Positions 1 to 64,000 of a DNA stretch of 64,000 nucleotides are shown one piece after another; position 1 is the stretch's first letter, and each line of letters starts with the position of its first letter. This DNA is from Actinomycetota bacterium (lineage in GTDB: Bacteria; Actinomycetota; Thermoleophilia; Solirubrobacterales; Solirubrobacteraceae). Under the pieces are notes generated by a model, which saw nothing but the letters and a program-made list of their open reading frames with translations, was not told the origin of the DNA and ran no database searches. The position numbers and the translations under genes were made by a program. The DNA is taken from positions 310,001 to 374,000 of the forward strand of contig JAFDWH010000021.1 of assembly GCA_018268595.1 (NCBI GenBank). Reading direction: 5' to 3'.

Positions 1-24
1 CGCGCGCGTTTCCCTCCTCCTGAC

Positions 25-1896
25 GTGCCCCGCTACACCGACGACTCGAAGGAGAAGGTCCGCGACGCGGTCGACATGATCGCGCTCGTCTCCACGCGCA
101 CCGAGCTGCGCCGCGCGGGCGTCAACTCGTACTTCGGCCGCTGCCCGTTCCACGACGAGCGCACCGGCTCCTTTCACGTGCGACCGGAGGAGAAGCACTA
201 CCACTGCTTCGGCTGCCAGGCGTCTGGCGACCCGTTCGACTTCGTGATGGAGAGCGAGGGGCTCGACTTCGTCGGCGCGATGGAGTCGCTCGCCGGGCGC
301 TTCGGCGTGACGCTGGAGGTCGCCGACGAGGACCCGCAGGCGCGCGCGCGCCGCGAGCGCCGCGAGCGGCTGCACACGCTGCTCGACCGCGCCGCCGCCT
401 ACTACGCACGCTACCTGTGGGAGGCGGCGGAGGCGGGGGAGGCGCGCGAGTATCTGGCGGGTCGCGGGCTGGAGGAGGCGACCTTGAAGACGTACCGCGT
501 CGGCTACGCGCCGAGCGCGTGGGACAAGCTGCTGCTGGTCGCGCGGCAGGCCGGCTTCAGCGAGGACGAGCTGCTCGCGACCGGGCTCGCGCAGCGCTCC
601 AAGCAGCAGCGCGGCCAGATCTACGACCGCTTTCGCGGGCGGATCATGTTCCCGCTGGCGGACGCGCGCGGGCGCGTCGTCGGCTTCGGCGCCCGCGCGA
701 TGCGCGAGAACCAGCCGCCGAAGTACCTCAACACGAGCGAGGGGGAGGTCTTCCACAAGGGCAGCCAGCTGTTCGGGATCGACCTCGCGCGCCGCGCCGC
801 CGCGCGCGCCGGATCGGTCGTGCTGGCGGAGGGCTACACGGACGTGCTGGCGCTGCACCAGACGGGGATCGAGAACGCGGTCGGGATCATGGGCACGTCG
901 TTCACGGACGAGCAGGCGGCCGAGCTGGAGCGCACGGCGCGCACGCTCGTGCTGGCCCTGGACGCCGACGGCGCGGGGCAGGAGGCGATGCTGCGCGCCG
1001 CGCGCGTGGCGGAGGGGCGCAAGCTGGAGCTGCGCGTGGTCGCCCTGCCGGCGGGCCTCGACCCGGCGGACCTCGTGCAGCGAGAGGGGGTGGAGGCGAT
1101 GCGCGAGCGGATCGCCAGATCGGTCCCGTTCGTCGAGTTCCACGTCGAGCGGGTGCTGGCGCGCGCCGAGGTCGGCAGCGCGGAGGGGAAGGATCGCGCG
1201 CTGGAGGAGCTGCGGCCGCTGCTCGGCCCGCTGCCCGCGAGCGTGCTGCGCGACGAGCTGGTGCGGCGGATCGCGGGGCGGCTCGACCTGAGCGATCAGC
1301 TCGCGGCGTCGCTGCTCGGCGAGGGCGCCGCCGTCGCGCTGCCGGGCGCCAGCACCGGCCACGCCCACGCGAGCGCGCTCGCCGCCGCGCCGTCCGGCCC
1401 GTCGGGCGGCTTCGGCAGCGGCCGCCACGCGAGCGTCGCGCCGCCGCCCGTGCCGGTCGCGCTCGACCGCCGCGAGCGCGGCGAGCGCACGTTCCTCGCG
1501 CTGTGCGTCGCGTTCCCGCGCGAGGGCAGAGCGCTGCTGGAGGAGGCCGACCTCGCGCAGCACTTCAGCTCGGACCTCGCCCGCCGCGCCGCCGCGCACC
1601 TGCTCGCGCACGCCGCGGCGCCGCTCGACGGGCTGCCGGACGACGACCCCGAGCTGGCGACCTACGTCTCCGAGCTTGACGCCCGCGCCGCCCGCGGCGG
1701 GAGCGCACGGCCGGGGAACCTCGAGCACGCCTGGCTCACGCTGGAGCTGGCACGGCTCGAACGCGCGATCGAGCGCGCCCGCCACGCCGCCGGCGCCGGC
1801 ACGGAGGGCGCGCCGAGCATCAGCTCGCTGAGCGCCGAGCGCGAGCAGGTCCGCACACGGCTGCGGCACCTCAGCGGGCGACTGCAGAGCGCGTGA
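25..1896 (+). CDS. dnaG: DNA primase DnaG
   Basis: Synthesises RNA primers for lagging-strand replication on DNA unwound by the DnaB helicase. The 623-residue product has the N-terminal CHC2 zinc finger with ligands C40, H43, C61 and C64, then the RNA-polymerase catalytic core, and a Toprim domain with the EGYTDV motif near residue 270 and the LDADGAG acidic motif near residue 312. The C-terminal third is an Ala/Gly-rich linker followed by a helical helicase-interaction region. The length is normal for actinobacterial DnaG. The GTG start lies 24 bases from the window edge, so the promoter is not visible and a slightly more upstream start cannot be excluded. Confidence 0.97.
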   Translation: MPRYTDDSKEKVRDAVDMIALVSTRTELRRAGVNSYFGRCPFHDERTGSFHVRPEEKHYHCFGCQASGDPFDFVMESEGLDFVGAMESLAGRFGVTLEVADEDPQARARRERRERLHTLLDRAAAYYARYLWEAAEAGEAREYLAGRGLEEATLKTYRVGYAPSAWDKLLLVARQAGFSEDELLATGLAQRSKQQRGQIYDRFRGRIMFPLADARGRVVGFGARAMRENQPPKYLNTSEGEVFHKGSQLFGIDLARRAAARAGSVVLAEGYTDVLALHQTGIENAVGIMGTSFTDEQAAELERTARTLVLALDADGAGQEAMLRAARVAEGRKLELRVVALPAGLDPADLVQREGVEAMRERIARSVPFVEFHVERVLARAEVGSAEGKDRALEELRPLLGPLPASVLRDELVRRIAGRLDLSDQLAASLLGEGAAVALPGASTGHAHASALAAAPSGPSGGFGSGRHASVAPPPVPVALDRRERGERTFLALCVAFPREGRALLEEADLAQHFSSDLARRAAAHLLAHAAAPLDGLPDDDPELATYVSELDARAARGGSARPGNLEHAWLTLELARLERAIERARHAAGAGTEGAPSISSLSAEREQVRTRLRHLSGRLQSA

Positions 1897-1897
1897 G

Positions 1898-2188
1898 TCA
1901 GGGCTGCGTGCGCCCGCGCACGTCGAGCACGACGACCCGATCCGGCGCTGCCAGCGCCGAGCGCGCGGCCGCCTCGATCGCCTCGGCGTCGAGGCCGTAG
2001 CGCTCCGCCGCGCGCGTCAGCAGGTCGAGGTGCGCGCGCGGCGCGATCAGCTCGATGTTCGCCGGCTCGCCGGCGGCGAAGGAGACCGTGCAGTAGTCCG
2101 CGTCCACGCCCTCCCCGCGGTCCCATCGATCGACGGAGGCCAGATCGATCGAGAGCGCGTCTGCTCGGCTGTCGTACTCGGCACGCAT
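1898..2188 (-). CDS. DUF2283 family protein, putative antitoxin partner
   Basis: A 96-residue protein beginning with the typical DUF2283 pattern (MRAEYDSRADALSIDL), a fold of short strands found in small bacterial proteins often encoded beside DUF4258 or RelE-like proteins. Its start overlaps the end of the preceding DUF4258 gene by one base, so the two are cotranscribed and probably translationally coupled. Family membership is by pattern recognition. The antitoxin role is inferred from the two-gene layout and has not been demonstrated for the family as a whole. Confidence 0.75.
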   Translation of the reverse strand: MRAEYDSRADALSIDLASVDRWDRGEGVDADYCTVSFAAGEPANIELIAPRAHLDLLTRAAERYGLDAEAIEAAARSALAAPDRVVVLDVRGRTQP

Positions 2189-2400
2189 CAGCGCCGCCGT
2201 TCGTGGACGGAGACGACGAGCGATGGATCTTCCAGGGCGAGCACGATGCGGATGCGGCGCCCGTCGACGATGCCGAGGTGCCGGGGCCGACCGTCAGGAT
2301 CGCGGTCGGCGGCCTCCGATGCAAGGAGGATCGCGGCGACGTCCGCGCGCGTGACGCCGAGGCGTCGCATGCCGTTGCGGGCGTGTCGCGTGAACTGCAC
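2188..2400 (-). CDS. DUF4258 family protein, putative toxin-like partner
   Basis: A 70-residue protein with the DUF4258 signature: FTRHARNGMRRLGVT near the N-terminus, and a strand-rich C-terminal half ending in a VSVHERR motif. DUF4258 proteins have a small RelE-like fold and are often first in two-gene cassettes with DUF2283 or helix-turn-helix proteins. The GTG start at 2400 follows a TACCGT hexamer six bases upstream with no Shine-Dalgarno sequence, suggesting a leaderless transcript. The divergent ferritin/VIT gene begins only 21 bases away, so the two promoters overlap. Confidence 0.75.
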   Translation of the reverse strand: MQFTRHARNGMRRLGVTRADVAAILLASEAADRDPDGRPRHLGIVDGRRIRIVLALEDPSLVVSVHERRR

Positions 2401-2421
2401 TGTGCGACGGTATGAGGATGC

Positions 2422-3582
2422 GTGTCACGAGACTTCGCAGCCATGCGACGAATTGACGCAGACCGCTGGCGCCGCAACCTGCAGGACGAGCGCGACAGTG
2501 CGGAGCTGTACCGCCGGATCGCGGCGGCGGAGGAGGACGAGCGGCTCGCGGGCGTGTACCGCCGGCTCGCGGAGGTCGAGGAGCGCCACGCCGGGCTGTG
2601 GGCGGACCGGCTGCGCGCGGCCGGCGCGCCGGTGCCGCGCCATCGGGTCGGCTGGCGCACGCGGGTGCTGGGGTGGCTTGCGCGTCGCGTCGGCACGGGC
2701 TTCGTCGTCCCCACGGTCACGGCGATGGAGGAGGCCGACGCCGGCGGCTACGACGCGCAGGCGGAGGCGGCCGGCACGCCGCTTCCGGACGAGGAGCGCT
2801 CGCACGCGCGCCTGCTGCGCGCGATCTCCGACGGGCAGGGCCCCGCCGGGGGCGGGCGCGGCCTCGAGGGCCCGGCGCTCGCACGCCTGGAGGGCCGGCA
2901 CCGCGGCGCGAGCGGCAACGCGCTGCGTGCGGCGGTGCTCGGCGCCAACGACGGGCTGCTGTCGAACTTCAGCCTCGTGATGGGCGTCGCCGGCGCGCAG
3001 CTCAGCCACAGCGCGATCCTCGTCACCGGCTTTGCCGGGCTCGTCGCCGGCGCCGGCTCGATGGCGATGGGCGAGTGGATCTCGGTGATGAACGCGCGCG
3101 AGCTGTTCGGCCGCCAGATCGCGATCGAGCGCGAGGAGCTGACGGAGGCGCCGGACGAGGAGCGCGAGGAGCTGGCGCTGATCTACGAGGCGAAGGGCCT
3201 GCCGGCGCAGCAGGCGCGCGAGCTGGCGGAGCGGCTGATGGCCTCCCCCGAGCACGCGCTCGACACGCTCGCGCGCGAGGAGCTGGGGATCGACCCGTCC
3301 GAGCTGGGCGGCTCGGCGACGCAGGCCGCGGCGACGTCGTTCGTCCTGTTCGCGATCGGCGCCGTCGTGCCGATCGCGCCGTTCCTCGTGCTGCGCGGCA
3401 CGGCGGCGGTCGTCGTGAGCGCGGCGCTCGCGGCGGCGGCGCTGTTCGGGGTCGGCGCGCTGATCACGCTGCTGACCGGTCGCGGCGTGCTGTTCTCCGG
3501 CGGCCGCCAGGTGCTCGTCGGGATGGCCGCGGCGGCGCTGACGTTCGGGATCGGCGCCTTGATCGGACAGGGCGTGGGCTGA
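2422..3582 (+). CDS. Membrane-bound ferritin-like / VIT1-type iron or manganese transporter
   Basis: The N-terminal ~140 residues form a ferritin-like di-iron four-helix domain, with Glu at E28, an EERH motif near residue 53 and an EERSH motif near residue 125. The remaining ~220 residues are a VIT1/CCC1 domain with the GANDGLLSNF motif, a cytoplasmic Glu-rich loop and about five membrane helices. This is the domain order of MbfA (erythrin-vacuolar iron transport family), which exports or stores iron or manganese at the membrane. The start is GTG 2422, while ATG 2443 gives a protein seven residues shorter. The Glu-rich metal-binding loop (EREELTEAPDEEREEL) is intact, so the protein looks functional. 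Confidence 0.88.
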   Translation: MSRDFAAMRRIDADRWRRNLQDERDSAELYRRIAAAEEDERLAGVYRRLAEVEERHAGLWADRLRAAGAPVPRHRVGWRTRVLGWLARRVGTGFVVPTVTAMEEADAGGYDAQAEAAGTPLPDEERSHARLLRAISDGQGPAGGGRGLEGPALARLEGRHRGASGNALRAAVLGANDGLLSNFSLVMGVAGAQLSHSAILVTGFAGLVAGAGSMAMGEWISVMNARELFGRQIAIEREELTEAPDEEREELALIYEAKGLPAQQARELAERLMASPEHALDTLAREELGIDPSELGGSATQAAATSFVLFAIGAVVPIAPFLVLRGTAAVVVSAALAAAALFGVGALITLLTGRGVLFSGGRQVLVGMAAAALTFGIGALIGQGVG

Positions 3583-3626
3583 ACGCGGCAACGCGGGGGC
3601 CGCAGGAATGCGGCCCCCACAGCGGC

Positions 3627-4277
3627 CTATATTAGTGTCAGGGTGATCCTGGCGCCCGAAGGCGTCGTAATTGGGCCGCTGCCGAGCAACGTCACACTTG
3701 GGCAGCCACCTGTTTCAGACCTTATCGTCCCTTCGAGTTCGACCGTCGTCATCGCCCCGGTCGCTTCTTCGATCCTCGTGGCGGCATGCGCCGGTTCGGT
3801 GACGCTCGTCGTGTACGTGCACCTGATGGTGATCCCCAGGAACGTGGCCTTGAGTAGCTTCTTCAAGCCACGCCACAGCTTGCGCAGGAAGCCGACTCTT
3901 CTCGGTAGCGTCCCGGTGAACGATTCGTACGCCTCGACCCACGGGAGGCTGTTCGCGAGGGTCGTCCCTTCTAGGTTTTCGGTGCCGTTGAAGAACCACA
4001 GTTCGCCGCCTGTGCACGGGTGCCTCGCGGTGACGCCCGTTATGGTCCCGAGTAGCGCTCCGGTCGTCTTGAGGAACGTCCTGTAGTGATACGAGCCTTC
4101 GACCGTCACCGCGCACCTGACGTTCGTGGCGAAGCCGGATATTTCAAGGCTCGCCCAGTTGATTCTGAACCTCTGTTCGCTGGTCGACCACCTGCCTGCG
4201 GTGGCGGTCCCGACGGCCGACGCCATGACGACCGCAGCGGCGAGCGCGGTCAGCAAGAGCTTGCTACGTGTGCGCAT
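3627..4277 (-). CDS. Secreted protein of unknown function
   Basis: A 216-residue protein with a clear Sec signal peptide (positive MRTRSK start, hydrophobic core, AVGTATA cleavage region around residue 27). The mature part is Thr/Gly-rich with four or more Cys (RCAV, HPCTGG, IRCTYT, GGCPSV) and predicted beta structure. I do not recognise a family with a known function. The start at 4277 is preceded by a strong GGAGAGG Shine-Dalgarno sequence. An upstream in-frame extension to 4451 is open but Arg-rich and lacks the secretion logic. Base composition is visibly lower in GC than its neighbours, with AT-ending codons more frequent, which may indicate recent transfer. Confidence 0.7.
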   Translation of the reverse strand: MRTRSKLLLTALAAAVVMASAVGTATAGRWSTSEQRFRINWASLEISGFATNVRCAVTVEGSYHYRTFLKTTGALLGTITGVTARHPCTGGELWFFNGTENLEGTTLANSLPWVEAYESFTGTLPRRVGFLRKLWRGLKKLLKATFLGITIRCTYTTSVTEPAHAATRIEEATGAMTTVELEGTIRSETGGCPSVTLLGSGPITTPSGARITLTLI

Positions 4278-4711
<434 letters not shown>

Positions 4712-4793
4712 CCGCAGACCGGGATGGTAGCGGGGTCGGGCGTCGCATGGCACGTCTATGCTCGCCGCACCAGCACGCCACGAGAGGAGCGGC

Positions 4794-5090
4794 ATGGAGC
4801 TCTACGTCTGCTACGGCACCTTCCCGACGCCCCGCCCCGGCGGTCATCCGTGCAAGAACGCCTATGACGCGCTGCGGGCGGCCGGACACGACCCCAAGGT
4901 GATCCGCACCTACGGCCTCGGCCCGCTGCCGGCAGTCACGCCCGGCCGCAGGAAGGTGAAGGAGCTGACCGGCCAGACGTGGGTGCCGGTGCTCGTCACC
5001 GACGACGGTGAGGCGATCCACGAGTCGAAGAGCATCGTCGCGTGGGCGAAGGCGCACCCGGCAGGTGGGACCGGGACGGCAGCCGCGTAG
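4794..5090 (+). CDS. Glutathione S-transferase N-terminal / glutaredoxin-like protein
   Basis: A 98-residue single thioredoxin-fold domain. It starts ELYVCYGTFP, has a GHPCKNAYDALRAAGHD segment, a cis-Pro motif WVPVLV and the DDGEAIHESKSIVAWAK helix typical of GST N-terminal domains. The usual CPxC is absent. A lone Cys follows GGHP at about residue 19, so redox or thiol-binding chemistry is uncertain. The start at ATG 4794 has a good GAGAGGAG Shine-Dalgarno sequence. The coding sequence stands alone between tRNA-Asn and a convergent acetyltransferase. Confidence 0.75.
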   Translation: MELYVCYGTFPTPRPGGHPCKNAYDALRAAGHDPKVIRTYGLGPLPAVTPGRRKVKELTGQTWVPVLVTDDGEAIHESKSIVAWAKAHPAGGTGTAAA

Positions 5091-5096
5091 ACGACG

Positions 5097-5615
5097 TCAG
5101 GCGGGCCCGGCCTCGACGACCAGCTCCATCAGCAGCCCGTCGCGCCAGCGGCCGTCGGGCCCGCGCTCGTATCTGCGCAGCACGCCCACGCGCCGGAACC
5201 CGACCGCCTCGTAGGCGCGCACGGCCCGCTCGTTCTCGACCGCCGGGTCGATCGTGAAGCGATGGTGCCCGCGCGCCACCGCGAACCAGGCGATCGCCAC
5301 GCGCAGCGCCTCGCGGCCGTACCCGCCGCCGCGCACGCGCTCGCTCACCAGCACGTCGAACGCGACGCTCGGGTAATCCGGCTCGGCCTCCTCGTTGGCG
5401 TGCAGCCAGCCGCCCACGACCCCGTCGACCTCGATCGCCCACGTCGGGATCTCCGCCAGCTCGCGCCGCACGCGCGCCGCGTCGTAGGCACCCCACCACG
5501 CCCGCACCTCCGGCTCGGCGAGGATCGCCGCGAGCGGCTCGACGTCGGCCTCCGCAGCCGGCCGCAGCACGACCCGCTCCCCGCGCAGCAGCGGCAGCCG
5601 CAGCTCATCGCTCAC
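5097..5615 (-). CDS. GNAT family N-acetyltransferase
   Basis: A 172-residue RimJ/RimL-type acetyltransferase. The start LRGERVVLRPAAEADVEPLAAIL and the acetyl-CoA pyrophosphate-binding segment RVRGGGYGREALR (around residues 93-105) are diagnostic, followed by the ENERAVRAYEAVGF motif. The substrate is unknown: members acetylate aminoglycosides, ribosomal proteins or small amines. The gene overlaps the end of the upstream glycosyltransferase by 11 bases, so they form one transcription unit. Confidence 0.9.
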   Translation of the reverse strand: MSDELRLPLLRGERVVLRPAAEADVEPLAAILAEPEVRAWWGAYDAARVRRELAEIPTWAIEVDGVVGGWLHANEEAEPDYPSVAFDVLVSERVRGGGYGREALRVAIAWFAVARGHHRFTIDPAVENERAVRAYEAVGFRRVGVLRRYERGPDGRWRDGLLMELVVEAGPA

Positions 5616-6858
5616 CGCGCGCCAGCTCCTCCACCAGCTCGGCGGCGCGCGCAGCGCCGTCGTTGACCCGCGCCCACGCCGCCAGCTCGCCGGCCCGCCG
5701 AGCGACCCCCGGTGCGGTCAGCGCCCGCCGCACGGCCGCGCGCACGCCCCGCGGCGTCGCCCACCGCCACGGCAGCCGCACGCCCGCGCCCGCCCAGTCC
5801 ACGCGCGCCGCGTTCTCGGCCATGTCGCCCGCCACCGGGCACGCCACGACCGCCGCGCCCGACGCGAGCGCCCGCACCATCGTCCCGTGGCCGACGTGAC
5901 ACACCACCACCGCACAGCGCGGCATCGTGCGCGCGTAGGAGATCCACTCGACCAGCCGTGCGTTCGCCGGCACGCGCAGCGGCCGGTCGAGCGGGCGGCG
6001 GTTCCAGCTCGCCAGCACGCGCACCGGCTCGCCCTCCAGCCCGGCCAGCGCAGCCCGCAGCAGCCGATGCTCGCGGTCGTGCGCGGTCGAGGGCGCGACC
6101 AGCACGAGCGGCTGCTCGCCGGGCGGCGGCTCGACGTTGTCATAGGGCGGCTCCCACAGCAGCGGCCCTACGACGTGCGTCCACTCCGGCCAGTCGCGCG
6201 GGTACTCGAGCTGGGGGAACGTCCCGACCAGGCACAGGCGCTCGCTGATGCCGCCGTGGACGCGCTCGAGCGGCGGCAGCCCGAGCCGGCCGCGCGCGTC
6301 GTTGAGGTCGCGCCGGCCGTGCTCCAGCCCGCGCAGCACGAGCGGGTCGAGCGCGCTCCAGAAGCGCCGTCCCAGCGCGGTGCGCGGCAGGCGCGCGCCG
6401 AACGAGTAGGGCGGCGCGCCGGGCGGCAGGTGCGGATGCACGTGGGGGATCAGGGTCGCGACCGGCACGCCCTCCAATTCCCCTGCAAGCGCCGGCCCCA
6501 GCGTGAGGATGTCGGCGACCACCGCGTGCGGTCTGACGGCGGCCACGTGGACGCGCGTGTCGCGCGCCGCGCGCACGACCGCCTCGTAGGGCTTGAGCGG
6601 CGCAGCGCCGGTCGGGAAGACGGGATACTCGGGCGCGGGCAGGAACGTCAGGCCGGCCGCCTCCGCGTGCGGCCGCCAGCGCTCCCACGTCTCCAGCACG
6701 ACCTCGTGACCGCGCCGCGCGAGCGCCGACCCGAGCGCCAGCATCGGGAAGGCGTGGCCCGGATCGCCGAACGCGCCGAGGAACAGGCGCAGGGGAACGA
6801 ACGTCCGTGCGCCCTGGGATGACCCCAGGTCTTGGTAGGTTTGGTGAGGTTTAACCAC
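5605..6858 (-). CDS. MGT-type (UGT-like, GT1) glycosyltransferase
   Basis: A GT-B fold enzyme of the macrolide/flavonoid glycosyltransferase type. The N-terminus RLFLGAFGDPGHAFPMLALGSALARRGHEV resembles the acceptor-binding domain. The C-terminal half carries the nucleotide-sugar signature region, here CHVGHGTMVRALASGAAVVACP followed by GDMAENAARVDWAGAGV. The usual HGGxGT is present as HVGHGT. It probably glycosylates a small hydrophobic molecule. The start is uncertain: GTG codons at 6858 and 6867 are in frame, but homology would begin near 6797 where only CTG is available. Arg/Pro-rich sequence upstream of 6867 overlaps the divergent GGDEF gene and is unlikely to be coding. Confidence 0.85.
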   Translation of the reverse strand: MVKPHQTYQDLGSSQGARTFVPLRLFLGAFGDPGHAFPMLALGSALARRGHEVVLETWERWRPHAEAAGLTFLPAPEYPVFPTGAAPLKPYEAVVRAARDTRVHVAAVRPHAVVADILTLGPALAGELEGVPVATLIPHVHPHLPPGAPPYSFGARLPRTALGRRFWSALDPLVLRGLEHGRRDLNDARGRLGLPPLERVHGGISERLCLVGTFPQLEYPRDWPEWTHVVGPLLWEPPYDNVEPPPGEQPLVLVAPSTAHDREHRLLRAALAGLEGEPVRVLASWNRRPLDRPLRVPANARLVEWISYARTMPRCAVVVCHVGHGTMVRALASGAAVVACPVAGDMAENAARVDWAGAGVRLPWRWATPRGVRAAVRRALTAPGVARRAGELAAWARVNDGAARAAELVEELARGER

Positions 6859-6869
6859 CTTCGGCACGG

Positions 6870-8852
6870 ATGTCGATGAGCGCTCAGAGACGGATGGACG
6901 ACATGCACGGTCGCGACCGGCCGCGAGCATACGGCGAGGCGCCGCAGGCGGGCGCCGCCCGCTCGCGCGTTCACGCGGGCCTCGCGCTGGTCGCCGGGGC
7001 GGTCCTCGCCGCTTCGGTGGCGGCGCTCGTCGCGCTCGCGATCGTCGGCGGCGAAGACACGCTGACCTCAGCGCTCGGCGCGGGCGTCGGCGCCGTCGCG
7101 CTGCTGGCCGGTGCGACGCTCGCATATGCCGTGGCGACGCTGCGCCGCGAGCATGACGCGCTCGTGCGGCGCGAGGCCGACGCGCTGCGGATGGCCGAGC
7201 TGGACGACCTGACCGGGCTCGGCAACTACCGCATGTTCATGCGCCAGCTGACCGCCGAGGTCGCCCGCTCGCGGCGCTACGAGGACCCGTTCTCGCTCGT
7301 GCTGCTCGACCTCGACGGCTTCAAGGCGATCAACGACGAGCTGGGGCACCTGGCCGGCGACGACGCGCTGCGGCTCGTCGCGGTCGCGCTGCGCGACACG
7401 CTGCGCGAGGAGGACGTCTGCTGTCGTCAGGGCGGCGACGAGTTCGCGGTGATCGCGGTGCGCGCCGGGGAGGACGAGGCGCGCGAGCTGGCGGAGCGCC
7501 TCGCGCAGGCGATCGCCGACATCCCGTTCGGCGAGCACGGCGAGCGGCGCCTCGGCACGAGCGTCGGCTGGGCGACGTTCGGCGCGCCCGCGCGCAGCGT
7601 CGACGAGCTGATCCTGCGCGCCGACGCCGCACTGCGGCAGGCGAAGCGCACGAACGGGGACGCGATGCGCGACGGCGGCGGCGGCGTGCGCGCGGCGCGC
7701 GAGGCCGGCACGCTCGAGCGCGCCGGCGGCGGCGCGAGCCCGCTGAACCGCATCCAGCTGCTCGCCGGGCTCGCGCGCGCGCTGCCGTCCTCGCGCGACG
7801 AACGGGCGCTGGCGGAGACGACGGTCGCGTTCCTGGCGGGCGCGTTCGACACGGTCGGCGCCGCGGTCGTCGGGCTCGGCGCGGACGACGGCGTGCGGCT
7901 CGCGGCGCTCAGCTCCGGCGACGCCGACGCGGACGTGGCGCAGCTGCTGACCGGGCAGCCGCTTGCGCGCCGCGCGCTCGCGGCGGCCGGGCCGGCGGTC
8001 TCCGACGACGACGTCGAGCGGCGCTGGGTCGACGGCAGCCGCGTGCGCAGCGAGATGGCGGTCGCGATCCGCGACGAGACGCGCACGTGGGGCTGGCTGC
8101 TGGTCGCCTCCGACCGGCCGCGCGCGTACGAGCTGCCCGAGCGCGCGATGGCCGAGGCGATCGCCGAGCAGCTGGGCCGCGCGCTCACCTGCCGGCGGCT
8201 GCTCGACCGCCTGCGCGACGCCGGCTTCGGCGAGCTGTACCGCGTCGCCGTCGGCAGCGCCGCCGCGTCGGGCACGGAGTCGTGGCGGATCGCTGAGCTG
8301 GCGTGGCAGACCGGCCGCGCGCTCGGCCTCTCCGACGACGAGCTGCGCGCGCTCTACCTGGCGGCGCTGTTCCACGACGTCGGCACGGTCGGCGTCCCGG
8401 CCGTGCTGATGTCGCATCCCGGCGAGCTGCGCGACGACGAGCGCGCCGTCCTGCGCGAGCACGCGCTGATCGGCGAGCGGATGCTGCGCGGGCTGCCGCT
8501 GCTGCGCGAGGCGGCGCCGATCGTGCGCCACGAGCACGAGCGCTTCGACGGCACCGGCTACCCCGACCGCCTCGCCGGCGACCAGATCCCGCTCGCGGCG
8601 CGGATCCTGCTCGCCTGCGACGCGTTCGTCTCGATGACCTCGCCGCGCCCGTGGCGCCCGGCGCGCTCGTCCGCCGCGGCCCACGCGGAGCTGCGCCGCG
8701 TCGCCGGCACGCAGCTCGACCCGCACGTCGTGGAGGCGCTGCTCGGCGTGCTGGAGCCCGCCGGGCGGCCCGGGTCCGCTACGCCGCCGCCAGCTCGGCC
8801 GTCAGCCGCAGCTGCTCGAGCCGTTCCGCTGCCGTCCACGCCATCGGCGTGA
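6870..8852 (+). CDS. Membrane GGDEF - GAF - HD-GYP-like signalling protein
   Basis: A 660-residue protein with two N-terminal membrane helices (about 30-85), a GGDEF diguanylate cyclase domain with an intact GGDEF motif near residue 188, a GAF-like domain (about 290-440) and a C-terminal HD-GYP-like domain (about 460-625) followed by a Pro/Ala-rich tail. An RxxD inhibitory site (REED) sits five residues before GGDEF, so c-di-GMP feedback is likely. The HD-GYP part is altered: HDVGTVG replaces HDxGKxG, and HEHERFDGTGYP replaces HHERxDGxGYP. It probably makes c-di-GMP; phosphodiesterase activity is doubtful. The end overlaps the convergent LLM gene by 74 bases. ATG 6876 and 6894 are alternative starts. 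Confidence 0.88.
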   Translation: MSMSAQRRMDDMHGRDRPRAYGEAPQAGAARSRVHAGLALVAGAVLAASVAALVALAIVGGEDTLTSALGAGVGAVALLAGATLAYAVATLRREHDALVRREADALRMAELDDLTGLGNYRMFMRQLTAEVARSRRYEDPFSLVLLDLDGFKAINDELGHLAGDDALRLVAVALRDTLREEDVCCRQGGDEFAVIAVRAGEDEARELAERLAQAIADIPFGEHGERRLGTSVGWATFGAPARSVDELILRADAALRQAKRTNGDAMRDGGGGVRAAREAGTLERAGGGASPLNRIQLLAGLARALPSSRDERALAETTVAFLAGAFDTVGAAVVGLGADDGVRLAALSSGDADADVAQLLTGQPLARRALAAAGPAVSDDDVERRWVDGSRVRSEMAVAIRDETRTWGWLLVASDRPRAYELPERAMAEAIAEQLGRALTCRRLLDRLRDAGFGELYRVAVGSAAASGTESWRIAELAWQTGRALGLSDDELRALYLAALFHDVGTVGVPAVLMSHPGELRDDERAVLREHALIGERMLRGLPLLREAAPIVRHEHERFDGTGYPDRLAGDQIPLAARILLACDAFVSMTSPRPWRPARSSAAAHAELRRVAGTQLDPHVVEALLGVLEPAGRPGSATPPPARPSAAAARAVPLPSTPSA

Positions 8853-9816
8853 CCATCAGCGTGCCGACGCCCGCCTCGCGGTAGACGGCGAGCCGCTCGC
8901 GCACATGGTCGCGTGGGCCGCACAGCGTCACGAGGTCGATCAGGTCGTCCGGCAGCGCCGCTCCGGCCTCCTCGCGCTTGCCCTCGAGGTAGAGGTCCTG
9001 CACGCGTCTGGCGGCGTCGGCGAAGCCGTAGCGGACCGCGAGGCGGTTGTAGAAGTTCTGCTCGCGCGAGCCCATCCCGCCGATGTAGAGCGCAAGGTAG
9101 GGGCGCATCGCGTCGCGGCCGCTCGCGAGGTCGTCGGTCACCAGCACGTTGACCGTCGGCGCGATGTCGAAGCCGTCGAGCGAGCGGCCGACGCGGTCGG
9201 CGCCCTCCTGGAGATGCGTGCGGAACTCCGCCACGTGCTCGGGCGCGAACAGCGTCGGGATCCAGCCGTCGGCGATCTCGCCCGCCAGCGCGGTGTTCTT
9301 CGGACCGATCGCCGCGAGGTAGATCGGGATCCGCTCCTGCACCGGCGCGATCGTGAGCTTCAAAGCCTTGCCGGGCCCGTCGGGCAGCGGCAGCTCGAGC
9401 GTCTCGCCGTGGAACTCGACGCGCTCGCGCGCGAGCGCCATCCGCACGACCGCGACGTACTCGCGCGTGCGCTGCAGCATTCTCCCGTAGCGCTGGCCGT
9501 GCCAGCCCTCGGCGACCTGCGGGCCGGACGCGCCGATCCCGCAGCGCATGCGCCCGTTCGAGAGGTTGTCGATCGTGGCGGCCGTCATCGCCGTCATCGC
9601 GGCAGAGCGCGCGGGAATCTGGAAGATCGCCGAGCCGAGCTTGATCGTCGTGGTGCCGGCGGCCAGCCACGCCAGCACGGTCGCCGTGTCGGAGCCGTAT
9701 GCCTCCGCGGCCCACACCGAGTCGTAGCCGAGCCGCTCCGCCTCCTGCACGATCTGGAGCTGCTCCGCGGCGGTGAGGCCGAGGCCCCAGTAGCCGATGT
9801 GGACGCCGAGCTTCAC
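8779..9816 (-). CDS. LLM-class F420-dependent oxidoreductase
   Basis: A 345-residue bacterial luciferase-like TIM barrel. The N-terminus KLGVHIGYWG, the SVWAAEAYGSD strand-loop, IKLGSAIFQIPARS and the RMRCGIGASGPQVAEGW segment are typical of F420-dependent LLM enzymes related to methylenetetrahydromethanopterin reductase. The substrate is unknown. The gene starts within the stop of the upstream SDR gene (ATGA overlap at 9813-9816), so the pair forms an operon of two nicotinamide/F420 redox enzymes. The 3' end runs into the convergent GGDEF gene. Confidence 0.92.
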   Translation of the reverse strand: MKLGVHIGYWGLGLTAAEQLQIVQEAERLGYDSVWAAEAYGSDTATVLAWLAAGTTTIKLGSAIFQIPARSAAMTAMTAATIDNLSNGRMRCGIGASGPQVAEGWHGQRYGRMLQRTREYVAVVRMALARERVEFHGETLELPLPDGPGKALKLTIAPVQERIPIYLAAIGPKNTALAGEIADGWIPTLFAPEHVAEFRTHLQEGADRVGRSLDGFDIAPTVNVLVTDDLASGRDAMRPYLALYIGGMGSREQNFYNRLAVRYGFADAARRVQDLYLEGKREEAGAALPDDLIDLVTLCGPRDHVRERLAVYREAGVGTLMVTPMAWTAAERLEQLRLTAELAAA

Positions 9817-10538
9817 AGCGCGTCACCCGGCCGCTCGAAGATGATCTCCGGGATCAGGCACATCGGCGAGACCTTCAGCAGCAGCCGCACCGACTCGGCG
9901 ATGTCCACCGTCGTGATCATCTGCTCGGCGGCGACGCCGCCGGCCTTCGCGAAGTCGGTCATCGGCGTGTCGACGAACGCGGGACACAGCGCGCACGACT
10001 TGATCCCCTCCGGCGCCAGCTCCTTGTTCATCGCCTCGGTCCAGCCGACGACGCCGGCCTTCGTCGCGGAGTAGACCGACAGCCACGCCTGCCCCCGCTT
10101 GCCGGAGATCGAGGCGGTGTTGACGACCTGGGCGGTGCCGTGCTCCTGCGCCGCCGCGCGCAGCAGCTCGACGCACTCGCGGTAGAAGAGGACGATCGCG
10201 CGCAGGTTGACGTCGAGCTGCATGTCAAGCCGCTTCGTCTGGATCTCGCCGACGGGCGCGCCGATCCCGACGCCGGCGTTGTTGACGAGCACGTCGAGGC
10301 GGCCGTGGCGCTCGCGGTGGGCGGCGACGACCTGCTGGACGGCGTCCTCCTCTGACAGCGCGGCGGCGACGTCGAGCACGTCGAAGCCGTCCGCGCGCAG
10401 GCTCTCGGCCGCGTCGCTCAGCTTGTCGGGGCGGCGCGCGGCGAGCGTGAGCGCGTAGCCCTCCTCGCCCAGCATGCGGGCGATCGCCAGGCCGATGCCG
10501 CTCGATGCCCCCGTCACGATCGCCGCTCGTTGCGCCAT
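9813..10538 (-). CDS. Short-chain dehydrogenase/reductase (SDR)
   Basis: A 241-residue classical SDR with the cofactor motif TGASSGIG at residues 9-16, NNAGVG, the catalytic serine in TASISG, the YSATKAG active-site Tyr/Lys pair, and PAFVDTPM after it. Length and motifs are complete, and the N-terminal motif favours NADP(H). It has a strong GGAGGAAGGG Shine-Dalgarno sequence ahead of ATG 10538. It is first in an operon with the LLM oxidoreductase and divergent from a metallopeptidase gene. Confidence 0.94.
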   Translation of the reverse strand: MAQRAAIVTGASSGIGLAIARMLGEEGYALTLAARRPDKLSDAAESLRADGFDVLDVAAALSEEDAVQQVVAAHRERHGRLDVLVNNAGVGIGAPVGEIQTKRLDMQLDVNLRAIVLFYRECVELLRAAAQEHGTAQVVNTASISGKRGQAWLSVYSATKAGVVGWTEAMNKELAPEGIKSCALCPAFVDTPMTDFAKAGGVAAEQMITTVDIAESVRLLLKVSPMCLIPEIIFERPGDAL

Positions 10539-11836
10539 GCTGTCCCTTCCTCCGAGGTGGTCCCGTCGTTCGAGATCAGCATCAAATCACGCACCCGCGC
10601 CCCGACTCGCCGGTTTCCCGAGTCCCAGAGCTGCTGATCCTGCTGCTGGCGGCGCTGCTCGCCGCGGGCGCGCTCGCGCTCGGCGGCGGTGGGGGCGGCG
10701 CCACGCGGGTCCCGCGCCCGGCTGCGACCGTCTCCCCGGCGCACGTGCGGCTGATCGAGCGGCGCGTGGAGGCGCTGCGCGGCCTGCGCTTCCGGCGTCC
10801 GGTCCCGGTGGCGGTCGTGTCGGTGGCGCAGGCGCGGCGCGAGGGCCTCGCCGACTTCGACCGCGGCCAGCCGGCGACGCAGCGGCGCGTCGGCGAGGAG
10901 CTGCTGAAGCTGCTCGGCCTGCTGCCGCCGGGCAGCGACTTGCGCGGGATCGAGGGCAGCGTCTACGGCGAGCAGGTCGCCGGCTACTACGACCCGCGCC
11001 GCAAGCGGCTCGCGCTCGTGCGCGGGGCCGGCGTCGACGACGTGACGCTCGCGCACGAGCTGACGCACGCGCTGGAGGACCAGTACGCGGACCTGGAGAA
11101 GCTCGGCGCGGGCGGCGGCGACGACGCCTCCACCGCACAGCAGGCGCTCGTGGAGGGCAGCGCGACGTACGTGATGGACCGCTACGCGGCGCGCTGGCCG
11201 AGCCGCGCGCCGCTCGGCGACGCGCTCGCCGGCATGACGCAGGTCACCGGCGCGACGCCGCTGCCGCAGTACGTCGCCCGCACGCTCGTGTTCCCGTACT
11301 TCCAGGGCGAGGCGTTCGTGCGCGCGCTGCTGTCGGCCGGCGGGGGCGGCTGGACGCTGGTGAACGTGGCGGAGCGGGCGCGGCCGCCGAGGACGACGGC
11401 CGAGATCCTGCAGCCGTCGCGGTGGCTGCGGGCGCAGCAGCCGGTGCGCGTCGCGCTCCGGTCGGCGGGCGCGCCGTGGCGGCGGCTGACCGCCTCGACG
11501 CTCGGCGAGGAGGACCTGGCGGCGCTGCTGACGCCGTCGACCGGAGCGGGTGCGGCGCGTGCGCTGACGGGCGGCTGGCGCGGCGGGCGCTACGCGCTGT
11601 GGCGGCGCGGGCCGCTGCCGGCGGCGGGCTGTCCGGCGCCCTGTCGCGCGCGCGACGTGCTGGTGCTGGCGGTGCGGATGAGGGACGCGTCCGCCGCACG
11701 GGCGCTCGGCGCGGCGCTGCGGGCGTGGAGCCTGCGGCTGCCGGCGGGCACGGCGACGGTCGTGCGGGTCGACGGCGCGACGGTGAGCGCCGCGGTCGCG
11801 CCCGACCGCGCGCTGGCGGCCCGGCTCACGCGCTAG
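10505..11836 (+). CDS. Membrane-anchored or secreted zinc metallopeptidase (HExxH)
   Basis: A hydrophobic segment (ELLILLLAALLAAGALALGG, residues ~43-62) precedes an extracellular-type domain with the zinc motif AHELTHALEDQ and, downstream, ALVEGSATYVMD, whose Glu is a plausible third ligand. This layout matches secreted peptidases of unknown specificity common in actinobacteria and Chloroflexi. The start is not settled: ATG 10505 is the only conventional in-frame start before the hydrophobic segment but overlaps the divergent SDR gene by 34 bases, and a CTG start near 10630 would fit a signal anchor better. The end overlaps the convergent esterase gene by 11 bases. Confidence 0.8.
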   Translation: MPPSRSPLVAPCCPFLRGGPVVRDQHQITHPRPDSPVSRVPELLILLLAALLAAGALALGGGGGGATRVPRPAATVSPAHVRLIERRVEALRGLRFRRPVPVAVVSVAQARREGLADFDRGQPATQRRVGEELLKLLGLLPPGSDLRGIEGSVYGEQVAGYYDPRRKRLALVRGAGVDDVTLAHELTHALEDQYADLEKLGAGGGDDASTAQQALVEGSATYVMDRYAARWPSRAPLGDALAGMTQVTGATPLPQYVARTLVFPYFQGEAFVRALLSAGGGGWTLVNVAERARPPRTTAEILQPSRWLRAQQPVRVALRSAGAPWRRLTASTLGEEDLAALLTPSTGAGAARALTGGWRGGRYALWRRGPLPAAGCPAPCRARDVLVLAVRMRDASAARALGAALRAWSLRLPAGTATVVRVDGATVSAAVAPDRALAARLTR

Positions 11837-12896
11837 TCGTCTCGCGCGCCGCGGCCTCGGCGGCGGTGCGCGCGTCCGGCGGCGGGGGTGCCTCGCCGGG
11901 GGCGAGCAGGGTGTCGACGAAGCGGCCGATCTCGCGCAGCGCGGTGCGCGCCTCGGGCGTGCCGTTCCACAGCGGCACGACGTGCGGCTGGCGCTCGTAG
12001 ACCTGCAGCTCGGTGCGCACGCCGGCCGCTGCGATGCGCTGCGCGGTGCGGGTCGCGTCGTCGAGCAGCACCTCGGTCGAACCGGCCTGCAGCAGCGTCG
12101 GCGGCAGCGTCGCGAACAGCTCGTCGGGCGCGAACAGGGGGGAGGAGCGCCAGTCGGCGGGGTCGGCGCCGTTCAGCGCGACGCGCGCGGCGCGGTGCAG
12201 CGCGATCCCCGGCAGGAACGGGTCGAGCGCGGCGTTGCGGGCGAACGACGGGCCGGACATCGTGAGGTCGGTCCAGGGCGAGAGCAGGACCAGCGCGGCG
12301 GGCTGCGGCAGGCCCGCCTCGGCGGCGTGCAGCGCGAGCGTCAGCGCGAGGTGGCCGCCGGCCGAGTCGCCCGCGACGACGATCCGCTGCGGCGCGTGGC
12401 CCTCCTCCAGCAGATGGCGGTAGGCCGCGAGCGCGTCCTCGATCGGTGCGGGCAGGGTGGCGACCGGCGGCAGACGGTAGTCGGGCGCCAGCACCGACAG
12501 GCCGGTGACGTGCGAGATGCGCGAGACGAGGTTGCGGTGCGTGCGCGGCGAGCCGAACACGTAGCCGCCGCCGTGCAGGTAGAGGACGACGGCGCGATCG
12601 TCGCCGTGGGCGCTGGCGCCGAGCGCGCGCGGTCCGCGCACCCACTCGGCAGGGCGGTCGCCGACGGTCGTGTGCTCGACGACGCTGCCTCTGAGGATCG
12701 GCACGCGCCGTCGCGGCGGCTCGGTCACGCGTTGGAGCATCCGCACGCCGCGCGGCGTCATCCGCCAGCTGCGGGCGAGGGGCACCCACGTCCGCCGCAG
12801 CGCGCGCTCGAGCGCGACCGTCTGCCGGCTCGCGGGCGCGAACGTGCGCGCGTCGAGGTTCGGATGCGAGACGAGCAACGGCGCGCCGGAAGTCAT
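11826..12896 (-). CDS. Alpha/beta hydrolase of the hormone-sensitive lipase (HSL) family
   Basis: A 356-residue esterase with the oxyanion-hole motif HGGGYVFGS, the nucleophile motif GDSAGG, an Asp in STEVLLDDA and a His in RQPHVVP, so the catalytic triad is complete. It hydrolyses short-chain acyl esters or lactones by family precedent; the substrate is unknown. A TACCGT hexamer at 12904-12909 lies seven bases before ATG 12896, with no Shine-Dalgarno sequence, so the transcript is probably leaderless. Confidence 0.93.
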   Translation of the reverse strand: MTSGAPLLVSHPNLDARTFAPASRQTVALERALRRTWVPLARSWRMTPRGVRMLQRVTEPPRRRVPILRGSVVEHTTVGDRPAEWVRGPRALGASAHGDDRAVVLYLHGGGYVFGSPRTHRNLVSRISHVTGLSVLAPDYRLPPVATLPAPIEDALAAYRHLLEEGHAPQRIVVAGDSAGGHLALTLALHAAEAGLPQPAALVLLSPWTDLTMSGPSFARNAALDPFLPGIALHRAARVALNGADPADWRSSPLFAPDELFATLPPTLLQAGSTEVLLDDATRTAQRIAAAGVRTELQVYERQPHVVPLWNGTPEARTALREIGRFVDTLLAPGEAPPPPDARTAAEAAARETTSA

Positions 12897-12983
12897 GTGG
12901 CTGACGGTAGCCCGCCGGGTCGCGGGCCGTCGCGGTTCACCCGGCGAGCGGCCCCCGCGCTCTGGTAGCGTCGGACGCGCTAC

Positions 12984-13057
<74 letters not shown>

Positions 13058-13091
13058 CTGGGGGAGGTCGGCAACGCGTCGGACCCGAAGC

Positions 13092-13112
13092 GGTGGTACC
13101 CGGTGGTACACT
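13092..13112 (+). promoter_or_regulatory. Promoter and putative operator of the vapBC pair
   Basis: Two tandem copies of GGTGGTAC (13092-13099 and 13102-13109) overlap the -10 hexamer TACACT (13107-13112), which lies seven bases before the vapB ATG. Toxin-antitoxin operons are usually autorepressed through repeats overlapping the promoter, so these repeats are the likely operator. The position also implies a leaderless vapB transcript. The operator role is inferred. Confidence 0.55.
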
Positions 13113-13119
13113 CCGGTTG

Positions 13120-13398
13120 ATGCCCACCCGCCACCACCGCATCCAGGTCACCGAGGACCCCGAGCTCGCGCACGCGCTCGAGGCTGCCGCGCCGCATCTG
13201 CCGAGAGGGCTCTCGCGCTCGCGTCAGGTGCGCGAGCTGGCGATCGCCGGCGCTCGTCACCTCGCCGCCGTGCCGCAAGGCGAGGCTGAGCGGCAGGAGC
13301 TGCTGGAGCAGCTGGCGCAGCGGTTCGAGGAGGGGGACACAGGGCTGGACTGGGACGCGCTGCGCGAGAGCAAGCGTCATGCCTGGCCGCTCCGGTAG
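13120..13398 (+). CDS. VapB-type antitoxin
   Basis: A 92-residue, highly charged protein with a short N-terminal strand (RIQVTED), then a helix-turn-helix-like pair of helices (ALEAAAPHL and SRSRQVRELAIAGARHLAA) consistent with a ribbon-helix-helix or VapB DNA-binding fold, and an acidic C-terminal tail that would wrap the toxin. Its last 20 bases overlap the PIN-domain gene, the usual order and spacing of vapBC. The start at ATG 13120 is set by the -10 element immediately upstream. The sequence is too short for a firm family name. Confidence 0.75.
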   Translation: MPTRHHRIQVTEDPELAHALEAAAPHLPRGLSRSRQVRELAIAGARHLAAVPQGEAERQELLEQLAQRFEEGDTGLDWDALRESKRHAWPLR

Positions 13399-13834
13399 CC
13401 GCGCGAGCGGCTGGGGAGATCTGCCGCTGCTGATCGACACCTCGGCGTTCGCACGCGCCAGCCACCCCGAGGTCCGGGAACCCTGGCAGCAGGCGCTGCG
13501 GCAGGACCGCCTGCGGCTCGCCCCGCCGGCGCGGATGGAGATCCTCTACACGGCACGCGACGGCGCGACGTTCGACTCCCTCGCCGCCCAGCTGTCGGCG
13601 CTGCGCCCGGCGCCGCTGACAAGCACCGTGCTGCGCGCGGCCGAGGCCTCGATGCGCACGCTCGCACACCGTTCGGCAGGCTCGCAACGGCTGCCGGTGA
13701 TCGACTACCTGATCGCCGCTGCTGCGCAGGAGATGGGCGCAGCGGTCATCCACTACGACCGCGACTACGACACGCTCGCCGAGGTCATGGAGTTCGAGTC
13801 GGTCTGGCTGGCGCCTGCAGGGACCCTGCCATAG
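13379..13834 (+). CDS. vapC: PIN-domain ribonuclease toxin (VapC family)
   Basis: A 151-residue PIN domain with the conserved acidic residues: D20 in LLIDTSAFAR, Glu in ARMEILYTAR, Asp in PVIDYLIAAAA and Asp in HYDRDYDTL. VapC toxins are Mg2+-dependent RNases that cleave tRNA or rRNA and are neutralised by VapB. All four metal-binding positions are present, so it should be active. It is translated in an overlapping frame with the antitoxin and converges on the giant RHS gene 10 bases away. Confidence 0.9.
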   Translation: MPGRSGSRASGWGDLPLLIDTSAFARASHPEVREPWQQALRQDRLRLAPPARMEILYTARDGATFDSLAAQLSALRPAPLTSTVLRAAEASMRTLAHRSAGSQRLPVIDYLIAAAAQEMGAAVIHYDRDYDTLAEVMEFESVWLAPAGTLP

Positions 13835-13843
13835 GCGACGCCG

Positions 13844-16800
13844 TCAGTTCGCCCCCAGGTCCGCCTGGACCTCGTCGGCCGTGTTCCAGATGTCCCAGAG
13901 GTCCTTCGCGGCCGTGGCACCCTCGTATGCGCCGCCGAGCGCCGCGCCGCCTGCATCCCCGCCGACCGCGCTGCCGGCGCCCTCGAGCGCGATGCCCGTG
14001 CCCTCGTTCAGGTAGGGCTCGCCGGTGAGCTTGCGCCGCAGGCCGACGTCGATGGCGAGGTTCGCGCGGATCATCCCGCACGCCCCGTCGAGCTGGCTGC
14101 AGTCGATGTCCGACAGCGAGTACGGGTTGCCACCGGCCCGACCCGCGCCGCCGCTCCCGTACCCGGCCCCCGCGCGGTCCTGCCGCGCGGCGCCCGCGTA
14201 CGAGCCGGTCACGCGGTTGACGGCGGCCGCGCCGCCGGCGCCGCCGCCCGCGAGCGCCTGGATGCCGCTGACGAAGTTGCCGATCGCGCCCGAGATGCCG
14301 CTCACCGCGCTCTGCACGACGCTCGCGCCGAAGCTCACGACGCTCCTCACCGCGTTCACGACGCTGCTCCAGCCGAACAGCCCGGTCGGGTCGACGCTGC
14401 CGAGCGGGTCGCCGGCCACGTACGCGTACAGGCTCGCCGCGCCGGACGCCTCGCGCACGCCGAGCGGATCGGTCGTCGTCCAGCGACCGCTCGTCGGGTC
14501 GAGCACGCGCTGCCCGAGGCGGATCGTCCCGTCCGGCCCCGCGATCCCGCCGGTGAAGCCGGGGACCCCGGCGGACGGCGCGCCGGAAAGCTGCGCGCCC
14601 CACGGCCCGTAGTCGAGCGCGCTCGACGCGCCGCTGGCCGGGACGACGGCGCGGACGCTGCCGAGCGCGTCGAGCGCGAGCGCTCTCGCGACGCCGCCGC
14701 TGACGACCGCGAACGGCTGCACCCCGCGCACCGTGCGCGTCGCGTCCTGCGCGAGCAGGCCGCCGTCGAGCGGGTCCTCGAGGTAGGTGTGCGCGCTCGA
14801 GCCGCTCTGCTGCAGCAGCGTGCCGTCGTCGGCGACGGAGAAGCTCCAGGAGCCGCTCGGCGTCGTGACGCCGGTCAGGTGGCCGGCGCCGTCGTAGGCG
14901 TATCTGGTCGTCCCGCCCGGCGCCGTCGCGCTCACCAGCTCGCCGCGCTGGTCGTAGGCGTACGTCGTCGCGCCGGCGCTCGTGAGCTGGTCGGCGGCGT
15001 CGTAGGCGTATCTCGTCGTGGCCCCGCCCACCGTCTCCGCGGTGCGGTTGCCGACCGCGTCGTAGCTCCATCTCGTCGTCACCGCGCCCGCGTCGTCGGC
15101 GACCAGCCGGTCCGCCGCGTCGTAGTCGTAGGCGTGATCGCCCGTCGGGTCGCTCACGCTCGTGACGCGCCCGGCGTCGTCGTAGCCGATCGCCTCGTGG
15201 AAGACGGCGTCGCCCGAGCGCGCGTAGGCGATGTCGGTGACGCGGTGCGCGGCGTCGCTGCCGAGCGTCAGCGTGACGCCGCCCGGCAGCGCGGCGCCCG
15301 TTGGCGTGCCGGCCGCGTCGTAGCTCCATCTGGCGGCTGCGTCGGGGTCGCTCGCGGACGTCATGCGCCCGGCCGCGTCGTAGCCGAACGTCGTCGTCAC
15401 CGCGCCCGGCTGGGTGCGGCTCGCGACGCGCCCGGCGGCGTCGTAGGCGTAGTTGACGGTGCGGCCGAGCCCGTCCGTGCTGGAGGTGAGGCGGCCCTCG
15501 GCGTCGTAGGCGCGCGTCGTTCTGCCGGTCGCGTCGGTGCGCGCGGTGAGGCGGCCGTCGGCGTCGTAGGCGTAGCTCGCCGTGCCGCCGTCCGAGTAGC
15601 CGGCGGACGTGCGCCGGCCGTCCGCGTCGTAGCCGTAGGAGGTCGTTCTGCTCGCGGCGTCCGTCACGCCGACGAGCCGGTCGGCGGCGTCGTAGGACTC
15701 TGACGTCGTGCGCGCGAGCGGGTCGGTCGTGCTGACGACGTTGCCGTTCGCGTCGTAGGCGGTCATCCAGACGTGCCCGTTCGCGTCCGTCAGTCTCACG
15801 AGCCGGCCGTCGCCGTCGTAGCCGAACGAGGTCGTCGCGCCGAGCGCGTCGGTGACGGACACGAGCCGGCCGTCGGCGTCGTAGGCGCGCGTCGTCGTGT
15901 GCCCGAGCGGGTCGACGGTCGAGGTCGGGCGGCCGGCGTCGTCGTAGGCCGTCGTCGTCGTGTGGCCGAGCGGGTCGGTGACGCTGACGCGCCGCCCGTC
16001 GGCGTCGTACCCGTAGCTCGTGACGGCGCCGGTCGGGTCGGTCGTGGAGGTCGGGTCGCCGTTCGCGTCGTAGGCGTTCGTGGTCGTGGCGCCGGTCGGG
16101 TCGGTGACGGACGCGACGAGGCCGCTCGGCGTGTAGGTCCAGGTCGTCGCGTGGCCGAGCGGGTCCGTGACGGCGGTGCGCTGGCCGGCCGGGTCGTAGG
16201 TGACGGTCGTCGTCTTGCCGAGCCGGTCGGTGACCGCGACCCGCTCGCCGCGCGCGTCGTAGGCGAAGGTCGTCGTCTTGCCGAGCGGGTCGGTCACCGA
16301 CGTGAGCCGCCCGTCGGCGTCGTAGGCGCGCGCCGTGACCCCGCCGAGCGGGTCGGTCTCGCTCGTGCGGTCGCCGGCGCTGTCGTACGCGTACGCGGTC
16401 GTGTGCCCGAGCGCGTCGGTCGCGCTCGTGCGCAGCCCGCGCGCGTCGACCGTGTACGTCGTCGTGTGGCCGCGCGCGTCGGTCGTCGACGTGAGGTTGC
16501 GGTCCGCGTCGTAGGTCCAGTGCGTGACGGCGCCGGTCGGGTCGGTCTCCTGCGTGCGCAGGTCGGCCGCGTCGTAGACGTCGGTCGTGACCTTGCCGAG
16601 CGCGTCGGTTCGCGTGATGCGGTTGCCGTGCGCGTCGTACGCGTAGGTCGTCGTGTGCCCGAGCGGGTCGGTGCGGCTCGTGAGGTCCCCGGCGGCGTCG
16701 TAGCCGTAGCTCGTCGTGTGCCCGAGCGGGTCGGTCTCGGCGGTCAGGCGGCCGAGGCTGTCGTAGGCGTAGGTGCGCGCGCCGCCGCCGGGGTTGGCCT

Positions 16801-19800
16801 TGGTCGTGGTGCCGTTGCCGTAGCTGTACGTCGTGGTGTGCCCGTCGGCGTCGGTCTGGCTCGTGACGCGGCCCTGCACGTCGTAGGCGTTGGCGATCGT
16901 CGTGTGGCCGTCGGCGTCGGTCGCGGAGGCGATCCGACCCTGCGCGTCGTAGGCGTAGTGGACGACCGCGCTCGTCGGATCGGTGACGCTCGTCAGCCGG
17001 CCGTCCGTGTAGCCGTAGGTCCACGTCTTCCCGGCCGGATCGGTCACGGAGGTGAGCAGGCCGTTGTCGTAGCCGAGCGTGAGCGTGCGGCCGGCCGGGT
17101 CGGTGACCGAGGTGACGTTCCCGCTGCCGTCGGTCGCGACCGACAGCGTCCCGCCGTTCGGATCGGTCACCGACTGGAGGTGTCCGGCGCCGTCGAACGC
17201 GTATCTGACGCGCTGCTTGGTCGTCGCCGTGTAGCCGCTCCCGGTCGCGACGAGCGTCGTGAAGTTGCCGGCCTGGGGGGCGAGCGAGCCGTCGGGCTGC
17301 GGGGTGTAGGCGTCGATGCGACCGTCGCCCCAGTGCAGGTCGACGGTGCCGATCGCGGATCTCGGGTCGACGTAAGTCATCCACGAGTCGCTCCAGCCGG
17401 GACCCATCGCGCCGCTCGCGAGCGACCGCGAGTCGTAGAAGCGCGCGAACGTCATCGCGGGGCCGGGCTCGGGCACTCTCACGTCGGTCAGCGCGATCGA
17501 GAAGTTGCCGGTGGCGGGGTCGACCGGGTCGCCGACGACGTAGCGCGTCTGCGTGTAGGAGCCGTAGGAGGAGCCGGCGCCCGGCCCGGCGCCGACGCCC
17601 CACGCCTTGCCCATCCACTGCTGATAGCCGACCCACGGCACGACGTCGACGCAGCCGGACACGACCGGCCCGGCGCCGAACGGGCCGGGCCCGGTGATGC
17701 TGCCCCAGTCGACGTTCTTCGCGCTGACGACGCCGTCGGGGCAGTTGCCGAGGTAGTCGGGCGAGGGGCCGGAGACGCCGGTGAGGTCGTTCGTCAGCGA
17801 GCCGGACACGAACGCCGGCACGGAGGTCGAGAGCGCGGTCGAGGCGTAGCGGATCACGACGTGCGCGAGCGAGATCGCCGGGTCGGGGTTGCCGTTGCCG
17901 GCCGGGCTCGCGTAGACGCCGACCCAGTCGCCCGGCAGCGGCTGCGAGGCGCCGCCGTCGCCGTTCGTGTCCCCGCCGGCGAAGTCGTCGCGCCAGGAGG
18001 TGAGGGTGACGGGGCTGGCGGCGGTGCCGGTCGCGTTGAGCGTGCCCTGCACGCTGAGGTAGGAGCAGTAGTCCGACTGCGCCTTGAGGATCGTGCCGGC
18101 GCCGAGCGTGAGCGTCACATGCGGCGGGACCGTCAGCGAGGAGCAGCCGCCGGCGAGCACCGGCAGCAGCGTGCCGCTCCAGGGCAGCGACGAGCTGACG
18201 ACGACCGTGTCGTTCGACAGCTGCATGCCGTTGAGTCTGTTGCCCGACCCCGAGTTGCCGTTCAGCGCGCCCATGTCGATCGACGCGCTCGAGACGGCGA
18301 CGGCGTTGCCCGCCGCGTTCGTGACGGCGTTGTCCTTCACGGTCGGGACGCCGACCGGGGCGTCGACGTGGATCCCGTCGCCGCTGGCACGATCGACGCT
18401 GCTGTTGGTGATCGAGGTCGCGGTGCCGGAGGTCGAGATCGGACTGCTCGCGTAGCGCACTTGCACGTGCGCGAGCGAGACCGTCGGCGCGGCGTTGCCG
18501 TTGCCGGCGGGGGAGCTCCAGATGCCGCCCCAGTCGCCGGCGACCGGCGCCGTTCTGTTGCCGTCGCCGTTCGTGTCCCCGCCGGCGCTGTCGTCACGCC
18601 ACGACGTGAGCGTGACGGGGCTGGCGGCGGTGCCGGTGGCGACGAGCGCGCCTTGCACGCTGAGGTAGGAGCAGTAGTTCGACTCGCCCTTGAGGATCGT
18701 GCCGGCGCCGAGCGTCAGCGTCACGCCCGGCGGGATCGTCAGCGAGGCGCAACCGCCCGAGATCACGGGCAGCAGCGTGCCGCTCCACGGCAGCGACGAG
18801 CTGACCGTCACCGTGTCGTTCGACAGCTCGACGCCGTTGAGCCCGTTGCCGGAGCCGGAGTTGCCGTCGAGCGCGCCCATGTCGATCGACGCGCCGGTGA
18901 TCGCGACGGCCGTGCCTCCGACGTTGGTGACGCTGTTGCCCTTGACGGTGGGAACGCCGTCGGCGCCGGCGACGTCGACGCCGTCGCCGCTGACGCGGTC
19001 GATGCTGCTGTCGGTCACGCTGACGGCGGAGGAGCTGGCCGAGATCGCGGTCGAGGCGTAATGGATGACGACGTGCGCGAGCGAGACCGTCGGGTCGGGG
19101 TTGCCGTTGCCGGCGGGCGAGCTCCAGATGCCGCCCCAGTCACCGGCGACCGGCGCCGTTCTGTTGCCGTCGCCGTTCGTGTCGCCGCCGGCGGCGTCGT
19201 CGCGCCAGGAGGTCAGCGTGACGGGGTTCGCGGCGGTGCCAGTCGCTCTCAGCGTGCCCTGCACGCCGATGTACGTGCAGCCGTTCGGCTGTCCCTTCAC
19301 GATCGTCCCGGCGCCCAGCGTCAGCGTCACCCCGGCCGGCACGGTCAGCGACGAGCAGCCGCCGTAGAGCACCGGCAGCAGGTTCCCGCTCCACGGCAGC
19401 GCCGAGCTGACGGCGACCGTGTCGTCGTAGAGCTGGACCCCGTTGAGCCCGTTGCCCGAACCGGAGTTGCCGTCGAGCTGGCCCATGTCGAGCGGCGAGC
19501 TGGAGAGCGAGATCGCGACGCCGCCGACGTTGGTGACGCTGTTGCCCTTGATCGTGGGAACGCCGTCGGCGCTCGCGACGTCGACGCCGTCGCCGCTGAC
19601 GCGGTCGACGCTGCTGTCGGTCACGCTGACGGCGGACTGGCTCGTCGAGATCGCGGTCGAGGCGTAGCGCATGACGACGTGCGCGAGCGACACGGTCGGG
19701 TCGGGGTTGCCGTTGCCGGCGGGGGAGCTCCAGATGCCGCCCCAGTCGCCCGCGACCGGGGCCGTTCTGTTGCCGTCGCCGTTCGTGTCGCCGCCGGCGC

Positions 19801-22800
19801 TGTCGTCCCGCCACGACGTGAGCGTGACCGGATTCGCGGCCGTGCCGGTCGCTCTCAACGTCCCCTGCACGCCGATGTACGTGCAGCCGTTCGGCTGGCC
19901 CTTCACGATCGTGCCGGCGCCGAGCGTCAGCGTGACGTGGGGCGGCACGGTCAGCGACGAGCAGCCGCCGTAGAGGACCGGCAGCAGGTTGCCGCTCCAC
20001 GGCAGCGACGAGCTGACCGCGACCGTGTCGTCGTAGAGCTGGACCCCGTTGAGCCCGTTGCCCGAACCGGAGTTGCCGTCGAGCTTGCCTATGTCGAGTG
20101 CGCCGGTCGAGACCGAGATGGCGACGCCGGCTGCGTTCGTGACCGTGTTCCCGCTCAAGGTCGGGACGCCCGCGGGCGTGTCGACGCGGATGCCGTCGCT
20201 GCTGCTGCGATCGATCGAAGAGGCGACGATCGAGGTCGCCGTGCCCGAGGTCGCCACGGCCGTGGAGGCGTAGCGGACGTTCACGTGCGCCAGGTCGAGC
20301 GTCGGCGCGGGGTTGCCGTTGCCGGCAGGAGTCGCGTAGACGCCGCCCCAGTCGCCGGCGACGGGGGCGGTGAGGTCGCCGTCGCCGTTCGTGTCGCCGC
20401 CCACCGTGTCGTCCCGCCACGAGGTGAGCGTCACCGGGTCCGCGGCGGTGCCGGTCGCTCTGAGCGTCCCCTGCACCGCGAAGTAGGTGCAACCGTTCGG
20501 CGCGCCCTTGACGATCGTGCCGGCGCCGAGCGTCAGCGTCACATGCGGCGGGATCGTCAGCGAGGCACAGCCGCCCGCGATCACCGGCACGAGCGTGCCG
20601 CTCCACGGCAGCGCGGAGCTGACCGTCACCGTGTCGTTCGCCAGCTGCACGCCGTCGAGGCCGTTGCCCGCGCCGGAGTTGCCGTCGAGCAGCCCCATGT
20701 CGAGCGCCGCGCCGTTCACCTCGATCGCCGCGCTCGCCGCGTTCGTGACGGTGTTGCCGGTCAGCGTCGGCAGGCCGACGGGGGAGTCGACGCGGATGCC
20801 GTCGCCGCTGCTGTCGGCGATCGTGCTGTCGGTGATCGAGGTCGCGGTCTGCGAGGTCGCGATCGCCGCGGCGGCGTAGCGCACGTCGACGTGGTCGAGC
20901 GCCACGGCCGGCGTCGGGTTGCCGTTGCCGGCGGGCGCGGCGGTGATCCCCGACCAGTCGCCGGCGACCGGCGCCGTGCTGTTCCCGTCGCCGTTGGTGT
21001 CGCCGCCGATCGTGTCGTCGCGCCAGGAGGTCAGCGTGACCGGGTTGGCGGCGGTCCCGGTCGCTCTCAGCGTGCCCTGCACCGCGATGTAGTCGCAGCC
21101 GCTCGTCGTGCCCTTGACGATCGTCCCGGCGCCGAGCGTGAGCGTCACTCTCGGCGCGACGGTCAACCCGTAGCAGCCGCCGCCGACCACGGGCAGCAGC
21201 GTGCCGCTCCACGGCAGCGCTGAGCTGACCGTGACCGTGTCGTTCCACAGCTCGACGCCGTCGAGCCCGTTGCCCGACCCGGAGTTGCCGTCGAGCAGGC
21301 CCATGTCGAGGGACGCCTGCTCGACGACGATCGCCGCCCCCGCGACGTCCGCGACCGTGTTGCCCGTGACCGTCGGAAGCCCGGCGGGGGAGGATACGTG
21401 GACGCCCTCGCCGGAGGCGTGCGCGACGACGCTGTCGCGCACGCTCGTCGTGGCGCTCGAGGCGTAGACGGCCGTCCCCGCGTAGTCGATCTCGACGTGG
21501 CGCAGGTCGAGCGACGGCGGGGGGCTGCCGTCCGGACCCGGCGTCGTCCAGATGCCGTTCCAGTCGCCCGCGACGGGGCCGCTGTGGTCGCCGTCGCCGT
21601 TCGTGTCGCCCGCGACCGCGTCGTCGCGCAGCGACGTCAGCACGACCGGGGCGGCCGCGGTGCCCTGCGCGTCGAGCGCGCCGGCGACCGCGATCCCCGC
21701 GCCGCCGTCGAGCTTCACGACGGCGCCCGCGCCAAGCGTGAGCGTCGCGCCCTGGTCGACCGTCACGGCGCACGTGACGACGAAGACGCTCGCGTAGTCG
21801 GGCGAGAGCGTGCGCGACGATCTCAGCTCGCCGCACAGGTCGATCCGCGGCGCGACCGACGACCACGAGGCGGTCGCCGGCGTCGCGTCCGGGAGCCCGT
21901 TCGGCCCGATCGCGCGCACGCTGAAGGTGTGCGGCCCCGGCGTGACCGACAGCGCGTCGGGCGATCTGCACGCGGCGTAGGCGCCGTCGTCGAGCTTGCA
22001 CTCGAAGCTGCTGCCGGCGGTGGGCGAGCCGAACGAGATCGACACCGGCCCGAGCGGGACGCGTCCGGCGGGCGCGTCCGAGATCGTCGTGTCGGGCGCC
22101 GTCGTGTCGACGGTGAAGCTGCGGGCCGCGGTCGTGGCGACGTTGCCGGCGCTGTCGTGCTGGCTGGCGCGGACGGTGTAGACGCCGTCGGGCACGGCGC
22201 TCGACGCCTGCACCGACCAGCTGCCGGCGTCGGCGCTCGTCGCGAGCGTCTGCAGCGGCGTGCCGCTCGCCGCGTCGCCGGCGAACAGCTCGACGGTGAC
22301 GCCCGGATCGTCGCCGGCGGCGGCGCCCGCGTCGCCCGAGAAGCTCGGCTTCGCCTGGCCGACGAGGCCGCCGTCGGCCGGTCTCGTGAGCGTCAGCGCC
22401 GGCGGCGTCGTGTCGACCACGAGCGTGCGCGAAGCGCTGAAGCCGGTGTTCCCCGCGTCGTTCGCCTGGCTCGCGCGGGCGGTGTAGGTGCCCTCCGGCA
22501 GCGGCGTCGCGGGCGTCGCTGACCAGCTGCCGGCGCTCACCGGCGCGTCGAGCGTGCGCACGGGCGTGCCCGACGCGCTCGCGCCGGCGTAGAGCGAGAG
22601 CGTCACGGTCGCGTGGTCGCCGCTCGCGGTGCCGGCGCCGCCGCCGAACGCCGGCGTCGTGTCGTTCGTGCGCAGGCCGTCCGCGGGCTGCAAAAGCGTG
22701 ACGTGCGGCGCCGTCGTCACGACGGCGAAGGTCGCGCTGCTCGAGCCCGTGTTGCCGGCGGCGTCCTGCTGGCTGGCGCGGACGGTGTAGGTGCCGTCGG

Positions 22801-23848
22801 CGAGCGCGCTCGTCGCGGTGGCCGCCCACGCGCCGCCGAGCACCGGCGCGGTCGCGGTCTGCACCGGCGTCCCGCTCGCGCTCGCGCCGGCGTAGACGGC
22901 GACTGCGATGGACGCCCCGTCGCCGGGCGCCGTGCCGGCGGCGCCGCCGAACGCGGGCGTGCTGTCGTTCGTCGTGCTGCCGTTCGCCGGCGCGGCGAGC
23001 GAGACCGCGGGCGCGATCGTGTCGACGGTCCAGGCGGCGTGCGCCGGGGTCGCGTCGACCGCGCCGTCGCCGCCGACCGCGCGCACGTCGAACGTGTGCG
23101 GGCCCTGCGCGAGCCCGGCGTACTGCTGCGGGCTGGTGCAGGACGACCACGGAGCGCCGTCGAGGCGGCACTGGAACGTGGCGCCGGCGGCGCTCGCGCC
23201 GAACGCGAAGACGGCGGTGGTCGAGGCGACCGCGCCCGCCGGTCCGCTCGCGATCGCGCTGTCCGGCGCGGGGGAGGGGGTCGTCCCGCCCCCGCCACCA
23301 CCGCCGCCTCCGCCACCCCCGCCTCCGCCGCCCGGGCCGCCCGTCGTCCCGACCGCGACCACGCCCGCGCTGCGGCAGTCGTTGCGCTCGGCCAGCTCGC
23401 GCACCTGCCCGAGCACGTCCGCGCACACGACCACGCGGTAGTCGCCGGCCGCGGCCGACGCCGGGATGCGGAAGCCGAAGCGCAGTCTGCGGCTGTGCCC
23501 GGCCCGCAGCGAGGGCACCGGCAGCCGCCGCAGCTGCACGAGGCCATGCGTGGCGGCGCCTCTCCAGGCGACCCCGGCGACCGAGGCGCGTGCGCGCGCG
23601 GTGCCGGAGTTCACCACCAGCGCGGTGCCGCTGAGGACGCGGCCCGCGAGCCGCGCGCGCGCCGCGCGGACGCGCAGGTCCGGCAGCCGCTGCCGCCGCG
23701 CGGCGGCGACCGCCGTGGGCCGCTCGCCGGCGGCGCTGCTCGCCCACCGCAGCATGCCGGTCGCCGCCACCACGACGAGCGCCAGCGCGATCAGCGCACG
23801 CAGCGTCGAGCCTCCCAAGCTGCTGCTCACCCGGTCCCTGGGCGCCAT
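13844..23848 (-). CDS. Giant secreted RHS/YD-repeat protein with Ig-like and beta-helix repeats
   Basis: An uninterrupted 3334-residue protein. In order: N-terminal hydrophobic signal (ALIALALVVVAATGML), a CARDB-like domain, a poly-Gly linker, several bacterial Ig-like domains (residues ~230-650), seven ~202-residue beta-helix repeats (~680-2000), a DUF6531-like segment (PVDPATGNFSIALTDV), about 38 YD repeats (~2215-2980), the RHS core (RLGQRVLDPTSGRWTTTDPLG) and a unique ~180-residue C-terminus from about 3155. This is the layout of polymorphic-toxin delivery proteins, in which the core forms a shell around a C-terminal payload. The payload here (with DIDCSQLDGACGMIRANLAIDVG) is not recognised, and no immunity gene follows: the next gene is vapC on the other strand. 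A TAGTCT hexamer 10 bases before ATG 23848 supports this start; GTG 23920 is an alternative. Confidence 0.9.
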   Translation of the reverse strand: MAPRDRVSSSLGGSTLRALIALALVVVAATGMLRWASSAAGERPTAVAAARRQRLPDLRVRAARARLAGRVLSGTALVVNSGTARARASVAGVAWRGAATHGLVQLRRLPVPSLRAGHSRRLRFGFRIPASAAAGDYRVVVCADVLGQVRELAERNDCRSAGVVAVGTTGGPGGGGGGGGGGGGGGGGTTPSPAPDSAIASGPAGAVASTTAVFAFGASAAGATFQCRLDGAPWSSCTSPQQYAGLAQGPHTFDVRAVGGDGAVDATPAHAAWTVDTIAPAVSLAAPANGSTTNDSTPAFGGAAGTAPGDGASIAVAVYAGASASGTPVQTATAPVLGGAWAATATSALADGTYTVRASQQDAAGNTGSSSATFAVVTTAPHVTLLQPADGLRTNDTTPAFGGGAGTASGDHATVTLSLYAGASASGTPVRTLDAPVSAGSWSATPATPLPEGTYTARASQANDAGNTGFSASRTLVVDTTPPALTLTRPADGGLVGQAKPSFSGDAGAAAGDDPGVTVELFAGDAASGTPLQTLATSADAGSWSVQASSAVPDGVYTVRASQHDSAGNVATTAARSFTVDTTAPDTTISDAPAGRVPLGPVSISFGSPTAGSSFECKLDDGAYAACRSPDALSVTPGPHTFSVRAIGPNGLPDATPATASWSSVAPRIDLCGELRSSRTLSPDYASVFVVTCAVTVDQGATLTLGAGAVVKLDGGAGIAVAGALDAQGTAAAPVVLTSLRDDAVAGDTNGDGDHSGPVAGDWNGIWTTPGPDGSPPPSLDLRHVEIDYAGTAVYASSATTSVRDSVVAHASGEGVHVSSPAGLPTVTGNTVADVAGAAIVVEQASLDMGLLDGNSGSGNGLDGVELWNDTVTVSSALPWSGTLLPVVGGGCYGLTVAPRVTLTLGAGTIVKGTTSGCDYIAVQGTLRATGTAANPVTLTSWRDDTIGGDTNGDGNSTAPVAGDWSGITAAPAGNGNPTPAVALDHVDVRYAAAAIATSQTATSITDSTIADSSGDGIRVDSPVGLPTLTGNTVTNAASAAIEVNGAALDMGLLDGNSGAGNGLDGVQLANDTVTVSSALPWSGTLVPVIAGGCASLTIPPHVTLTLGAGTIVKGAPNGCTYFAVQGTLRATGTAADPVTLTSWRDDTVGGDTNGDGDLTAPVAGDWGGVYATPAGNGNPAPTLDLAHVNVRYASTAVATSGTATSIVASSIDRSSSDGIRVDTPAGVPTLSGNTVTNAAGVAISVSTGALDIGKLDGNSGSGNGLNGVQLYDDTVAVSSSLPWSGNLLPVLYGGCSSLTVPPHVTLTLGAGTIVKGQPNGCTYIGVQGTLRATGTAANPVTLTSWRDDSAGGDTNGDGNRTAPVAGDWGGIWSSPAGNGNPDPTVSLAHVVMRYASTAISTSQSAVSVTDSSVDRVSGDGVDVASADGVPTIKGNSVTNVGGVAISLSSSPLDMGQLDGNSGSGNGLNGVQLYDDTVAVSSALPWSGNLLPVLYGGCSSLTVPAGVTLTLGAGTIVKGQPNGCTYIGVQGTLRATGTAANPVTLTSWRDDAAGGDTNGDGNRTAPVAGDWGGIWSSPAGNGNPDPTVSLAHVVIHYASTAISASSSAVSVTDSSIDRVSGDGVDVAGADGVPTVKGNSVTNVGGTAVAITGASIDMGALDGNSGSGNGLNGVELSNDTVTVSSSLPWSGTLLPVISGGCASLTIPPGVTLTLGAGTILKGESNYCSYLSVQGALVATGTAASPVTLTSWRDDSAGGDTNGDGNRTAPVAGDWGGIWSSPAGNGNAAPTVSLAHVQVRYASSPISTSGTATSITNSSVDRASGDGIHVDAPVGVPTVKDNAVTNAAGNAVAVSSASIDMGALNGNSGSGNRLNGMQLSNDTVVVSSSLPWSGTLLPVLAGGCSSLTVPPHVTLTLGAGTILKAQSDYCSYLSVQGTLNATGTAASPVTLTSWRDDFAGGDTNGDGGASQPLPGDWVGVYASPAGNGNPDPAISLAHVVIRYASTALSTSVPAFVSGSLTNDLTGVSGPSPDYLGNCPDGVVSAKNVDWGSITGPGPFGAGPVVSGCVDVVPWVGYQQWMGKAWGVGAGPGAGSSYGSYTQTRYVVGDPVDPATGNFSIALTDVRVPEPGPAMTFARFYDSRSLASGAMGPGWSDSWMTYVDPRSAIGTVDLHWGDGRIDAYTPQPDGSLAPQAGNFTTLVATGSGYTATTKQRVRYAFDGAGHLQSVTDPNGGTLSVATDGSGNVTSVTDPAGRTLTLGYDNGLLTSVTDPAGKTWTYGYTDGRLTSVTDPTSAVVHYAYDAQGRIASATDADGHTTIANAYDVQGRVTSQTDADGHTTTYSYGNGTTTKANPGGGARTYAYDSLGRLTAETDPLGHTTSYGYDAAGDLTSRTDPLGHTTTYAYDAHGNRITRTDALGKVTTDVYDAADLRTQETDPTGAVTHWTYDADRNLTSTTDARGHTTTYTVDARGLRTSATDALGHTTAYAYDSAGDRTSETDPLGGVTARAYDADGRLTSVTDPLGKTTTFAYDARGERVAVTDRLGKTTTVTYDPAGQRTAVTDPLGHATTWTYTPSGLVASVTDPTGATTTNAYDANGDPTSTTDPTGAVTSYGYDADGRRVSVTDPLGHTTTTAYDDAGRPTSTVDPLGHTTTRAYDADGRLVSVTDALGATTSFGYDGDGRLVRLTDANGHVWMTAYDANGNVVSTTDPLARTTSESYDAADRLVGVTDAASRTTSYGYDADGRRTSAGYSDGGTASYAYDADGRLTARTDATGRTTRAYDAEGRLTSSTDGLGRTVNYAYDAAGRVASRTQPGAVTTTFGYDAAGRMTSASDPDAAARWSYDAAGTPTGAALPGGVTLTLGSDAAHRVTDIAYARSGDAVFHEAIGYDDAGRVTSVSDPTGDHAYDYDAADRLVADDAGAVTTRWSYDAVGNRTAETVGGATTRYAYDAADQLTSAGATTYAYDQRGELVSATAPGGTTRYAYDGAGHLTGVTTPSGSWSFSVADDGTLLQQSGSSAHTYLEDPLDGGLLAQDATRTVRGVQPFAVVSGGVARALALDALGSVRAVVPASGASSALDYGPWGAQLSGAPSAGVPGFTGGIAGPDGTIRLGQRVLDPTSGRWTTTDPLGVREASGAASLYAYVAGDPLGSVDPTGLFGWSSVVNAVRSVVSFGASVVQSAVSGISGAIGNFVSGIQALAGGGAGGAAAVNRVTGSYAGAARQDRAGAGYGSGGAGRAGGNPYSLSDIDCSQLDGACGMIRANLAIDVGLRRKLTGEPYLNEGTGIALEGAGSAVGGDAGGAALGGAYEGATAAKDLWDIWNTADEVQADLGAN
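14900..17210 (-). repeat. YD-repeat tract within the RHS gene
   Basis: About 38 diverged copies of a roughly 21-residue unit with core YAYDADGRLTSVTDPLGHTT, visible as a 63-bp period in the DNA. In known RHS proteins these units wind into a large beta cocoon. Copies differ enough that recombination between neighbours is probably limited. Boundaries are approximate. Confidence 0.92.
17850..21800 (-). repeat. Seven tandem ~606-bp repeats (beta-helix units) within the RHS gene
   Basis: Each ~202-residue unit contains LPWSGTLLPV, CxSLTVPPHVTLTLGAGTIVKG, a TSWRDD-GGDTNGDGN-APVAGDW segment and SSxDRxSGDGxxV, as in right-handed parallel beta-helix proteins. Seven GDTNGDG motifs are present. The three central units are nearly identical in places and in exact 606-bp register, which indicates recent amplification or gene conversion. 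The aspartate-rich GDTNGDGN motif resembles calcium-binding loops. Boundaries are approximate. Confidence 0.9.
23279..23340 (-). repeat. Poly-glycine coding tract
   Basis: A GGN-type low-complexity run encodes about 17 consecutive Gly with one Pro, forming a flexible linker between the CARDB-like domain and the first Ig-like domain of the RHS protein. Simple-sequence tracts like this can change length by slippage in multiples of three without breaking the frame. Confidence 0.85.
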
Positions 23849-24242
23849 AGGGCGCGGCAGACTACTCAAGAAACCGCAATGTGGTGACACATGGCGCCGA
23901 CGCGCCAGCTTCGCCGGCACGCGCGCGGCAGCGGGTCCCCGCAGCGCGAGCGTCCCCGCGACAAACCCAACCGGAAAACCCCGGAAAGAGCGGGGGCGTT
24001 CTCCGTCTATCGGTGTGGCCCGCTCGCGCGTCTGTTAGCTTCGCCGACCTCGCACGGCCGTCCTGTCCCCCCACACGAATGGACGAGCCGTGTCGCGCGG
24101 GCACCGCCGGCTCCCCCAAGGCGCACGGTGCCCGTTCTCCCGCCGGTGGCCCCCGGGCCTCCGCGTGGCGGTGGCGTCGCCTCCCGTCCCCCCATCCCGG
24201 CGGGAGGCGTCGCCGCGCCGCCGGCGGGGTAGTGGAGCGCCC
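23849..24242. other. Divergent intergenic region: RHS promoter and leader of the antiporter gene
   Basis: About 390 bases without a supported gene. On the minus strand TAGTCT lies 10 bases before the RHS start. On the plus strand TAGCTT at 24036-24041 is a possible -10, which would give the antiporter a leader of about 195 bases. The region is locally richer in A/T around 23860-24010 than the flanking genes. Confidence 0.5.
24173..24214 (+). promoter_or_regulatory. Hairpin in the leader of the Ca2+/H+ antiporter gene
   Basis: Arms CGCCTCCCG (24178-24186) and CGGGAGGCG (24201-24209) pair perfectly over 9 bp, and a further 4 bp (GGCG/CGCC) extend the stem after one mismatch. The hairpin ends 28 bases before the GTG start and its GGAG Shine-Dalgarno sequence. 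A leader hairpin in front of an ion transporter may be a metal- or pH-responsive element. I do not see a yybP-ykoY or other known riboswitch consensus. Confidence 0.4.
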
Positions 24243-25286
24243 GTGAGGCGCCCGATGCTGCTCGCAATCGGACTGGCGACCGTCGCGGCGGGCGTCGCGC
24301 ACTACGCGGGCGTGCCGGCCGTGCCGGCGTTCGCGCTCGCCGCCGTGGCGCTCGCCGGGCTCGCGTGGATCGTCTCGTTCGCGACCGAGCAGGTGGGGAA
24401 GCGCTTCGGCGCCGCGACGACCGGCGTGCTGCAGTCGACGCTCGGCAACCTGCCGGAGCTGTTCGTCGTCGTCTTCGCGCTCGCGCAGGGCGAGCTGGTG
24501 GTCGCGCAGTTCTCGATCCTCGGGTCGATCTTCGCGAACGCGCTGCTCGTGCTCGGCGCCGTCATCGTCGTCGGCGCGTCCGTCTCGGACGACCGCTGCA
24601 TGCGCTTCGGACCGCGGCTCCCGAACGACACCGCGACGCTGCTGCTGCTCGCCAGCTTCATCATCGTGCTCGTCGCGATCTCGCACCTCACGCACGACAG
24701 CGCGAGCCACGACACGGTCGCGATCTCGGCGATCGCCGCCGTGCTGCTGCTGAGCGTCTACGCGGTGTGGGTCGTCGGCTACGTACGCTCGCAGCGCGCC
24801 GAGGAGCGCGAGCGGCGCGCGGCCACGCAGGAGCCGCTCGGCACCGCCGTCGCGCTGCTGGCGGTCGCCGGCGTCGCCGCGGCGTTCGTGTCCGACTGGT
24901 TCGTCTCGGCGCTGCGGCCGACGATCGACGCGCTCGGCATCTCCGAGCAGTTCGCCGGCCTCGTGATCGTCGCGATCGCCGGCAACGCGGTCGAGAACGT
25001 CGCGGGCGTGGTGCTCGCGGCGAAGGGCCAGTCGGACCTCGCGATCTCCGTCGTGAAGAACTCGGTCGCGCAGGTCGCCGCCTTCCTGTTCCCGCTGCTC
25101 GTGCTGATCTCGCTCGCGTTCGCGCACCGGCTGACGTTCGGGATGCCGCCCGTCTACGTCGGCGCGCTGCTGCTGACCGCGATCGCGATCTGGCAGGTGA
25201 CGACCGACGGCAGCGCGACCGCGTTCGAGGGCTGGGCGCTCGTCGCCACGTACGCCGTGCTCGCCGTCTTCACGCTCTACGAGTAG
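24243..25286 (+). CDS. Ca2+/H+ antiporter, CAX/ChaA family
   Basis: A 347-residue protein with about ten membrane helices. The two alpha-repeat motifs of the CAX family are visible: GVLQSTLGNLPELFVVVFAL and later VIVAIAGNAVENVAGVVLA, each with the essential Asn/Glu pair. It exchanges cytoplasmic Ca2+ (or another divalent cation) for protons. A basic cytoplasmic loop (RSQRAEERERRAA) separates the two halves. GTG 24243 has a GGAG Shine-Dalgarno sequence; ATG 24255 is the alternative. Confidence 0.93.
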   Translation: MRRPMLLAIGLATVAAGVAHYAGVPAVPAFALAAVALAGLAWIVSFATEQVGKRFGAATTGVLQSTLGNLPELFVVVFALAQGELVVAQFSILGSIFANALLVLGAVIVVGASVSDDRCMRFGPRLPNDTATLLLLASFIIVLVAISHLTHDSASHDTVAISAIAAVLLLSVYAVWVVGYVRSQRAEERERRAATQEPLGTAVALLAVAGVAAAFVSDWFVSALRPTIDALGISEQFAGLVIVAIAGNAVENVAGVVLAAKGQSDLAISVVKNSVAQVAAFLFPLLVLISLAFAHRLTFGMPPVYVGALLLTAIAIWQVTTDGSATAFEGWALVATYAVLAVFTLYE

Positions 25287-25297
25287 GGTCCCCCGAG

Positions 25298-26302
25298 ATG
25301 CGGTGCGTCGTCATCACGAAGCACGGGGACCCGAGCGTGCTGCAGGTGCAGGAGCGGCCCGACCCGTCGCTGCGGCCCGGGCACGTGCGCGTCGAGGTCG
25401 CGGCGGCGGGCGTCAACTTCGCCGACACGATGGCGCGCACCGGGCTCTACCCGGACGCGCCGAAGCCCCCCACGGTCGTCGGCTACGAGGTCGCCGGCAC
25501 CGTGACCGAGGTCGCCCCGGACGTGGAGGGGATCGCCTCCGGCGCACGCGTGATGGCCGGCACCCGCTTCGGCGGCTACGCCTCGCAGGTCGTCGTCCCG
25601 GCCGCCGACGTCGTGCCGCTGCCCGACCCTCTGAGCTTCGAGCAGGGCGCCGCGATCCCCGTCGTCTACGCGACCGCTTGGGCGGCGCTGCACGGCTACG
25701 GCTCGCTGCGCGCGGGCGAGGCGGTGCTGGTCCAGGCCGCCGCCGGCGGCGTCGGCATCGCCGCCACGCAGCTCGCCAAGCGCCACGGCGCGCAGGTGCA
25801 CGGCACCGCCTCGCCGGGCAAGCACGACGCGATCCGCGCCAACGGCGTCGACGTCGCGCACGACTACACGCGCCCCGGCTGGGACAACGAGCTGAACGAC
25901 CGCTTCGACGTGATCCTCGACGCGATCGGCGGCAGCTCGTTCAAGCGCTCCTACCGGATGCTGCGCATCGGCGGGCGGCTCGTCGCGTTCGGTGCCTCCA
26001 GCGTGCAGCAGGGCGAGCGGCGCAACCTGCTGACGGCCGCACGCGCCGGGCTGCCGATGCTGCGCGGCTTCGACCTGATCAAGCAGATGTCGGACTCGAA
26101 GTCCGTGATCGGCCTCAACATGCTGCGCCTGTGGGACGACCGCGGCACGCTGGCGCCGTGGACCGACCCGCTGACGGCGCTGATGGAGGACGGCACGATC
26201 CGGCCCGTCGTCTCCGACGTCGTCCCGTTCGCCGAGGCGCCCGAGGCGCACCGCATCATCGCCGCGCGGCGCAACGTCGGGAAGGTCGTGCTGGTCCCCT
26301 AG
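25298..26302 (+). CDS. Zinc-free MDR: NADPH:quinone oxidoreductase
   Basis: A 334-residue medium-chain dehydrogenase/reductase of the quinone oxidoreductase / VAT-1 type. It has the GroES-like N-terminal domain (PGHVRVEVAAAGVNFADTMARTGLYP), no catalytic zinc Cys, and the NADPH-binding AAAGGVGIAATQLAK motif. It reduces quinones or enones. It follows the antiporter by 11 bases and may be cotranscribed, though no functional link is apparent. It overlaps the convergent DUF167 gene by 4 bases. Confidence 0.93.
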   Translation: MRCVVITKHGDPSVLQVQERPDPSLRPGHVRVEVAAAGVNFADTMARTGLYPDAPKPPTVVGYEVAGTVTEVAPDVEGIASGARVMAGTRFGGYASQVVVPAADVVPLPDPLSFEQGAAIPVVYATAWAALHGYGSLRAGEAVLVQAAAGGVGIAATQLAKRHGAQVHGTASPGKHDAIRANGVDVAHDYTRPGWDNELNDRFDVILDAIGGSSFKRSYRMLRIGGRLVAFGASSVQQGERRNLLTAARAGLPMLRGFDLIKQMSDSKSVIGLNMLRLWDDRGTLAPWTDPLTALMEDGTIRPVVSDVVPFAEAPEAHRIIAARRNVGKVVLVP

Positions 26303-26562
26303 GCGAGCCCGAGCCGCGCGCGCACCGCGGCCTCGTCGACGTCGCCCCCGATCCGCACGCGCTTGTCGCGCGAGCCCTCGCCGCGCACCACCGCCACGGC
26401 GCCCTTCGGCACGCCGGCCGCCTTCGCCAGCAGCGCGCACACGGCCGCGTTGGCGCGCCCCTCCAACGGCGGCGCGGTGACGCGCACGAGCAGCCGCCCG
26501 TCGCGCATGCCGGCCAGCTCGTCGCGCGCCGCGCGCGGGATCACGCGCACGTCGAGCTCCAT
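26299..26562 (-). CDS. DUF167 (YggU-like) protein
   Basis: An 87-residue single-domain DUF167 protein. The segment VRVTAPPLEGRANAAVCALLAKAAGVPKGAVAVVRGEGSRDKRVRI is the family core. The biochemical role is unknown. It lies 8 bases downstream of the ABC-2 permease on the same strand, so it is probably the third gene of that operon. ATG 26562 is the natural start. Confidence 0.93.
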   Translation of the reverse strand: MELDVRVIPRAARDELAGMRDGRLLVRVTAPPLEGRANAAVCALLAKAAGVPKGAVAVVRGEGSRDKRVRIGGDVDEAAVRARLGLA

Positions 26563-26570
26563 CGCAGCAG

Positions 26571-27406
26571 CTACGCGCGCAGCCGGTAGCCGCGCACGAA
26601 CAGCCGCAGGTTGACCGCGAACAGCGCCCCGGTCGCGACCGCCAGCACGAGCAGCGCCAGCGCCACGTTCACGTCGCTGTAGTCGAGGAAGCCGTAGCGC
26701 ACGATCCCGATCATGTAGTAGACGGGATTGATGTGCGTGAGCGTCTCGAACGGCTGCGGCAGCAGCGTCGCCGAGTAGAAGACGCCGCCGAGGAAGATCA
26801 GCGGCATCAGCACGAACTGCTGGTACACCGCGACGTCGTCGAACTGCTCCGCGCGCACGCCGACCAGCACGCCCAGCTGCGAGAAGAAGAAGCCGACGAA
26901 GAACAGCCCGGCGAGCAGCACGAGCAGATGCTCGACCGGCAGGTCCACCAGCACCTCGCTCGCCGCGAACGTCAGCACCGCCACCGTCCCGCCGCGCAGG
27001 AAGCCGCCGAGCGAGAAGGCCAGCAGCAGCTCCAGCGGCGAGGCGGGGGAGGACAGCTGGTCGTCGATCGAGCGCTGGAACTTCTGCTGCAGGATCGACG
27101 AGGCGTTGTTCGAGAACGCGTTCATCGCCCACGCCATCATGATCAGGCCGGGGATCACGAACACGATGTAGCGGTAGCCGTGCAGCGTGTGGATGCGCGA
27201 GCCGAGCGCGGCGCCGAAGACGGAGATGTAGAGGAACGTCTCCAGCAGCGGCGCGCCGACCGTCTGGCGCTTGATCTTCATGAAGCGGTTGCACTCGCGC
27301 CGCACGAGCGCGAGGAAGCGGATCTGCCGGCCGCTCAGACGCAGCCGCGCGCCGCGCTCCTCCTCCGGCGCCTGCGTGGGCGTCACCGACTTGTCGGCGA
27401 GCGTGC

Positions 27407-27410
<4 letters not shown>
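26571..27410 (-). CDS. ABC-2 type transporter permease
   Basis: A 279-residue membrane subunit of an ABC-2 exporter (DrrB/NodJ type) with a cytoplasmic N-terminus and six membrane helices. The segment PVYYMIGIVRYGFLDYS near the C-terminus is typical. With the overlapping ATPase gene it would export a drug, lipid or polysaccharide precursor. The ATG of this gene overlaps the stop of the ATPase gene (ATGA). Confidence 0.93.
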
Positions 27411-28171
<761 letters not shown>

Positions 28172-28224
28172 CTGTTCGACCATTGTACGCGCAACGATCG
28201 CGCAGCGCGCCGCGCACCCTAGAT

Positions 28225-28252
28225 TGACAGTCTGCTAGTGCACTAATAGTCT
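28225..28252 (+). promoter_or_regulatory. Promoter with palindromic operator upstream of the MlaE/YrbE gene
   Basis: A perfect -35 TTGACA (28225-28230) is followed after 16 bases by TAGTCT (28247-28252). The start codon at 28260 lies seven bases further, so transcription would begin at or next to ATG. The spacer holds the perfect 10-bp palindrome TAGTGCACTA (28236-28245), flanked by two direct AGTCTG copies. A repressor bound here would block RNA polymerase. The regulator is unknown; TetR, MarR and GntR families bind sites of this kind. Confidence 0.65.
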
Positions 28253-28259
28253 GACTCGT

Positions 28260-29063
28260 ATGCTGCGCGCCGCCGCCCGCACGCTGCCGTCCCCACGTGG
28301 GACGCTGGAGGAGGTCGGCGACATCGTCATCCTCACGGGCAAGACGATCGTCTCAGCCGTGCGCCCGCCCTACCCGTACGGAGGCGAGCTGATCGCCCAG
28401 TTCCTCTTCGTGCTGCGGCTCTCCTGGCTCCCCGTGGCGATCACGATGGTCGTCGCGTCCTATGCGGTGCCGGGCGTGGAGGGCGCCAACTTCCTGATCC
28501 TGTTCGGCGCGCTCGACCGCCTCGGCGGCCTGTTCGTGCTGGCGGTGATCCGCGAGTTCGCGCCGATCTTCTGCGCGATCATCGTCGCGGGCGTCGCCGG
28601 CACCGCGATGACCGCCGACCTCGGCGCACGCAAGATCCGCGAGGAGCTGGACGCGCTGCAGGTGCTCGGCGTCGACCCGGTCAAGCAGCTCGTGGTGCCG
28701 CGCTTCCTCGCGCTGATGCTCGCGACCGGGCTGTTCGACGTGTTCGCGATCGTCGCCGGGACGGCCGGCGGACTGGTTGCGAACTGGCTGTACGGCGGGT
28801 CGACCGGCTCGTTCCTCGCGACGCTGATGTCGAACGCGACGACGACCGAGCTGTGGGCCTCGGTGCTGAAGTGCACGCTCTACGGCGCGATCACCGCGAT
28901 CGTCTGCTGCTACAAGGGGATGACCGCCTCCGGCGGCCCGGAGGGCGTCGGGCGCGCGGTCAACCAGGCGATCGTGATCAGCTACCTCGCGATCGGCGCC
29001 TTCGACTACCTCTTCACGCAGACGCTGCTCGCGACGCACCCGCAGATGAGCGTGCTGCACTGA
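28260..29063 (+). CDS. MlaE/YrbE-family ABC lipid transporter permease
   Basis: A 267-residue permease of the MlaE/YrbE family. The hallmark segment around AIIVAGVAGTAMTADLGARKIREELDALQVLGVDP is present, with five to six membrane helices. In actinobacteria these permeases normally occur as YrbE-A/YrbE-B pairs followed by six mce genes and import lipids or sterols. Here the gene is alone: no second YrbE, Mce protein or MlaF ATPase is in the window. It may be an orphan paralog that pairs with products encoded elsewhere. Confidence 0.92.
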   Translation: MLRAAARTLPSPRGTLEEVGDIVILTGKTIVSAVRPPYPYGGELIAQFLFVLRLSWLPVAITMVVASYAVPGVEGANFLILFGALDRLGGLFVLAVIREFAPIFCAIIVAGVAGTAMTADLGARKIREELDALQVLGVDPVKQLVVPRFLALMLATGLFDVFAIVAGTAGGLVANWLYGGSTGSFLATLMSNATTTELWASVLKCTLYGAITAIVCCYKGMTASGGPEGVGRAVNQAIVISYLAIGAFDYLFTQTLLATHPQMSVLH

Positions 29064-29069
29064 GCAGCG

Positions 29070-29351
29070 TCAGCGCGCGATGCGGAACATCAGCTCGTCC
29101 TCGTAGCACCAGGACCAGTCCTCGCCCGGCTCGATCGAGCGGATGATCGGGTGCCCGGTCTGCGCGTGATGCGCCGTCGCGTGGCGGTTCGGGCTGTTGT
29201 CGCAGCAGCCGATCTGCCCGCACGTCTGACACATCCGCAGGTGGACCCACGAGCTGCCGATCGCGAGGCACTGCGGGCAGCCCGGGATCTCGGCGGGCGG
29301 GTCGACCAGCTTCACCTGGTCGAGGTGCGTGCAGCGCACGTTCCGCTCCAT
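29070..29351 (-). CDS. UBP-type zinc-finger protein
   Basis: A 93-residue ZnF-UBP domain: CTHLDQ, CPQC, WVHLRMCQTCGQIGCCD, SPNRHATAHH and GHPIIRSIEPGEDWSWCYED supply the Cys/His ligands. In eukaryotes this fold binds the ubiquitin C-terminus. In bacteria it is a common stand-alone domain of unknown role. The start at ATG 29351 follows TATGCT (29358-29363) by six bases, which suggests a leaderless transcript. GTG 29378 would overlap the divergent kinase gene. Confidence 0.9.
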   Translation of the reverse strand: MERNVRCTHLDQVKLVDPPAEIPGCPQCLAIGSSWVHLRMCQTCGQIGCCDNSPNRHATAHHAQTGHPIIRSIEPGEDWSWCYEDELMFRIAR

Positions 29352-29368
29352 CTCGCCAGCATATCCCC

Positions 29369-30298
29369 GTGTCCGCACGCATCGCGATCTTCGGGCCGCA
29401 CCCGCTGCTGACCGTCTCGCTCGAGCGCGAGGGCGACGACGAGCGCGAGCGCGTCCACTTCCACGCCGGCGGACAGGGCGTGTGGGTCGCGCGGCAGGCG
29501 GGCGAGCTGGGCGCCGCGCCGGTGCTGTGCGGCTTCGTCGGGGGGGAGGCCGGCGCGCTGCTGCGCCCGTTGCTCGAACGGCTGCCGGGCGAGCGCCGGC
29601 TGGTGGAGACGACGACCGAGAGCGGCTGCTACGTCGTCGACCGCCGACGCGGCAGCCGCGACGCGCTCGCCTTCACGACCAGCGAGCCGCCCTCGCGCCA
29701 CGAGCTCGATGCGCTCTTCTCGCTGACCTGCGCGGAGGCGCTCGCGTGCGGCTGGCTGATCGTCGCCAACCCGATGCCGGCGGAGGCACTGCCGCTGACG
29801 ATCTACGGCGACCTCGTCGCCGACGCGCGCGCGAACGGCTGCAAGACGCTCGTCGACCTCTCCTCGCCGCGGCTCGACAGCGCGCTCGCCGGCAGGCCGG
29901 ACCTCGTCAAGATCAACGACTGGGAGCTGGCCGCCTACGTGCGCGGGCCGGTCTCCGAGCCGCGCGAGCTGCGTGCGGCGGCCGAGCGCGTGCGCGACGC
30001 GGGCGCCGGCAGCGTGATCGTCACGCGCGGCGAGCAGCCCGCGCTCGTGCTGCACGAGGAGCGCGCCTGGCTGCTCGTCCCGCCGCGCTTCGAGCGGGGC
30101 TGGCGCGAGGGCTGCGGCGACGCGATGATGGGCGCGCTCGCGGCCGCGTGGGCGCAGGGCGCGGCCTTCGAGGACGCGATCGTCACGGGCGCGGCGGCAG
30201 GCGCCGGCACGTTCCTGCGCCAGGGACTCGGCAGCGCCGCCCGCGACGTCGTCGAGGAGCTGCGCGCGGCCGTGCGCGTCGAGCCGTTCGCGGCGTAG
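29369..30298 (+). CDS. PfkB-family sugar kinase (1-phosphofructokinase-like)
   Basis: A 309-residue ribokinase-fold kinase. AGGQGVWVARQAGELG resembles the substrate-binding GGxGxNVA motif of FruK/LacC, with W replacing N, and DLVKINDWEL matches the KPN(x)EL region. The C-terminal anion-hole motif GAGD is GCGDAMMGAL, retaining the catalytic Asp. It probably phosphorylates a phosphorylated sugar, but the substitutions make the substrate uncertain. Start is GTG 29369. Confidence 0.85.
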   Translation: MSARIAIFGPHPLLTVSLEREGDDERERVHFHAGGQGVWVARQAGELGAAPVLCGFVGGEAGALLRPLLERLPGERRLVETTTESGCYVVDRRRGSRDALAFTTSEPPSRHELDALFSLTCAEALACGWLIVANPMPAEALPLTIYGDLVADARANGCKTLVDLSSPRLDSALAGRPDLVKINDWELAAYVRGPVSEPRELRAAAERVRDAGAGSVIVTRGEQPALVLHEERAWLLVPPRFERGWREGCGDAMMGALAAAWAQGAAFEDAIVTGAAAGAGTFLRQGLGSAARDVVEELRAAVRVEPFAA

Positions 30299-30314
30299 GT
30301 CGCGCCCACAGCCG

Positions 30315-31040
30315 TCAGCCGAACGCGGGCGGCGCGACCGGCTCGCCGCGCACGATCGCCGCCGGCGCCTCGTGCGCCATCCATGCGACCGCCGCCGCCG
30401 GCAGCAGCTCGCGCAGCGCGGCGAAGCCGGCGGCGAGCGCGAGCGGGCGGCCGAAGCGGGACGAGTGCGCGTCGCTGCCGAGCAGGTGCACGAGTCCCAT
30501 CCGCGTCCAGCGCGCGAGCGGCTCGCGCAGCGCCGGGTCGGCGACGAACGCGGCGGTCCACTGGATCAGGCAGCCGGCCGCGGCGAGCGCCCGCAGCCGC
30601 GGCTCGAGGTCCGCGTCGGCGTGGCGCTCGGGGTGCGCGATCACCGCGCGCAGCCCGCGCGCCTTCAGCCGCTCGACGCACAGCTCCAACGGCGCGCCGA
30701 GCGGGCCGGGCGCCGGCTCCAGCAGGATCCACCCGCCCGCGCCGCCGAGCGAGACGGCCCGCAGCTGCTCGTCGTCGAGCGCGTCGACCTCCGTCTGCGC
30801 GACCTCGCCGCCCGGCAGCACGCGCACGTCGACCCCGCGCCGCGCCAGCTCCTCGGCGACGGCCGTCACGCGGGCCGGCAGCGAGCCGATCTCGACCGCG
30901 TGGTCGTGGCGGATGTGCGGCGTCGCGCAGACGGTCGTGACGCCGTCGCGCTGCGCCTGGAGCGCCATCGCGACGCTGTCCTCGAGGTCGGTTGCGCCGT
31001 CGTCGAGGTCGGGCAGGATGTGGCAGTGGAGGTCGATCAC
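30315..31040 (-). CDS. CpsB/CapC-type PHP-domain phosphatase
   Basis: A 241-residue PHP-fold metal-dependent hydrolase. The metal motifs DLHCHILPDLDDG, ATPHIRHDH, AHPERH and LGSDAHSSRFGRP match manganese-dependent protein-tyrosine phosphatases of capsule and exopolysaccharide loci (CpsB/YwqE). No tyrosine kinase or polymerase is adjacent, so the partner is elsewhere. GTG 31040 is the only start that keeps the first metal motif at the N-terminus. It is divergent from the VOC gene by 18 bases. Confidence 0.9.
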   Translation of the reverse strand: MIDLHCHILPDLDDGATDLEDSVAMALQAQRDGVTTVCATPHIRHDHAVEIGSLPARVTAVAEELARRGVDVRVLPGGEVAQTEVDALDDEQLRAVSLGGAGGWILLEPAPGPLGAPLELCVERLKARGLRAVIAHPERHADADLEPRLRALAAAGCLIQWTAAFVADPALREPLARWTRMGLVHLLGSDAHSSRFGRPLALAAGFAALRELLPAAAVAWMAHEAPAAIVRGEPVAPPAFG

Positions 31041-31058
31041 GAACGAGGAGCGGCGACG

Positions 31059-31847
31059 ATGGGCGAGCGCACGCAGTATGCACCCGGCACGTTCAGCTGG
31101 GTCGACCTGACGACGACCGACCAGGACGCCGCCAGAGGCTTCTACCGCGAGCTGTTCGGCTGGGGCGCCGACGACATGCCGGCGGGGGAGGGGGTCGTCT
31201 ACTCGATGATGACGAAGGACGGCCGCCACGTCGCGGCGATCTCGCCCCAGCCGCAGGCGCAGCGCGACGCGGGCGTCCCGCCGACGTGGAACTCGTACGT
31301 CACGGTGGAGAGCGCCGACGCGACCGCGGCCCGCGCCGCCGAGCTCGGCGGGACCGTCCACGCGGAGCCGTTCGACGTCTTCGACGCTGGCCGCATGGCG
31401 GTGATCCAGGACCCGCAGGGCGCCTGGCTCATGGTGTGGGAGCCGCGGCGCCACGTCGGCGCCGGCCTCGTCAACGCACCCGGGGCGCTCGTCTGGAACG
31501 AGCTGGGCACGACCGACGTCGAGGCGGCGCGCGCGTTCTACGGGTCGCTGTTCGGCTGGGAGATCGCGCCGTTCGAGGGCAGCGAGCAGCCGTACTGGTC
31601 GATCCGCAACGGCGAGCGCAGCAACGGCGGCCTGATGCCCGTCCAGCGGGTGGGCGGGACCGAGTCCCCTCCGCACTGGGCCGTCTACTTCGGCGTCGAG
31701 GACCTCGACGCGGCGATCGAGCGCGTCAGAGCGCTCGGCGGAACGGTCCACGCCGGCCCGATCGACATCCAGATGGCCCGCATCGCGATCGTCGGCGACC
31801 CGCAGGGCGCGACGTTCGCGCTCTACGACGGCATGCTCGAGCCGTAG
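31059..31847 (+). CDS. VOC (glyoxalase/bleomycin-resistance) protein, two domains
   Basis: A 262-residue protein made of two tandem VOC domains. Both repeat the pattern FSWVDLTTTDQDAARGFYRELFGW / LVWNELGTTDVEAARAFYGSLFGW and end with AVIQDPQGAWLMVW / AIVGDPQGATFALYD. This type is annotated as a hydroxylase or lyase-like protein in actinobacteria; the activity is unknown. A GAGGAG Shine-Dalgarno sequence lies 8 bases before ATG 31059. Confidence 0.9.
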   Translation: MGERTQYAPGTFSWVDLTTTDQDAARGFYRELFGWGADDMPAGEGVVYSMMTKDGRHVAAISPQPQAQRDAGVPPTWNSYVTVESADATAARAAELGGTVHAEPFDVFDAGRMAVIQDPQGAWLMVWEPRRHVGAGLVNAPGALVWNELGTTDVEAARAFYGSLFGWEIAPFEGSEQPYWSIRNGERSNGGLMPVQRVGGTESPPHWAVYFGVEDLDAAIERVRALGGTVHAGPIDIQMARIAIVGDPQGATFALYDGMLEP

Positions 31848-31856
31848 GAGGCCGCG

Positions 31857-32540
31857 TTACGCGGCGCCGTCGCGCTCGCGCGCCTGATCGACGGCCTTCT
31901 CGGCCGCTCTGTGCCCGACGTACGGCAGCAGCGCGCAGTAGAGCAGGTCGGGCAGCATCTCGACCAGCTCGTCGGCCGCGTTGCGCTGGAGCCGCGCGTA
32001 GATGATCTCGTAGAGGCCGCCGACCACCACTTCGCCCGCCAGCGCCGGCACGACCAGACCTCTCGGCGCCTCGGCGCGGCCCGGCTCGAGGAAGTCGACG
32101 AACACGCGCATCGCCGCGTCGCGGCGGCTGCGCGCCTCGGGGCCGGCGGCGACGACCTCGACGATGCACATGCGCGCGAAGGCCGGCTCGGCGGCGAGGT
32201 AGGCGAGGAACGTCTCGAGCCCGTCGTGCACCTTCTGGGGCCAGCCGTCGCCCTGCTCGTACGCCTGGCCGACGGCCGACAGCAGCTGCTCGACGACGGT
32301 GTCGTAGGCCGCCAGGAAGCACTCCTCCTTGTCGGCGAAGTGCTCGTAGAAGGTTCGGCGCGAGAGGCGCGCGCGCGCGATGATGTCGGCGACCGTCGTC
32401 GTCGCGAAGCCCTGCTCGGCGACCGCTTCGGCGACGGCGAGCAGCATCCGCTCGCGCTGGTTGTGCACGATGAAGCGGCGGGGGAGCCCGTGGCGTCCGC
32501 GCGGCAGGCGCTCCGGGACGCGATCTGCGGCGATCGGCAT
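31857..32540 (-). CDS. TetR-family transcriptional regulator
   Basis: A 227-residue TetR regulator. The N-terminal helix-turn-helix (ERMLLAVAEAVAEQGFATTTVADIIARARLSRRTFYEHFADKEECFLAAYD) is intact and the C-terminal ligand domain is family-like. It belongs to the same subtype as the two TetR genes at 39-40.5 kb (shared RTFYEHFADKEECF and VEVVAAGPEAR segments). ATG 32540 follows TATGGT by six bases; ATG 32570 is an upstream alternative. The target is unknown. Confidence 0.93.
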   Translation of the reverse strand: MPIAADRVPERLPRGRHGLPRRFIVHNQRERMLLAVAEAVAEQGFATTTVADIIARARLSRRTFYEHFADKEECFLAAYDTVVEQLLSAVGQAYEQGDGWPQKVHDGLETFLAYLAAEPAFARMCIVEVVAAGPEARSRRDAAMRVFVDFLEPGRAEAPRGLVVPALAGEVVVGGLYEIIYARLQRNAADELVEMLPDLLYCALLPYVGHRAAEKAVDQARERDGAA

Positions 32541-32570
32541 CGCGCGACCATAGACGCCCTCAGGAAACAT

Positions 32571-32694
32571 CGCCGTCCTCCCACGCTGGAGCGGGGACCG
32601 CGCGACGCGCCGGGCGGCCCGGCCGCCGGCCGGTCGTATGCGTCGTTGACAGTGACGCCCCCATTCAGCGCGACAGTAACCAATGGCGCGCGCG
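32571..32694. other. Intergenic region upstream of TetR gene
   Basis: The region before the RNA promoter contains two direct copies of a GACAGTnAC motif (32647-32655 and 32672-32680 approximately). They could be regulator sites for the adjacent TetR protein. No gene is seen here. Confidence 0.35.
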
Positions 32695-32724
32695 TTGACA
32701 ACAAAAGACGGTGCTGTTTATAGT
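32695..32724 (+). promoter_or_regulatory. Strong sigma-70-type promoter facing away from any plus-strand gene
   Basis: TTGACA (32695-32700), an 18-base A-rich spacer and TATAGT (32719-32724). This is the best canonical promoter in the window, set in unusually AT-rich sequence. The next plus-strand coding sequence is almost 1.9 kb away, so it most likely drives the structured RNA that follows. Confidence 0.65.
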
Positions 32725-32730
32725 CTTTGG

Positions 32731-32894
32731 GCGCGCGGGATCTTCACCGTCTCGCGTCTCTCGCACGAGTTTGGGCAATGTCGAAGCGTTCCCGGTCCGA
32801 GGCCCAGGCCCCGCCCGGGAACCGGTGCGAGGCTACGTGCCAGCCTTGCGCTCACGCGGCCGGGGCGTGCGGATGGGATCCGCCCCGGCCGCGT
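32731..32894 (+). ncRNA. Candidate structured small RNA, ~165 nt
   Basis: After the promoter, four consecutive hairpins fill the interval without a supported reading frame: A 32734-32740/32750-32756 (7 bp, one G-U); B 32788-32795/32815-32822 (GTTCCCGG/CCGGGAAC); C 32827-32834/32842-32849 (GCGAGGCT/AGCCTTGC, one G-U); D 32854-32867/32881-32894 (14 bp, GC-rich). Hairpin D could terminate transcription, though no T-run follows, and it could also serve the convergent CBS gene. The layout does not match 6S, SRP, tmRNA or RNase P RNA. The function is unknown and the RNA itself is a prediction. Confidence 0.5.
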
Positions 32895-32908
32895 CACCTT
32901 CTCCTGAC

Positions 32909-33307
32909 TCAGGCGGGCACGGCGCTGCGCGGCGCGGCGCGCCGGCCGCTGATGTCGGCGCGGCGCAGCATCCCGATCAGGCGGCCGTCGTCGGTGACCG
33001 GGACCTGCACGAGGTCGTGCTCCATCATCGTCGTCCAGGCGACGTCGATCGACGCGTCGGCGTCGACGCTCGCGACCGTGCTGACGTCGAGGCGTCCGAT
33101 CCGCACCGCGTCGGGATCGCGGCGCTGGGCGACGACGCGCACCACGTCGCGCTGGGACAGCATGCCGAGGACGCTGCGGTCCTCGCCGCAGATCGGCAGC
33201 TCCTCGACGCCGAGGTCGGCGAGCTTGCGGGCGCCCTCGAGCACCGTCTCGTACTCGCTGACGCACTCACCGAGCCCGGTGACGTACTCCCGTGCCGTCT
33301 TCAACAT
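32909..33307 (-). CDS. CBS-domain pair protein
   Basis: A 132-residue protein consisting of two CBS motifs (LPICGEDRSVLGMLSQRDVVRVVA and VQVPVTDDGRLIGMLRRADI), which form one Bateman module that usually binds adenine nucleotides. It is a stand-alone sensor of unknown partner. A very strong AGGAGGAGAG Shine-Dalgarno sequence precedes ATG 33307, in contrast to the many leaderless neighbours. Its 3' end faces the candidate RNA gene. Confidence 0.9.
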   Translation of the reverse strand: MLKTAREYVTGLGECVSEYETVLEGARKLADLGVEELPICGEDRSVLGMLSQRDVVRVVAQRRDPDAVRIGRLDVSTVASVDADASIDVAWTTMMEHDLVQVPVTDDGRLIGMLRRADISGRRAAPRSAVPA

Positions 33308-33543
33308 CTCTCCTCCTAAGTTGCGCCCCCGTGATGGCGGGTGAGGACGACCGACGGCGTGCTGCGACCGACGCGCGGGGCGTCCCCGGCCTCGCGCGCG
33401 TCACACCGTCGTCCTGCGAGCGATGCGGCTGACGCGTCCTCCTCGTCTGGGTGCCTGCGGATGGGTCAGATCAGCTTCCCAGCCTGGACGCTCGCGTTCA
33501 AGTGACAACCGTCGCATGGGTCGGTTCGCGACCCTCGACGGCG

Positions 33544-34482
33544 TCACTCCGGCTGCAGGCTCAACAGCGAGAGTTCGGAGATCGCCGGGCGCGACCCGTC
33601 CGGCGGGGCGCCGACGATCCACACCAGCACGTAGCGGTAGGCGCGGTCCGGCAGCTTCACCTTCGTCTCCGCGGCGACGCCGCTGCGGCTCGCGAGGTGG
33701 TCCCAGCCCGGATCGGTGATCGCGGCGGGCGGCCCTCTGGTGGCGGCGTAGATCTCGACGCTCATGCCGGGCGTCGGCGTCTTCAGCACGAGCTTGCGCA
33801 GCTTCTCCTTGCCCGCGAGGTCCACGTACATGCCCACCTGCGGCGGCGCGCTCGGGTCGCTCGCGGCGGGCGCCTTCCAGGCGGTGCGGACGGAGCCGTC
33901 GACCGCGCGGCTCGGGTCGCCGAGGTCGACGTTCGGCGGGGAGTACGGCGCGTACGCGACGGCCGCCGCGCCGAGCGCGACGTCGGTGATCGCGAACTGC
34001 GGCTTCGGCGGAGTCGTCTGCGTGGTCGTGGTCGTGTCGGGCTTGACCGAGCCGTCGCTCGTGTTGCCGGACGAGCCGCTGGTGCCGGGGCTCGACCCGC
34101 CGGTCGAGCCGTGGTGCGTGGTGGTGGCGCCGCCGTACTTGGAGCCGCCGCTGCTGGAACGGGGCGTGCTGGGCGCCGTGTACGCGGGCGTGTAGGGGGT
34201 CGGCTCCTGCGTCGCCGGCGGCAGGGTGGGGGTCGTCGCCGGCGCCGTCTGCGCGACCGTGGTCGCGGGCGGCGGCGGCTGCCTGTCGTCCTGCAGCAGC
34301 GTGTAGCCGCCGGCGGACGCGGCGCCGACGAGCACCGCGAGCGTCGTCACGACGCCGACCGCGGGGCGCAGGCCCGGGCGGCGCGGGCCGGGCAGCTCGT
34401 GCCCGCACTCGAGGCACCAGCGCTGGGGCGCCGCTGCGGGTGCGCTGCAGTTCGGGCAGGCGCGCGCGCGGGGGGACTCCAT
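33544..34482 (-). CDS. Zinc-ribbon membrane protein with discoidin-like C-terminal domain
   Basis: A 312-residue protein. The N-terminal zinc ribbon (CPNC...CLEC) is cytoplasmic, one membrane helix (VGVVTTLAVLVGAASAGGYTLL) follows, then a long Thr/Pro/Ser/Gly linker, and a C-terminal F5/8 discoidin-like beta domain (residues ~170-312, with AVDGSVRTAWKAP and a YRYVLVWIV strand). This resembles actinobacterial cell-surface carbohydrate-binding or cell-wall-sensing proteins. ATG 34482 follows TACCGT by seven bases, so the mRNA is probably leaderless. Confidence 0.75.
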   Translation of the reverse strand: MESPRARACPNCSAPAAAPQRWCLECGHELPGPRRPGLRPAVGVVTTLAVLVGAASAGGYTLLQDDRQPPPPATTVAQTAPATTPTLPPATQEPTPYTPAYTAPSTPRSSSGGSKYGGATTTHHGSTGGSSPGTSGSSGNTSDGSVKPDTTTTTQTTPPKPQFAITDVALGAAAVAYAPYSPPNVDLGDPSRAVDGSVRTAWKAPAASDPSAPPQVGMYVDLAGKEKLRKLVLKTPTPGMSVEIYAATRGPPAAITDPGWDHLASRSGVAAETKVKLPDRAYRYVLVWIVGAPPDGSRPAISELSLLSLQPE

Positions 34483-34585
34483 GCGGTCAACGGTACCCGA
34501 TCGTCCACGCGGCTCCGCCGCCAGGCGACCGCCCGCAGCGGCGCCGCCACGCCCGCCGGCCGGGCGCTTCGCTAAGCTCCCGCGC

Positions 34586-34750
34586 GTGATCGCTCTCGCC
34601 ACCTCGACGGCCTTCCACTTCACGTTCGGCCTGCTCGTGACGTTCCTGGGCATCGGCGTGATCGCCAACGTCCTGATCGTCTACGCGGTGATTCAGGCGC
34701 TCGGCGAGCGTCAGCAGAACCAGGAGCACCGCAGCCGGCTCGACGGCTGA
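34586..34750 (+). CDS. Small single-helix membrane protein
   Basis: A 54-residue protein with one or two hydrophobic segments (FGLLVTFLGIGVIANVLIVYAVIQAL) and a short polar, positively charged tail (GERQQNQEHRSRLDG). The GTG start follows a TAAGCT hexamer (34573-34578) by seven bases. No family is recognised. The composition and start signal support it being real despite its size. Confidence 0.6.
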   Translation: MIALATSTAFHFTFGLLVTFLGIGVIANVLIVYAVIQALGERQQNQEHRSRLDG

Positions 34751-34763
34751 CGCGCCGCGCGCC

Positions 34764-35312
34764 TCAGAACGGCAGCGCGGCCGCGACCTCGGCGAGGCGC
34801 GGCGCACCCGCGTCGCGCTCGGAGACGATCGGCTCGACGCCGAGCGGCCACGCGATCCCGACCTCCGGGTCGTCCCAGGCGATGCCAGCCTCGGTCGCGG
34901 CGTCGTAGTAGCTCGAGCACTTGTAGACGACGTCGGCGACCTCGCTCGTGACGCAGAAGCCGTGCGCGAAGCCGACCGGCACGTAGAGCTGGCGCATCGA
35001 CTCGTCGTCGAGCGTGAAGCCCTCCCAGCGGCCGAACGTGGGCGAGTCGCGGCGCAGGTCGACGACGACGTCGAAGATCGCGCCGCGCGCGCAGCGCACG
35101 AGCTTCGCCTGGCCGGGGGACGTCTGGAAGTGCATGCCGCGCAGCGTCCCGCGCCGCGAGCGCGAGTGGTTGTCCTGCACGAACTCGACGCCGATGCCGG
35201 CCGCCGACCACGCGTCCGCGCGGAACGTCTCCGCGAAGAAGCCGCGGTGGTCGCCGTGGACGGCCGGCTCGATCGCCAGCACGCCGGCGAGCGTCGTCTC
35301 GAGGGTGCGCAT
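34764..35312 (-). CDS. rfbC: dTDP-4-dehydrorhamnose 3,5-epimerase family protein
   Basis: A 182-residue cupin of the RmlC family. GDHRGFFAETF, FVQDNHSRSRRGTLRGMHFQ, KLVRCARGAIFDVVVDLR and YVPVGFAHGFCV contain the catalytic His/Asp set. It epimerises C3 and C5 of dTDP-4-keto-6-deoxyglucose on the way to dTDP-rhamnose. The other rml genes are not here, although a sugar-nucleotide module lies 12 kb away. ATG 35312 follows TATGCT (35322-35327) by nine bases, predicting a leaderless mRNA. Confidence 0.93.
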   Translation of the reverse strand: MRTLETTLAGVLAIEPAVHGDHRGFFAETFRADAWSAAGIGVEFVQDNHSRSRRGTLRGMHFQTSPGQAKLVRCARGAIFDVVVDLRRDSPTFGRWEGFTLDDESMRQLYVPVGFAHGFCVTSEVADVVYKCSSYYDAATEAGIAWDDPEVGIAWPLGVEPIVSERDAGAPRLAEVAAALPF

Positions 35313-35385
35313 CGCGCCGGCAGCATAGAGGCCGGCGGGGCGCGTGAAGGAGAGCAGAGGCCGCGCGTCGAATCCATCGCTGCCC

Positions 35386-36273
35386 ATGAAGCGAGCTTCG
35401 ACGATCCCCACCCCCGAGCCGCCGCGCCCGCACGGCCACCAGGCGCTCTCCGACTACATCACCGCCCGCTTCGACGAGTTCTCGCGCTCCCAGAAGGACG
35501 TCGCGCAGTACATCGTCGACCATCTCGACGAGGCCGCCTTCCAGACGGCGGAGGAGCTCGCGCGGCGCGCGTCGACCTCCTCCAGCACGGTCGTGCGCTT
35601 CTCGCAGGCGCTCGGCTTCGAGGGCTTCCCGGAGCTGCAGCAGGCCGCGCGCGAGGAGTACCGCCGCCAGGCCGGGGCGGGACAGGCCGGCGGCGGCGCC
35701 GTCGCGGTCGCCGCGCCGCTCTTCTCGCTCGACCAGACGGAGTACGAGACGGCGCTCGCGACCGACCACGTGAACGTCGAGGAGACCGCGCGCAAGCTCT
35801 CGCGCAGAGACATGGACGCCGCGATCGAGGCGATCACGACGGCGGAGCGCGTGCTGATCGCCGGCACCGACCAGATGGCCTTCTTCGCCAGCTACCTGCG
35901 GCACCTGCTGATGCTGCTCGACATCCGCGCGGAGGTCGTCGCCTCGCCCTCGCAGGAGGCCCTCGGCCGGCTCGCCCGGATCGACGAGCTGACGCTCGTG
36001 ATCGGCCTCTCGGCCGGTCGCCCGCATCCGCTGATCGCGCGCACGATGAAGCTCGCGCGCCATCGCAGAGCGCCGACGCTCGCGATCGCCGACGCGACGC
36101 TCTCGGAGGTCTCCAGACTCGCGCGCATCCGCCTCTACTACTCGTCGAACAGCCCCGCGTACGTGCGCTCGCACGTCGCGCTGCTGTCGCTGCTGCAGGC
36201 GCTCGCCTACGGCGTCTACGCGCGCGACGCGCAGCAGTACGAGACGCGCATCAAGGCGTTTCGGCTCAAGTAG
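35386..36273 (+). CDS. RpiR/MurR-family transcriptional regulator with SIS domain
   Basis: A 295-residue regulator. An N-terminal helix-turn-helix (QKDVAQYIVDHLDEAAFQTAEELARRASTSSSTVVRFSQALGFEGFPELQ) is followed by a sugar-isomerase (SIS) domain that senses phosphosugars. Members control sugar or amino-sugar catabolism. GTG 35344 is an alternative start. The gene diverges from rfbC and converges on a thioesterase gene 9 bases away. Confidence 0.92.
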   Translation: MKRASTIPTPEPPRPHGHQALSDYITARFDEFSRSQKDVAQYIVDHLDEAAFQTAEELARRASTSSSTVVRFSQALGFEGFPELQQAAREEYRRQAGAGQAGGGAVAVAAPLFSLDQTEYETALATDHVNVEETARKLSRRDMDAAIEAITTAERVLIAGTDQMAFFASYLRHLLMLLDIRAEVVASPSQEALGRLARIDELTLVIGLSAGRPHPLIARTMKLARHRRAPTLAIADATLSEVSRLARIRLYYSSNSPAYVRSHVALLSLLQALAYGVYARDAQQYETRIKAFRLK

Positions 36274-36281
36274 CCTCGCGC

Positions 36282-37064
36282 TCAGCGCTCGGCTACAAAC
36301 AGCCCCTGCTGCGAGCGCCCCACACGGCCCTGCTCGTCGTAGAGGGTGCTGTCGCTGACGCCGATGCCGGCGCCGCCGACGCGCGTGGCCGCGTCGAGCC
36401 CGACCCACTCGCCGCGCGGCAGCCGCTCGACGTAGAGCGTCAGGTCGGGGTTGATGAAGACGTGCGTCGCCCACGAGACGGCGGTCGCGATCCCGTTGCC
36501 GAAGTCGCCGGCGGCCGCGAGCCGTTGCAGCGGCGAGGGCTGCTCGCCGGCGACGAGCGGGTGGCGCAGGCGAAACCAGGCGAAGGCGGGGCCGACGTCC
36601 CAGAAGGCGCCGGCGGTGAAGCGGATCTCCATGCCGTGCCACGCGAACGACGTCTCGCGCGCGGTCGGCGGCTCGAGCGGCGTCCCGTCCGCCGGCCCGC
36701 CGTGCGGAGGCGGCTCCGGCGCGCCGTCGGGCGCCGCGACGGCGTCGCTGCGGATGCGCAGCGCGGTCGCGCGCGCGACCTCCTGCTCCTCGGCGTGCAG
36801 CGTCGCCTCGACGAGCTGGACGCGCTTGCCGTCGCGAAGCACGCGCGTGCGCAGGTCGAGCGGTGCCAGCGGGACCGGCCGCAGGAACTCGTACGTGAGC
36901 CGCACGACGTCCATCGGGACGACGCTCTCGACGCGCTCGACGGCGCGCGCGATCAGGGCGGCGGGGGCACCGCCGTGCTGCGCGCCGGGGTCCCACGGGC
37001 CGCGCGCCAGCTCGGTCGGCTGGAAGCGATCGGAACCGTCCGGAAGGTAGATCGCCTCGGCCAC
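36282..37064 (-). CDS. Acyl-CoA thioesterase (TesB-like, hotdog fold)
   Basis: A 260-residue double-hotdog protein. [17 protein letters not shown] and [47 protein letters not shown] match the N-terminal hotdog of TesB/thioesterase-like proteins, and [40 protein letters not shown] the C-terminal one. It would hydrolyse acyl-CoA. A TesB-type gene next to pdxS is also found in Mycobacterium. GTG 37064 follows TAGCCT by eight bases. Confidence 0.85.
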
Positions 37065-37103
37065 GGCGCGGAAGGCTAGCCGGACGGCGCCGGAGCCCGC
37101 ACC

Positions 37104-37122
37104 GTGGCTATATTGCAGCCAC
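37104..37122 (+). promoter_or_regulatory. Promoter/operator of pdxST
   Basis: TATATT at 37109-37114 is a good -10 lying eight bases before the pdxS ATG. It is enclosed by an inverted repeat, GTGGCT (37104-37109) and AGCCAC (37117-37122), that ends immediately at the start codon. The arrangement predicts a leaderless transcript with a repressor site, or a start-codon hairpin, on top of the promoter. Confidence 0.5.
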
Positions 37123-38007
37123 ATGCGCGACGAGGCTACGTTCACCGTCAAGGCCGGCCTGGCGGAGATGCTGAAGGGTGGTGTGATCATGGACGTGGTC
37201 ACGCCGGAGCAGGCACGGATCGCGGAGGCCGCCGGCGCCTGTGCGGTGATGGCGCTCGAGCGCGTGCCGGCGGACATCCGTCGTGACGGTGGTGTGGCGC
37301 GGATGTCGGATCCCGAGATGATCAGAGGGATCCAGGAGGCTGTCTCGATCCCGGTGATGGCGAAGGCGCGGATCGGGCACTTCGCCGAGGCGCAGGTGCT
37401 CGAGGCCTTGGAGGTCGACTATGTCGATGAGTCCGAGGTGCTGACGCCGGCGGATGAGGTCAACCACATCGACAAGTGGGCGTTCAAGGTGCCGTTCGTG
37501 TGCGGCGCGACGAACTTGGGCGAGGCGCTGCGGCGCATCGGCGAGGGCGCGGCGATGATCCGCTCCAAGGGCGAGGCCGGCACCGGCGACATCGTCAACG
37601 CGGTCACGCACATGCGCAAGATCACCGGCCAGATCCGCCGCCTGCAAGCGTTGGACGACTCCGAGCTGGCAAGCGCCGCCAAGCACCACCAGGCGCCGCT
37701 GGACCTCGTGCGCCGTGTCGCGCAGGACGGCAAGCTGCCCGTCGTGCTGTTCTGCGCCGGCGGGATCGCGACCCCGGCCGACGCCTCGCTGATGATGCAG
37801 CTCGGCGCGGAGGGCGTGTTCGTCGGCTCCGGGATCTTCAAGAGCGAGGGCCCTGAGCGCCGCGCGAAGGCGATCGTCGAGGCCACCACGCACTACGCCG
37901 ACCCCGAGCGGGTCGCGGCCGCCTCGACCGGGCTCGGCACCGCGATGGTCAGCCTCGAGTCCTCCAAGCTCGAGACCGAGCAGCTGCTCGCCCAACGCGG
38001 CTGGTAG
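37123..38007 (+). CDS. pdxS: Pyridoxal 5'-phosphate synthase lyase subunit PdxS
   Basis: A 294-residue TIM barrel that makes PLP from ribose 5-phosphate, glyceraldehyde 3-phosphate and ammonia supplied by PdxT. D24 (IMDVV), K81 (MAKARIGH) and K149 ([10 protein letters not shown]) are the catalytic residues, and [11 protein letters not shown] binds phosphate. The sequence is very conserved. It is followed after 10 bases by pdxT and the two subunits form a 12+12 complex. Confidence 0.98.
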
Positions 38008-38017
38008 CGGAGCCGGC

Positions 38018-38593
38018 GTGGAGGCGCCGGTCGTCGGCATCCTCGCCCTGCAGGGCGACTTCGCGGCGCACGCGCGGATGCTGCGCGACCTCGGCGCCGT
38101 GCCGCGCGAGGTGCGCACGCCGGCGGGGCTCGACGGCCTCGACGGGCTCGTGATCCCCGGCGGCGAGTCGACCACGATGACGCTCGGGATCGAGCGCGAG
38201 GGGCTGGCCGAGCCGCTGCGCGAGCTGGCCGAGCGCGGCACGCCGCTGTTCGGCACCTGCGCGGGGCTGATCATGCTCGACCGCGACCACCTCGGGCTGA
38301 TGGACCTGCGCGCCGAGCGCAACGCGTTCGGCCGTCAGGTGCGCTCGTTCGAGGCCGACCTTGAGATCGCCGGGGTGCCCGGCGGTCCGGTGCGCGCGAT
38401 CTTCATCCGTGCGCCGTGGGTCGCCGAGCACGGCGACGGGGTGGAGGTGCTGGCGGAGGTCGACGGCCGCCCGGTCGCGGTGCTGGAAGGCGACCGGCTC
38501 GCGATCTCCTTCCACCCCGAGCTGAGCGGCGAGCCGCGCCTGCACGCCCGCTTCCTCGAGCTGGTGCGGGCCCGCGCCGGCGCGCGGCGTTAG
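38018..38593 (+). CDS. pdxT: Pyridoxal 5'-phosphate synthase glutaminase subunit PdxT
   Basis: A 191-residue class I glutaminase that passes ammonia to PdxS. ILALQGDFAAHARML, IPGGESTTM, catalytic C81 (GTCAGL) and the H166/E168 pair (SFHPELSGE) complete the triad. GTG start. The stop is followed by a duplicated 17-base sequence and a hairpin that probably ends the operon. Confidence 0.98.
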   Translation: MEAPVVGILALQGDFAAHARMLRDLGAVPREVRTPAGLDGLDGLVIPGGESTTMTLGIEREGLAEPLRELAERGTPLFGTCAGLIMLDRDHLGLMDLRAERNAFGRQVRSFEADLEIAGVPGGPVRAIFIRAPWVAEHGDGVEVLAEVDGRPVAVLEGDRLAISFHPELSGEPRLHARFLELVRARAGARR

Positions 38594-38648
38594 GCGCTTT
38601 CGCGCTTCGCTAGGCGCTTTCGCGCTCCGCTCGTCGCAAGCGACGAGC
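38591..38648 (+). terminator. Tandem 17-bp repeat plus perfect hairpin after pdxT
   Basis: TAGGCGCTTTCGCGCTT at 38591 is repeated almost exactly at 38611, the first copy containing the pdxT stop codon. A palindrome of two 9-bp arms (GCTCGTCGC/GCGACGAGC, 38629-38648) follows. With no T-run, intrinsic termination is uncertain, but the position between convergent genes fits a bidirectional terminator. Confidence 0.5.
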
Positions 38649-38668
38649 TCCGCGCGACGTCACACGCG

Positions 38669-39064
38669 TCACACGCGCTGGCGCTCGCGCTCGCGCGCGT
38701 ACTGGCGGAACGCGCGCTCGAAGGCGTCCCAGTCGGTCGGCGGCGGCTTCGGTCTGCGCCCGCCGCCGCCACCGCCTCCGTCGTCGCCGTCGTCGTCGCT
38801 CGGCGGCGGCTCACCGCGACTCAGCCAGCCGGCCGCGCACACCAGCTCGCCGGCGAGCGCGAGCACGAGCGCGCCCGGGACGATCGCGCCGGCGGCCAGC
38901 GCCGCCACCGCGCCGACGTAGCCGGCGACGCCGCCCGAGAGCAGCGCCCCGCGCACGCCGAGCCGCACGCGCCGGGTCGGCGGCGGGCCGAGATACGCGG
39001 CTCCGACCGAGCCGAGCAGCAGCAGCGCGAGCGTGACCTTCGTCGCGAGGCCCATGTGCAGCAT
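38669..39064 (-). CDS. Small membrane protein of unknown function
   Basis: A 131-residue protein with three hydrophobic segments in its first 85 residues, then an acidic/Gly run (DDDGDDGGGGGGG) and a basic cytoplasmic tail (DAFERAFRQYARERERQR). No family is recognised. It lies 66 bases downstream of a TetR gene on the same strand and could be regulated by or cotranscribed with it. ATG 39055 is an alternative start. Confidence 0.65.
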   Translation of the reverse strand: MLHMGLATKVTLALLLLGSVGAAYLGPPPTRRVRLGVRGALLSGGVAGYVGAVAALAAGAIVPGALVLALAGELVCAAGWLSRGEPPPSDDDGDDGGGGGGGRRPKPPPTDWDAFERAFRQYARERERQRV

Positions 39065-39130
39065 GTACCCGGAACGCGCGCGCGACGCAACCGCACGTGC
39101 GTCCGCGACCGCGCCGCCGCTCGCCCCCGC

Positions 39131-39820
39131 TCAGGCGGCCGCCGTGCGGGCCGTCGCGGCGTCCTCGACCGCCGTCGCGGCGGCGACCGGGCCGACGAAC
39201 GGCGCGAGCGCGCAGAACAACAGGTCCGGCAGCAGCGCGGGGAGGGCCGCCGCGTCGTCGCCGCGCACGTGCGTCGCGATCAGCTCGGCGAGCGCGCCGG
39301 CGACCGCCGTCGGCATCGAGCGCGGGATCGTCGCGCCGGCGGGCGCCGCGTCGAAGCCGGGGACGAACAGCGGGGCCAGCTCGCGCACCGCCTGTTCGCG
39401 CAGCGCGAGCGCCCGCGGCCCGGCGGCGAGCACCTCGACGAACGCGACCCGCGCCTCGTGCGGGTGAGCCGCCAGCGCCTGCAGTCTCCAGGCGAGCGCC
39501 GCGCGCAGGCGCTCGGGCCACGGGGCGTCGATCGCCGCCGCGCCGTGCACGCCCGCGAGCGCGCGCTGCGCGAGCGCCTCGTACGCGGCCGCGAAGCAGT
39601 GCTCGCGGTCGGCGAACTGCTCGTAGAACGTCTTGCGCGAGACGTTCGCGTGCGCGATCACGGTGCTGACGGTCATCGCCGCGTAGCCGTCCGCCCCGGC
39701 GACCGCGATCGCGGCGGCGAGCAGGCGCAGGCGCTGCGAGCGAGTCACCTGCTCGCGCGTCAGTCCATGGCGTCCGCTGGGCAGCGGAGCGAGCAGGCGG
39801 TCGGCGTCGTCGTCGCGCAC
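39131..39820 (-). CDS. TetR-family transcriptional regulator
   Basis: A 229-residue TetR protein. The helix-turn-helix lies at residues ~25-75 (RLRLLAAAIAVAGADGYAAMTVSTVIAHANVSRKTFYEQFADREHCF). The C-terminal domain contains VAFVEVLAAGPRALALREQ, shared with the neighbouring TetR genes. GTG 39820 follows TAAGCT by nine bases. It is 57 bases downstream of a second TetR gene and probably arose with it by duplication. Confidence 0.93.
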   Translation of the reverse strand: MRDDDADRLLAPLPSGRHGLTREQVTRSQRLRLLAAAIAVAGADGYAAMTVSTVIAHANVSRKTFYEQFADREHCFAAAYEALAQRALAGVHGAAAIDAPWPERLRAALAWRLQALAAHPHEARVAFVEVLAAGPRALALREQAVRELAPLFVPGFDAAPAGATIPRSMPTAVAGALAELIATHVRGDDAAALPALLPDLLFCALAPFVGPVAAATAVEDAATARTAAA

Positions 39821-39877
39821 GGGGGCGGCAGCTTACACGCGGATCGCCCGCTGCCACGGGCGATCGCGGCCCATGTG

Positions 39878-40531
39878 TCAGGCCGTCGGGCGGGGGACGC
39901 CGATCAGCATGAAGGTGTAGTGGAGCAGCTCGCCGGTGAGCCGCGGAAGCGTCGCCGTCTGGCCCCGGACGATGCGCGAGTAGACCAGCTCGTGCAGCCC
40001 GCCGACGATCGCCTGGCCGACCAGTCGCGGCGGCGTCGCCGCGACCTCGGCGCGCTCGCGCGTGAAGTCGATGAAGCGCGCGAAGCGGCGCAGCGTCGCG
40101 TCGCGCCGTGCGACCGCGCGCGGCCCGGCCGCGAGCACCTCGACGACGCCGAGGTGCGCGAACGCCGGCTCGGCCGCGAGCGTCCGCAGGAGCGCGTCGT
40201 AGGCGGAGGCGATCCCCTCCTCCCAGGTGCCGCCGGCGTGGTAGCCGGCGACGAGGCGCTCGGTGCAGAGCGCCACGATCGCGTCGTAGGCGGCGAGGAA
40301 GCAGTCCTCCTTGTCGGCGAACTGCTCGTAGAAGGTGCGGCGCGAGACGCCGGCCGCCTTCAGCACCTCGGCGACCGGCGTCGCGGCGTAGCCGCGCTGC
40401 GCGACGGTGCGCGCCATCCCGTCCAGCAGGCGCTCGCGCTGCGTCGTGCGCGGCAGCGCCGCTGCGAGCCCCGCGGGCTCCGGGTCGTCGGCATCGGTCG
40501 GCCGGTTCCGTTCCATCGCGTGTCGCGTCAT
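39878..40531 (-). CDS. TetR-family transcriptional regulator
   Basis: A 217-residue TetR regulator with the same N-terminal architecture (RLLDGMARTVAQRGYAATPVAEVLKAAGVSRRTFYEQFADKEDCFLAAYD) and VVEVLAAGPRAVARRDATLRRF in the ligand domain as the genes at 31.9 and 39.1 kb. A TACCGT hexamer about 23 bases before ATG 40531 suggests a short leader. ATG 40516 is an alternative start. Ligand and targets are unknown. Confidence 0.93.
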   Translation of the reverse strand: MTRHAMERNRPTDADDPEPAGLAAALPRTTQRERLLDGMARTVAQRGYAATPVAEVLKAAGVSRRTFYEQFADKEDCFLAAYDAIVALCTERLVAGYHAGGTWEEGIASAYDALLRTLAAEPAFAHLGVVEVLAAGPRAVARRDATLRRFARFIDFTRERAEVAATPPRLVGQAIVGGLHELVYSRIVRGQTATLPRLTGELLHYTFMLIGVPRPTA

Positions 40532-40839
40532 GTCGCGGCGAGACGCGCACGTTTACGGTAGTCGATCCGCCCGGGAGAGGAGCCGTCGCGCATCCTGAGC
40601 GCGAAAGAGTACTTGAGCAATGGCGTGCGGTTGAGCATCGCAATCGCCCGTCCACAGGTGTCTTGCGTCGCCCGCAAATTGCAACAGAACGCAGTGGACA
40701 CCGTCCTAGGAGTCATGGTAGTTTCCCAAAAAGAGCTGGTGGCGTCGCGGGGTCCCGAGCGGGGAAGGGGCGAGGGACCTGGACGGCGATCGGGACCATC
40801 CGGTCAGCGGCGTGCCAGGAGCCGAGGAAGAGGGGACCA
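40532..40839. other. AT-richer intergenic region between divergent regulators
   Basis: About 300 bases, noticeably richer in A/T from 40600 to 40740. It contains the short inverted repeat GCAAATTGC (40673-40681) and several promoter-like hexamers upstream of the HxlR gene. These are likely binding sites for the flanking TetR and HxlR regulators. No gene is seen. Confidence 0.4.
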
Positions 40840-41520
40840 GTGGTGGCTCGATCCGACGTGTCGGGAGTGCGACGCCGGCGACAGTGGTCGCCAGACGCGC
40901 GAGCGCTCGGCGTCGTCGGCGACCGCTGGATCCTGCTGATCGCGCGGGAGCTGGCGTTCGGCGCCCTGCGCCTGTCGGAGCTGCAGCGGGCCTTCCCCGG
41001 CATGTCGACGGGCGCGCTCGAGCAGCGGCTCAACCGCATGACCTCGGAAGGGCTCGTGGTGCGCCACCGCTACGCCGAGGTGCCGCCGCGCGTCGAATTC
41101 GAGCTGACCGAGGCCGGCCGCGACATGCTGGCGATCCTCGCGCCGATGGTGCAGTGGGCGCTGCGCTGGGCGTGGTCGGCGCCGCAGGAGGACGAGTGGG
41201 TCGACGTGACGGCGATGTTCCGCCTCGCCGGCTGCGTCGTCGCGCCGCCGCTCGACGCGACCGCCGAGGTCGAGTTGATCGTGGAGGACGAGCAGGGCGT
41301 CGCGCTCGACCTCTACACGCTGCGGATGGCGAACGGCGCGGCGACGGTCGTGCACCGCCCGGCCGAGCACGCCGACGCCGTCGTGAAGGGCACGTCGAGC
41401 GCCTGGGCGCAGGCGCTCGGACCGGCGCACAGCGTCGGCGGGCTGCGGATCGGCGGCAACCGCCGCGCGGCCGAGATCGTCCTTGCCGGGTTCCGCCCCA
41501 CGGGGGAACGAGCGCGCTAG
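40840..41520 (+). CDS. HxlR-family regulator with SCP2-like C-terminal domain
   Basis: A 226-residue protein. Residues ~15-105 form the HxlR winged helix (WSPDARALGVVGDRWILLIARELAFGALRLSELQRAFPGMSTGALEQRLNRM). The C-terminal ~100 residues resemble a sterol-carrier-protein-2 fold (VVKGTSSAWAQALG near the end), a plausible lipid or hydrophobic effector pocket. GTG 40840 follows an AG-rich Shine-Dalgarno stretch (GAGGAAGAGGGG); GTG 40843 is equivalent. Confidence 0.88.
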   Translation: MVARSDVSGVRRRRQWSPDARALGVVGDRWILLIARELAFGALRLSELQRAFPGMSTGALEQRLNRMTSEGLVVRHRYAEVPPRVEFELTEAGRDMLAILAPMVQWALRWAWSAPQEDEWVDVTAMFRLAGCVVAPPLDATAEVELIVEDEQGVALDLYTLRMANGAATVVHRPAEHADAVVKGTSSAWAQALGPAHSVGGLRIGGNRRAAEIVLAGFRPTGERAR

Positions 41521-41553
41521 GCACGCGGCGCGCCCCGGCAGGCTTGGGGGACG

Positions 41554-41628
41554 GGCGCGGGGGTTGGGGGACCCCCGCGCCACGCTTCTTACGGGAACGG
41601 CGCGGAGGCTTGGGGGAGCCTCCGCGCC
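41554..41628. repeat. Two tandem perfect hairpins with identical loops
   Basis: Hairpin 1 (41554-41581) has 10-bp arms GGCGCGGGGG/CCCCCGCGCC and hairpin 2 (41599-41628) has 11-bp arms GGCGCGGAGGC/GCCTCCGCGCC. Both loops are exactly TTGGGGGA, and a further unpaired CTTGGGGGA copy lies at 41543-41551. The arms differ only by compensating changes, so this looks like a repeated intergenic element with conserved structure. It also sits where an HxlR-gene terminator would be. Confidence 0.7.
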
Positions 41629-41690
41629 AGCTCCGTCTGTGACGTCGCGCCCTCCGCGGACCAGGAGCGCTCCGATGCCATACTCGCCCC

Positions 41691-42134
41691 ATGCGCATCG
41701 CCGTCGCCGCCGACGAGCTGACCGGGGTCGCCGAGCTCGTGCCGGAAGCGCTCCGCGCGCGCGGTCACGAGCCGCTCGCGCACGGCGTGCTGGCGCCGGG
41801 CGAGCGCAGCGACTGGGCGTGGGCGAGCGAGTCGGCCGCGCGCGACGTCGTCGAGGGCCGCGCCCAGCAGGCGATCGTCTGCTGCTGGACCGGCACCGGC
41901 GCCTCGATCGCCGCGAACAAGGTGCGCGGCATCCGCGCGGCGCTGTGCTGCGACGCCGAGACGGCCGCCGGCGCGCGGCGCTGGAACGACGCCAACGTGC
42001 TCGCGCTCAGCCTGCGCACGACCTCGGCGGCGCAGCTCGAGGAGATCCTCGACGCCTGGTTCGCAGCCGGCCGCAGCGACGAGGCGGACGACGTCGCGAA
42101 CGTGGCGCACGTCGGCGACATCGAGCAGGGCTAG
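41691..42134 (+). CDS. RpiB/LacA-B family sugar-phosphate isomerase-like protein
   Basis: A 147-residue protein of the ribose-5-phosphate isomerase B fold. RIAVAADELTGVAELVPEALRARGHE, CCWTGTGASIAANKVRGIRAALC (the family has CGTGxGxxIAANKxxGIRAA) and ARRWNDANVLALS are clear. It interconverts aldose and ketose phosphates. CWTGTG in place of CGTGxG and a short length make the substrate uncertain. CATACT lies six bases before ATG, so the mRNA is probably leaderless. Confidence 0.85.
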   Translation: MRIAVAADELTGVAELVPEALRARGHEPLAHGVLAPGERSDWAWASESAARDVVEGRAQQAIVCCWTGTGASIAANKVRGIRAALCCDAETAAGARRWNDANVLALSLRTTSAAQLEEILDAWFAAGRSDEADDVANVAHVGDIEQG

Positions 42135-42145
42135 ACTCGCTGGCC

Positions 42146-42907
42146 GTGAGCGACGCGGCGCGCGAATGTCCCCACGGCCTCTGCGACGGCGGCGGCATGG
42201 TCGTCGACGTCGAGCAGAACACGACCTACCGCTGCCGCTGCTGGCCCGAGCAGGTCGCGCGCCGGCGCGCGAGACGGCTCTCGCGCGAGGTCCCCAAGCG
42301 CTTCCGCAACCTCGGCTTCGAGCGCGAGCCGATTCCCTCGATCGCGCGTGACGCGCCCGAGGTCGTGCGGGCGGTGCGGCGCTACTGCGACCGCGTCGAC
42401 GAGATGCTCGACCGCGGCGAGGGGATGTGGTTCCTCGGCAGCCCCGGCACCGGCAAGAGCCACCTCGCCTACCTGATCTCCCAGACCGCGCTCGCCGCCG
42501 GCCGCTCGGTCGCGATCTACACCGGCCCGCGCCTGCTCGACGAGATCCGCCGCACGTACGGCGACGAGGATTCCGGCTCGACGCTCGACCTGATCGACCG
42601 GCTGACGAGCGTCGAGCTGCTGCACATCGAGGACCTCGCCGTCGCGCGCCCGACCGACTGGGTGCTCGAGCAGCTCTACAACATCATCAACGGCCGCTAC
42701 GAGAACGAGCGCTCGATCGTCTTCACGTGCGACCTGACGGGCGACGACCCGGACGCGAACCCGGCCGACCCGCGGCCGCTCGCGAACCACATCACGCAGC
42801 GCAACTTCTCCCGCCTGATGGAGATGTGCGGGGACCCGCTCGTGCTCGCCGGGATCGACAACCGCCGCATCCAGGTGCGGCGGCCGGCGTACGACGAGGT
42901 CGCGTAG
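42146..42907 (+). CDS. DnaC/IstB-like AAA+ ATPase with N-terminal zinc ribbon
   Basis: A 253-residue ATPase. A zinc ribbon (C8, C13, C30, C32) precedes an AAA+ core with Walker A GSPGTGKSH and Walker B LLHIEDL, then a sensor-1 region IVFTCDLTGDD and a C-terminal RLMEMCGDPLVLAG segment. DnaC/DnaI proteins load replicative helicase, while IstB proteins assist IS21 transposition. No transposase is nearby, so a helicase-loader or other primosome role is more likely. GTG 42146 follows TAGACT (42132-42137), which overlaps the stop of the previous gene. Confidence 0.87.
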   Translation: MSDAARECPHGLCDGGGMVVDVEQNTTYRCRCWPEQVARRRARRLSREVPKRFRNLGFEREPIPSIARDAPEVVRAVRRYCDRVDEMLDRGEGMWFLGSPGTGKSHLAYLISQTALAAGRSVAIYTGPRLLDEIRRTYGDEDSGSTLDLIDRLTSVELLHIEDLAVARPTDWVLEQLYNIINGRYENERSIVFTCDLTGDDPDANPADPRPLANHITQRNFSRLMEMCGDPLVLAGIDNRRIQVRRPAYDEVA

Positions 42908-42954
42908 GCCGCCGGCCGGACGGCCGGCTCGCCCACGCCTGAGATACTCGCTGC

Positions 42955-43701
42955 GTGACCGACGCCCAGGACCTGCTGCCCGACGACGACCCGCGGCTGG
43001 AGCCCGTCGCGCCGCCGCGCACGCCCGACGAGGAGCTGCTCGACAACCCCGCGTTGACGGCGACCGACCCGATGCGCATCCGCCGCATGCGGCGCGAGCT
43101 GGAGATGGGCTTCGCGGCGCTCGCCGACGTCGAAAAGGGCGTCACCGTCTTCGGCTCGGCGCGCACCCATCCCGACGACCCGGAGTACCGCCACGCGATC
43201 GACGTCGCGAGGCAGCTCGGGCTCGCCGGCTACGCGATCATCACCGGCGGCGGCAGCGGCATCATGGCGGCCGCCAACCAGGGGGCGCGCGAGGTCGGCG
43301 CGCTGTCGATCGGGCTCGCGATCGACCTGCCGTTCGAGGAGCCGGAGAACCCGTACATCGACCGGCCGCTGCGCTTCCACTACTTCTTCACGCGCAAGGT
43401 GATGTTCGTGCGCTACGCGTCGGCGTTCGTCGTCTTCCCGGGCGGCTTCGGCACGCTCGACGAGCTGTTCGAGGCGCTCACGCTGATCCAGACGCGCAAG
43501 ATCCGCGGCTTTCCGCTCGTGCTCGTCGGCTCGTCGTACTGGACGCCGCTCGTCGCGTGGCTGCGCAGCCACGTGCTCGGCGAGGGCAAGATCTCCGCGC
43601 CCGACCTCGACCTGCTGTCGATCGTCGATGACGCCGCCGACGTCGTGCGGATCGTGACCGAAGCGACCGAGCGCCGCAGCGCGCGCCGGCCGGCGGGCTG
43701 A
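42955..43701 (+). CDS. LOG-family (lysine decarboxylase-like) protein
   Basis: A 248-residue Rossmann-fold protein with the signatures ITGGGSGIMAAANQGA and VFPGGFGTLDELFEALTLIQT (PGGxGTxxE). Members are nucleotide 5'-monophosphate phosphoribohydrolases, some releasing cytokinins. GATACT lies six bases before GTG 42955, predicting a leaderless transcript. Confidence 0.93.
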   Translation: MTDAQDLLPDDDPRLEPVAPPRTPDEELLDNPALTATDPMRIRRMRRELEMGFAALADVEKGVTVFGSARTHPDDPEYRHAIDVARQLGLAGYAIITGGGSGIMAAANQGAREVGALSIGLAIDLPFEEPENPYIDRPLRFHYFFTRKVMFVRYASAFVVFPGGFGTLDELFEALTLIQTRKIRGFPLVLVGSSYWTPLVAWLRSHVLGEGKISAPDLDLLSIVDDAADVVRIVTEATERRSARRPAG

Positions 43702-43714
43702 ACCGCTAGGGATG

Positions 43715-43745
43715 CCGGAGGCGGCCACGTGGCCACCGGAGGCGG
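43715..43745. terminator. Palindrome between convergent genes
   Basis: GGCCACGTGGCC (43723-43734) is a perfect 12-bp palindrome flanked by direct copies of CCGGAGGCGG. It lies between the stops of the LOG and methyltransferase genes, so a bidirectional termination role is plausible. A related sequence occurs at the 3' end of ruvC. Confidence 0.4.
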
Positions 43746-43758
43746 GCCCCCGTTGGGT

Positions 43759-44520
43759 TTACCGCCGCGCCTCGATCGCCGTCACGCCGCCCAGCAGGTT
43801 CTGCAACAGGCCGCCGGGCGTCGGCAGGTCGAGCAGGTGGTCGATGCGGTCGGCCTGCAGCCCGAGCGCGCCGAGCCGCTCCATCAGCGCCTGCGGCGGG
43901 ATCAGCACGCGGTGGCGCGGCGGTCCCGGCGCCAGCAGTCGCTCGCCGAGCGCGCGCGCCTGCAGCCGCGCCGCGGTCGGCTGCGCGATCGCCAGCAGGC
44001 CGCCGGGCTTCAGCAGCGCCGCCGCGTGCTCGAGCGCCAGGCCCGGCGCGCGCAGGCGCCCGAGCGACTGCCAGAAGACGATCGCCGCGTAGCGGCCGCC
44101 CAGTTCGGTGATCTCGACCTGCTGGACGTCGCCGCGCGGGTCGCCCGCCGGGCCGCGCCCGGCGACGATGCCGGTCGTGAGGCGGCCGGTCGCGCGCAGC
44201 GCGTCGAGCAGCAGGCGGTCGCCGCCGCTGACGTCGAGGACCGGACCGGGCGGCGCGACGCGGGCGATGCGCGCAGCCAGGCGCCGGCGCGCGCGGCGGC
44301 GCGCCGCCTCGCCGAGCGTGCAGAGGCGCTGCAACTCGAACGCCGGCCGCGGCGACGTGCGCACGAGCTCGCGGTCGGGCGGCCAGTCGAGCGCGGTCGT
44401 CGCGCCGCAGTGGCTGCAGCGCAGCTGCGCGAACGCGCGCAGCGGCCCCTGCGCGAGCGGCTGCTCGCACCAGGCGCACGTGGGGACCGCGCGTGTCGCG
44501 TCGGGGGATTCCGCGATCAC
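43759..44520 (-). CDS. Zinc-ribbon class I SAM-dependent methyltransferase-like protein
   Basis: A 253-residue protein. CAWC and CSHCG at the N-terminus form a zinc ribbon. The core has VLDVSGGDRLLLDAL (SAM motif I), YAAIVFWQSLGRLRAPGLALEHAAALLKPGGLLAIAQP (motif post-II/III) and a C-terminal helix-rich part. The substrate is unknown. GTG 44520 follows TACCGT (44528-44533) by seven bases, indicating a leaderless transcript. Confidence 0.8.
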   Translation of the reverse strand: MIAESPDATRAVPTCAWCEQPLAQGPLRAFAQLRCSHCGATTALDWPPDRELVRTSPRPAFELQRLCTLGEAARRRARRRLAARIARVAPPGPVLDVSGGDRLLLDALRATGRLTTGIVAGRGPAGDPRGDVQQVEITELGGRYAAIVFWQSLGRLRAPGLALEHAAALLKPGGLLAIAQPTAARLQARALGERLLAPGPPRHRVLIPPQALMERLGALGLQADRIDHLLDLPTPGGLLQNLLGGVTAIEARR

Positions 44521-44558
44521 ATGCGTGACGGTACCCGCCGAATATGGCGCGCGCGCCG

Positions 44559-45578
44559 CTACCCGACGGCCGCGAAGCGCACGACGCCGTCCTCCTCGCG
44601 CTCGGCGACCTTGCCCTCGACCTCCAGCAGGTCGAGGTGGCCGAGCACCTCGGAGAGCGTCAGGAACGCCTGCGTGACGGCGACGTTGCCCCACATCCGC
44701 TGCGCGATCTCGTGCGCGCTCAGCGGCCCGTCGGCGAGCAGCCCGTGGATCTTGCGGGCGCGCCGGTCGGTCAGCGAGAAGCGCTCGTCGATCAGCGCGC
44801 GATGGTCGGTGACCGGCTCGCCGTGGCCCGACAGCACGATGCGCGCGGGCAGCTCGCGCGTGGCGCGCAGCGAGGCGATGTAGGTGCGCAGCGCCTGGGG
44901 CCGCGCGTGCGGGTCGCCGGCGCCGTCGAGCGGGCGCGCGACGAGTGGGTTCGACGAGATGTGCTTGATCAGATGGTCGCCGCCCAGCAGCAGGCGGTTG
45001 CGCTCGTCCCAGAAGACGGTGTCGGAGGGGCTGTGGCCCGGCCGGTGCTGGACGGCGAACGTGCGGTCGCGCAGCGTCAGCGTCGCGCCGTCCGCGAGCG
45101 GCCGCGTGACCGCCGCGCCGCTGCCCCAGCCGCGGAACGCGGAGGAGACCGAGCGCAGCGCCTGCGTCGTCTCCGGCGGGATCCCGTGGCGCAGCATCAG
45201 CGCGACGGCGAACTCGTCGTCGAGCTCGGCCGCGCGGCGGTAGTCGCCGAGGTAGGGGACGAGCCGGTCGAGCGCGGCGACCTCGGCGCCGGAGCGCCGC
45301 GCCAGCACCTCCAGCAGGCCGATGTGGTCGATGTGCTGGTGAGTGACGACGATCAGGCCGAGCTCCTCGACGCGGCGGCCATGCTCGGCGAGCGCCCGCT
45401 CCAGCTCGTCGAGCGCCTTGCCCGAGTTCGGCCCGGTGTCGACGAGCGTGAGCGGGTCGTCCTCGATCAGGTAGCAGTTGACGCGCCCGACGAGGAACGG
45501 CGTCGGGATCGCCATGCAGTGGATGCCGAGCTGCGCGGCCTCGGCGAGCGCCTGCTGCGGGTCGAGCAGCGCGCTCAC
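44559..45578 (-). CDS. MBL-fold metallo-hydrolase
   Basis: A 339-residue metallo-beta-lactamase-fold hydrolase. THQHIDHIG (HxHxDH), PGHSPSD, LLGGDHL and VLSGHGEP supply the metal ligands. A C-terminal winged-helix region (residues ~260-339) resembles the DNA/RNA-binding tail of LACTB2-like proteins. GTG 45578 overlaps the stop of the phosphomannomutase gene (GTGA), so the two are coupled. Confidence 0.9.
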   Translation of the reverse strand: MSALLDPQQALAEAAQLGIHCMAIPTPFLVGRVNCYLIEDDPLTLVDTGPNSGKALDELERALAEHGRRVEELGLIVVTHQHIDHIGLLEVLARRSGAEVAALDRLVPYLGDYRRAAELDDEFAVALMLRHGIPPETTQALRSVSSAFRGWGSGAAVTRPLADGATLTLRDRTFAVQHRPGHSPSDTVFWDERNRLLLGGDHLIKHISSNPLVARPLDGAGDPHARPQALRTYIASLRATRELPARIVLSGHGEPVTDHRALIDERFSLTDRRARKIHGLLADGPLSAHEIAQRMWGNVAVTQAFLTLSEVLGHLDLLEVEGKVAEREEDGVVRFAAVG

Positions 45579-46951
45579 GCGCGGATCAGCGCGAGCAGCT
45601 CGTCGCGCCGCCGCTCCATGTCCTCGCGCGAGACGAGCGACTCGAGGCAGAGGCGCAGCAGCGGCTCGGTGTTCGATGGGCGCACGTTGAAGTGCCAGTC
45701 CGGATAGCCGACCGAGACGCCGTCGAGGTGCGAGATCTCTGCGTCGCCGAAGCGCGCCTCGATCTCCGCCAGCTTCGCCTGCTGGTCGGCGACCTCCGAG
45801 TTGATCTCGCCGGAGATGAAGTACGTCGAGCGCAGGTCGGTGACCAGCTCGCTGAGCTTGACGCCGCGCTGCGAGAGCAGCTCGAGGATCAGCAGCGCCG
45901 GCAGCGTGCCGGAGTCCGCGTTGTAGAACTGGCGAAAGTAGTAGTGGCCGGAGACCTCGCCGCCGAACGCGGCGCCGGTCGCGCGCATGCGCGTCTTGAA
46001 GAAGGCGTGGCCGACGCGGTTCACCAGCGCGGTCCCGCCGGCCGCCTCGACCGTGTCGCGCACGGCGCGGCTCGCGCGCACGTCGTACAGCACGGTCGCG
46101 CCGGGCTGCTTGCTCAGCAGCGCCTCGGCGAGCAGCGCGGTGAGGAAGTCGCCGTCGACGAACGCGCCCGTGTCGTCGATGAAGAAGCAGCGGTCGGCGT
46201 CGCCGTCCCACGCGATCCCGAGGTCGGCGCCCTCGCTCACGACCTTCTCCATGACGAACGCGCGGTTCTCGGGCAGCAGCGGGTTCGGCTCGTGGTCGGG
46301 GAACTCGCCGTCCGGCGTCCAGTAGGCGGTCACGAGGTCGAGCCCGAGCCGCTCCAGCAGCGGGCCGACCATCGGGCCGGCCATCCCGTTGCCGCCGTCG
46401 ACGACGACCTTCAGCGGCTTGATCGCGCTCGTGTCGACGAGCTTCAGCGCGGCCTCGTGGAAGGGCGCGTAGATGTCCAGCTCCTCGACCGAGCCGGCGC
46501 CGGCCGCGGGCGTGGACGGGATGCCCGCCTCGATCAGCCGGCGGATGTCCTGGATGCCCTCGTCGCCGGACAGCGCGAGCGCGCCCTCGCGCACGAGCTT
46601 CGCGCCCGTGTACGCCTTCGGGTTGTGCGAGGCGGTGCACATCAGCCCGCCGTCGAGCGCGCGCTCGCCGACGAGCCAGTAGAGCATCTCGGTCCCGACC
46701 ATCCCGGCGTCGAGCACGTGCACGCCCTCGGCCACGAGCCCGTTGATGTATCGGGCTGACAGCGCGGGCGCCGTCAGGCGCATGTCGCGCCCGAGCCCGA
46801 CGCGCAGCTCGCCCACCGGCTTGCCGGAGAGCTGGGACAGCACGTGCGCAAACGCGCGGCCGATCAGCTCGGCGACGTCGCCGTCGATGTCCCGGCCCGC
46901 GATGCCGCGGATGTCGTACGCCTTGAAGATGCCGGGGGAGATCTGGGGCAC
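45575..46951 (-). CDS. Phosphomannomutase/phosphoglucomutase
   Basis: A 458-residue alpha-D-phosphohexomutase. The phosphoserine loop is TASHNPKAYTGAK, the Mg2+ loop DGDADR in AWDGDADRCFFID, the sugar-binding loop GGEVSGHYYF, and the phosphate loop RPSNTEPLLR. It interconverts hexose 1- and 6-phosphates, feeding the neighbouring nucleotidyltransferase. I choose GTG 46951 because TAGGAT (46962-46967) lies 10 bases upstream and the family start (VPQISPGIFKAYDIRG) fits; ATG 46975 is an alternative. Confidence 0.95.
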   Translation of the reverse strand: MPQISPGIFKAYDIRGIAGRDIDGDVAELIGRAFAHVLSQLSGKPVGELRVGLGRDMRLTAPALSARYINGLVAEGVHVLDAGMVGTEMLYWLVGERALDGGLMCTASHNPKAYTGAKLVREGALALSGDEGIQDIRRLIEAGIPSTPAAGAGSVEELDIYAPFHEAALKLVDTSAIKPLKVVVDGGNGMAGPMVGPLLERLGLDLVTAYWTPDGEFPDHEPNPLLPENRAFVMEKVVSEGADLGIAWDGDADRCFFIDDTGAFVDGDFLTALLAEALLSKQPGATVLYDVRASRAVRDTVEAAGGTALVNRVGHAFFKTRMRATGAAFGGEVSGHYYFRQFYNADSGTLPALLILELLSQRGVKLSELVTDLRSTYFISGEINSEVADQQAKLAEIEARFGDAEISHLDGVSVGYPDWHFNVRPSNTEPLLRLCLESLVSREDMERRRDELLALIRA

Positions 46952-46961
46952 TGAACGGCGG

Positions 46962-46975
46962 ATCCTACGTAACAT
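46962..46975. promoter_or_regulatory. Overlapping divergent -10 elements
   Basis: TAGGAT on the minus strand (46962-46967) serves the mutase gene and TAACAT on the plus strand (46970-46975) serves the nucleotidyltransferase gene, only two bases apart. Both lie 9-10 bases before their start codons. Polymerase could not occupy both at once, so the two sugar-nucleotide operons may compete or be balanced. Confidence 0.5.
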
Positions 46976-46984
46976 CGCGGCCCC

Positions 46985-47713
46985 ATGAGCCCCGCCGAGA
47001 CCCCGGTCGCGATCCTCTGCGGTGGACGCGGCACGCGCCTGCAGGAGCGAACGCAGTCGATCCCGAAGCCGCTCGTCGAGATCGGCGGGCGCCCGATCGT
47101 CTGGCACGTGATCCAGATCTACGCGGCGCAGGGCTTCCGCCGCTTCCTGCTGCTGACCGGCTACAAGGGCGAGCTGATCGAGCGCTTCGCCGCCGGCGAG
47201 GCGTGGCCGGATGGCGTCGAGGTGACGTGCCTCGACACCGGCCTCGACACGCCGACCGGCGGCCGTGCGCTCGCCGCCGTGCGCGCGCTGGACGCGGCGC
47301 CGTTCTGCCTCACGTACGCGGACGGCGTCGCCGACGTCGACCTGCACGCGCTGCTCGCGGCGCACCGCGCCCACGGCCAGCTCGCGACGGTGACGGTCGT
47401 GCGGCCCGAGCTGCAGTTCGGCGTGGTCGAGCTGGCGACCGACGGGCGCGTCGCGGGCTTCCGCGAGAAGCCGCGCGCGGAGCAGTGGGTCAACGGCGGC
47501 TTCTTCGTGCTCGAGCCGGGCGTGCGCGCGTACCTCGCGCAGGACAGCGTGCTGGAGCGCGAGCCGCTCGAGCGGCTCGCCGCCGACGGCCGCCTGCACG
47601 CGTACCGCCACGAGGGCTTCTGGGACTGCATGGACACGTACAAGGACGCCGTGCTGCTGAACGACCTGTGGGCGCAGGGGCTCGCCCCCTGGCAGGCGCG
47701 CACCCCCGCATGA
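46985..47713 (+). CDS. Glucose-1-phosphate cytidylyltransferase-like nucleotidyltransferase
   Basis: A 242-residue GT-A fold nucleotidyltransferase. AILCGGRGTRLQERTQSIPKPLVEIGGRPI is the nucleotide-binding loop, and HEGFWDCMDTYKDAVLLNDLW resembles the GFWxxMDTxxD motif of RfbF. It would activate a hexose 1-phosphate with CTP or another NTP. It is the first gene of a pair with an epimerase/dehydratase (ATGA overlap). Confidence 0.88.
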   Translation: MSPAETPVAILCGGRGTRLQERTQSIPKPLVEIGGRPIVWHVIQIYAAQGFRRFLLLTGYKGELIERFAAGEAWPDGVEVTCLDTGLDTPTGGRALAAVRALDAAPFCLTYADGVADVDLHALLAAHRAHGQLATVTVVRPELQFGVVELATDGRVAGFREKPRAEQWVNGGFFVLEPGVRAYLAQDSVLEREPLERLAADGRLHAYRHEGFWDCMDTYKDAVLLNDLWAQGLAPWQARTPA

Positions 47714-48675
47714 GCCGCTCCGTCTTCGTCACCGGCGCCTACGGGCTGCTCGGCTCGTGGCTTGTGCGCGCGCTCGTGGCGCGCGGCGACCGCGTCGTCG
47801 TGCTGCGGCGCGACCGCGCGCCGCGCTCGGCGCTGCTGCTGGAGGGCGTCGAGGCCGCGGTCGACGTCGTCCACGGCGACCTGACCGACGACGGGCTGAT
47901 GGCGCGCGCGCTCGGCGAGTACGAGGTCGACACCGTCTTCCACCTCGCCGCGCAGACGATCGTCGGCACGGCGAACCGCTCGCCGCTCGCCACGTTCGAG
48001 TCGAACGTGCGGGGCACGTGGACGCTGCTGGAGGCGTGCCGGCTGCACGGCGCGCAGCGCGTCGTCGTGGCCGCCTCCGACAAGGCCTACGGCGCGAGCG
48101 CGACGCTGCCCTACCGCGAGGACATGCCGCTCGACCCGCGCTACCCGTACGACGTCTCGAAGGCCGCGACCGACCTGATCGCGCGCTCCTACTGGCACAC
48201 GTTCGGGCTGCCGGTCGCCGTGACGCGCTTCGCGAACCTGTACGGCGGCGGCGACCTCAACCGCTCGCGCCTGGTCCCCGAGGCGATCGCCGCCGCGCTC
48301 GCCGGCCGCGCCCCGGTGATCCGCTCGGACGGCTCGCCCCAGCGCGACTTCCTCTACGTCGAGGACGCGGTCGACGCGTACCTGCGACTGGCCGACGCGC
48401 TCGAGCGCGAGGGCGCCAGAGGGGAGGCGTTCAACGCCGGCGGCGGGCAGCCGCACGCGGTGCGCGACGTCGTCGCCCGCATCTGCGCGCTCGCCGGCAC
48501 CGACGTCGCGCCCGACGTGCGCGGCACGGGCACCCCCGACGGCGAGATCGACCGCCAGTGGGTCGACGCCTCGAAGCTTCGCGCGCTGACCGGCTGGGCG
48601 CCGCGCGTCGACCTCGACGAGGGCCTGCGGCGCACGATCGCGTGGTACCGCGAGCACCCGCGCGCGCTCGCCTGA
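47710..48675 (+). CDS. NAD-dependent sugar-nucleotide epimerase/dehydratase
   Basis: A 321-residue extended SDR with VFVTGAYGLLGSWL (NAD motif), HLAAQTIVGTANRSPLATFESNVRGTWTLLEA, AASDKAYG and the YPYDVSKAATD active site. The AASDKAYG and YDVSK motifs resemble CDP-glucose 4,6-dehydratase (RfbG), which fits the upstream cytidylyltransferase. A GDP-mannose-type activity is also possible. The genes form a two-step pathway to a deoxysugar nucleotide. Confidence 0.88.
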   Translation: MSRSVFVTGAYGLLGSWLVRALVARGDRVVVLRRDRAPRSALLLEGVEAAVDVVHGDLTDDGLMARALGEYEVDTVFHLAAQTIVGTANRSPLATFESNVRGTWTLLEACRLHGAQRVVVAASDKAYGASATLPYREDMPLDPRYPYDVSKAATDLIARSYWHTFGLPVAVTRFANLYGGGDLNRSRLVPEAIAAALAGRAPVIRSDGSPQRDFLYVEDAVDAYLRLADALEREGARGEAFNAGGGQPHAVRDVVARICALAGTDVAPDVRGTGTPDGEIDRQWVDASKLRALTGWAPRVDLDEGLRRTIAWYREHPRALA

Positions 48676-48693
48676 CATCTAGACTCCCCGCTC

Positions 48694-49443
48694 ATGGCAG
48701 GACATTCCAAGTGGGCAGGGATCAAGCACAAGAAGGCGATCGTCGACGCGCGCCGCGGCGCCGCGTTCACGAAGCTCGCGCGCGCGATCACCGTCGCCGC
48801 GAAGGAGGGCGGGGGCGACCCGGACGCCAACGCGGCGCTCGCGAACGCGATCCAGAAGGCCAAGGACGCCTCGATGCCGAAGGACAACATCGAGCGCGCG
48901 GTCGCGAAGGGCACCGGCGAGGGCGCCGACGCAGACGCGATCGAGACGGTCCTCTACGAGGGCTACGGGCCCGGCGGCGTCGCGCTGCTGATCGAGGCGA
49001 TGACCGACAACCGCAATCGCACCGGCTCGGACGTGCGCCACCTGCTCTCCAAGCACGGCGGCAGCCTCGGCGAGCCCGGCTCGGTCGCCTACCTGTTCGA
49101 CAAGACGGGCGTGGTCACGGTCGATGCGGAGCGCTGGGGCGAGGACGACCTGATCGTCGCGATCGACGCCGGCGCCGAGGACATCGCGCAGGACGACGAC
49201 GTCTTCGAGGTGCTCGCGCAGCCGGCCGACCTCGCCGCCGTGCGCGCGGCGATCGAGCAGGCCGGGATCGAGATCGGCACCGCCGAGGTCACGCAGCGGC
49301 CGAAGACGCGCGTCCCGCTCGACGAGCAGGCGGCCGGCAGACTGCTGCGCCTGATCGACGCGCTCGAGGACAACGACGACGTCAACGCGGTGCACGCGAA
49401 CTTCGACGTCGACGCCGAGCTGCTCGAGAAGCTCGCCGGCTGA
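48694..49443 (+). CDS. yebC: YebC/PmpR-family regulator or translation factor
   Basis: A 249-residue protein. MAGHSKWAGIKHKKAIVDARRGAAFTKLARAI is the family signature. YebC-type proteins are reported both as DNA-binding regulators and as ribosome-associated factors that help translate proline stretches. ATG 48694 follows TAGACT (48680-48685) by eight bases. It begins the yebC...ruvCAB block that is conserved in actinobacteria. Confidence 0.97.
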   Translation: MAGHSKWAGIKHKKAIVDARRGAAFTKLARAITVAAKEGGGDPDANAALANAIQKAKDASMPKDNIERAVAKGTGEGADADAIETVLYEGYGPGGVALLIEAMTDNRNRTGSDVRHLLSKHGGSLGEPGSVAYLFDKTGVVTVDAERWGEDDLIVAIDAGAEDIAQDDDVFEVLAQPADLAAVRAAIEQAGIEIGTAEVTQRPKTRVPLDEQAAGRLLRLIDALEDNDDVNAVHANFDVDAELLEKLAG

Positions 49444-49503
49444 GCGCCCGCCGGGGCGCCGCGTTTCGTTAGCGCGCGCCCGCCGCGTGGGGACACTGCG
49501 GGC

Positions 49504-50961
49504 GTGGGAGTCTTCGACGCGCGCCTGCAGGTGGCGGCGCGAGCGCGTCTCCGGGGGGAACCCTGGCTCGCGCCCGCGCTGCTCGTGGCGGGGGCGCTCG
49601 GACTCGCGGGGCTGTCGCTGCTGGCGCCGTCGAGCCCGAGCTACGACCCGTTCGCGTGGCTCGTCTGGGGCCGCGAGCTGACCCACGCGGGGCAGACGTT
49701 CGCGGTCGCCGGCGGGCCGTCGTGGAAGCCGCTGCCGGTCCTCTTCACGGCGCCGCTGTCGCTGACCGGCGACGCCGCGCCCGCGCTGTGGCTGCTGGTC
49801 GTGCGCGCGGGACTGCTGCTGGCGCTGGCGGGCGCGTGGGCACTCGGCGCGCGGCTCGCGGGCCGGTGGGCGGCGGCGCTGGCGGTCGTCGCGCTCGCGC
49901 TGGTCGGCGGCGTCGTCTCGCTCGCGCTGCGCGGCGCGTCGGAGCCGCTGCTGCTGGCCTGCGTCCTGTGGGCGATCGAGCGCCACCTCGCCGGCCGCCG
50001 CACGCAGGCGTTCGCGCTCGCGGTCGCGGCGGCGCTGGTCCGCCCGGAGGCGTTCGCGTTCGTCCTGCTCTACGCGGCCTGGTGCTGGCGCGCGGCGCGC
50101 CCGCGCGAGCGCGTGCTGCTCGCCGGCGGGCTGCTGCTCGTGCCGCTGCTGTGGCTCGGGCCGCCCGCGGCGCTCGGCGACGCGCTGTCGCCGAGCCGCT
50201 ACGCGACCGCGTACCCGGGCGGGACCGGCGACCATCCCGGGCTGACGGCGCTGCGCCGCGGGCTCGGGCTGACGAGCGCAGCGGTGTGGATCCTCGCGGC
50301 CGCAGCGCTCGTGCTGCGCCCGCGCGACCGGACGGTGCGGGTGCTCGCGGCCGGCGCGGTCGCGTGGCTTGCGCTCGTCGTCGTCATGACGATCGGCGGC
50401 TATCCGGGGCTCGCGCGCTTCATGCTGCCGGCCGCCGCGGTCGCCTGCGTGCTGGCCGGCGTCGGCGCCGTCGAGCTGGCGCGCCGGCTCGTGCGGTGGC
50501 GTCGGCCGCTCGGCGTCGCGCTCGCCGCAGCGGCGCTCGCGGCGCTGGTCGCGGCGTGGGTGGCGCCGCTCGGCGCGGTCCCGGGTCAGGTCCGCGAGGC
50601 GACGCGCCTGGGCTCGATGCAGCGCCAGCTGCCGCGCGCGATCGCGGCGGCCGGCGGCCCGGCGGCGGTGCTCGCGTGCGGAACCGTCGCGGTGAACGGC
50701 ACGGCCCAGACCGCGCTCGCATGGCGGCTGGGCGTCCCGCTCGCGCGCGTCGCGCAGCGGCTGCCGGGGACCGGCGTCGCGTTCGTCGGACCGCACTCGC
50801 CGGAGCTGGGCGCGCCGCCCGCGGCGACGCTGCGCGGGGCGCGCCACCGCGTCGTCGCGCGCGCGGGCGTGTGGCGCGTCGTCGCGGTCTCGGCGCCGTC
50901 GGCGCCGCTGCCGCGGGGCTGCATGCGCGCTGCTCGGCGGGCGTCCGGACGGCTTCTATGA
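49504..50961 (+). CDS. Polytopic membrane protein, putative GT-C glycosyltransferase (copy 1)
   Basis: A 485-residue protein with about ten membrane helices. The first external loop has PSYDPFAWLVWGREL and GGPSWKPLPVLFT, and later segments have RGASEPLLLA and AALVRPEAFAFVLLY, the kind of acidic loop and RPE motif seen in GT-C lipid-linked glycosyltransferases. The C-terminal ~90 residues look extracytoplasmic. The donor and acceptor are unknown. GACACT lies six bases before GTG. It is followed by a paralog and then ruvCAB. Confidence 0.75.
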   Translation: MGVFDARLQVAARARLRGEPWLAPALLVAGALGLAGLSLLAPSSPSYDPFAWLVWGRELTHAGQTFAVAGGPSWKPLPVLFTAPLSLTGDAAPALWLLVVRAGLLLALAGAWALGARLAGRWAAALAVVALALVGGVVSLALRGASEPLLLACVLWAIERHLAGRRTQAFALAVAAALVRPEAFAFVLLYAAWCWRAARPRERVLLAGGLLLVPLLWLGPPAALGDALSPSRYATAYPGGTGDHPGLTALRRGLGLTSAAVWILAAAALVLRPRDRTVRVLAAGAVAWLALVVVMTIGGYPGLARFMLPAAAVACVLAGVGAVELARRLVRWRRPLGVALAAAALAALVAAWVAPLGAVPGQVREATRLGSMQRQLPRAIAAAGGPAAVLACGTVAVNGTAQTALAWRLGVPLARVAQRLPGTGVAFVGPHSPELGAPPAATLRGARHRVVARAGVWRVVAVSAPSAPLPRGCMRAARRASGRLL

Positions 50962-51024
50962 TCCGCCGATGATCGTCTCGCCGCAGCGGCTGCGCACGCC
51001 CGTGCACCGGAGCGGCTGAGGCGA

Positions 51025-52470
51025 ATGGGGACGACGGACGGGCCGCGCCGCGAGCGGGCGGTGCGCGCCGCGGTTGCGCTGATCGCCGGCGCGCTCGCGC
51101 TCGCCGCGCTGACGCTGCTGGCGCCGTCGAGCCCGAGCTACGACCCGTTCGCGTGGGTCGTGTGGGGGCGCGAGCTGATGCCGGGCGCCGGCGGCGGGCC
51201 GTTCGGGCTCGCCGGGGGACCGTCGTGGAAGCCGCTGCCGGTGCTGTTCACGACACCGTTCGCGCTCGCCGGCAGCGCCGCGCCCGCGCTGTGGCTGCTG
51301 GTCGCGCGCGCCGGGCTGCTGCTGGCGCTCGCGGGCGCCTTCGCGCTCGGCCGGCGTCTCGGCGGCGTCCTCGCCGGTGCGCTCGCCGCGCTCGCGCTGC
51401 TGCTGCTCGCGGACCTCGTCTCGCTCGCCTGGCGCGGGGCGTCCGAGCCGCTGCTGCTGGCGGCGCTGCTGTGGGCGACCGAGCGCCACCTCGCCGGCCG
51501 CCGCACGCTCGCGTTCACGCTCGGCGTCGCGGCCGCGCTGATCCGGCCCGAGGTCGCGCCGTTCCTCGGCCTCTACGCGCTGTGGTCGTGGCGGGGCGCG
51601 GGCCGCCCGCACCGCACGGCGCTGGTCGCCGGGCTCGCGCTCGTCGTGCTGCTGTGGATCGGCCTGCCGGCGCTCGCCGGAGACCCGCTCGCGGCCAGCA
51701 CGACCGCGCGCAACGCGAGCACGCGCACCAGCGCGCCGAGCGCGCTGCGCGGCGACCTCGGGCTGACGCTCGCGAGCGTCTGGCTGCTCGCGGCGGCGGC
51801 CGTCGCGCTGCGCCCGCGCGCGCCGGCGGTGCGCGCGCTCGCGCTCGCGGCGCTCGCCTGGCTCGCGCTGCTGGCGACGATGGCGGCAGCCGGCTACGCC
51901 AGCCCGGCGCGCTACGGGCTGCCCGCGGCCGCGCTCGCCTGCGTGCTGGCGGGCGCCGCCGTCGCCGCGCTGCTCGCGCGCGCACGCGAGCGCGCCGGCT
52001 GGCGGGCGCTCGCGCTCGTCGCCCTCGCAGCGCTCGCGGTCCCGGCGGCCGCGCGCGTCGCGCGGCTCGACGACCAGGTGCGCGAGGGGACCGCGGTCGC
52101 GCGCTCGCACCGGGAGCTGCGCGCCGCGCTCGCGTCCGCCGGCGGCGCCGACCTCGTGCGGCGCTGCGCGCTGGGCGGCTGGGTCGCCGTCAACCACACG
52201 AGCGGCTCGGCGCTCGCGTGGGAGCTGCACGTCGGCCTCGACCGCGTCGCCCGCACGATGCGGCAGCCCGGCCTGCTCGTGCGCGCGCCGCGCAGCGCGG
52301 CCGCCGGCGCGCCGCCCGCGGTCGCGCTGGAGCGACCGGTCGGCGCGCGCGAGGTCGGCCGCGCCGGCGCCTGGCGCGTCGTCGCGGTGAGCGCGCCCGG
52401 TGCGCCGCTGCCGCCGGCGTGCGGCGGGCGGAAGGCGTCCGGGCCTCCGCGCAGAATCCCGAACATATGA
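51025..52470 (+). CDS. Polytopic membrane protein, putative GT-C glycosyltransferase (copy 2)
   Basis: A 481-residue paralog of the preceding gene, sharing SSPSYDPFAW-VWGREL, GGPSWKPLPVLFT, RGASEPLLLA-LWA-ERHLAGRRT and RPEV segments in the same order, so it arose by tandem duplication. The C-terminal region is more divergent. It overlaps the ruvC start (ATGA-type overlap at 52467-52470), so ruvC translation is probably coupled to it. Confidence 0.75.
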   Translation: MGTTDGPRRERAVRAAVALIAGALALAALTLLAPSSPSYDPFAWVVWGRELMPGAGGGPFGLAGGPSWKPLPVLFTTPFALAGSAAPALWLLVARAGLLLALAGAFALGRRLGGVLAGALAALALLLLADLVSLAWRGASEPLLLAALLWATERHLAGRRTLAFTLGVAAALIRPEVAPFLGLYALWSWRGAGRPHRTALVAGLALVVLLWIGLPALAGDPLAASTTARNASTRTSAPSALRGDLGLTLASVWLLAAAAVALRPRAPAVRALALAALAWLALLATMAAAGYASPARYGLPAAALACVLAGAAVAALLARARERAGWRALALVALAALAVPAAARVARLDDQVREGTAVARSHRELRAALASAGGADLVRRCALGGWVAVNHTSGSALAWELHVGLDRVARTMRQPGLLVRAPRSAAAGAPPAVALERPVGAREVGRAGAWRVVAVSAPGAPLPPACGGRKASGPPRRIPNI

Positions 52471-53027
52471 TCGTCCTCGGCATCGACCCAGGCACCGCCA
52501 GCACGGGCTACGGGGTCGTCGCGCAGCGCGGCGGCCGGCTGCTCGCGCTCGACGGCGGCGTGATCGAGACGCCTGCCGGCCTGCCGCTCGAGCGCCGGCT
52601 GGCGACGATCCACGCGCGCGCGTGCGAGCTGATCGAGGAGCACGCGCCGGACGCGGTCGCGCTCGAGGACCTCTACTTCGGCGCCAACGCGCGCTCGGCG
52701 CTCGCGGTCGGACAGGCGCGCGGGGTCGTGCTGCTCGCCGCGGGCCAGCGCGGGCTCGCATGCGGGTCCTACACGCCCCAGCAGGTCAAGAGCGCGGTGT
52801 GCGGGTCCGGCCGCGCCGAGAAGCTGCAGGTCCAGCAGATGGTCCAGCGGCTGCTGTCGCTGCCCGAGCTGCCGCAGCCCGACCACGCCGCCGACGCGCT
52901 GGCGGTCGCGATCTGCCACCTCAACCGCGCGCCGCTCGCCGCAGCGGCCGGCGCCCGCCGTCCGACCGCCGGTGTGACGTCGCCCGCAGGCGGCCGGCTC
53001 GCGGCCACCGGAGGGCGAAAGCGATGA
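52467..53027 (+). CDS. ruvC: Holliday junction endonuclease RuvC
   Basis: A 186-residue RNase H-fold resolvase that cuts Holliday junctions symmetrically. Catalytic acids D7, E67 and D139/D142 (DHAADA) are intact. It acts with RuvAB encoded immediately downstream. The C-terminal ~20 residues ([13 protein letters not shown]) are Gly/Arg-rich and their DNA resembles a palindromic element also found at 43.72 kb. Confidence 0.97.
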
Positions 53028-53617
53028 TCGCGCTCGTGCGCGGCGAGGTCGCGGGTCGGCGCCCGGCGCCGCCGAGCGGCGGCGAGGTCGTCGTCGAGGT
53101 CAACGGCGTCGGCTACCGCCTCGCCGTCTCCTCCGAGACGCTCAAGCACGTGCCGGCCGCCGGCAAGCCGGTCACGCTGCACAGCCACCTGATCGTGCGC
53201 GACGACGCGCTCCAGCTCTACGGCTTCGCGACCGAGGAGGAGCGCGACCTGTTCCTGATGCTGCTGGGCGTGCAGTCGGTCGGCCCGAAGGTCGCGCTCG
53301 CCGTCCTCTCCGGCGGCTCGCCGCGCGAGCTGGTCGCCGCGCTCGCGGCCGGCGACAGCGCGCGCTTCCAGGCGGTGCCTGGGATCGGCAAGCGCACGGC
53401 CGAGCGGATCATCGTCGAGCTGCGCGAGAAGGCCGGCGTGACGCTCCCCGACGAGGCGATCTCCGTCAGCCGCTCGGACGACCCGCGCACGCTCGCGCGC
53501 GAGGGCCTCGTCGGGCTCGGCTACTCCCTCCAGGAGGCCGACAAGCTGCTCGACGGCGCCGCCGGCGAGACGCCCGAGGACCTGATCGCGCATGCGCTGA
53601 AGGCGGCCCGCTCGTGA
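53024..53617 (+). CDS. ruvA: Holliday junction DNA helicase subunit RuvA
   Basis: A 197-residue RuvA. The OB-fold N-terminus ([12 protein letters not shown]), two helix-hairpin-helix motifs ([18 protein letters not shown] and [22 protein letters not shown]) and the C-terminal RuvB-contacting domain ([19 protein letters not shown]) are present. A short insert ([10 protein letters not shown]) follows the first strand. It overlaps ruvC (ATGA) and ruvB (GTGA). Confidence 0.97.
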
Positions 53618-54639
53618 GCGGCGCCGCGCGCATCCAGACGCCCGACGCGCTGCCGGCCGAGGACGAGCTGGACCGCTCGCTGCGCCCGAAGCGGCTCGAC
53701 GACTTCGTCGGCCAGGCGTCCGTGCGCGAGCAGCTCGCCGTCTCCATCGAGGCGGCCGCCGCGCGCGGCGACGCGCTCGACCACGTGCTGCTGGCCGGCC
53801 CGCCGGGGCTCGGCAAGACCTCGCTCGCGCAGATCGTCGCGGCCGAGCTCGGGGTGCCGTTCGTGCAGACGGCCGGCCCGGCGCTCGAACGCAAGGGCGA
53901 CGTCGCCGCCTTCCTGACCGCGCTCGAGCCGCGCGCGGTCTTCTTCGTCGACGAGATCCATCGCCTGCCGCGCGCGCTGGAGGAGACGTTCTACCCCGCG
54001 ATGGAGGACGGCCAGCTGCCGATCACCGTCGGCCAGGGCGCCGGCGCGCGCGTCGTGACGCTCGACCTGCCGCCGTTCACGCTGATCGGCGCGACCACCC
54101 GCGCCGGCCTGCTGACGACGCCGCTGCGCGACCGCTTCGGCATCCAGCACCGGCTCGAGCACTACGAGCCCGACCAGCTCGCGCGGATCGTGCGGCGCTC
54201 CGCCGGCCTGCTCGGGATCGACGTCGAGCCGGCCGGCGCGCGCGCGATCGCCGCCCGCAGCCGCGGCACTCCGCGCGTCGCCAACCGCCTGCTCAAGCGC
54301 GTGCGCGACTACGCCGAGGTGCGCGGCGACGGGACCGTCACCGACGCCGTCGCCGGCCACGCGCTCGACCTGCTGGAGGTCGACCACGAGGGCCTCGACC
54401 GGCTCGACCGCGAGCTGCTGCGCGCGATCTGCGAGCTGTTCGGCGGGGGTCCCGTCGGCCTCTCGACGCTCGCCGTCGCGGTCGGGGAGGAGCAGGACAC
54501 CGTCGAGGACGTCTACGAGCCCTACCTGCTGCAGCGCGGCTTCCTCGAGCGCACCCCGCGCGGGCGTGCGGCGACACGCCGCGCATGGGCCCATCTCGGC
54601 CTCGAGCCGCCCGCCGAGACCGCCCAGCTGTTCGGCTGA
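53614..54639 (+). CDS. ruvB: Holliday junction DNA helicase ATPase RuvB
   Basis: A 341-residue AAA+ motor for branch migration. Walker [10 protein letters not shown] (about residues 64-72), Walker B FFVDEIH (about 110-116), sensor-1 IGATTRAG, the arginine-finger region RDRFGI and the C-terminal winged helix ([17 protein letters not shown]) are all present. GTG start overlaps the ruvA stop. Confidence 0.98.
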
Positions 54640-54740
54640 CCGCACGCCCCGCGATCTGCGCGAACGCGAGATTCGCGGCGCCTCGCGCGGTCGCGGTTCC
54701 TTAACCGCTGTTGATGCCGGGGCTCGTATGCTGTGCCGGG

Positions 54741-55193
54741 ATGGCGCACCTCTTCATCTGCCCGAACTGCGGCGCGCGCACGACCGCGACCGACCGCACG
54801 GCCGGTTTCCGCCGCGAGCCCAAGGGCTGCGCGAGATGCGGCTTCGGCTTCCTGTTCGAGCTGCTCGACGACTACTACCCGGCCCCGGACGCCGCCTTCT
54901 TCGTGTGCGACCGCGAGGGCCGCGTGATCGGCTGCGGCCGCGGCTCGTTCGAGCTGACCGGGCTCGACGACGAGCGCGTGATCGGCCGCTCGGTCAGAGA
55001 GGTGCTCGGGCTCGACTTCGGCGAGGCCGGCGAAGACGTGGTCGGCACCGTCCTAGAGTGGGGCGTGCGCGCGCTCAACAAGCCGGTCACGGTCAACGCC
55101 GAGGGCGACCTCCCGGCCCAGGCCGTCGCCGACTTGTTTCCCGCCTACGACGACGACGGCGGTCTGCTGCTCGTGCTGACGCCGGCGAAGTAG
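54741..55193 (+). CDS. Zinc-ribbon PAS-domain protein
   Basis: A 150-residue protein. C7, C10, C30 and C33 make a zinc ribbon, and residues ~48-150 form a PAS-like domain (APDAAFFVCDREGRVIGCGRGSFELTGLDDERVIGRSVREVLGL). It is probably a small cytoplasmic sensor whose output partner is unknown. ATG 54741 follows TATGCT (54727-54732) by eight bases, so the mRNA is likely leaderless. Confidence 0.8.
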   Translation: MAHLFICPNCGARTTATDRTAGFRREPKGCARCGFGFLFELLDDYYPAPDAAFFVCDREGRVIGCGRGSFELTGLDDERVIGRSVREVLGLDFGEAGEDVVGTVLEWGVRALNKPVTVNAEGDLPAQAVADLFPAYDDDGGLLLVLTPAK

Positions 55194-55206
55194 GATCGGC
55201 TGGTCC

Positions 55207-58185
55207 ATGACCGATCGCCGCCGCAACGGCCTCATCCTGCTCCTCGTCGCGGGCCTGCTGCTCGCCTCGTTCGCCGCGATCGCGGCGAAGCCGACGCGCC
55301 TCGGGCTCGACCTCAAGGGCGGCGTCGAGCTCGTCTACCAGGGCGAGCCGACCCCGCAGGTGCCGACGGTCACCCCAGAAGCGCTCGACCGCGCGCTCGA
55401 CATCATCCGCTCGCGCGTCGACCAGCTCGGCGTCGGCGAGCCGGAGATCCAGCGCTCCGGCAGAGACCAGATCTCCGTCGGCCTGCCCGACGTGCAGAAC
55501 ATCAGACGCGCGCAGGAGCAGGTCGGCACGCCGGCGCAGCTCTACTTCTACGACTGGGAGCGCAACGCGATCACGCCGGACGGCAGAGAAGTCGCGCCCC
55601 AGCTCCCGAACCAGGACCCGAACGCCGAGCGCATCAGCCAGGGCGCGGGCCAGGCCTCGCAGGGGCAGAGCCTCTACGACGCGGTCACGCTCGCGACCAG
55701 ACAGAAGGCGACCGCCAGCGACGCCGGCGCGTCGCGCCGCGGCCCCGCGTACTACCTGTTCGACAGAGTGCACCGCTACCTCGCCGGCCCGGAGCGCACG
55801 AGAGCCGACCTGCTCGACGCGATCGACAGAAGAGCGCTCCCCGCCGGCAGCGTGACGCTCGCCGTCCCGCAGGGCTACGTGGTGCTGGAGGCGGCGGCGC
55901 TGAGAGCGAGCGAAAGACGCGCGATCGGCGACCCGGCCGCGCGCTTCTACGTGCTGCGCGACCGCGTCGCGCTGTCCGGCAAGGACATCAAGGACCCGCA
56001 GCAGGGCTTCAACGAACTCCAGCAGCCCGACGTCGAGTTCAGATTCACCGACAACGGCAAGAAGGCGTTCCACACCGTCACGCGCGAGATCGCCCAGCGC
56101 GGCACGACGCTGACGCTGCCGGGCGTCAACGCGCAGTCGGTCCTCCAGCATTTCGCGGTCGCGCTCGACGGCAGACTGATCTCGGTCGCCTCGATCGACC
56201 CGGTGCGGCTGCCGGACGGGATCGACGGCGAGAACGGCGCCGTCATCGAGGGCGGCTTCACGATCCAGAGCGCCCAGGACCTCGCGAACCTGATCAAGCT
56301 CGGCGCGCTGCCGATCGGCCTCAAGCTGATCTCGCAGTCGCAGGTCTCCGCCACGCTCGGCAAGCAGGCGCTCCACCAGGGCCTCGTCGCGGGCGCCGTC
56401 GGCCTCGCCGTCGTCGCGATCTTCCTGATCCTCTTCTACCGCGTCCTCGGCGTGATCGCGACCGGCGCGCTCGGCATCTACGCGATCTACCTGTTCGCGC
56501 TGATCAAGCTCGTGCCGATCACGCTGACGCTGCCGGGCATCGCCGGCCTGATCCTCACGATCGGCGTCGCGGCCGACGCGAACATCGTCATCTTCGAGCG
56601 CGTCAAAGAGGAGCTGCGTGCCGGCAAGTCGGTCCCGGCCGCGATCACCGCCGGCTACAGGAAAGGCCTGACGGCGATCGTCGACGCCAACGTCGTCACG
56701 GTGATGACGGCGTTCATCCTCTTCATGCTCGCGACCGCGGGCGTGAAGGGCTTCGCCTTCATGCTCGGCGTCGGCACGCTCGTCTCGCTGTTCACGGCGG
56801 TGATGGCGACGCAGGCGATACTCGGCACGCTCGGACGCAGCCGCCTGTTCTCGAACCCGGCCGCCGTCGGCGCCCACCTCGCCGGCCGGCGCTGGACGTT
56901 CGACTTCATGGGCAACTCGAAGTGGTTCTTCTCGATGTCGGGCGTGATCCTGCTGATCGGCGCGCTCGCGATCGGTGGCAAGGGGCTCAACTTCGGGATC
57001 GACTTCACCTCCGGCACGCGCATCACGACCGCGCTCGTGCAGCCGGGCAGCGAGAACCAGGTGCGCTCGCTGCTGCAGGCCAACGGCGTCAGCGACGCGA
57101 AGATCCAGAAGATCGACAACAAGCAGCTCGGCAGCAACGTCGTGCAGATCTCGACGGAGCAGCTGCAGCCGACCAAGGTCGACGCGATCAGAGCGAGACT
57201 CGACCAGCAGTTCGGCGGCACGCGCAACTTCTCCAGCACCTCGATCGGCCCGACGTTCGGGCAGACGGTCGCGAACAACGCGATCGTCGCGATCATCGCG
57301 TCGCTGCTCGTGATCTCCGCGTACATCGCGCTGCGCTTCCAGTGGAAGTTCGCGGTGCCGGTGCTGATCGCGCTGATGCACGACCTGCTGATCACCGGCG
57401 GCATCTACTCGCTGACGGGGCGGGAGGTGACGTCGGCGACCGTGGCCGCGCTGCTCACCATCTTGGGCTACTCGCTCTACGACACCGTGATCGTGTTCGA
57501 CCGCATCCGCGAGAACATGCCGCGCATGCCGCGGGCCGCCTTCTCGCAGATCGCGAACCGCTCGATGTCCGAGGTGCTGACGCGCTCACTGGCGACGTCG
57601 TTCTCGACGGCGCTGCCGATCCTCGCGCTGTTGCTGTTCGGCGGCGAGACGCTGCGCGACTTCGCGTTCGCGCTGCTCGTCGGCGTGGTGTCCGGCGCCT
57701 ACTCGTCGATCTTCATCGCGACGCCGGTGCTGACGCACTGGAAGGAGCGCGAGCCGGTCTACGAGGCACGGCGCGAGCGGATCGCGGCCGAGAACGGCGG
57801 CGTCGTGCCGGCCTACGCGGCCGCGACCGCCGGCGGCGAACCGGTCGACGTGGAGCCGGAGGTGCGGCCGCAGGCGCCGCGCCGGCGCCTCACCACGCCG
57901 GACGAGCCGGGCGAGCTGTCGGCCGACGAGTTCGCGGCGCTGCGCGCCGACATCGACGTCGACGACGAGGAAGCGGCCGTGCCGCCGCCGCGCCGCGGTC
58001 GCGCCGCCGCGGTCGTCCGCCCGCCGGCCTCGCGGCCCACGCCGCCGCCGGCGCAGCCGACCGATCCGGCGACGCCCGAGACGAACGGCCGCGCGCCCGA
58101 CGAAGCCGAGAACGAGGGCGTGCTGAAGGAGCCGCGCAGACCGCGCCGCGCCAGACGCAGCAGACGACACGGACGGTCGCGCTGA
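55207..58185 (+). CDS. secDF: Fused protein-export membrane protein SecDF
   Basis: A 992-residue fusion of SecD (residues 1-~555) and SecF (~565-845). SecD shows GLDLKGGVELVY, a large periplasmic P1 region, and VAADANIVIFERVKEEL. SecF shows NFGIDFTSGT and GYSLYDTVIVFDRIREN. It uses the proton gradient to pull preproteins from SecYEG. Actinobacterial relatives usually have separate secD and secF preceded by yajC; neither is seen here. A long Pro/Arg/Glu-rich cytosolic tail (845-992) is unusual. AGA Arg codons are strikingly frequent. TAGGAT lies 10 bases before ATG. Confidence 0.95.
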   Translation: MTDRRRNGLILLLVAGLLLASFAAIAAKPTRLGLDLKGGVELVYQGEPTPQVPTVTPEALDRALDIIRSRVDQLGVGEPEIQRSGRDQISVGLPDVQNIRRAQEQVGTPAQLYFYDWERNAITPDGREVAPQLPNQDPNAERISQGAGQASQGQSLYDAVTLATRQKATASDAGASRRGPAYYLFDRVHRYLAGPERTRADLLDAIDRRALPAGSVTLAVPQGYVVLEAAALRASERRAIGDPAARFYVLRDRVALSGKDIKDPQQGFNELQQPDVEFRFTDNGKKAFHTVTREIAQRGTTLTLPGVNAQSVLQHFAVALDGRLISVASIDPVRLPDGIDGENGAVIEGGFTIQSAQDLANLIKLGALPIGLKLISQSQVSATLGKQALHQGLVAGAVGLAVVAIFLILFYRVLGVIATGALGIYAIYLFALIKLVPITLTLPGIAGLILTIGVAADANIVIFERVKEELRAGKSVPAAITAGYRKGLTAIVDANVVTVMTAFILFMLATAGVKGFAFMLGVGTLVSLFTAVMATQAILGTLGRSRLFSNPAAVGAHLAGRRWTFDFMGNSKWFFSMSGVILLIGALAIGGKGLNFGIDFTSGTRITTALVQPGSENQVRSLLQANGVSDAKIQKIDNKQLGSNVVQISTEQLQPTKVDAIRARLDQQFGGTRNFSSTSIGPTFGQTVANNAIVAIIASLLVISAYIALRFQWKFAVPVLIALMHDLLITGGIYSLTGREVTSATVAALLTILGYSLYDTVIVFDRIRENMPRMPRAAFSQIANRSMSEVLTRSLATSFSTALPILALLLFGGETLRDFAFALLVGVVSGAYSSIFIATPVLTHWKEREPVYEARRERIAAENGGVVPAYAAATAGGEPVDVEPEVRPQAPRRRLTTPDEPGELSADEFAALRADIDVDDEEAAVPPPRRGRAAAVVRPPASRPTPPPAQPTDPATPETNGRAPDEAENEGVLKEPRRPRRARRSRRHGRSR

Positions 58186-58216
58186 TGCGCGCGCGCGACA
58201 CAGAGGAGCGCCGCTG

Positions 58217-58486
58217 ATGGGCATGCTCGCGTGGGTCATGATGGGCCTCGCCATCTGGCACTTCACGATCTTCCTGCCGGACCGCTTCTGGGGCGGGATC
58301 GTCGGCGCGTTCCTGGGCGCCCTGTTCGGGGCGATCATCGTCGCGTTCGTGATCAACGGCTTCTCGGTCCCGGGACAGCACGAGACGCACCTGCTGACGG
58401 CGCTCGAGGGCGTCCCCGGCGCGGTCCTCGGCATCGCGGCCGTGTACGCCGAGGGCGTGCGCCGCGAGCGGCTCGTCTACGCCTGA
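58217..58486 (+). CDS. Small membrane protein after secDF
   Basis: An 89-residue protein with two to three hydrophobic segments (MLAWVMMGLAIWHFTIFLP, GGIVGAFLGALFGAIIVAFVI, GVPGAVLGIAAVYA). No firm family. It resembles GlsB/YeaQ-type membrane proteins in its Gly-rich helices, but this is weak. It lies 31 bases after secDF with a plausible GAGGAG Shine-Dalgarno sequence and is probably cotranscribed. Confidence 0.65.
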   Translation: MGMLAWVMMGLAIWHFTIFLPDRFWGGIVGAFLGALFGAIIVAFVINGFSVPGQHETHLLTALEGVPGAVLGIAAVYAEGVRRERLVYA

Positions 58487-58576
58487 GCGCCTGCCCTCGC
58501 GTTCGCGTGAGCGGCCGCCTCGCGCCTGCCTGAGCGCCCGGCCCGTTCCGTCATGACCCGCCCGTAGCCTGGGGCG

Positions 58577-61105
58577 GTGTCCACGCTTGCACTGCCCGAG
58601 GCTCCCGCCGCCGCGGCTGCGCCGCCCGCGCCGCGGATCGCGCTCGCGCCGTGCGACCCCGACGCCGTCGAGCGGCTGCGCGCGGCACTCGACTGCTCCC
58701 GCACGTTCGCGCAGGTGCTGGTGCGGCGGGGACTCGGCGTTCCGGGACAGGCGCGCGCGTTCCTCGCGGCCGAGGAGGCGCACGACCCGCGCGCGTGCGC
58801 GGGGATGGACGCCGCCGTCGAGCTGATCCTGCGCCACGTCGCGGCGGGCTCGCGCATCACGGTGCACGGCGACTACGACGTCGACGGCGTGTGCGCGACC
58901 GCGCTGCTGCTGCGCGCGCTGCGACGGGCGGGCGCTGACGCGGAGTGGTTCCTGCCGAGCCGCCTGGACGACGGCTACGGCCTCTCCGCGGCGACCGTCG
59001 AGCGGCTCGCAGCGCGCGGGACGCGCCTGCTCGTGACGGTCGACTGCGCGATCACGGCCGTCGAGGAGGTCGCGCTCGCGCGCCGGCTCGGGCTCGACGT
59101 CGTCGTGACCGACCATCACCGCCCGCGCGCGGACGGCGCGCTGCCGGACGCGCCGATCGTGCATCCGGCGCTGGGCGGCTACCCGTGTCCCGACCTGTGC
59201 GCCGCGGGCGTCGCCTACAAGCTCGCGCAGGCGCTCGCGTCCGCCACGGGCGCCGACCCGGCCGCGTGCGACGACGACCTCGACCTCGTCGCGCTCGCGA
59301 CGATCGCGGACCTGGTGCCGCTGCGCGGCGAGAACCGGCGGCTCGTGCGCGCCGGCCTGCGCGCGCTCGCGTCGACGGGCAAGCCGGGCCTGCGCGCGCT
59401 GATGCGCGTCGCGCGCGCGGACCCGAGCGAGTTGGATGCGCGCACCGTCGGCTTCCGCCTGGCGCCCCGCATCAACGCGGCCGGGCGGCTGCGCCGCGCC
59501 GACGCCGGCGTCGAGCTGCTGCTGACGACCGACGAGGCGCGCGCCGCCGCGATCGCCGAGGAGCTCGACGCCGCCAACGCCGAACGGCGCTTCACCGAGC
59601 AGCGGATCCTGTTCGAGGCTGAGGCGCAGGTGCGCGAGCTGGGCGAGCGGCCGGCGTACGTGCTGGCCGGCGAGGGTTGGCACCCCGGCGTGGTCGGGAT
59701 CGTCGCCTCGCGCATCGTCGAGCGCTTCCACCGGCCCGCGCTCCTGATCGCGTTGCCCGACCCCGCCGCCGCGCTGGCCGAGCCCGGCCCGCCGCTCGGC
59801 ACCGGCTCGGGCCGCTCGATCCCGGCGTTCGACCTGCTCGGCGCGCTGCACGCGGCCGCGCCGCTGCTGGAGCGCTACGGCGGCCACCGCGCCGCCGCCG
59901 GCCTGACGATCGAGGCGGCGCGCGTCGAGGAGCTGCGCGAGGCGTTCGAGACGCACGCGGCCGCGGCCCTGACCGCGGAGGACCTCGTCCCGCGGGAGCG
60001 CGTCGACGCGGTCGTCGGCGGCGCACAGCTCGGGCTCGCGTTGGCAGACGAGCTGGCGCAGCTCGAGCCGACCGGCATGGGCAACCCCGGCGTCAACCTG
60101 CTCGTGCCCGGCGCCGCGCTGACCGACGCGCGCCAGATGGGGGAGGAGGGCAAGCACGTCCGCTTCACCGTCGAGGCCGGCGGCGGCCGCTGCCGTGCCG
60201 TCGCGTTCGGCTGCGACGGCCGCCTCCCGGTGGGCGCCGGCACGCCCGCCGACGCCACCTTCCGCCTCGAGCGCAACGCCTGGAACGGCGCCGTCGAGCC
60301 GCGCCTGCGCCTGCGCCACGCCCAGCCGTGCGCGCCGGCGCCGATCGAGCTGCTCGGCGAGCCGGCCGCCGGCGCATGGCTGGCCGCGGCGCTGCACGCG
60401 GCCGAGCCCGCCCGCGACGGGGCCGGGCCGGAAGCCGGCCGCACCGTCGTCGACCGCCGCGGCGAGGGCTCGCTCACGGTCCTGCGCGAGCTGGCCGATA
60501 CGGGGGAGCGTGTCCTCGCGCTCGTCGCCGACGTGCCGCGCCGCCTCGCCGGCCTGCAGGAGCGGGTTGGCGGGTTCGCGCTCGCCTCGCATGCCGCGCT
60601 CGCGCGCGACCCGCAGCTCGCCGACGGCTTCGCGCACCTCGTCGCGCTCGATCCACCGGCGCACCACGACGAGGACGCGCGGATGCGCGCGGGGTCCGCG
60701 GAGCGCTTCACCCACCTGTGCTGGGGCGCGGCTGAGCTACGCTTTGCCCAGCAGATCCATGAGTCGGAGCACGGCCTGCGTGCTGCGCTCGTGCCGCTCT
60801 ACCGGGACCTCAGGGCCCGCGGGACGGCGGCCGGCGAGGAGCTCGATGCCCTGCTGCGAGGGAATGGGACGCACGGGCGGTCGGTCGCGCAGGCGGCCCG
60901 CCTGGTGGCCATCCTCACGGAGCTGGGGCTCGTCAGCCTCGACCGGGACCTGCCGGGCCTCACGGTCGTGGACGCCGGGCGCACCGAGCTCGAGCGCTCC
61001 CCGACCTACCGGGCCGCGATGCAGCGACACGAGGACGGCCGCAGATGGCTGACGAGAACGGCAACACGACCCACGACGACACGACAGCTCCCGAGCCTCG
61101 CCTGA
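58577..61105 (+). CDS. recJ: Single-stranded-DNA-specific exonuclease RecJ
   Basis: An 842-residue 5'-3' ssDNA exonuclease, longer than the typical ~570. DHH motifs are intact: D99-G104 (DYDVDG), DCAIT, D179-H181 (DHH) and GVAYK. The DHHA1 domain has RYGGHRAAAGLTI, and the OB-fold follows. The extra C-terminal ~250 residues form a region seen in some actinobacterial RecJ proteins. GTG 58577 follows TAGCCT by six bases. The last 61 bases overlap rel in another frame. Confidence 0.94.
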   Translation: MSTLALPEAPAAAAAPPAPRIALAPCDPDAVERLRAALDCSRTFAQVLVRRGLGVPGQARAFLAAEEAHDPRACAGMDAAVELILRHVAAGSRITVHGDYDVDGVCATALLLRALRRAGADAEWFLPSRLDDGYGLSAATVERLAARGTRLLVTVDCAITAVEEVALARRLGLDVVVTDHHRPRADGALPDAPIVHPALGGYPCPDLCAAGVAYKLAQALASATGADPAACDDDLDLVALATIADLVPLRGENRRLVRAGLRALASTGKPGLRALMRVARADPSELDARTVGFRLAPRINAAGRLRRADAGVELLLTTDEARAAAIAEELDAANAERRFTEQRILFEAEAQVRELGERPAYVLAGEGWHPGVVGIVASRIVERFHRPALLIALPDPAAALAEPGPPLGTGSGRSIPAFDLLGALHAAAPLLERYGGHRAAAGLTIEAARVEELREAFETHAAAALTAEDLVPRERVDAVVGGAQLGLALADELAQLEPTGMGNPGVNLLVPGAALTDARQMGEEGKHVRFTVEAGGGRCRAVAFGCDGRLPVGAGTPADATFRLERNAWNGAVEPRLRLRHAQPCAPAPIELLGEPAAGAWLAAALHAAEPARDGAGPEAGRTVVDRRGEGSLTVLRELADTGERVLALVADVPRRLAGLQERVGGFALASHAALARDPQLADGFAHLVALDPPAHHDEDARMRAGSAERFTHLCWGAAELRFAQQIHESEHGLRAALVPLYRDLRARGTAAGEELDALLRGNGTHGRSVAQAARLVAILTELGLVSLDRDLPGLTVVDAGRTELERSPTYRAAMQRHEDGRRWLTRTATRPTTTRQLPSLA

Positions 61106-63444
61106 CGCGCGGGACCGCGACCGCCGTCGCCGGCGGCGGCCGCGGCGCGCTGGACGCCGCGGCCGACGAGCAGCGCCTGCCGGTCGACGCGATCGACCAC
61201 CCGGTCGCGCACCGGCCGATCCGCCGCGCCGGGCTGAGCGAGACCGAGCGCGAGCTGCTGAGCGACCTGTTCGCGATCGTCGAGGAGCACGCCGCCGAGA
61301 GCTCGGTCGAGATCGACCGCGAGCAGGTCGAGCAGGCGTTCGTCTACGCCTGCGAGCACCACGCCGACCAGCGGCGCAAGTCCGGCGAGGAGTTCATCAT
61401 CCACCCGGTCGGGGTGGCGAAGATCTGCGCCGGCATGCGGCTCGACACCGAGACGCTGTGCGCGGCGCTGCTGCACGACACGGTCGAGGACACGTCGGCC
61501 AGCCTGGAGGACGTCAGCGCGACGTTCGGCGAAGAGGTCGCGTCGCTCGTCGACGGCGTCACGAAGCTCACCGGCCTCACGTTCTCCTCGCGCGACGAGG
61601 CGCAGGCGGAGAACTACCGCAAGATGATGGTCGCGATGGCCTCGGACATCCGGGTCATCCTGATCAAGCTCGCCGACCGCCTGCACAACATGCGCACGAT
61701 CGGCGCGATGCCGAAGCAGAAGCAGATCGAGAAGGCGAAGGAGACGCTCGACATCTACGCCCCGATCGCGCACCGCCTCGGCATCCACGCGATCAAGTGG
61801 GAGCTGGAGGACCTCGCGTTCGCGGCGCTGCACCCGCGCAAGTACACCGAGATCAAGGGGCTCGTCAGTCAGCAGCGCGCCGAGCGCGAGCGCTACGTGA
61901 GCGAGGCGGGCGCCTACCTCGCGAGAGAGCTGGACGCGCTCGGGATCGAGGCGGAGATCTCCGGCCGCGCCAAGCACTTCTACTCGATCTACGCGAAGAT
62001 GACGAGAAAGGGGCGCGAGTTCAACGAGATCTACGACCTCACCGCGATGCGCGTGATCGTCGACTCGGTGAAGGACTGCTACGGCGCCGTCGGCGTCATC
62101 CACTCGCTCTGGAAGCCGCTCCCCGGCCGCTTCAAGGACTTCGTCGCGATGCCGAAGTTCAACATGTACCAGTCGCTGCACACGACGGTGATCGGGCCCG
62201 AGGGGCGTCCCCTGGAGATCCAGATCCGCACGCGCGAGATGCACGACATGGCCGAGTTCGGGATCGCCGCGCACTGGCTCTACAAGGGCGACAGAGCGGT
62301 CGACGACGACGGCAAGCTGCGCTGGCTCAAGCGGCTGCTTGACTGGCAGCAGGAGCTGAGCGACCCCAAGGAGTTCATGGACACCTTGAAGGTCGACCTG
62401 TTCGAGGACGAGGTGTTCGTCTTCACGCCGAAGGGCGAGGTCAAGTCGCTCCAGACGGGCGCCACGCCGCTCGACTTCGCCTACGAGGTCCACACCGACG
62501 TCGGCCACCGCTGCGTCGGCGCGAAGGTCAACGGCCGCATCGTGCCGCTCTCCTACGAGCTGAGAAGCGGCGACATCGTCGAGGTGCTGACGTCCAAGCG
62601 CGAGCGCGGCCCCTCGCGCGACTGGCTCGCGCTCGTGAAGACGACCCGCGCGCGCAACAAGATCCGTCAGTGGTTCAAGAGCGAGACGCGCAAGGACACC
62701 GAGCACGCCGGGCGCGAGCTGCTGCAGGACCACTTGAAGAAGCAGGGCCTGCCGGCGCAGCGGATCGTCGGCTCGCCGTTGCTGGCCGACGTGATCCGCG
62801 AGATGGGCTTCCGCAAGGGCGACGAGTTCTACATCGCGCTCGGCGGCGCGAAGATCTCGCCGACCGTCGTCGTCAACAAGGTGATGCAGCGGCTCAAGCA
62901 GGGCGAGGCGGCCGACGGCACGCCGACCGCGGCCGACGATCTGATGCAGACGCGTCCGCGCCCGGCGCGACTGCCGACCTCCTCGTCGAAGTTCGGGATC
63001 GTCGTGGACGGCGTCGGCGACGTGATGCTGCGGCTCGCGAAGTGCTGCCGCCCGGTGCCGGGCGACCCGATCGTCGGCTACGTCTCGCTCGGGCGCGGCA
63101 TCACGATCCACCGCGAGGACTGCCCCAACGTCGAGATCCTCAGAAAGGACCCGGACCGCTTCACGCCGGTCTCGTGGGACGGCGAGTCCTCGACCGCCTT
63201 CAAGGTCGAGCTGCACATCGACGGCTGGGACCGCCACCGCCTGCTCGAGGACCTCAGCCGCACGTTCAGCGAGGCCGGCATCAACATCGTCGAGGCGCGC
63301 TGCATGTCGAACCCGCCGATGATCAAGAACCGCTTCGTGATCGAAGTGGCCGACACGAAGACGCTCGACGCGACGATCAACCGCCTGCGCAACATCGAGT
63401 CCGTCTTCGACGCCTACCGCGTCACGCCGGGCGCGGGCGCGTAG
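61045..63444 (+). CDS. rel: Bifunctional (p)ppGpp synthetase/hydrolase Rel
   Basis: A 799-residue stringent-response enzyme. The HD hydrolase domain (HDTVEDT, H144-D145) is intact, as is the synthetase domain (EFNEIYDLTAMRVIV and YQSLHTTVIGPEG), then TGS (VFVFTPKGEVKSLQTGATPLDFAYEVHTDVGHRCVGAKVNGR), a zinc-finger region with KCCRPVPGD, and a C-terminal ACT domain. It controls growth on amino-acid starvation. ATG 61045 lies inside recJ, giving an unusually long 61-base overlap. No good later start exists before the HD domain. Confidence 0.97.
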   Translation: MADENGNTTHDDTTAPEPRLTRGTATAVAGGGRGALDAAADEQRLPVDAIDHPVAHRPIRRAGLSETERELLSDLFAIVEEHAAESSVEIDREQVEQAFVYACEHHADQRRKSGEEFIIHPVGVAKICAGMRLDTETLCAALLHDTVEDTSASLEDVSATFGEEVASLVDGVTKLTGLTFSSRDEAQAENYRKMMVAMASDIRVILIKLADRLHNMRTIGAMPKQKQIEKAKETLDIYAPIAHRLGIHAIKWELEDLAFAALHPRKYTEIKGLVSQQRAERERYVSEAGAYLARELDALGIEAEISGRAKHFYSIYAKMTRKGREFNEIYDLTAMRVIVDSVKDCYGAVGVIHSLWKPLPGRFKDFVAMPKFNMYQSLHTTVIGPEGRPLEIQIRTREMHDMAEFGIAAHWLYKGDRAVDDDGKLRWLKRLLDWQQELSDPKEFMDTLKVDLFEDEVFVFTPKGEVKSLQTGATPLDFAYEVHTDVGHRCVGAKVNGRIVPLSYELRSGDIVEVLTSKRERGPSRDWLALVKTTRARNKIRQWFKSETRKDTEHAGRELLQDHLKKQGLPAQRIVGSPLLADVIREMGFRKGDEFYIALGGAKISPTVVVNKVMQRLKQGEAADGTPTAADDLMQTRPRPARLPTSSSKFGIVVDGVGDVMLRLAKCCRPVPGDPIVGYVSLGRGITIHREDCPNVEILRKDPDRFTPVSWDGESSTAFKVELHIDGWDRHRLLEDLSRTFSEAGINIVEARCMSNPPMIKNRFVIEVADTKTLDATINRLRNIESVFDAYRVTPGAGA

Positions 63445-63459
63445 CGCGGGGCTCGCCGC

Positions 63460-64000
63460 TCAGCGCGCGCGCCGCAGCGCGGCCGTGCTGACGACCTCGA
63501 AGTCGCGCCCGCTAAGGCGGTCGAGGCTGTGCAGCTGGCGGCCGATCCAGCGTCTGTCGGGCGCGCCGCTGACGTACCAGGGCGCGCCGTTGTCGGCGAG
63601 CATCAAGCCGTAGCGCTTCATCGCGAGCGCGATGACGCGCGCCTGCGGCGGGAGCCCGCGCAGGCTGACGCTGCGCTTGAGCCGCACGCGCAGCCCCATC
63701 GGCGGCAGCGCGCGCGAGCCGGACTGGCCCGACTCGTGGCGCGCCGGCCAGATGAACGCGGTGCGCGTGCGCGGCGCGGTGAAGCGCAGCGCGTGCCGGA
63801 TCGCGCCGGCCGCGACCTCGTCGTAGCGCGCGAGACCGGCGAGCAGGGGGAGGCCGGCGGCGTCCGCCGAGGTCCAGCGCGGCGGGCGCAGCCGGTTCGA
63901 GCGCAGGTTCCACACGACGCCGCTGCCGGCGCGCCACGCGCGCCCCCCGCGCAGCGGGTGCGCGTCGTACAGCTCGTAGGCCTTGCAGGCGTCGCGGTCG
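63460..64000 (-). CDS. Secreted-type protein of unknown function (5' end beyond window)
   Basis: The C-terminal ~180 residues of a larger protein read to the window edge without a stop. Conserved blocks include AYELYDAHP, WRAGSGVVWNLRSNRLRP, WTSADAAGLPLLAGLARYDEV, HALRFTAPRTRTAFIWPARHESG, LPPMGLRVRLK, ALKRYGLMLADNGAPWYVSGAPDRRW and FEVVSTAAL. These match a family of secreted actinobacterial proteins of unknown function. The start and any signal peptide are outside the window. Confidence 0.85.
   Translation of the reverse strand, partial: DRDACKAYELYDAHPLRGGRAWRAGSGVVWNLRSNRLRPPRWTSADAAGLPLLAGLARYDEVAAGAIRHALRFTAPRTRTAFIWPARHESGQSGSRALPPMGLRVRLKRSVSLRGLPPQARVIALAMKRYGLMLADNGAPWYVSGAPDRRWIGRQLHSLDRLSGRDFEVVSTAALRRAR

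What the first reader, a model, noticed from the sequence alone, without database searches (positions are those of the whole stretch)
32695..32894. Candidate novel structured small RNA with a near-consensus promoter
The best sigma-70-like promoter in the window points into a 165-nt region with four consecutive hairpins and no gene. The arrangement fits a free-standing small RNA that does not match 6S, SRP, tmRNA or RNase P RNA. It could target mRNAs or proteins, or act antisense to the CBS gene.
Basis: partly seen in the sequence, partly recalled or inferred. Interest (0 to 1): 0.6.

Follow-up and report, generated by a model that had tools for sequence, protein, structure and literature searches.

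The report
Conexibacter small RNA beside CBS gene
A strong promoter drives a structured small RNA found only in the soil bacterium Conexibacter, and its most conserved loop is complementary to the start of the neighbouring gene's messenger RNA, so it is probably a previously undescribed small regulator of that gene.

Summary
TTGACA-18-TATAGT (32695-32724) is the best sigma-70-like site in the window, and the ~165-nt region after it folds into consecutive hairpins ending in a 14-bp GC hairpin. Promoter and 3' half occur once, at the same locus, in six of seven Conexibacter genomes (the seventh assembly breaks there) and were found nowhere else in family, order or sampled class. In hairpin 3, three of nine pairs change on both sides, and all pairs hold only on the + strand. 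No Rfam family matches; 6S is not found in the genome. A single-base indel in the 3' domain argues against a coding frame.

New here: the invariant terminal loop (GCGGAUGGGAU) is complementary over 10-14 nt to a conserved element in the 5' leader of the convergent CBS gene in six of seven leaders; the seventh has one internal mismatch. The 11-mer is very rare elsewhere. Best reading: a genus-specific regulatory RNA that acts on its neighbour's mRNA by loop-to-leader pairing. The structured RNA is well supported; the CBS target is likely but untested; the sign of regulation is unknown. One relative has a 1.1-kb gene between promoter and RNA.

The parts
32695..32724 (+). sigma-70-type promoter TTGACA-18-TATAGT, inside a longer conserved block TTGACAACA(A/G)AAGAC(G/C)G...GTTTATAGT
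   Evidence: 28-nt pattern found exactly once in each of six Conexibacter genomes and in none of the other genomes of the order searched (232 in all, up to 2 mismatches)
32731..32900 (+). inferred transcript of the small RNA (start inferred from the -10 position, end from the last hairpin)
   Evidence: inference from promoter and fold; no transcript data
32733..32757 (+). hairpin 1 of the window's version (5' domain is variable between species; congeners have a different, longer stem here)
32788..32822 (+). hairpin 2, GUUCCC...GGGAAC stem conserved, loop C-rich
32825..32851 (+). hairpin 3, covarying stem with loop ACGUGCC invariant in six species
   Evidence: strand preference
32854..32894 (+). 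hairpin 4, 14-bp invariant GC stem with invariant 13-nt loop UGCGGAUGGGAUC (32868-32880); probable terminator and probable pairing loop
33456..33465 (-). candidate target site in the leader of the CBS gene (CCCAUCCGCA on the mRNA), exact 10-nt complement of the hairpin-4 loop
32909..33307 (-). convergent gene: 132-aa protein with two CBS domains, the proposed target
   Evidence: PF00571, E 1.2e-15
33473..33501 (-). promoter-like TTGAAC-17-GAAGCT of the CBS gene, within conserved blocks of the leader alignment; would place the target site at or near the mRNA 5' end
   Evidence: conservation; promoter assignment is inference
31857..32570 (-). divergent TetR-family gene upstream, 76-79% identical orthologue at the same locus in congeners

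Best explanation
A Conexibacter-specific regulatory small RNA of about 165 nt (about 190-300 nt in most relatives) is made from a strong sigma-70-type promoter and ends at hairpin 4. Its invariant hairpin-4 loop (GCGGAUGGGAU) base-pairs with AUCCCAUCCGC at the 5' end of the leader of the convergent CBS-domain gene mRNA and changes that mRNA's stability or translation. Repression is my guess; the sign is not shown. Shown: the sequence elements, their conservation, covariation in hairpin 3, and the conserved complementarity. Inferred: transcription, termination at hairpin 4, pairing in the cell, and the effect on CBS expression.
For: Promoter and RNA body co-occur once, at the same TetR/CBS locus, in six Conexibacter genomes. 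Hairpin 3 has three pairs changed on both sides and 100% of cells paired on the + strand; on the reverse strand only 85% of hairpin-3 cells pair. The 5' domain of congeners also covaries. Loop-leader complement: 14 nt in G003, 12 in G006, 11 in G005, 10 in own, G001 and G002; 0-6 of 2000 shuffled leaders reach this. The exact 11-mer has only five other sites in the seven genomes, in non-recurrent contexts that look mostly coding. The leader element is one of a few conserved blocks of the leader.
Against: G004 keeps the loop but its leader reads CCGAUCCGC, one internal mismatch without compensation, and its longest exact complement (6 nt) is what shuffles give. In own and G004 a few control windows bind the loop as well or better (3 of 98 and 4 of 108). 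The hairpin-4 stem never varies, so it gives no covariation evidence. The site lies about 150 nt upstream of the start codon, not at the ribosome-binding site, and folding predicts it partly paired. No expression data exist here. In G001 the promoter is 1.28 kb from the loop.
Confidence: 0.5

Rival explanations
1. A conserved structured small RNA that acts elsewhere, on other mRNAs or by binding a protein, with the CBS leader match being incidental.
For: The hairpin-3 loop ACGUGCC is invariant and has no recurrent complement near genes; the G004 leader has a mismatch; G001 keeps the 3' domain intact although it is far from the promoter.
Against: The leader complement recurs at the same place in six of seven species and the 11-mer is very rare elsewhere.
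Confidence: 0.25
2. A DNA-binding protein recognises the same sequence in the CBS promoter region and in the RNA gene (GCGGAT-GGG-ATCCGC is an inverted repeat), so the shared sequence is an operator and not an RNA pairing site.
For: The loop sequence is an inverted repeat, and G003's leader has nearly the whole repeat.
Against: In the other leaders the left arm is not conserved while the central CCC is, the reverse of what a dyad operator should show.
Confidence: 0.1
3. The conserved element belongs to the CBS transcript: its 3' end or a bidirectional terminator shared by the two convergent genes, not a separate RNA.
For: It lies just past the CBS stop codon in all six, and the hairpin-4 stem is symmetrical; the 1.1-kb insertion in G001 separates it from the promoter but not from CBS.
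Against: Hairpin 3 pairs fully only on the + strand; the conserved promoter points at it and is conserved with it; a terminator alone does not explain invariant loops.
Confidence: 0.1
4. Ordinary intergenic sequence with chance hairpins in a 74% GC genome.
For: The window's own z-score is only -2.35.
Against: Genus-wide conservation and covariation, congener z-scores of -4.4 to -6.2.
Confidence: 0.03

Closest known systems
Base-pairing bacterial small RNAs that use an exposed hairpin loop (for example S. aureus RNAIII, plasmid antisense RNAs; own knowledge)
   Same: Stable stem with an invariant loop complementary to a 5' leader
   Different: No sequence relation; partner is the convergent neighbour gene; the pairing loop is that of the probable terminator hairpin
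Ms1 RNA of Actinobacteria (PMC4191392, PMC9130861)
   Same: Highly conserved actinobacterial RNA from a separate gene
   Different: Ms1 flanking genes in the paper are HAD hydrolase and oxidoreductase types, here TetR and CBS; Conexibacter and its class are not mentioned in that paper; the fold here is a row of hairpins
6S RNA (RF00013)
   Same: Size range and strong promoter
   Different: No match in the window or the whole genome; no single long rod with a central bubble in the predicted fold
Actinobacterial 6C RNA (own knowledge)
   Same: Congeners have a C-rich loop UCCCCC in hairpin 2
   Different: No Rfam match in the window or in five congeners; only one C-rich loop

Membership tests
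Regulatory base-pairing small RNA (general kind) | Own promoter and 3' end, non-coding | tested here: inconclusive
   Promoter and non-coding nature supported; the 3' end is inferred, with a weak U-tract
Regulatory base-pairing small RNA (general kind) | Conserved complementarity to a target mRNA | tested here: met
   Six of seven leaders, 10-14 nt; G004 has one mismatch
Regulatory base-pairing small RNA (general kind) | Transcribed and changes target expression | not testable with these tools
   Needs RNA-seq and genetics
6S RNA | Covariance-model match and long rod with central bubble | tested here: not met
Ms1 RNA | Conserved flanking genes (HAD hydrolase / oxidoreductase) | tested here: not met
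   Flanks are TetR and CBS genes against PMC9130861
Ms1 RNA | Binds core RNA polymerase | not testable with these tools
   Needs co-immunoprecipitation
SRP RNA, tmRNA, RNase P RNA, 6C and any other Rfam family | Rfam match | tested here: not met

The most novel reading that the evidence does not exclude
A genus-restricted RNA whose terminator-hairpin loop controls the mRNA of the gene encoded head-on against it, with a second contact between the C-rich hairpin-2 loop and the invariant G-run just upstream of the CBS ribosome-binding site: a two-contact regulator of a CBS-domain protein, made from a promoter it can share with an inserted gene in one species.
Probability: 0.15. Interest if true: 0.6.

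Novelty: new member of a known kind. Interest (0 to 1): 0.45.

Why it matters
Small RNAs appear almost unstudied in this actinobacterial lineage: the full-text searches for Conexibacter with small or noncoding RNA returned no paper whose title or abstract concerns such RNAs. This one comes with a named candidate target, exact contact bases and a natural mismatch (G004), so a reporter experiment could show directly whether it works.

Tried and rejected
Rfam search of the window and congeners, with permissive thresholds: only chance matches. 6S in the whole genome: none, although 5 of the 14 control genomes rang. Wider homologues: RNA model over 146 family genomes and 299 sampled class genomes, and promoter pattern over 232 order genomes, found only Conexibacter; the model is strict and its filters can lose diverged copies. 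The 19-mer loop scan of GTDB gave four Conexibacter records plus six unrelated genomes that match the 19-mer and little beyond it, which I take as chance. Complement of the hairpin-3 loop: no recurrent target seen (contexts not read). Small ORF: rejected, 1-nt indel in the most conserved part. CBS-strand element: disfavoured by G-U pairs. CBS promoter block as part of a wider regulon: only the CBS locus recurs with an exact match.

Full report
What was checked. The finding is a promoter at 32695-32724 and a structured gene-free stretch to 32894. The promoter is the best in the window by a clear margin, 11 of 12 against 9 of 12 for the next. The stretch folds as four main hairpins with a modest z-score of -2.35. 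That alone would not be convincing at 74% GC.

Conservation. A DNA search of 61 genomes found strong matches only in the same genus, named as Conexibacter by the records found in GTDB (the contig lengths equal those of G005, G006, G004 and G001). G003 is a single 6,359,369-base contig, which I take from memory to be C. woesei. Two blocks are conserved: the promoter, and the last 75 nt of the RNA. Each occurs once per genome, at the same locus, between a divergent TetR gene and a convergent CBS gene. The 75-nt alignment is 95% identical per column over six species, while the CBS proteins next door are only 67-71% identical. The seventh genome (77% complete) has the CBS leader at a contig end, so the RNA gene is unassembled rather than shown absent.

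Structure. In hairpin 3 three of nine pairs change on both sides and every cell is a standard pair; shuffles reach the covariation score once in 500. With six related sequences this is supportive, not overwhelming. Read on the opposite strand the same helix loses 15% of its pairs because G-U becomes C-A, so the functional molecule is most likely the + strand RNA. Four congeners (G003-G006) fold far better than shuffles, and the five congeners share a longer 5' stem with its own covarying pairs. That domain is largely missing from the window's shorter version. The hairpin-4 stem and loop do not vary at all.

Target. Reading the CBS leaders showed a conserved block that is the reverse complement of the invariant hairpin-4 loop. 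Exact complements of 10 to 14 nt occur in six of seven leaders; 0 to 6 of 2000 dinucleotide shuffles of the leader reach the observed length. The species are related, so this counts as one ancestral match that has been kept, not six independent ones. The complementarity was noticed while reading the leaders and then tested, so the shuffle counts are not a pre-planned test. The 11-mer ATCCCATCCGC otherwise occurs five times in the seven genomes, with no shared context. In G003 and G005 the only two copies in the genome are the RNA gene and the CBS leader. Conserved blocks TTGAAC-17-GAAGCT just upstream suggest that the site is at the very 5' end of the CBS mRNA; that promoter reading is inference. 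The weak points are the G004 mismatch and the partly paired leader fold.

Mechanism. The most economical reading is loop-to-leader pairing between the small RNA and the CBS mRNA. A possible second contact is the C-rich loop of hairpin 2 with the invariant G-run before the ribosome-binding site. Such runs are easy to match by chance in this genome and I do not rely on it. Whether the pairing represses or activates is not known.

An odd relative. In G001, a metagenome-assembled genome, 1.1 kb with an apparent secreted-protein gene of no Pfam family lies between the conserved promoter and the conserved RNA. There the RNA could be released from the 3' part of a longer transcript or made from another promoter. 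The 3' domain is fully conserved all the same, which suggests that it is the functional part.

Relation to known families. No Rfam family matches, 6S is not found in the whole genome, and the Ms1 gene neighbourhood differs. It is filed as a new small RNA family of a known kind.

Noticed in passing
L002 1592-2774 (G001, minus strand): A gene with a signal-peptide-like start and no Pfam match is inserted between the conserved promoter and the RNA body; a GC-rich terminator-like hairpin follows its stop codon.
   Followed up: partly
L052-L056, immediately upstream of the promoter: Five congeners carry a second TetR-family gene (46-49% identical to the window's TetR) divergent from the RNA promoter; the window's genome lacks it there, so a regulator of the promoter may have been lost.
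   Followed up: partly
window 33308-33547, minus strand: The CBS leader is about 240 nt with several conserved blocks (CGACGGTTG, GGGAAGCTG, GAGGAGG, GGGGGCGCAA), suggesting a structured or regulated leader of its own.
   Followed up: partly
window 61135-61227: ARAGORN calls a 93-nt tRNA-Ala(CGC) that Rfam's tRNA model does not support; probably a false call.
   Followed up: no
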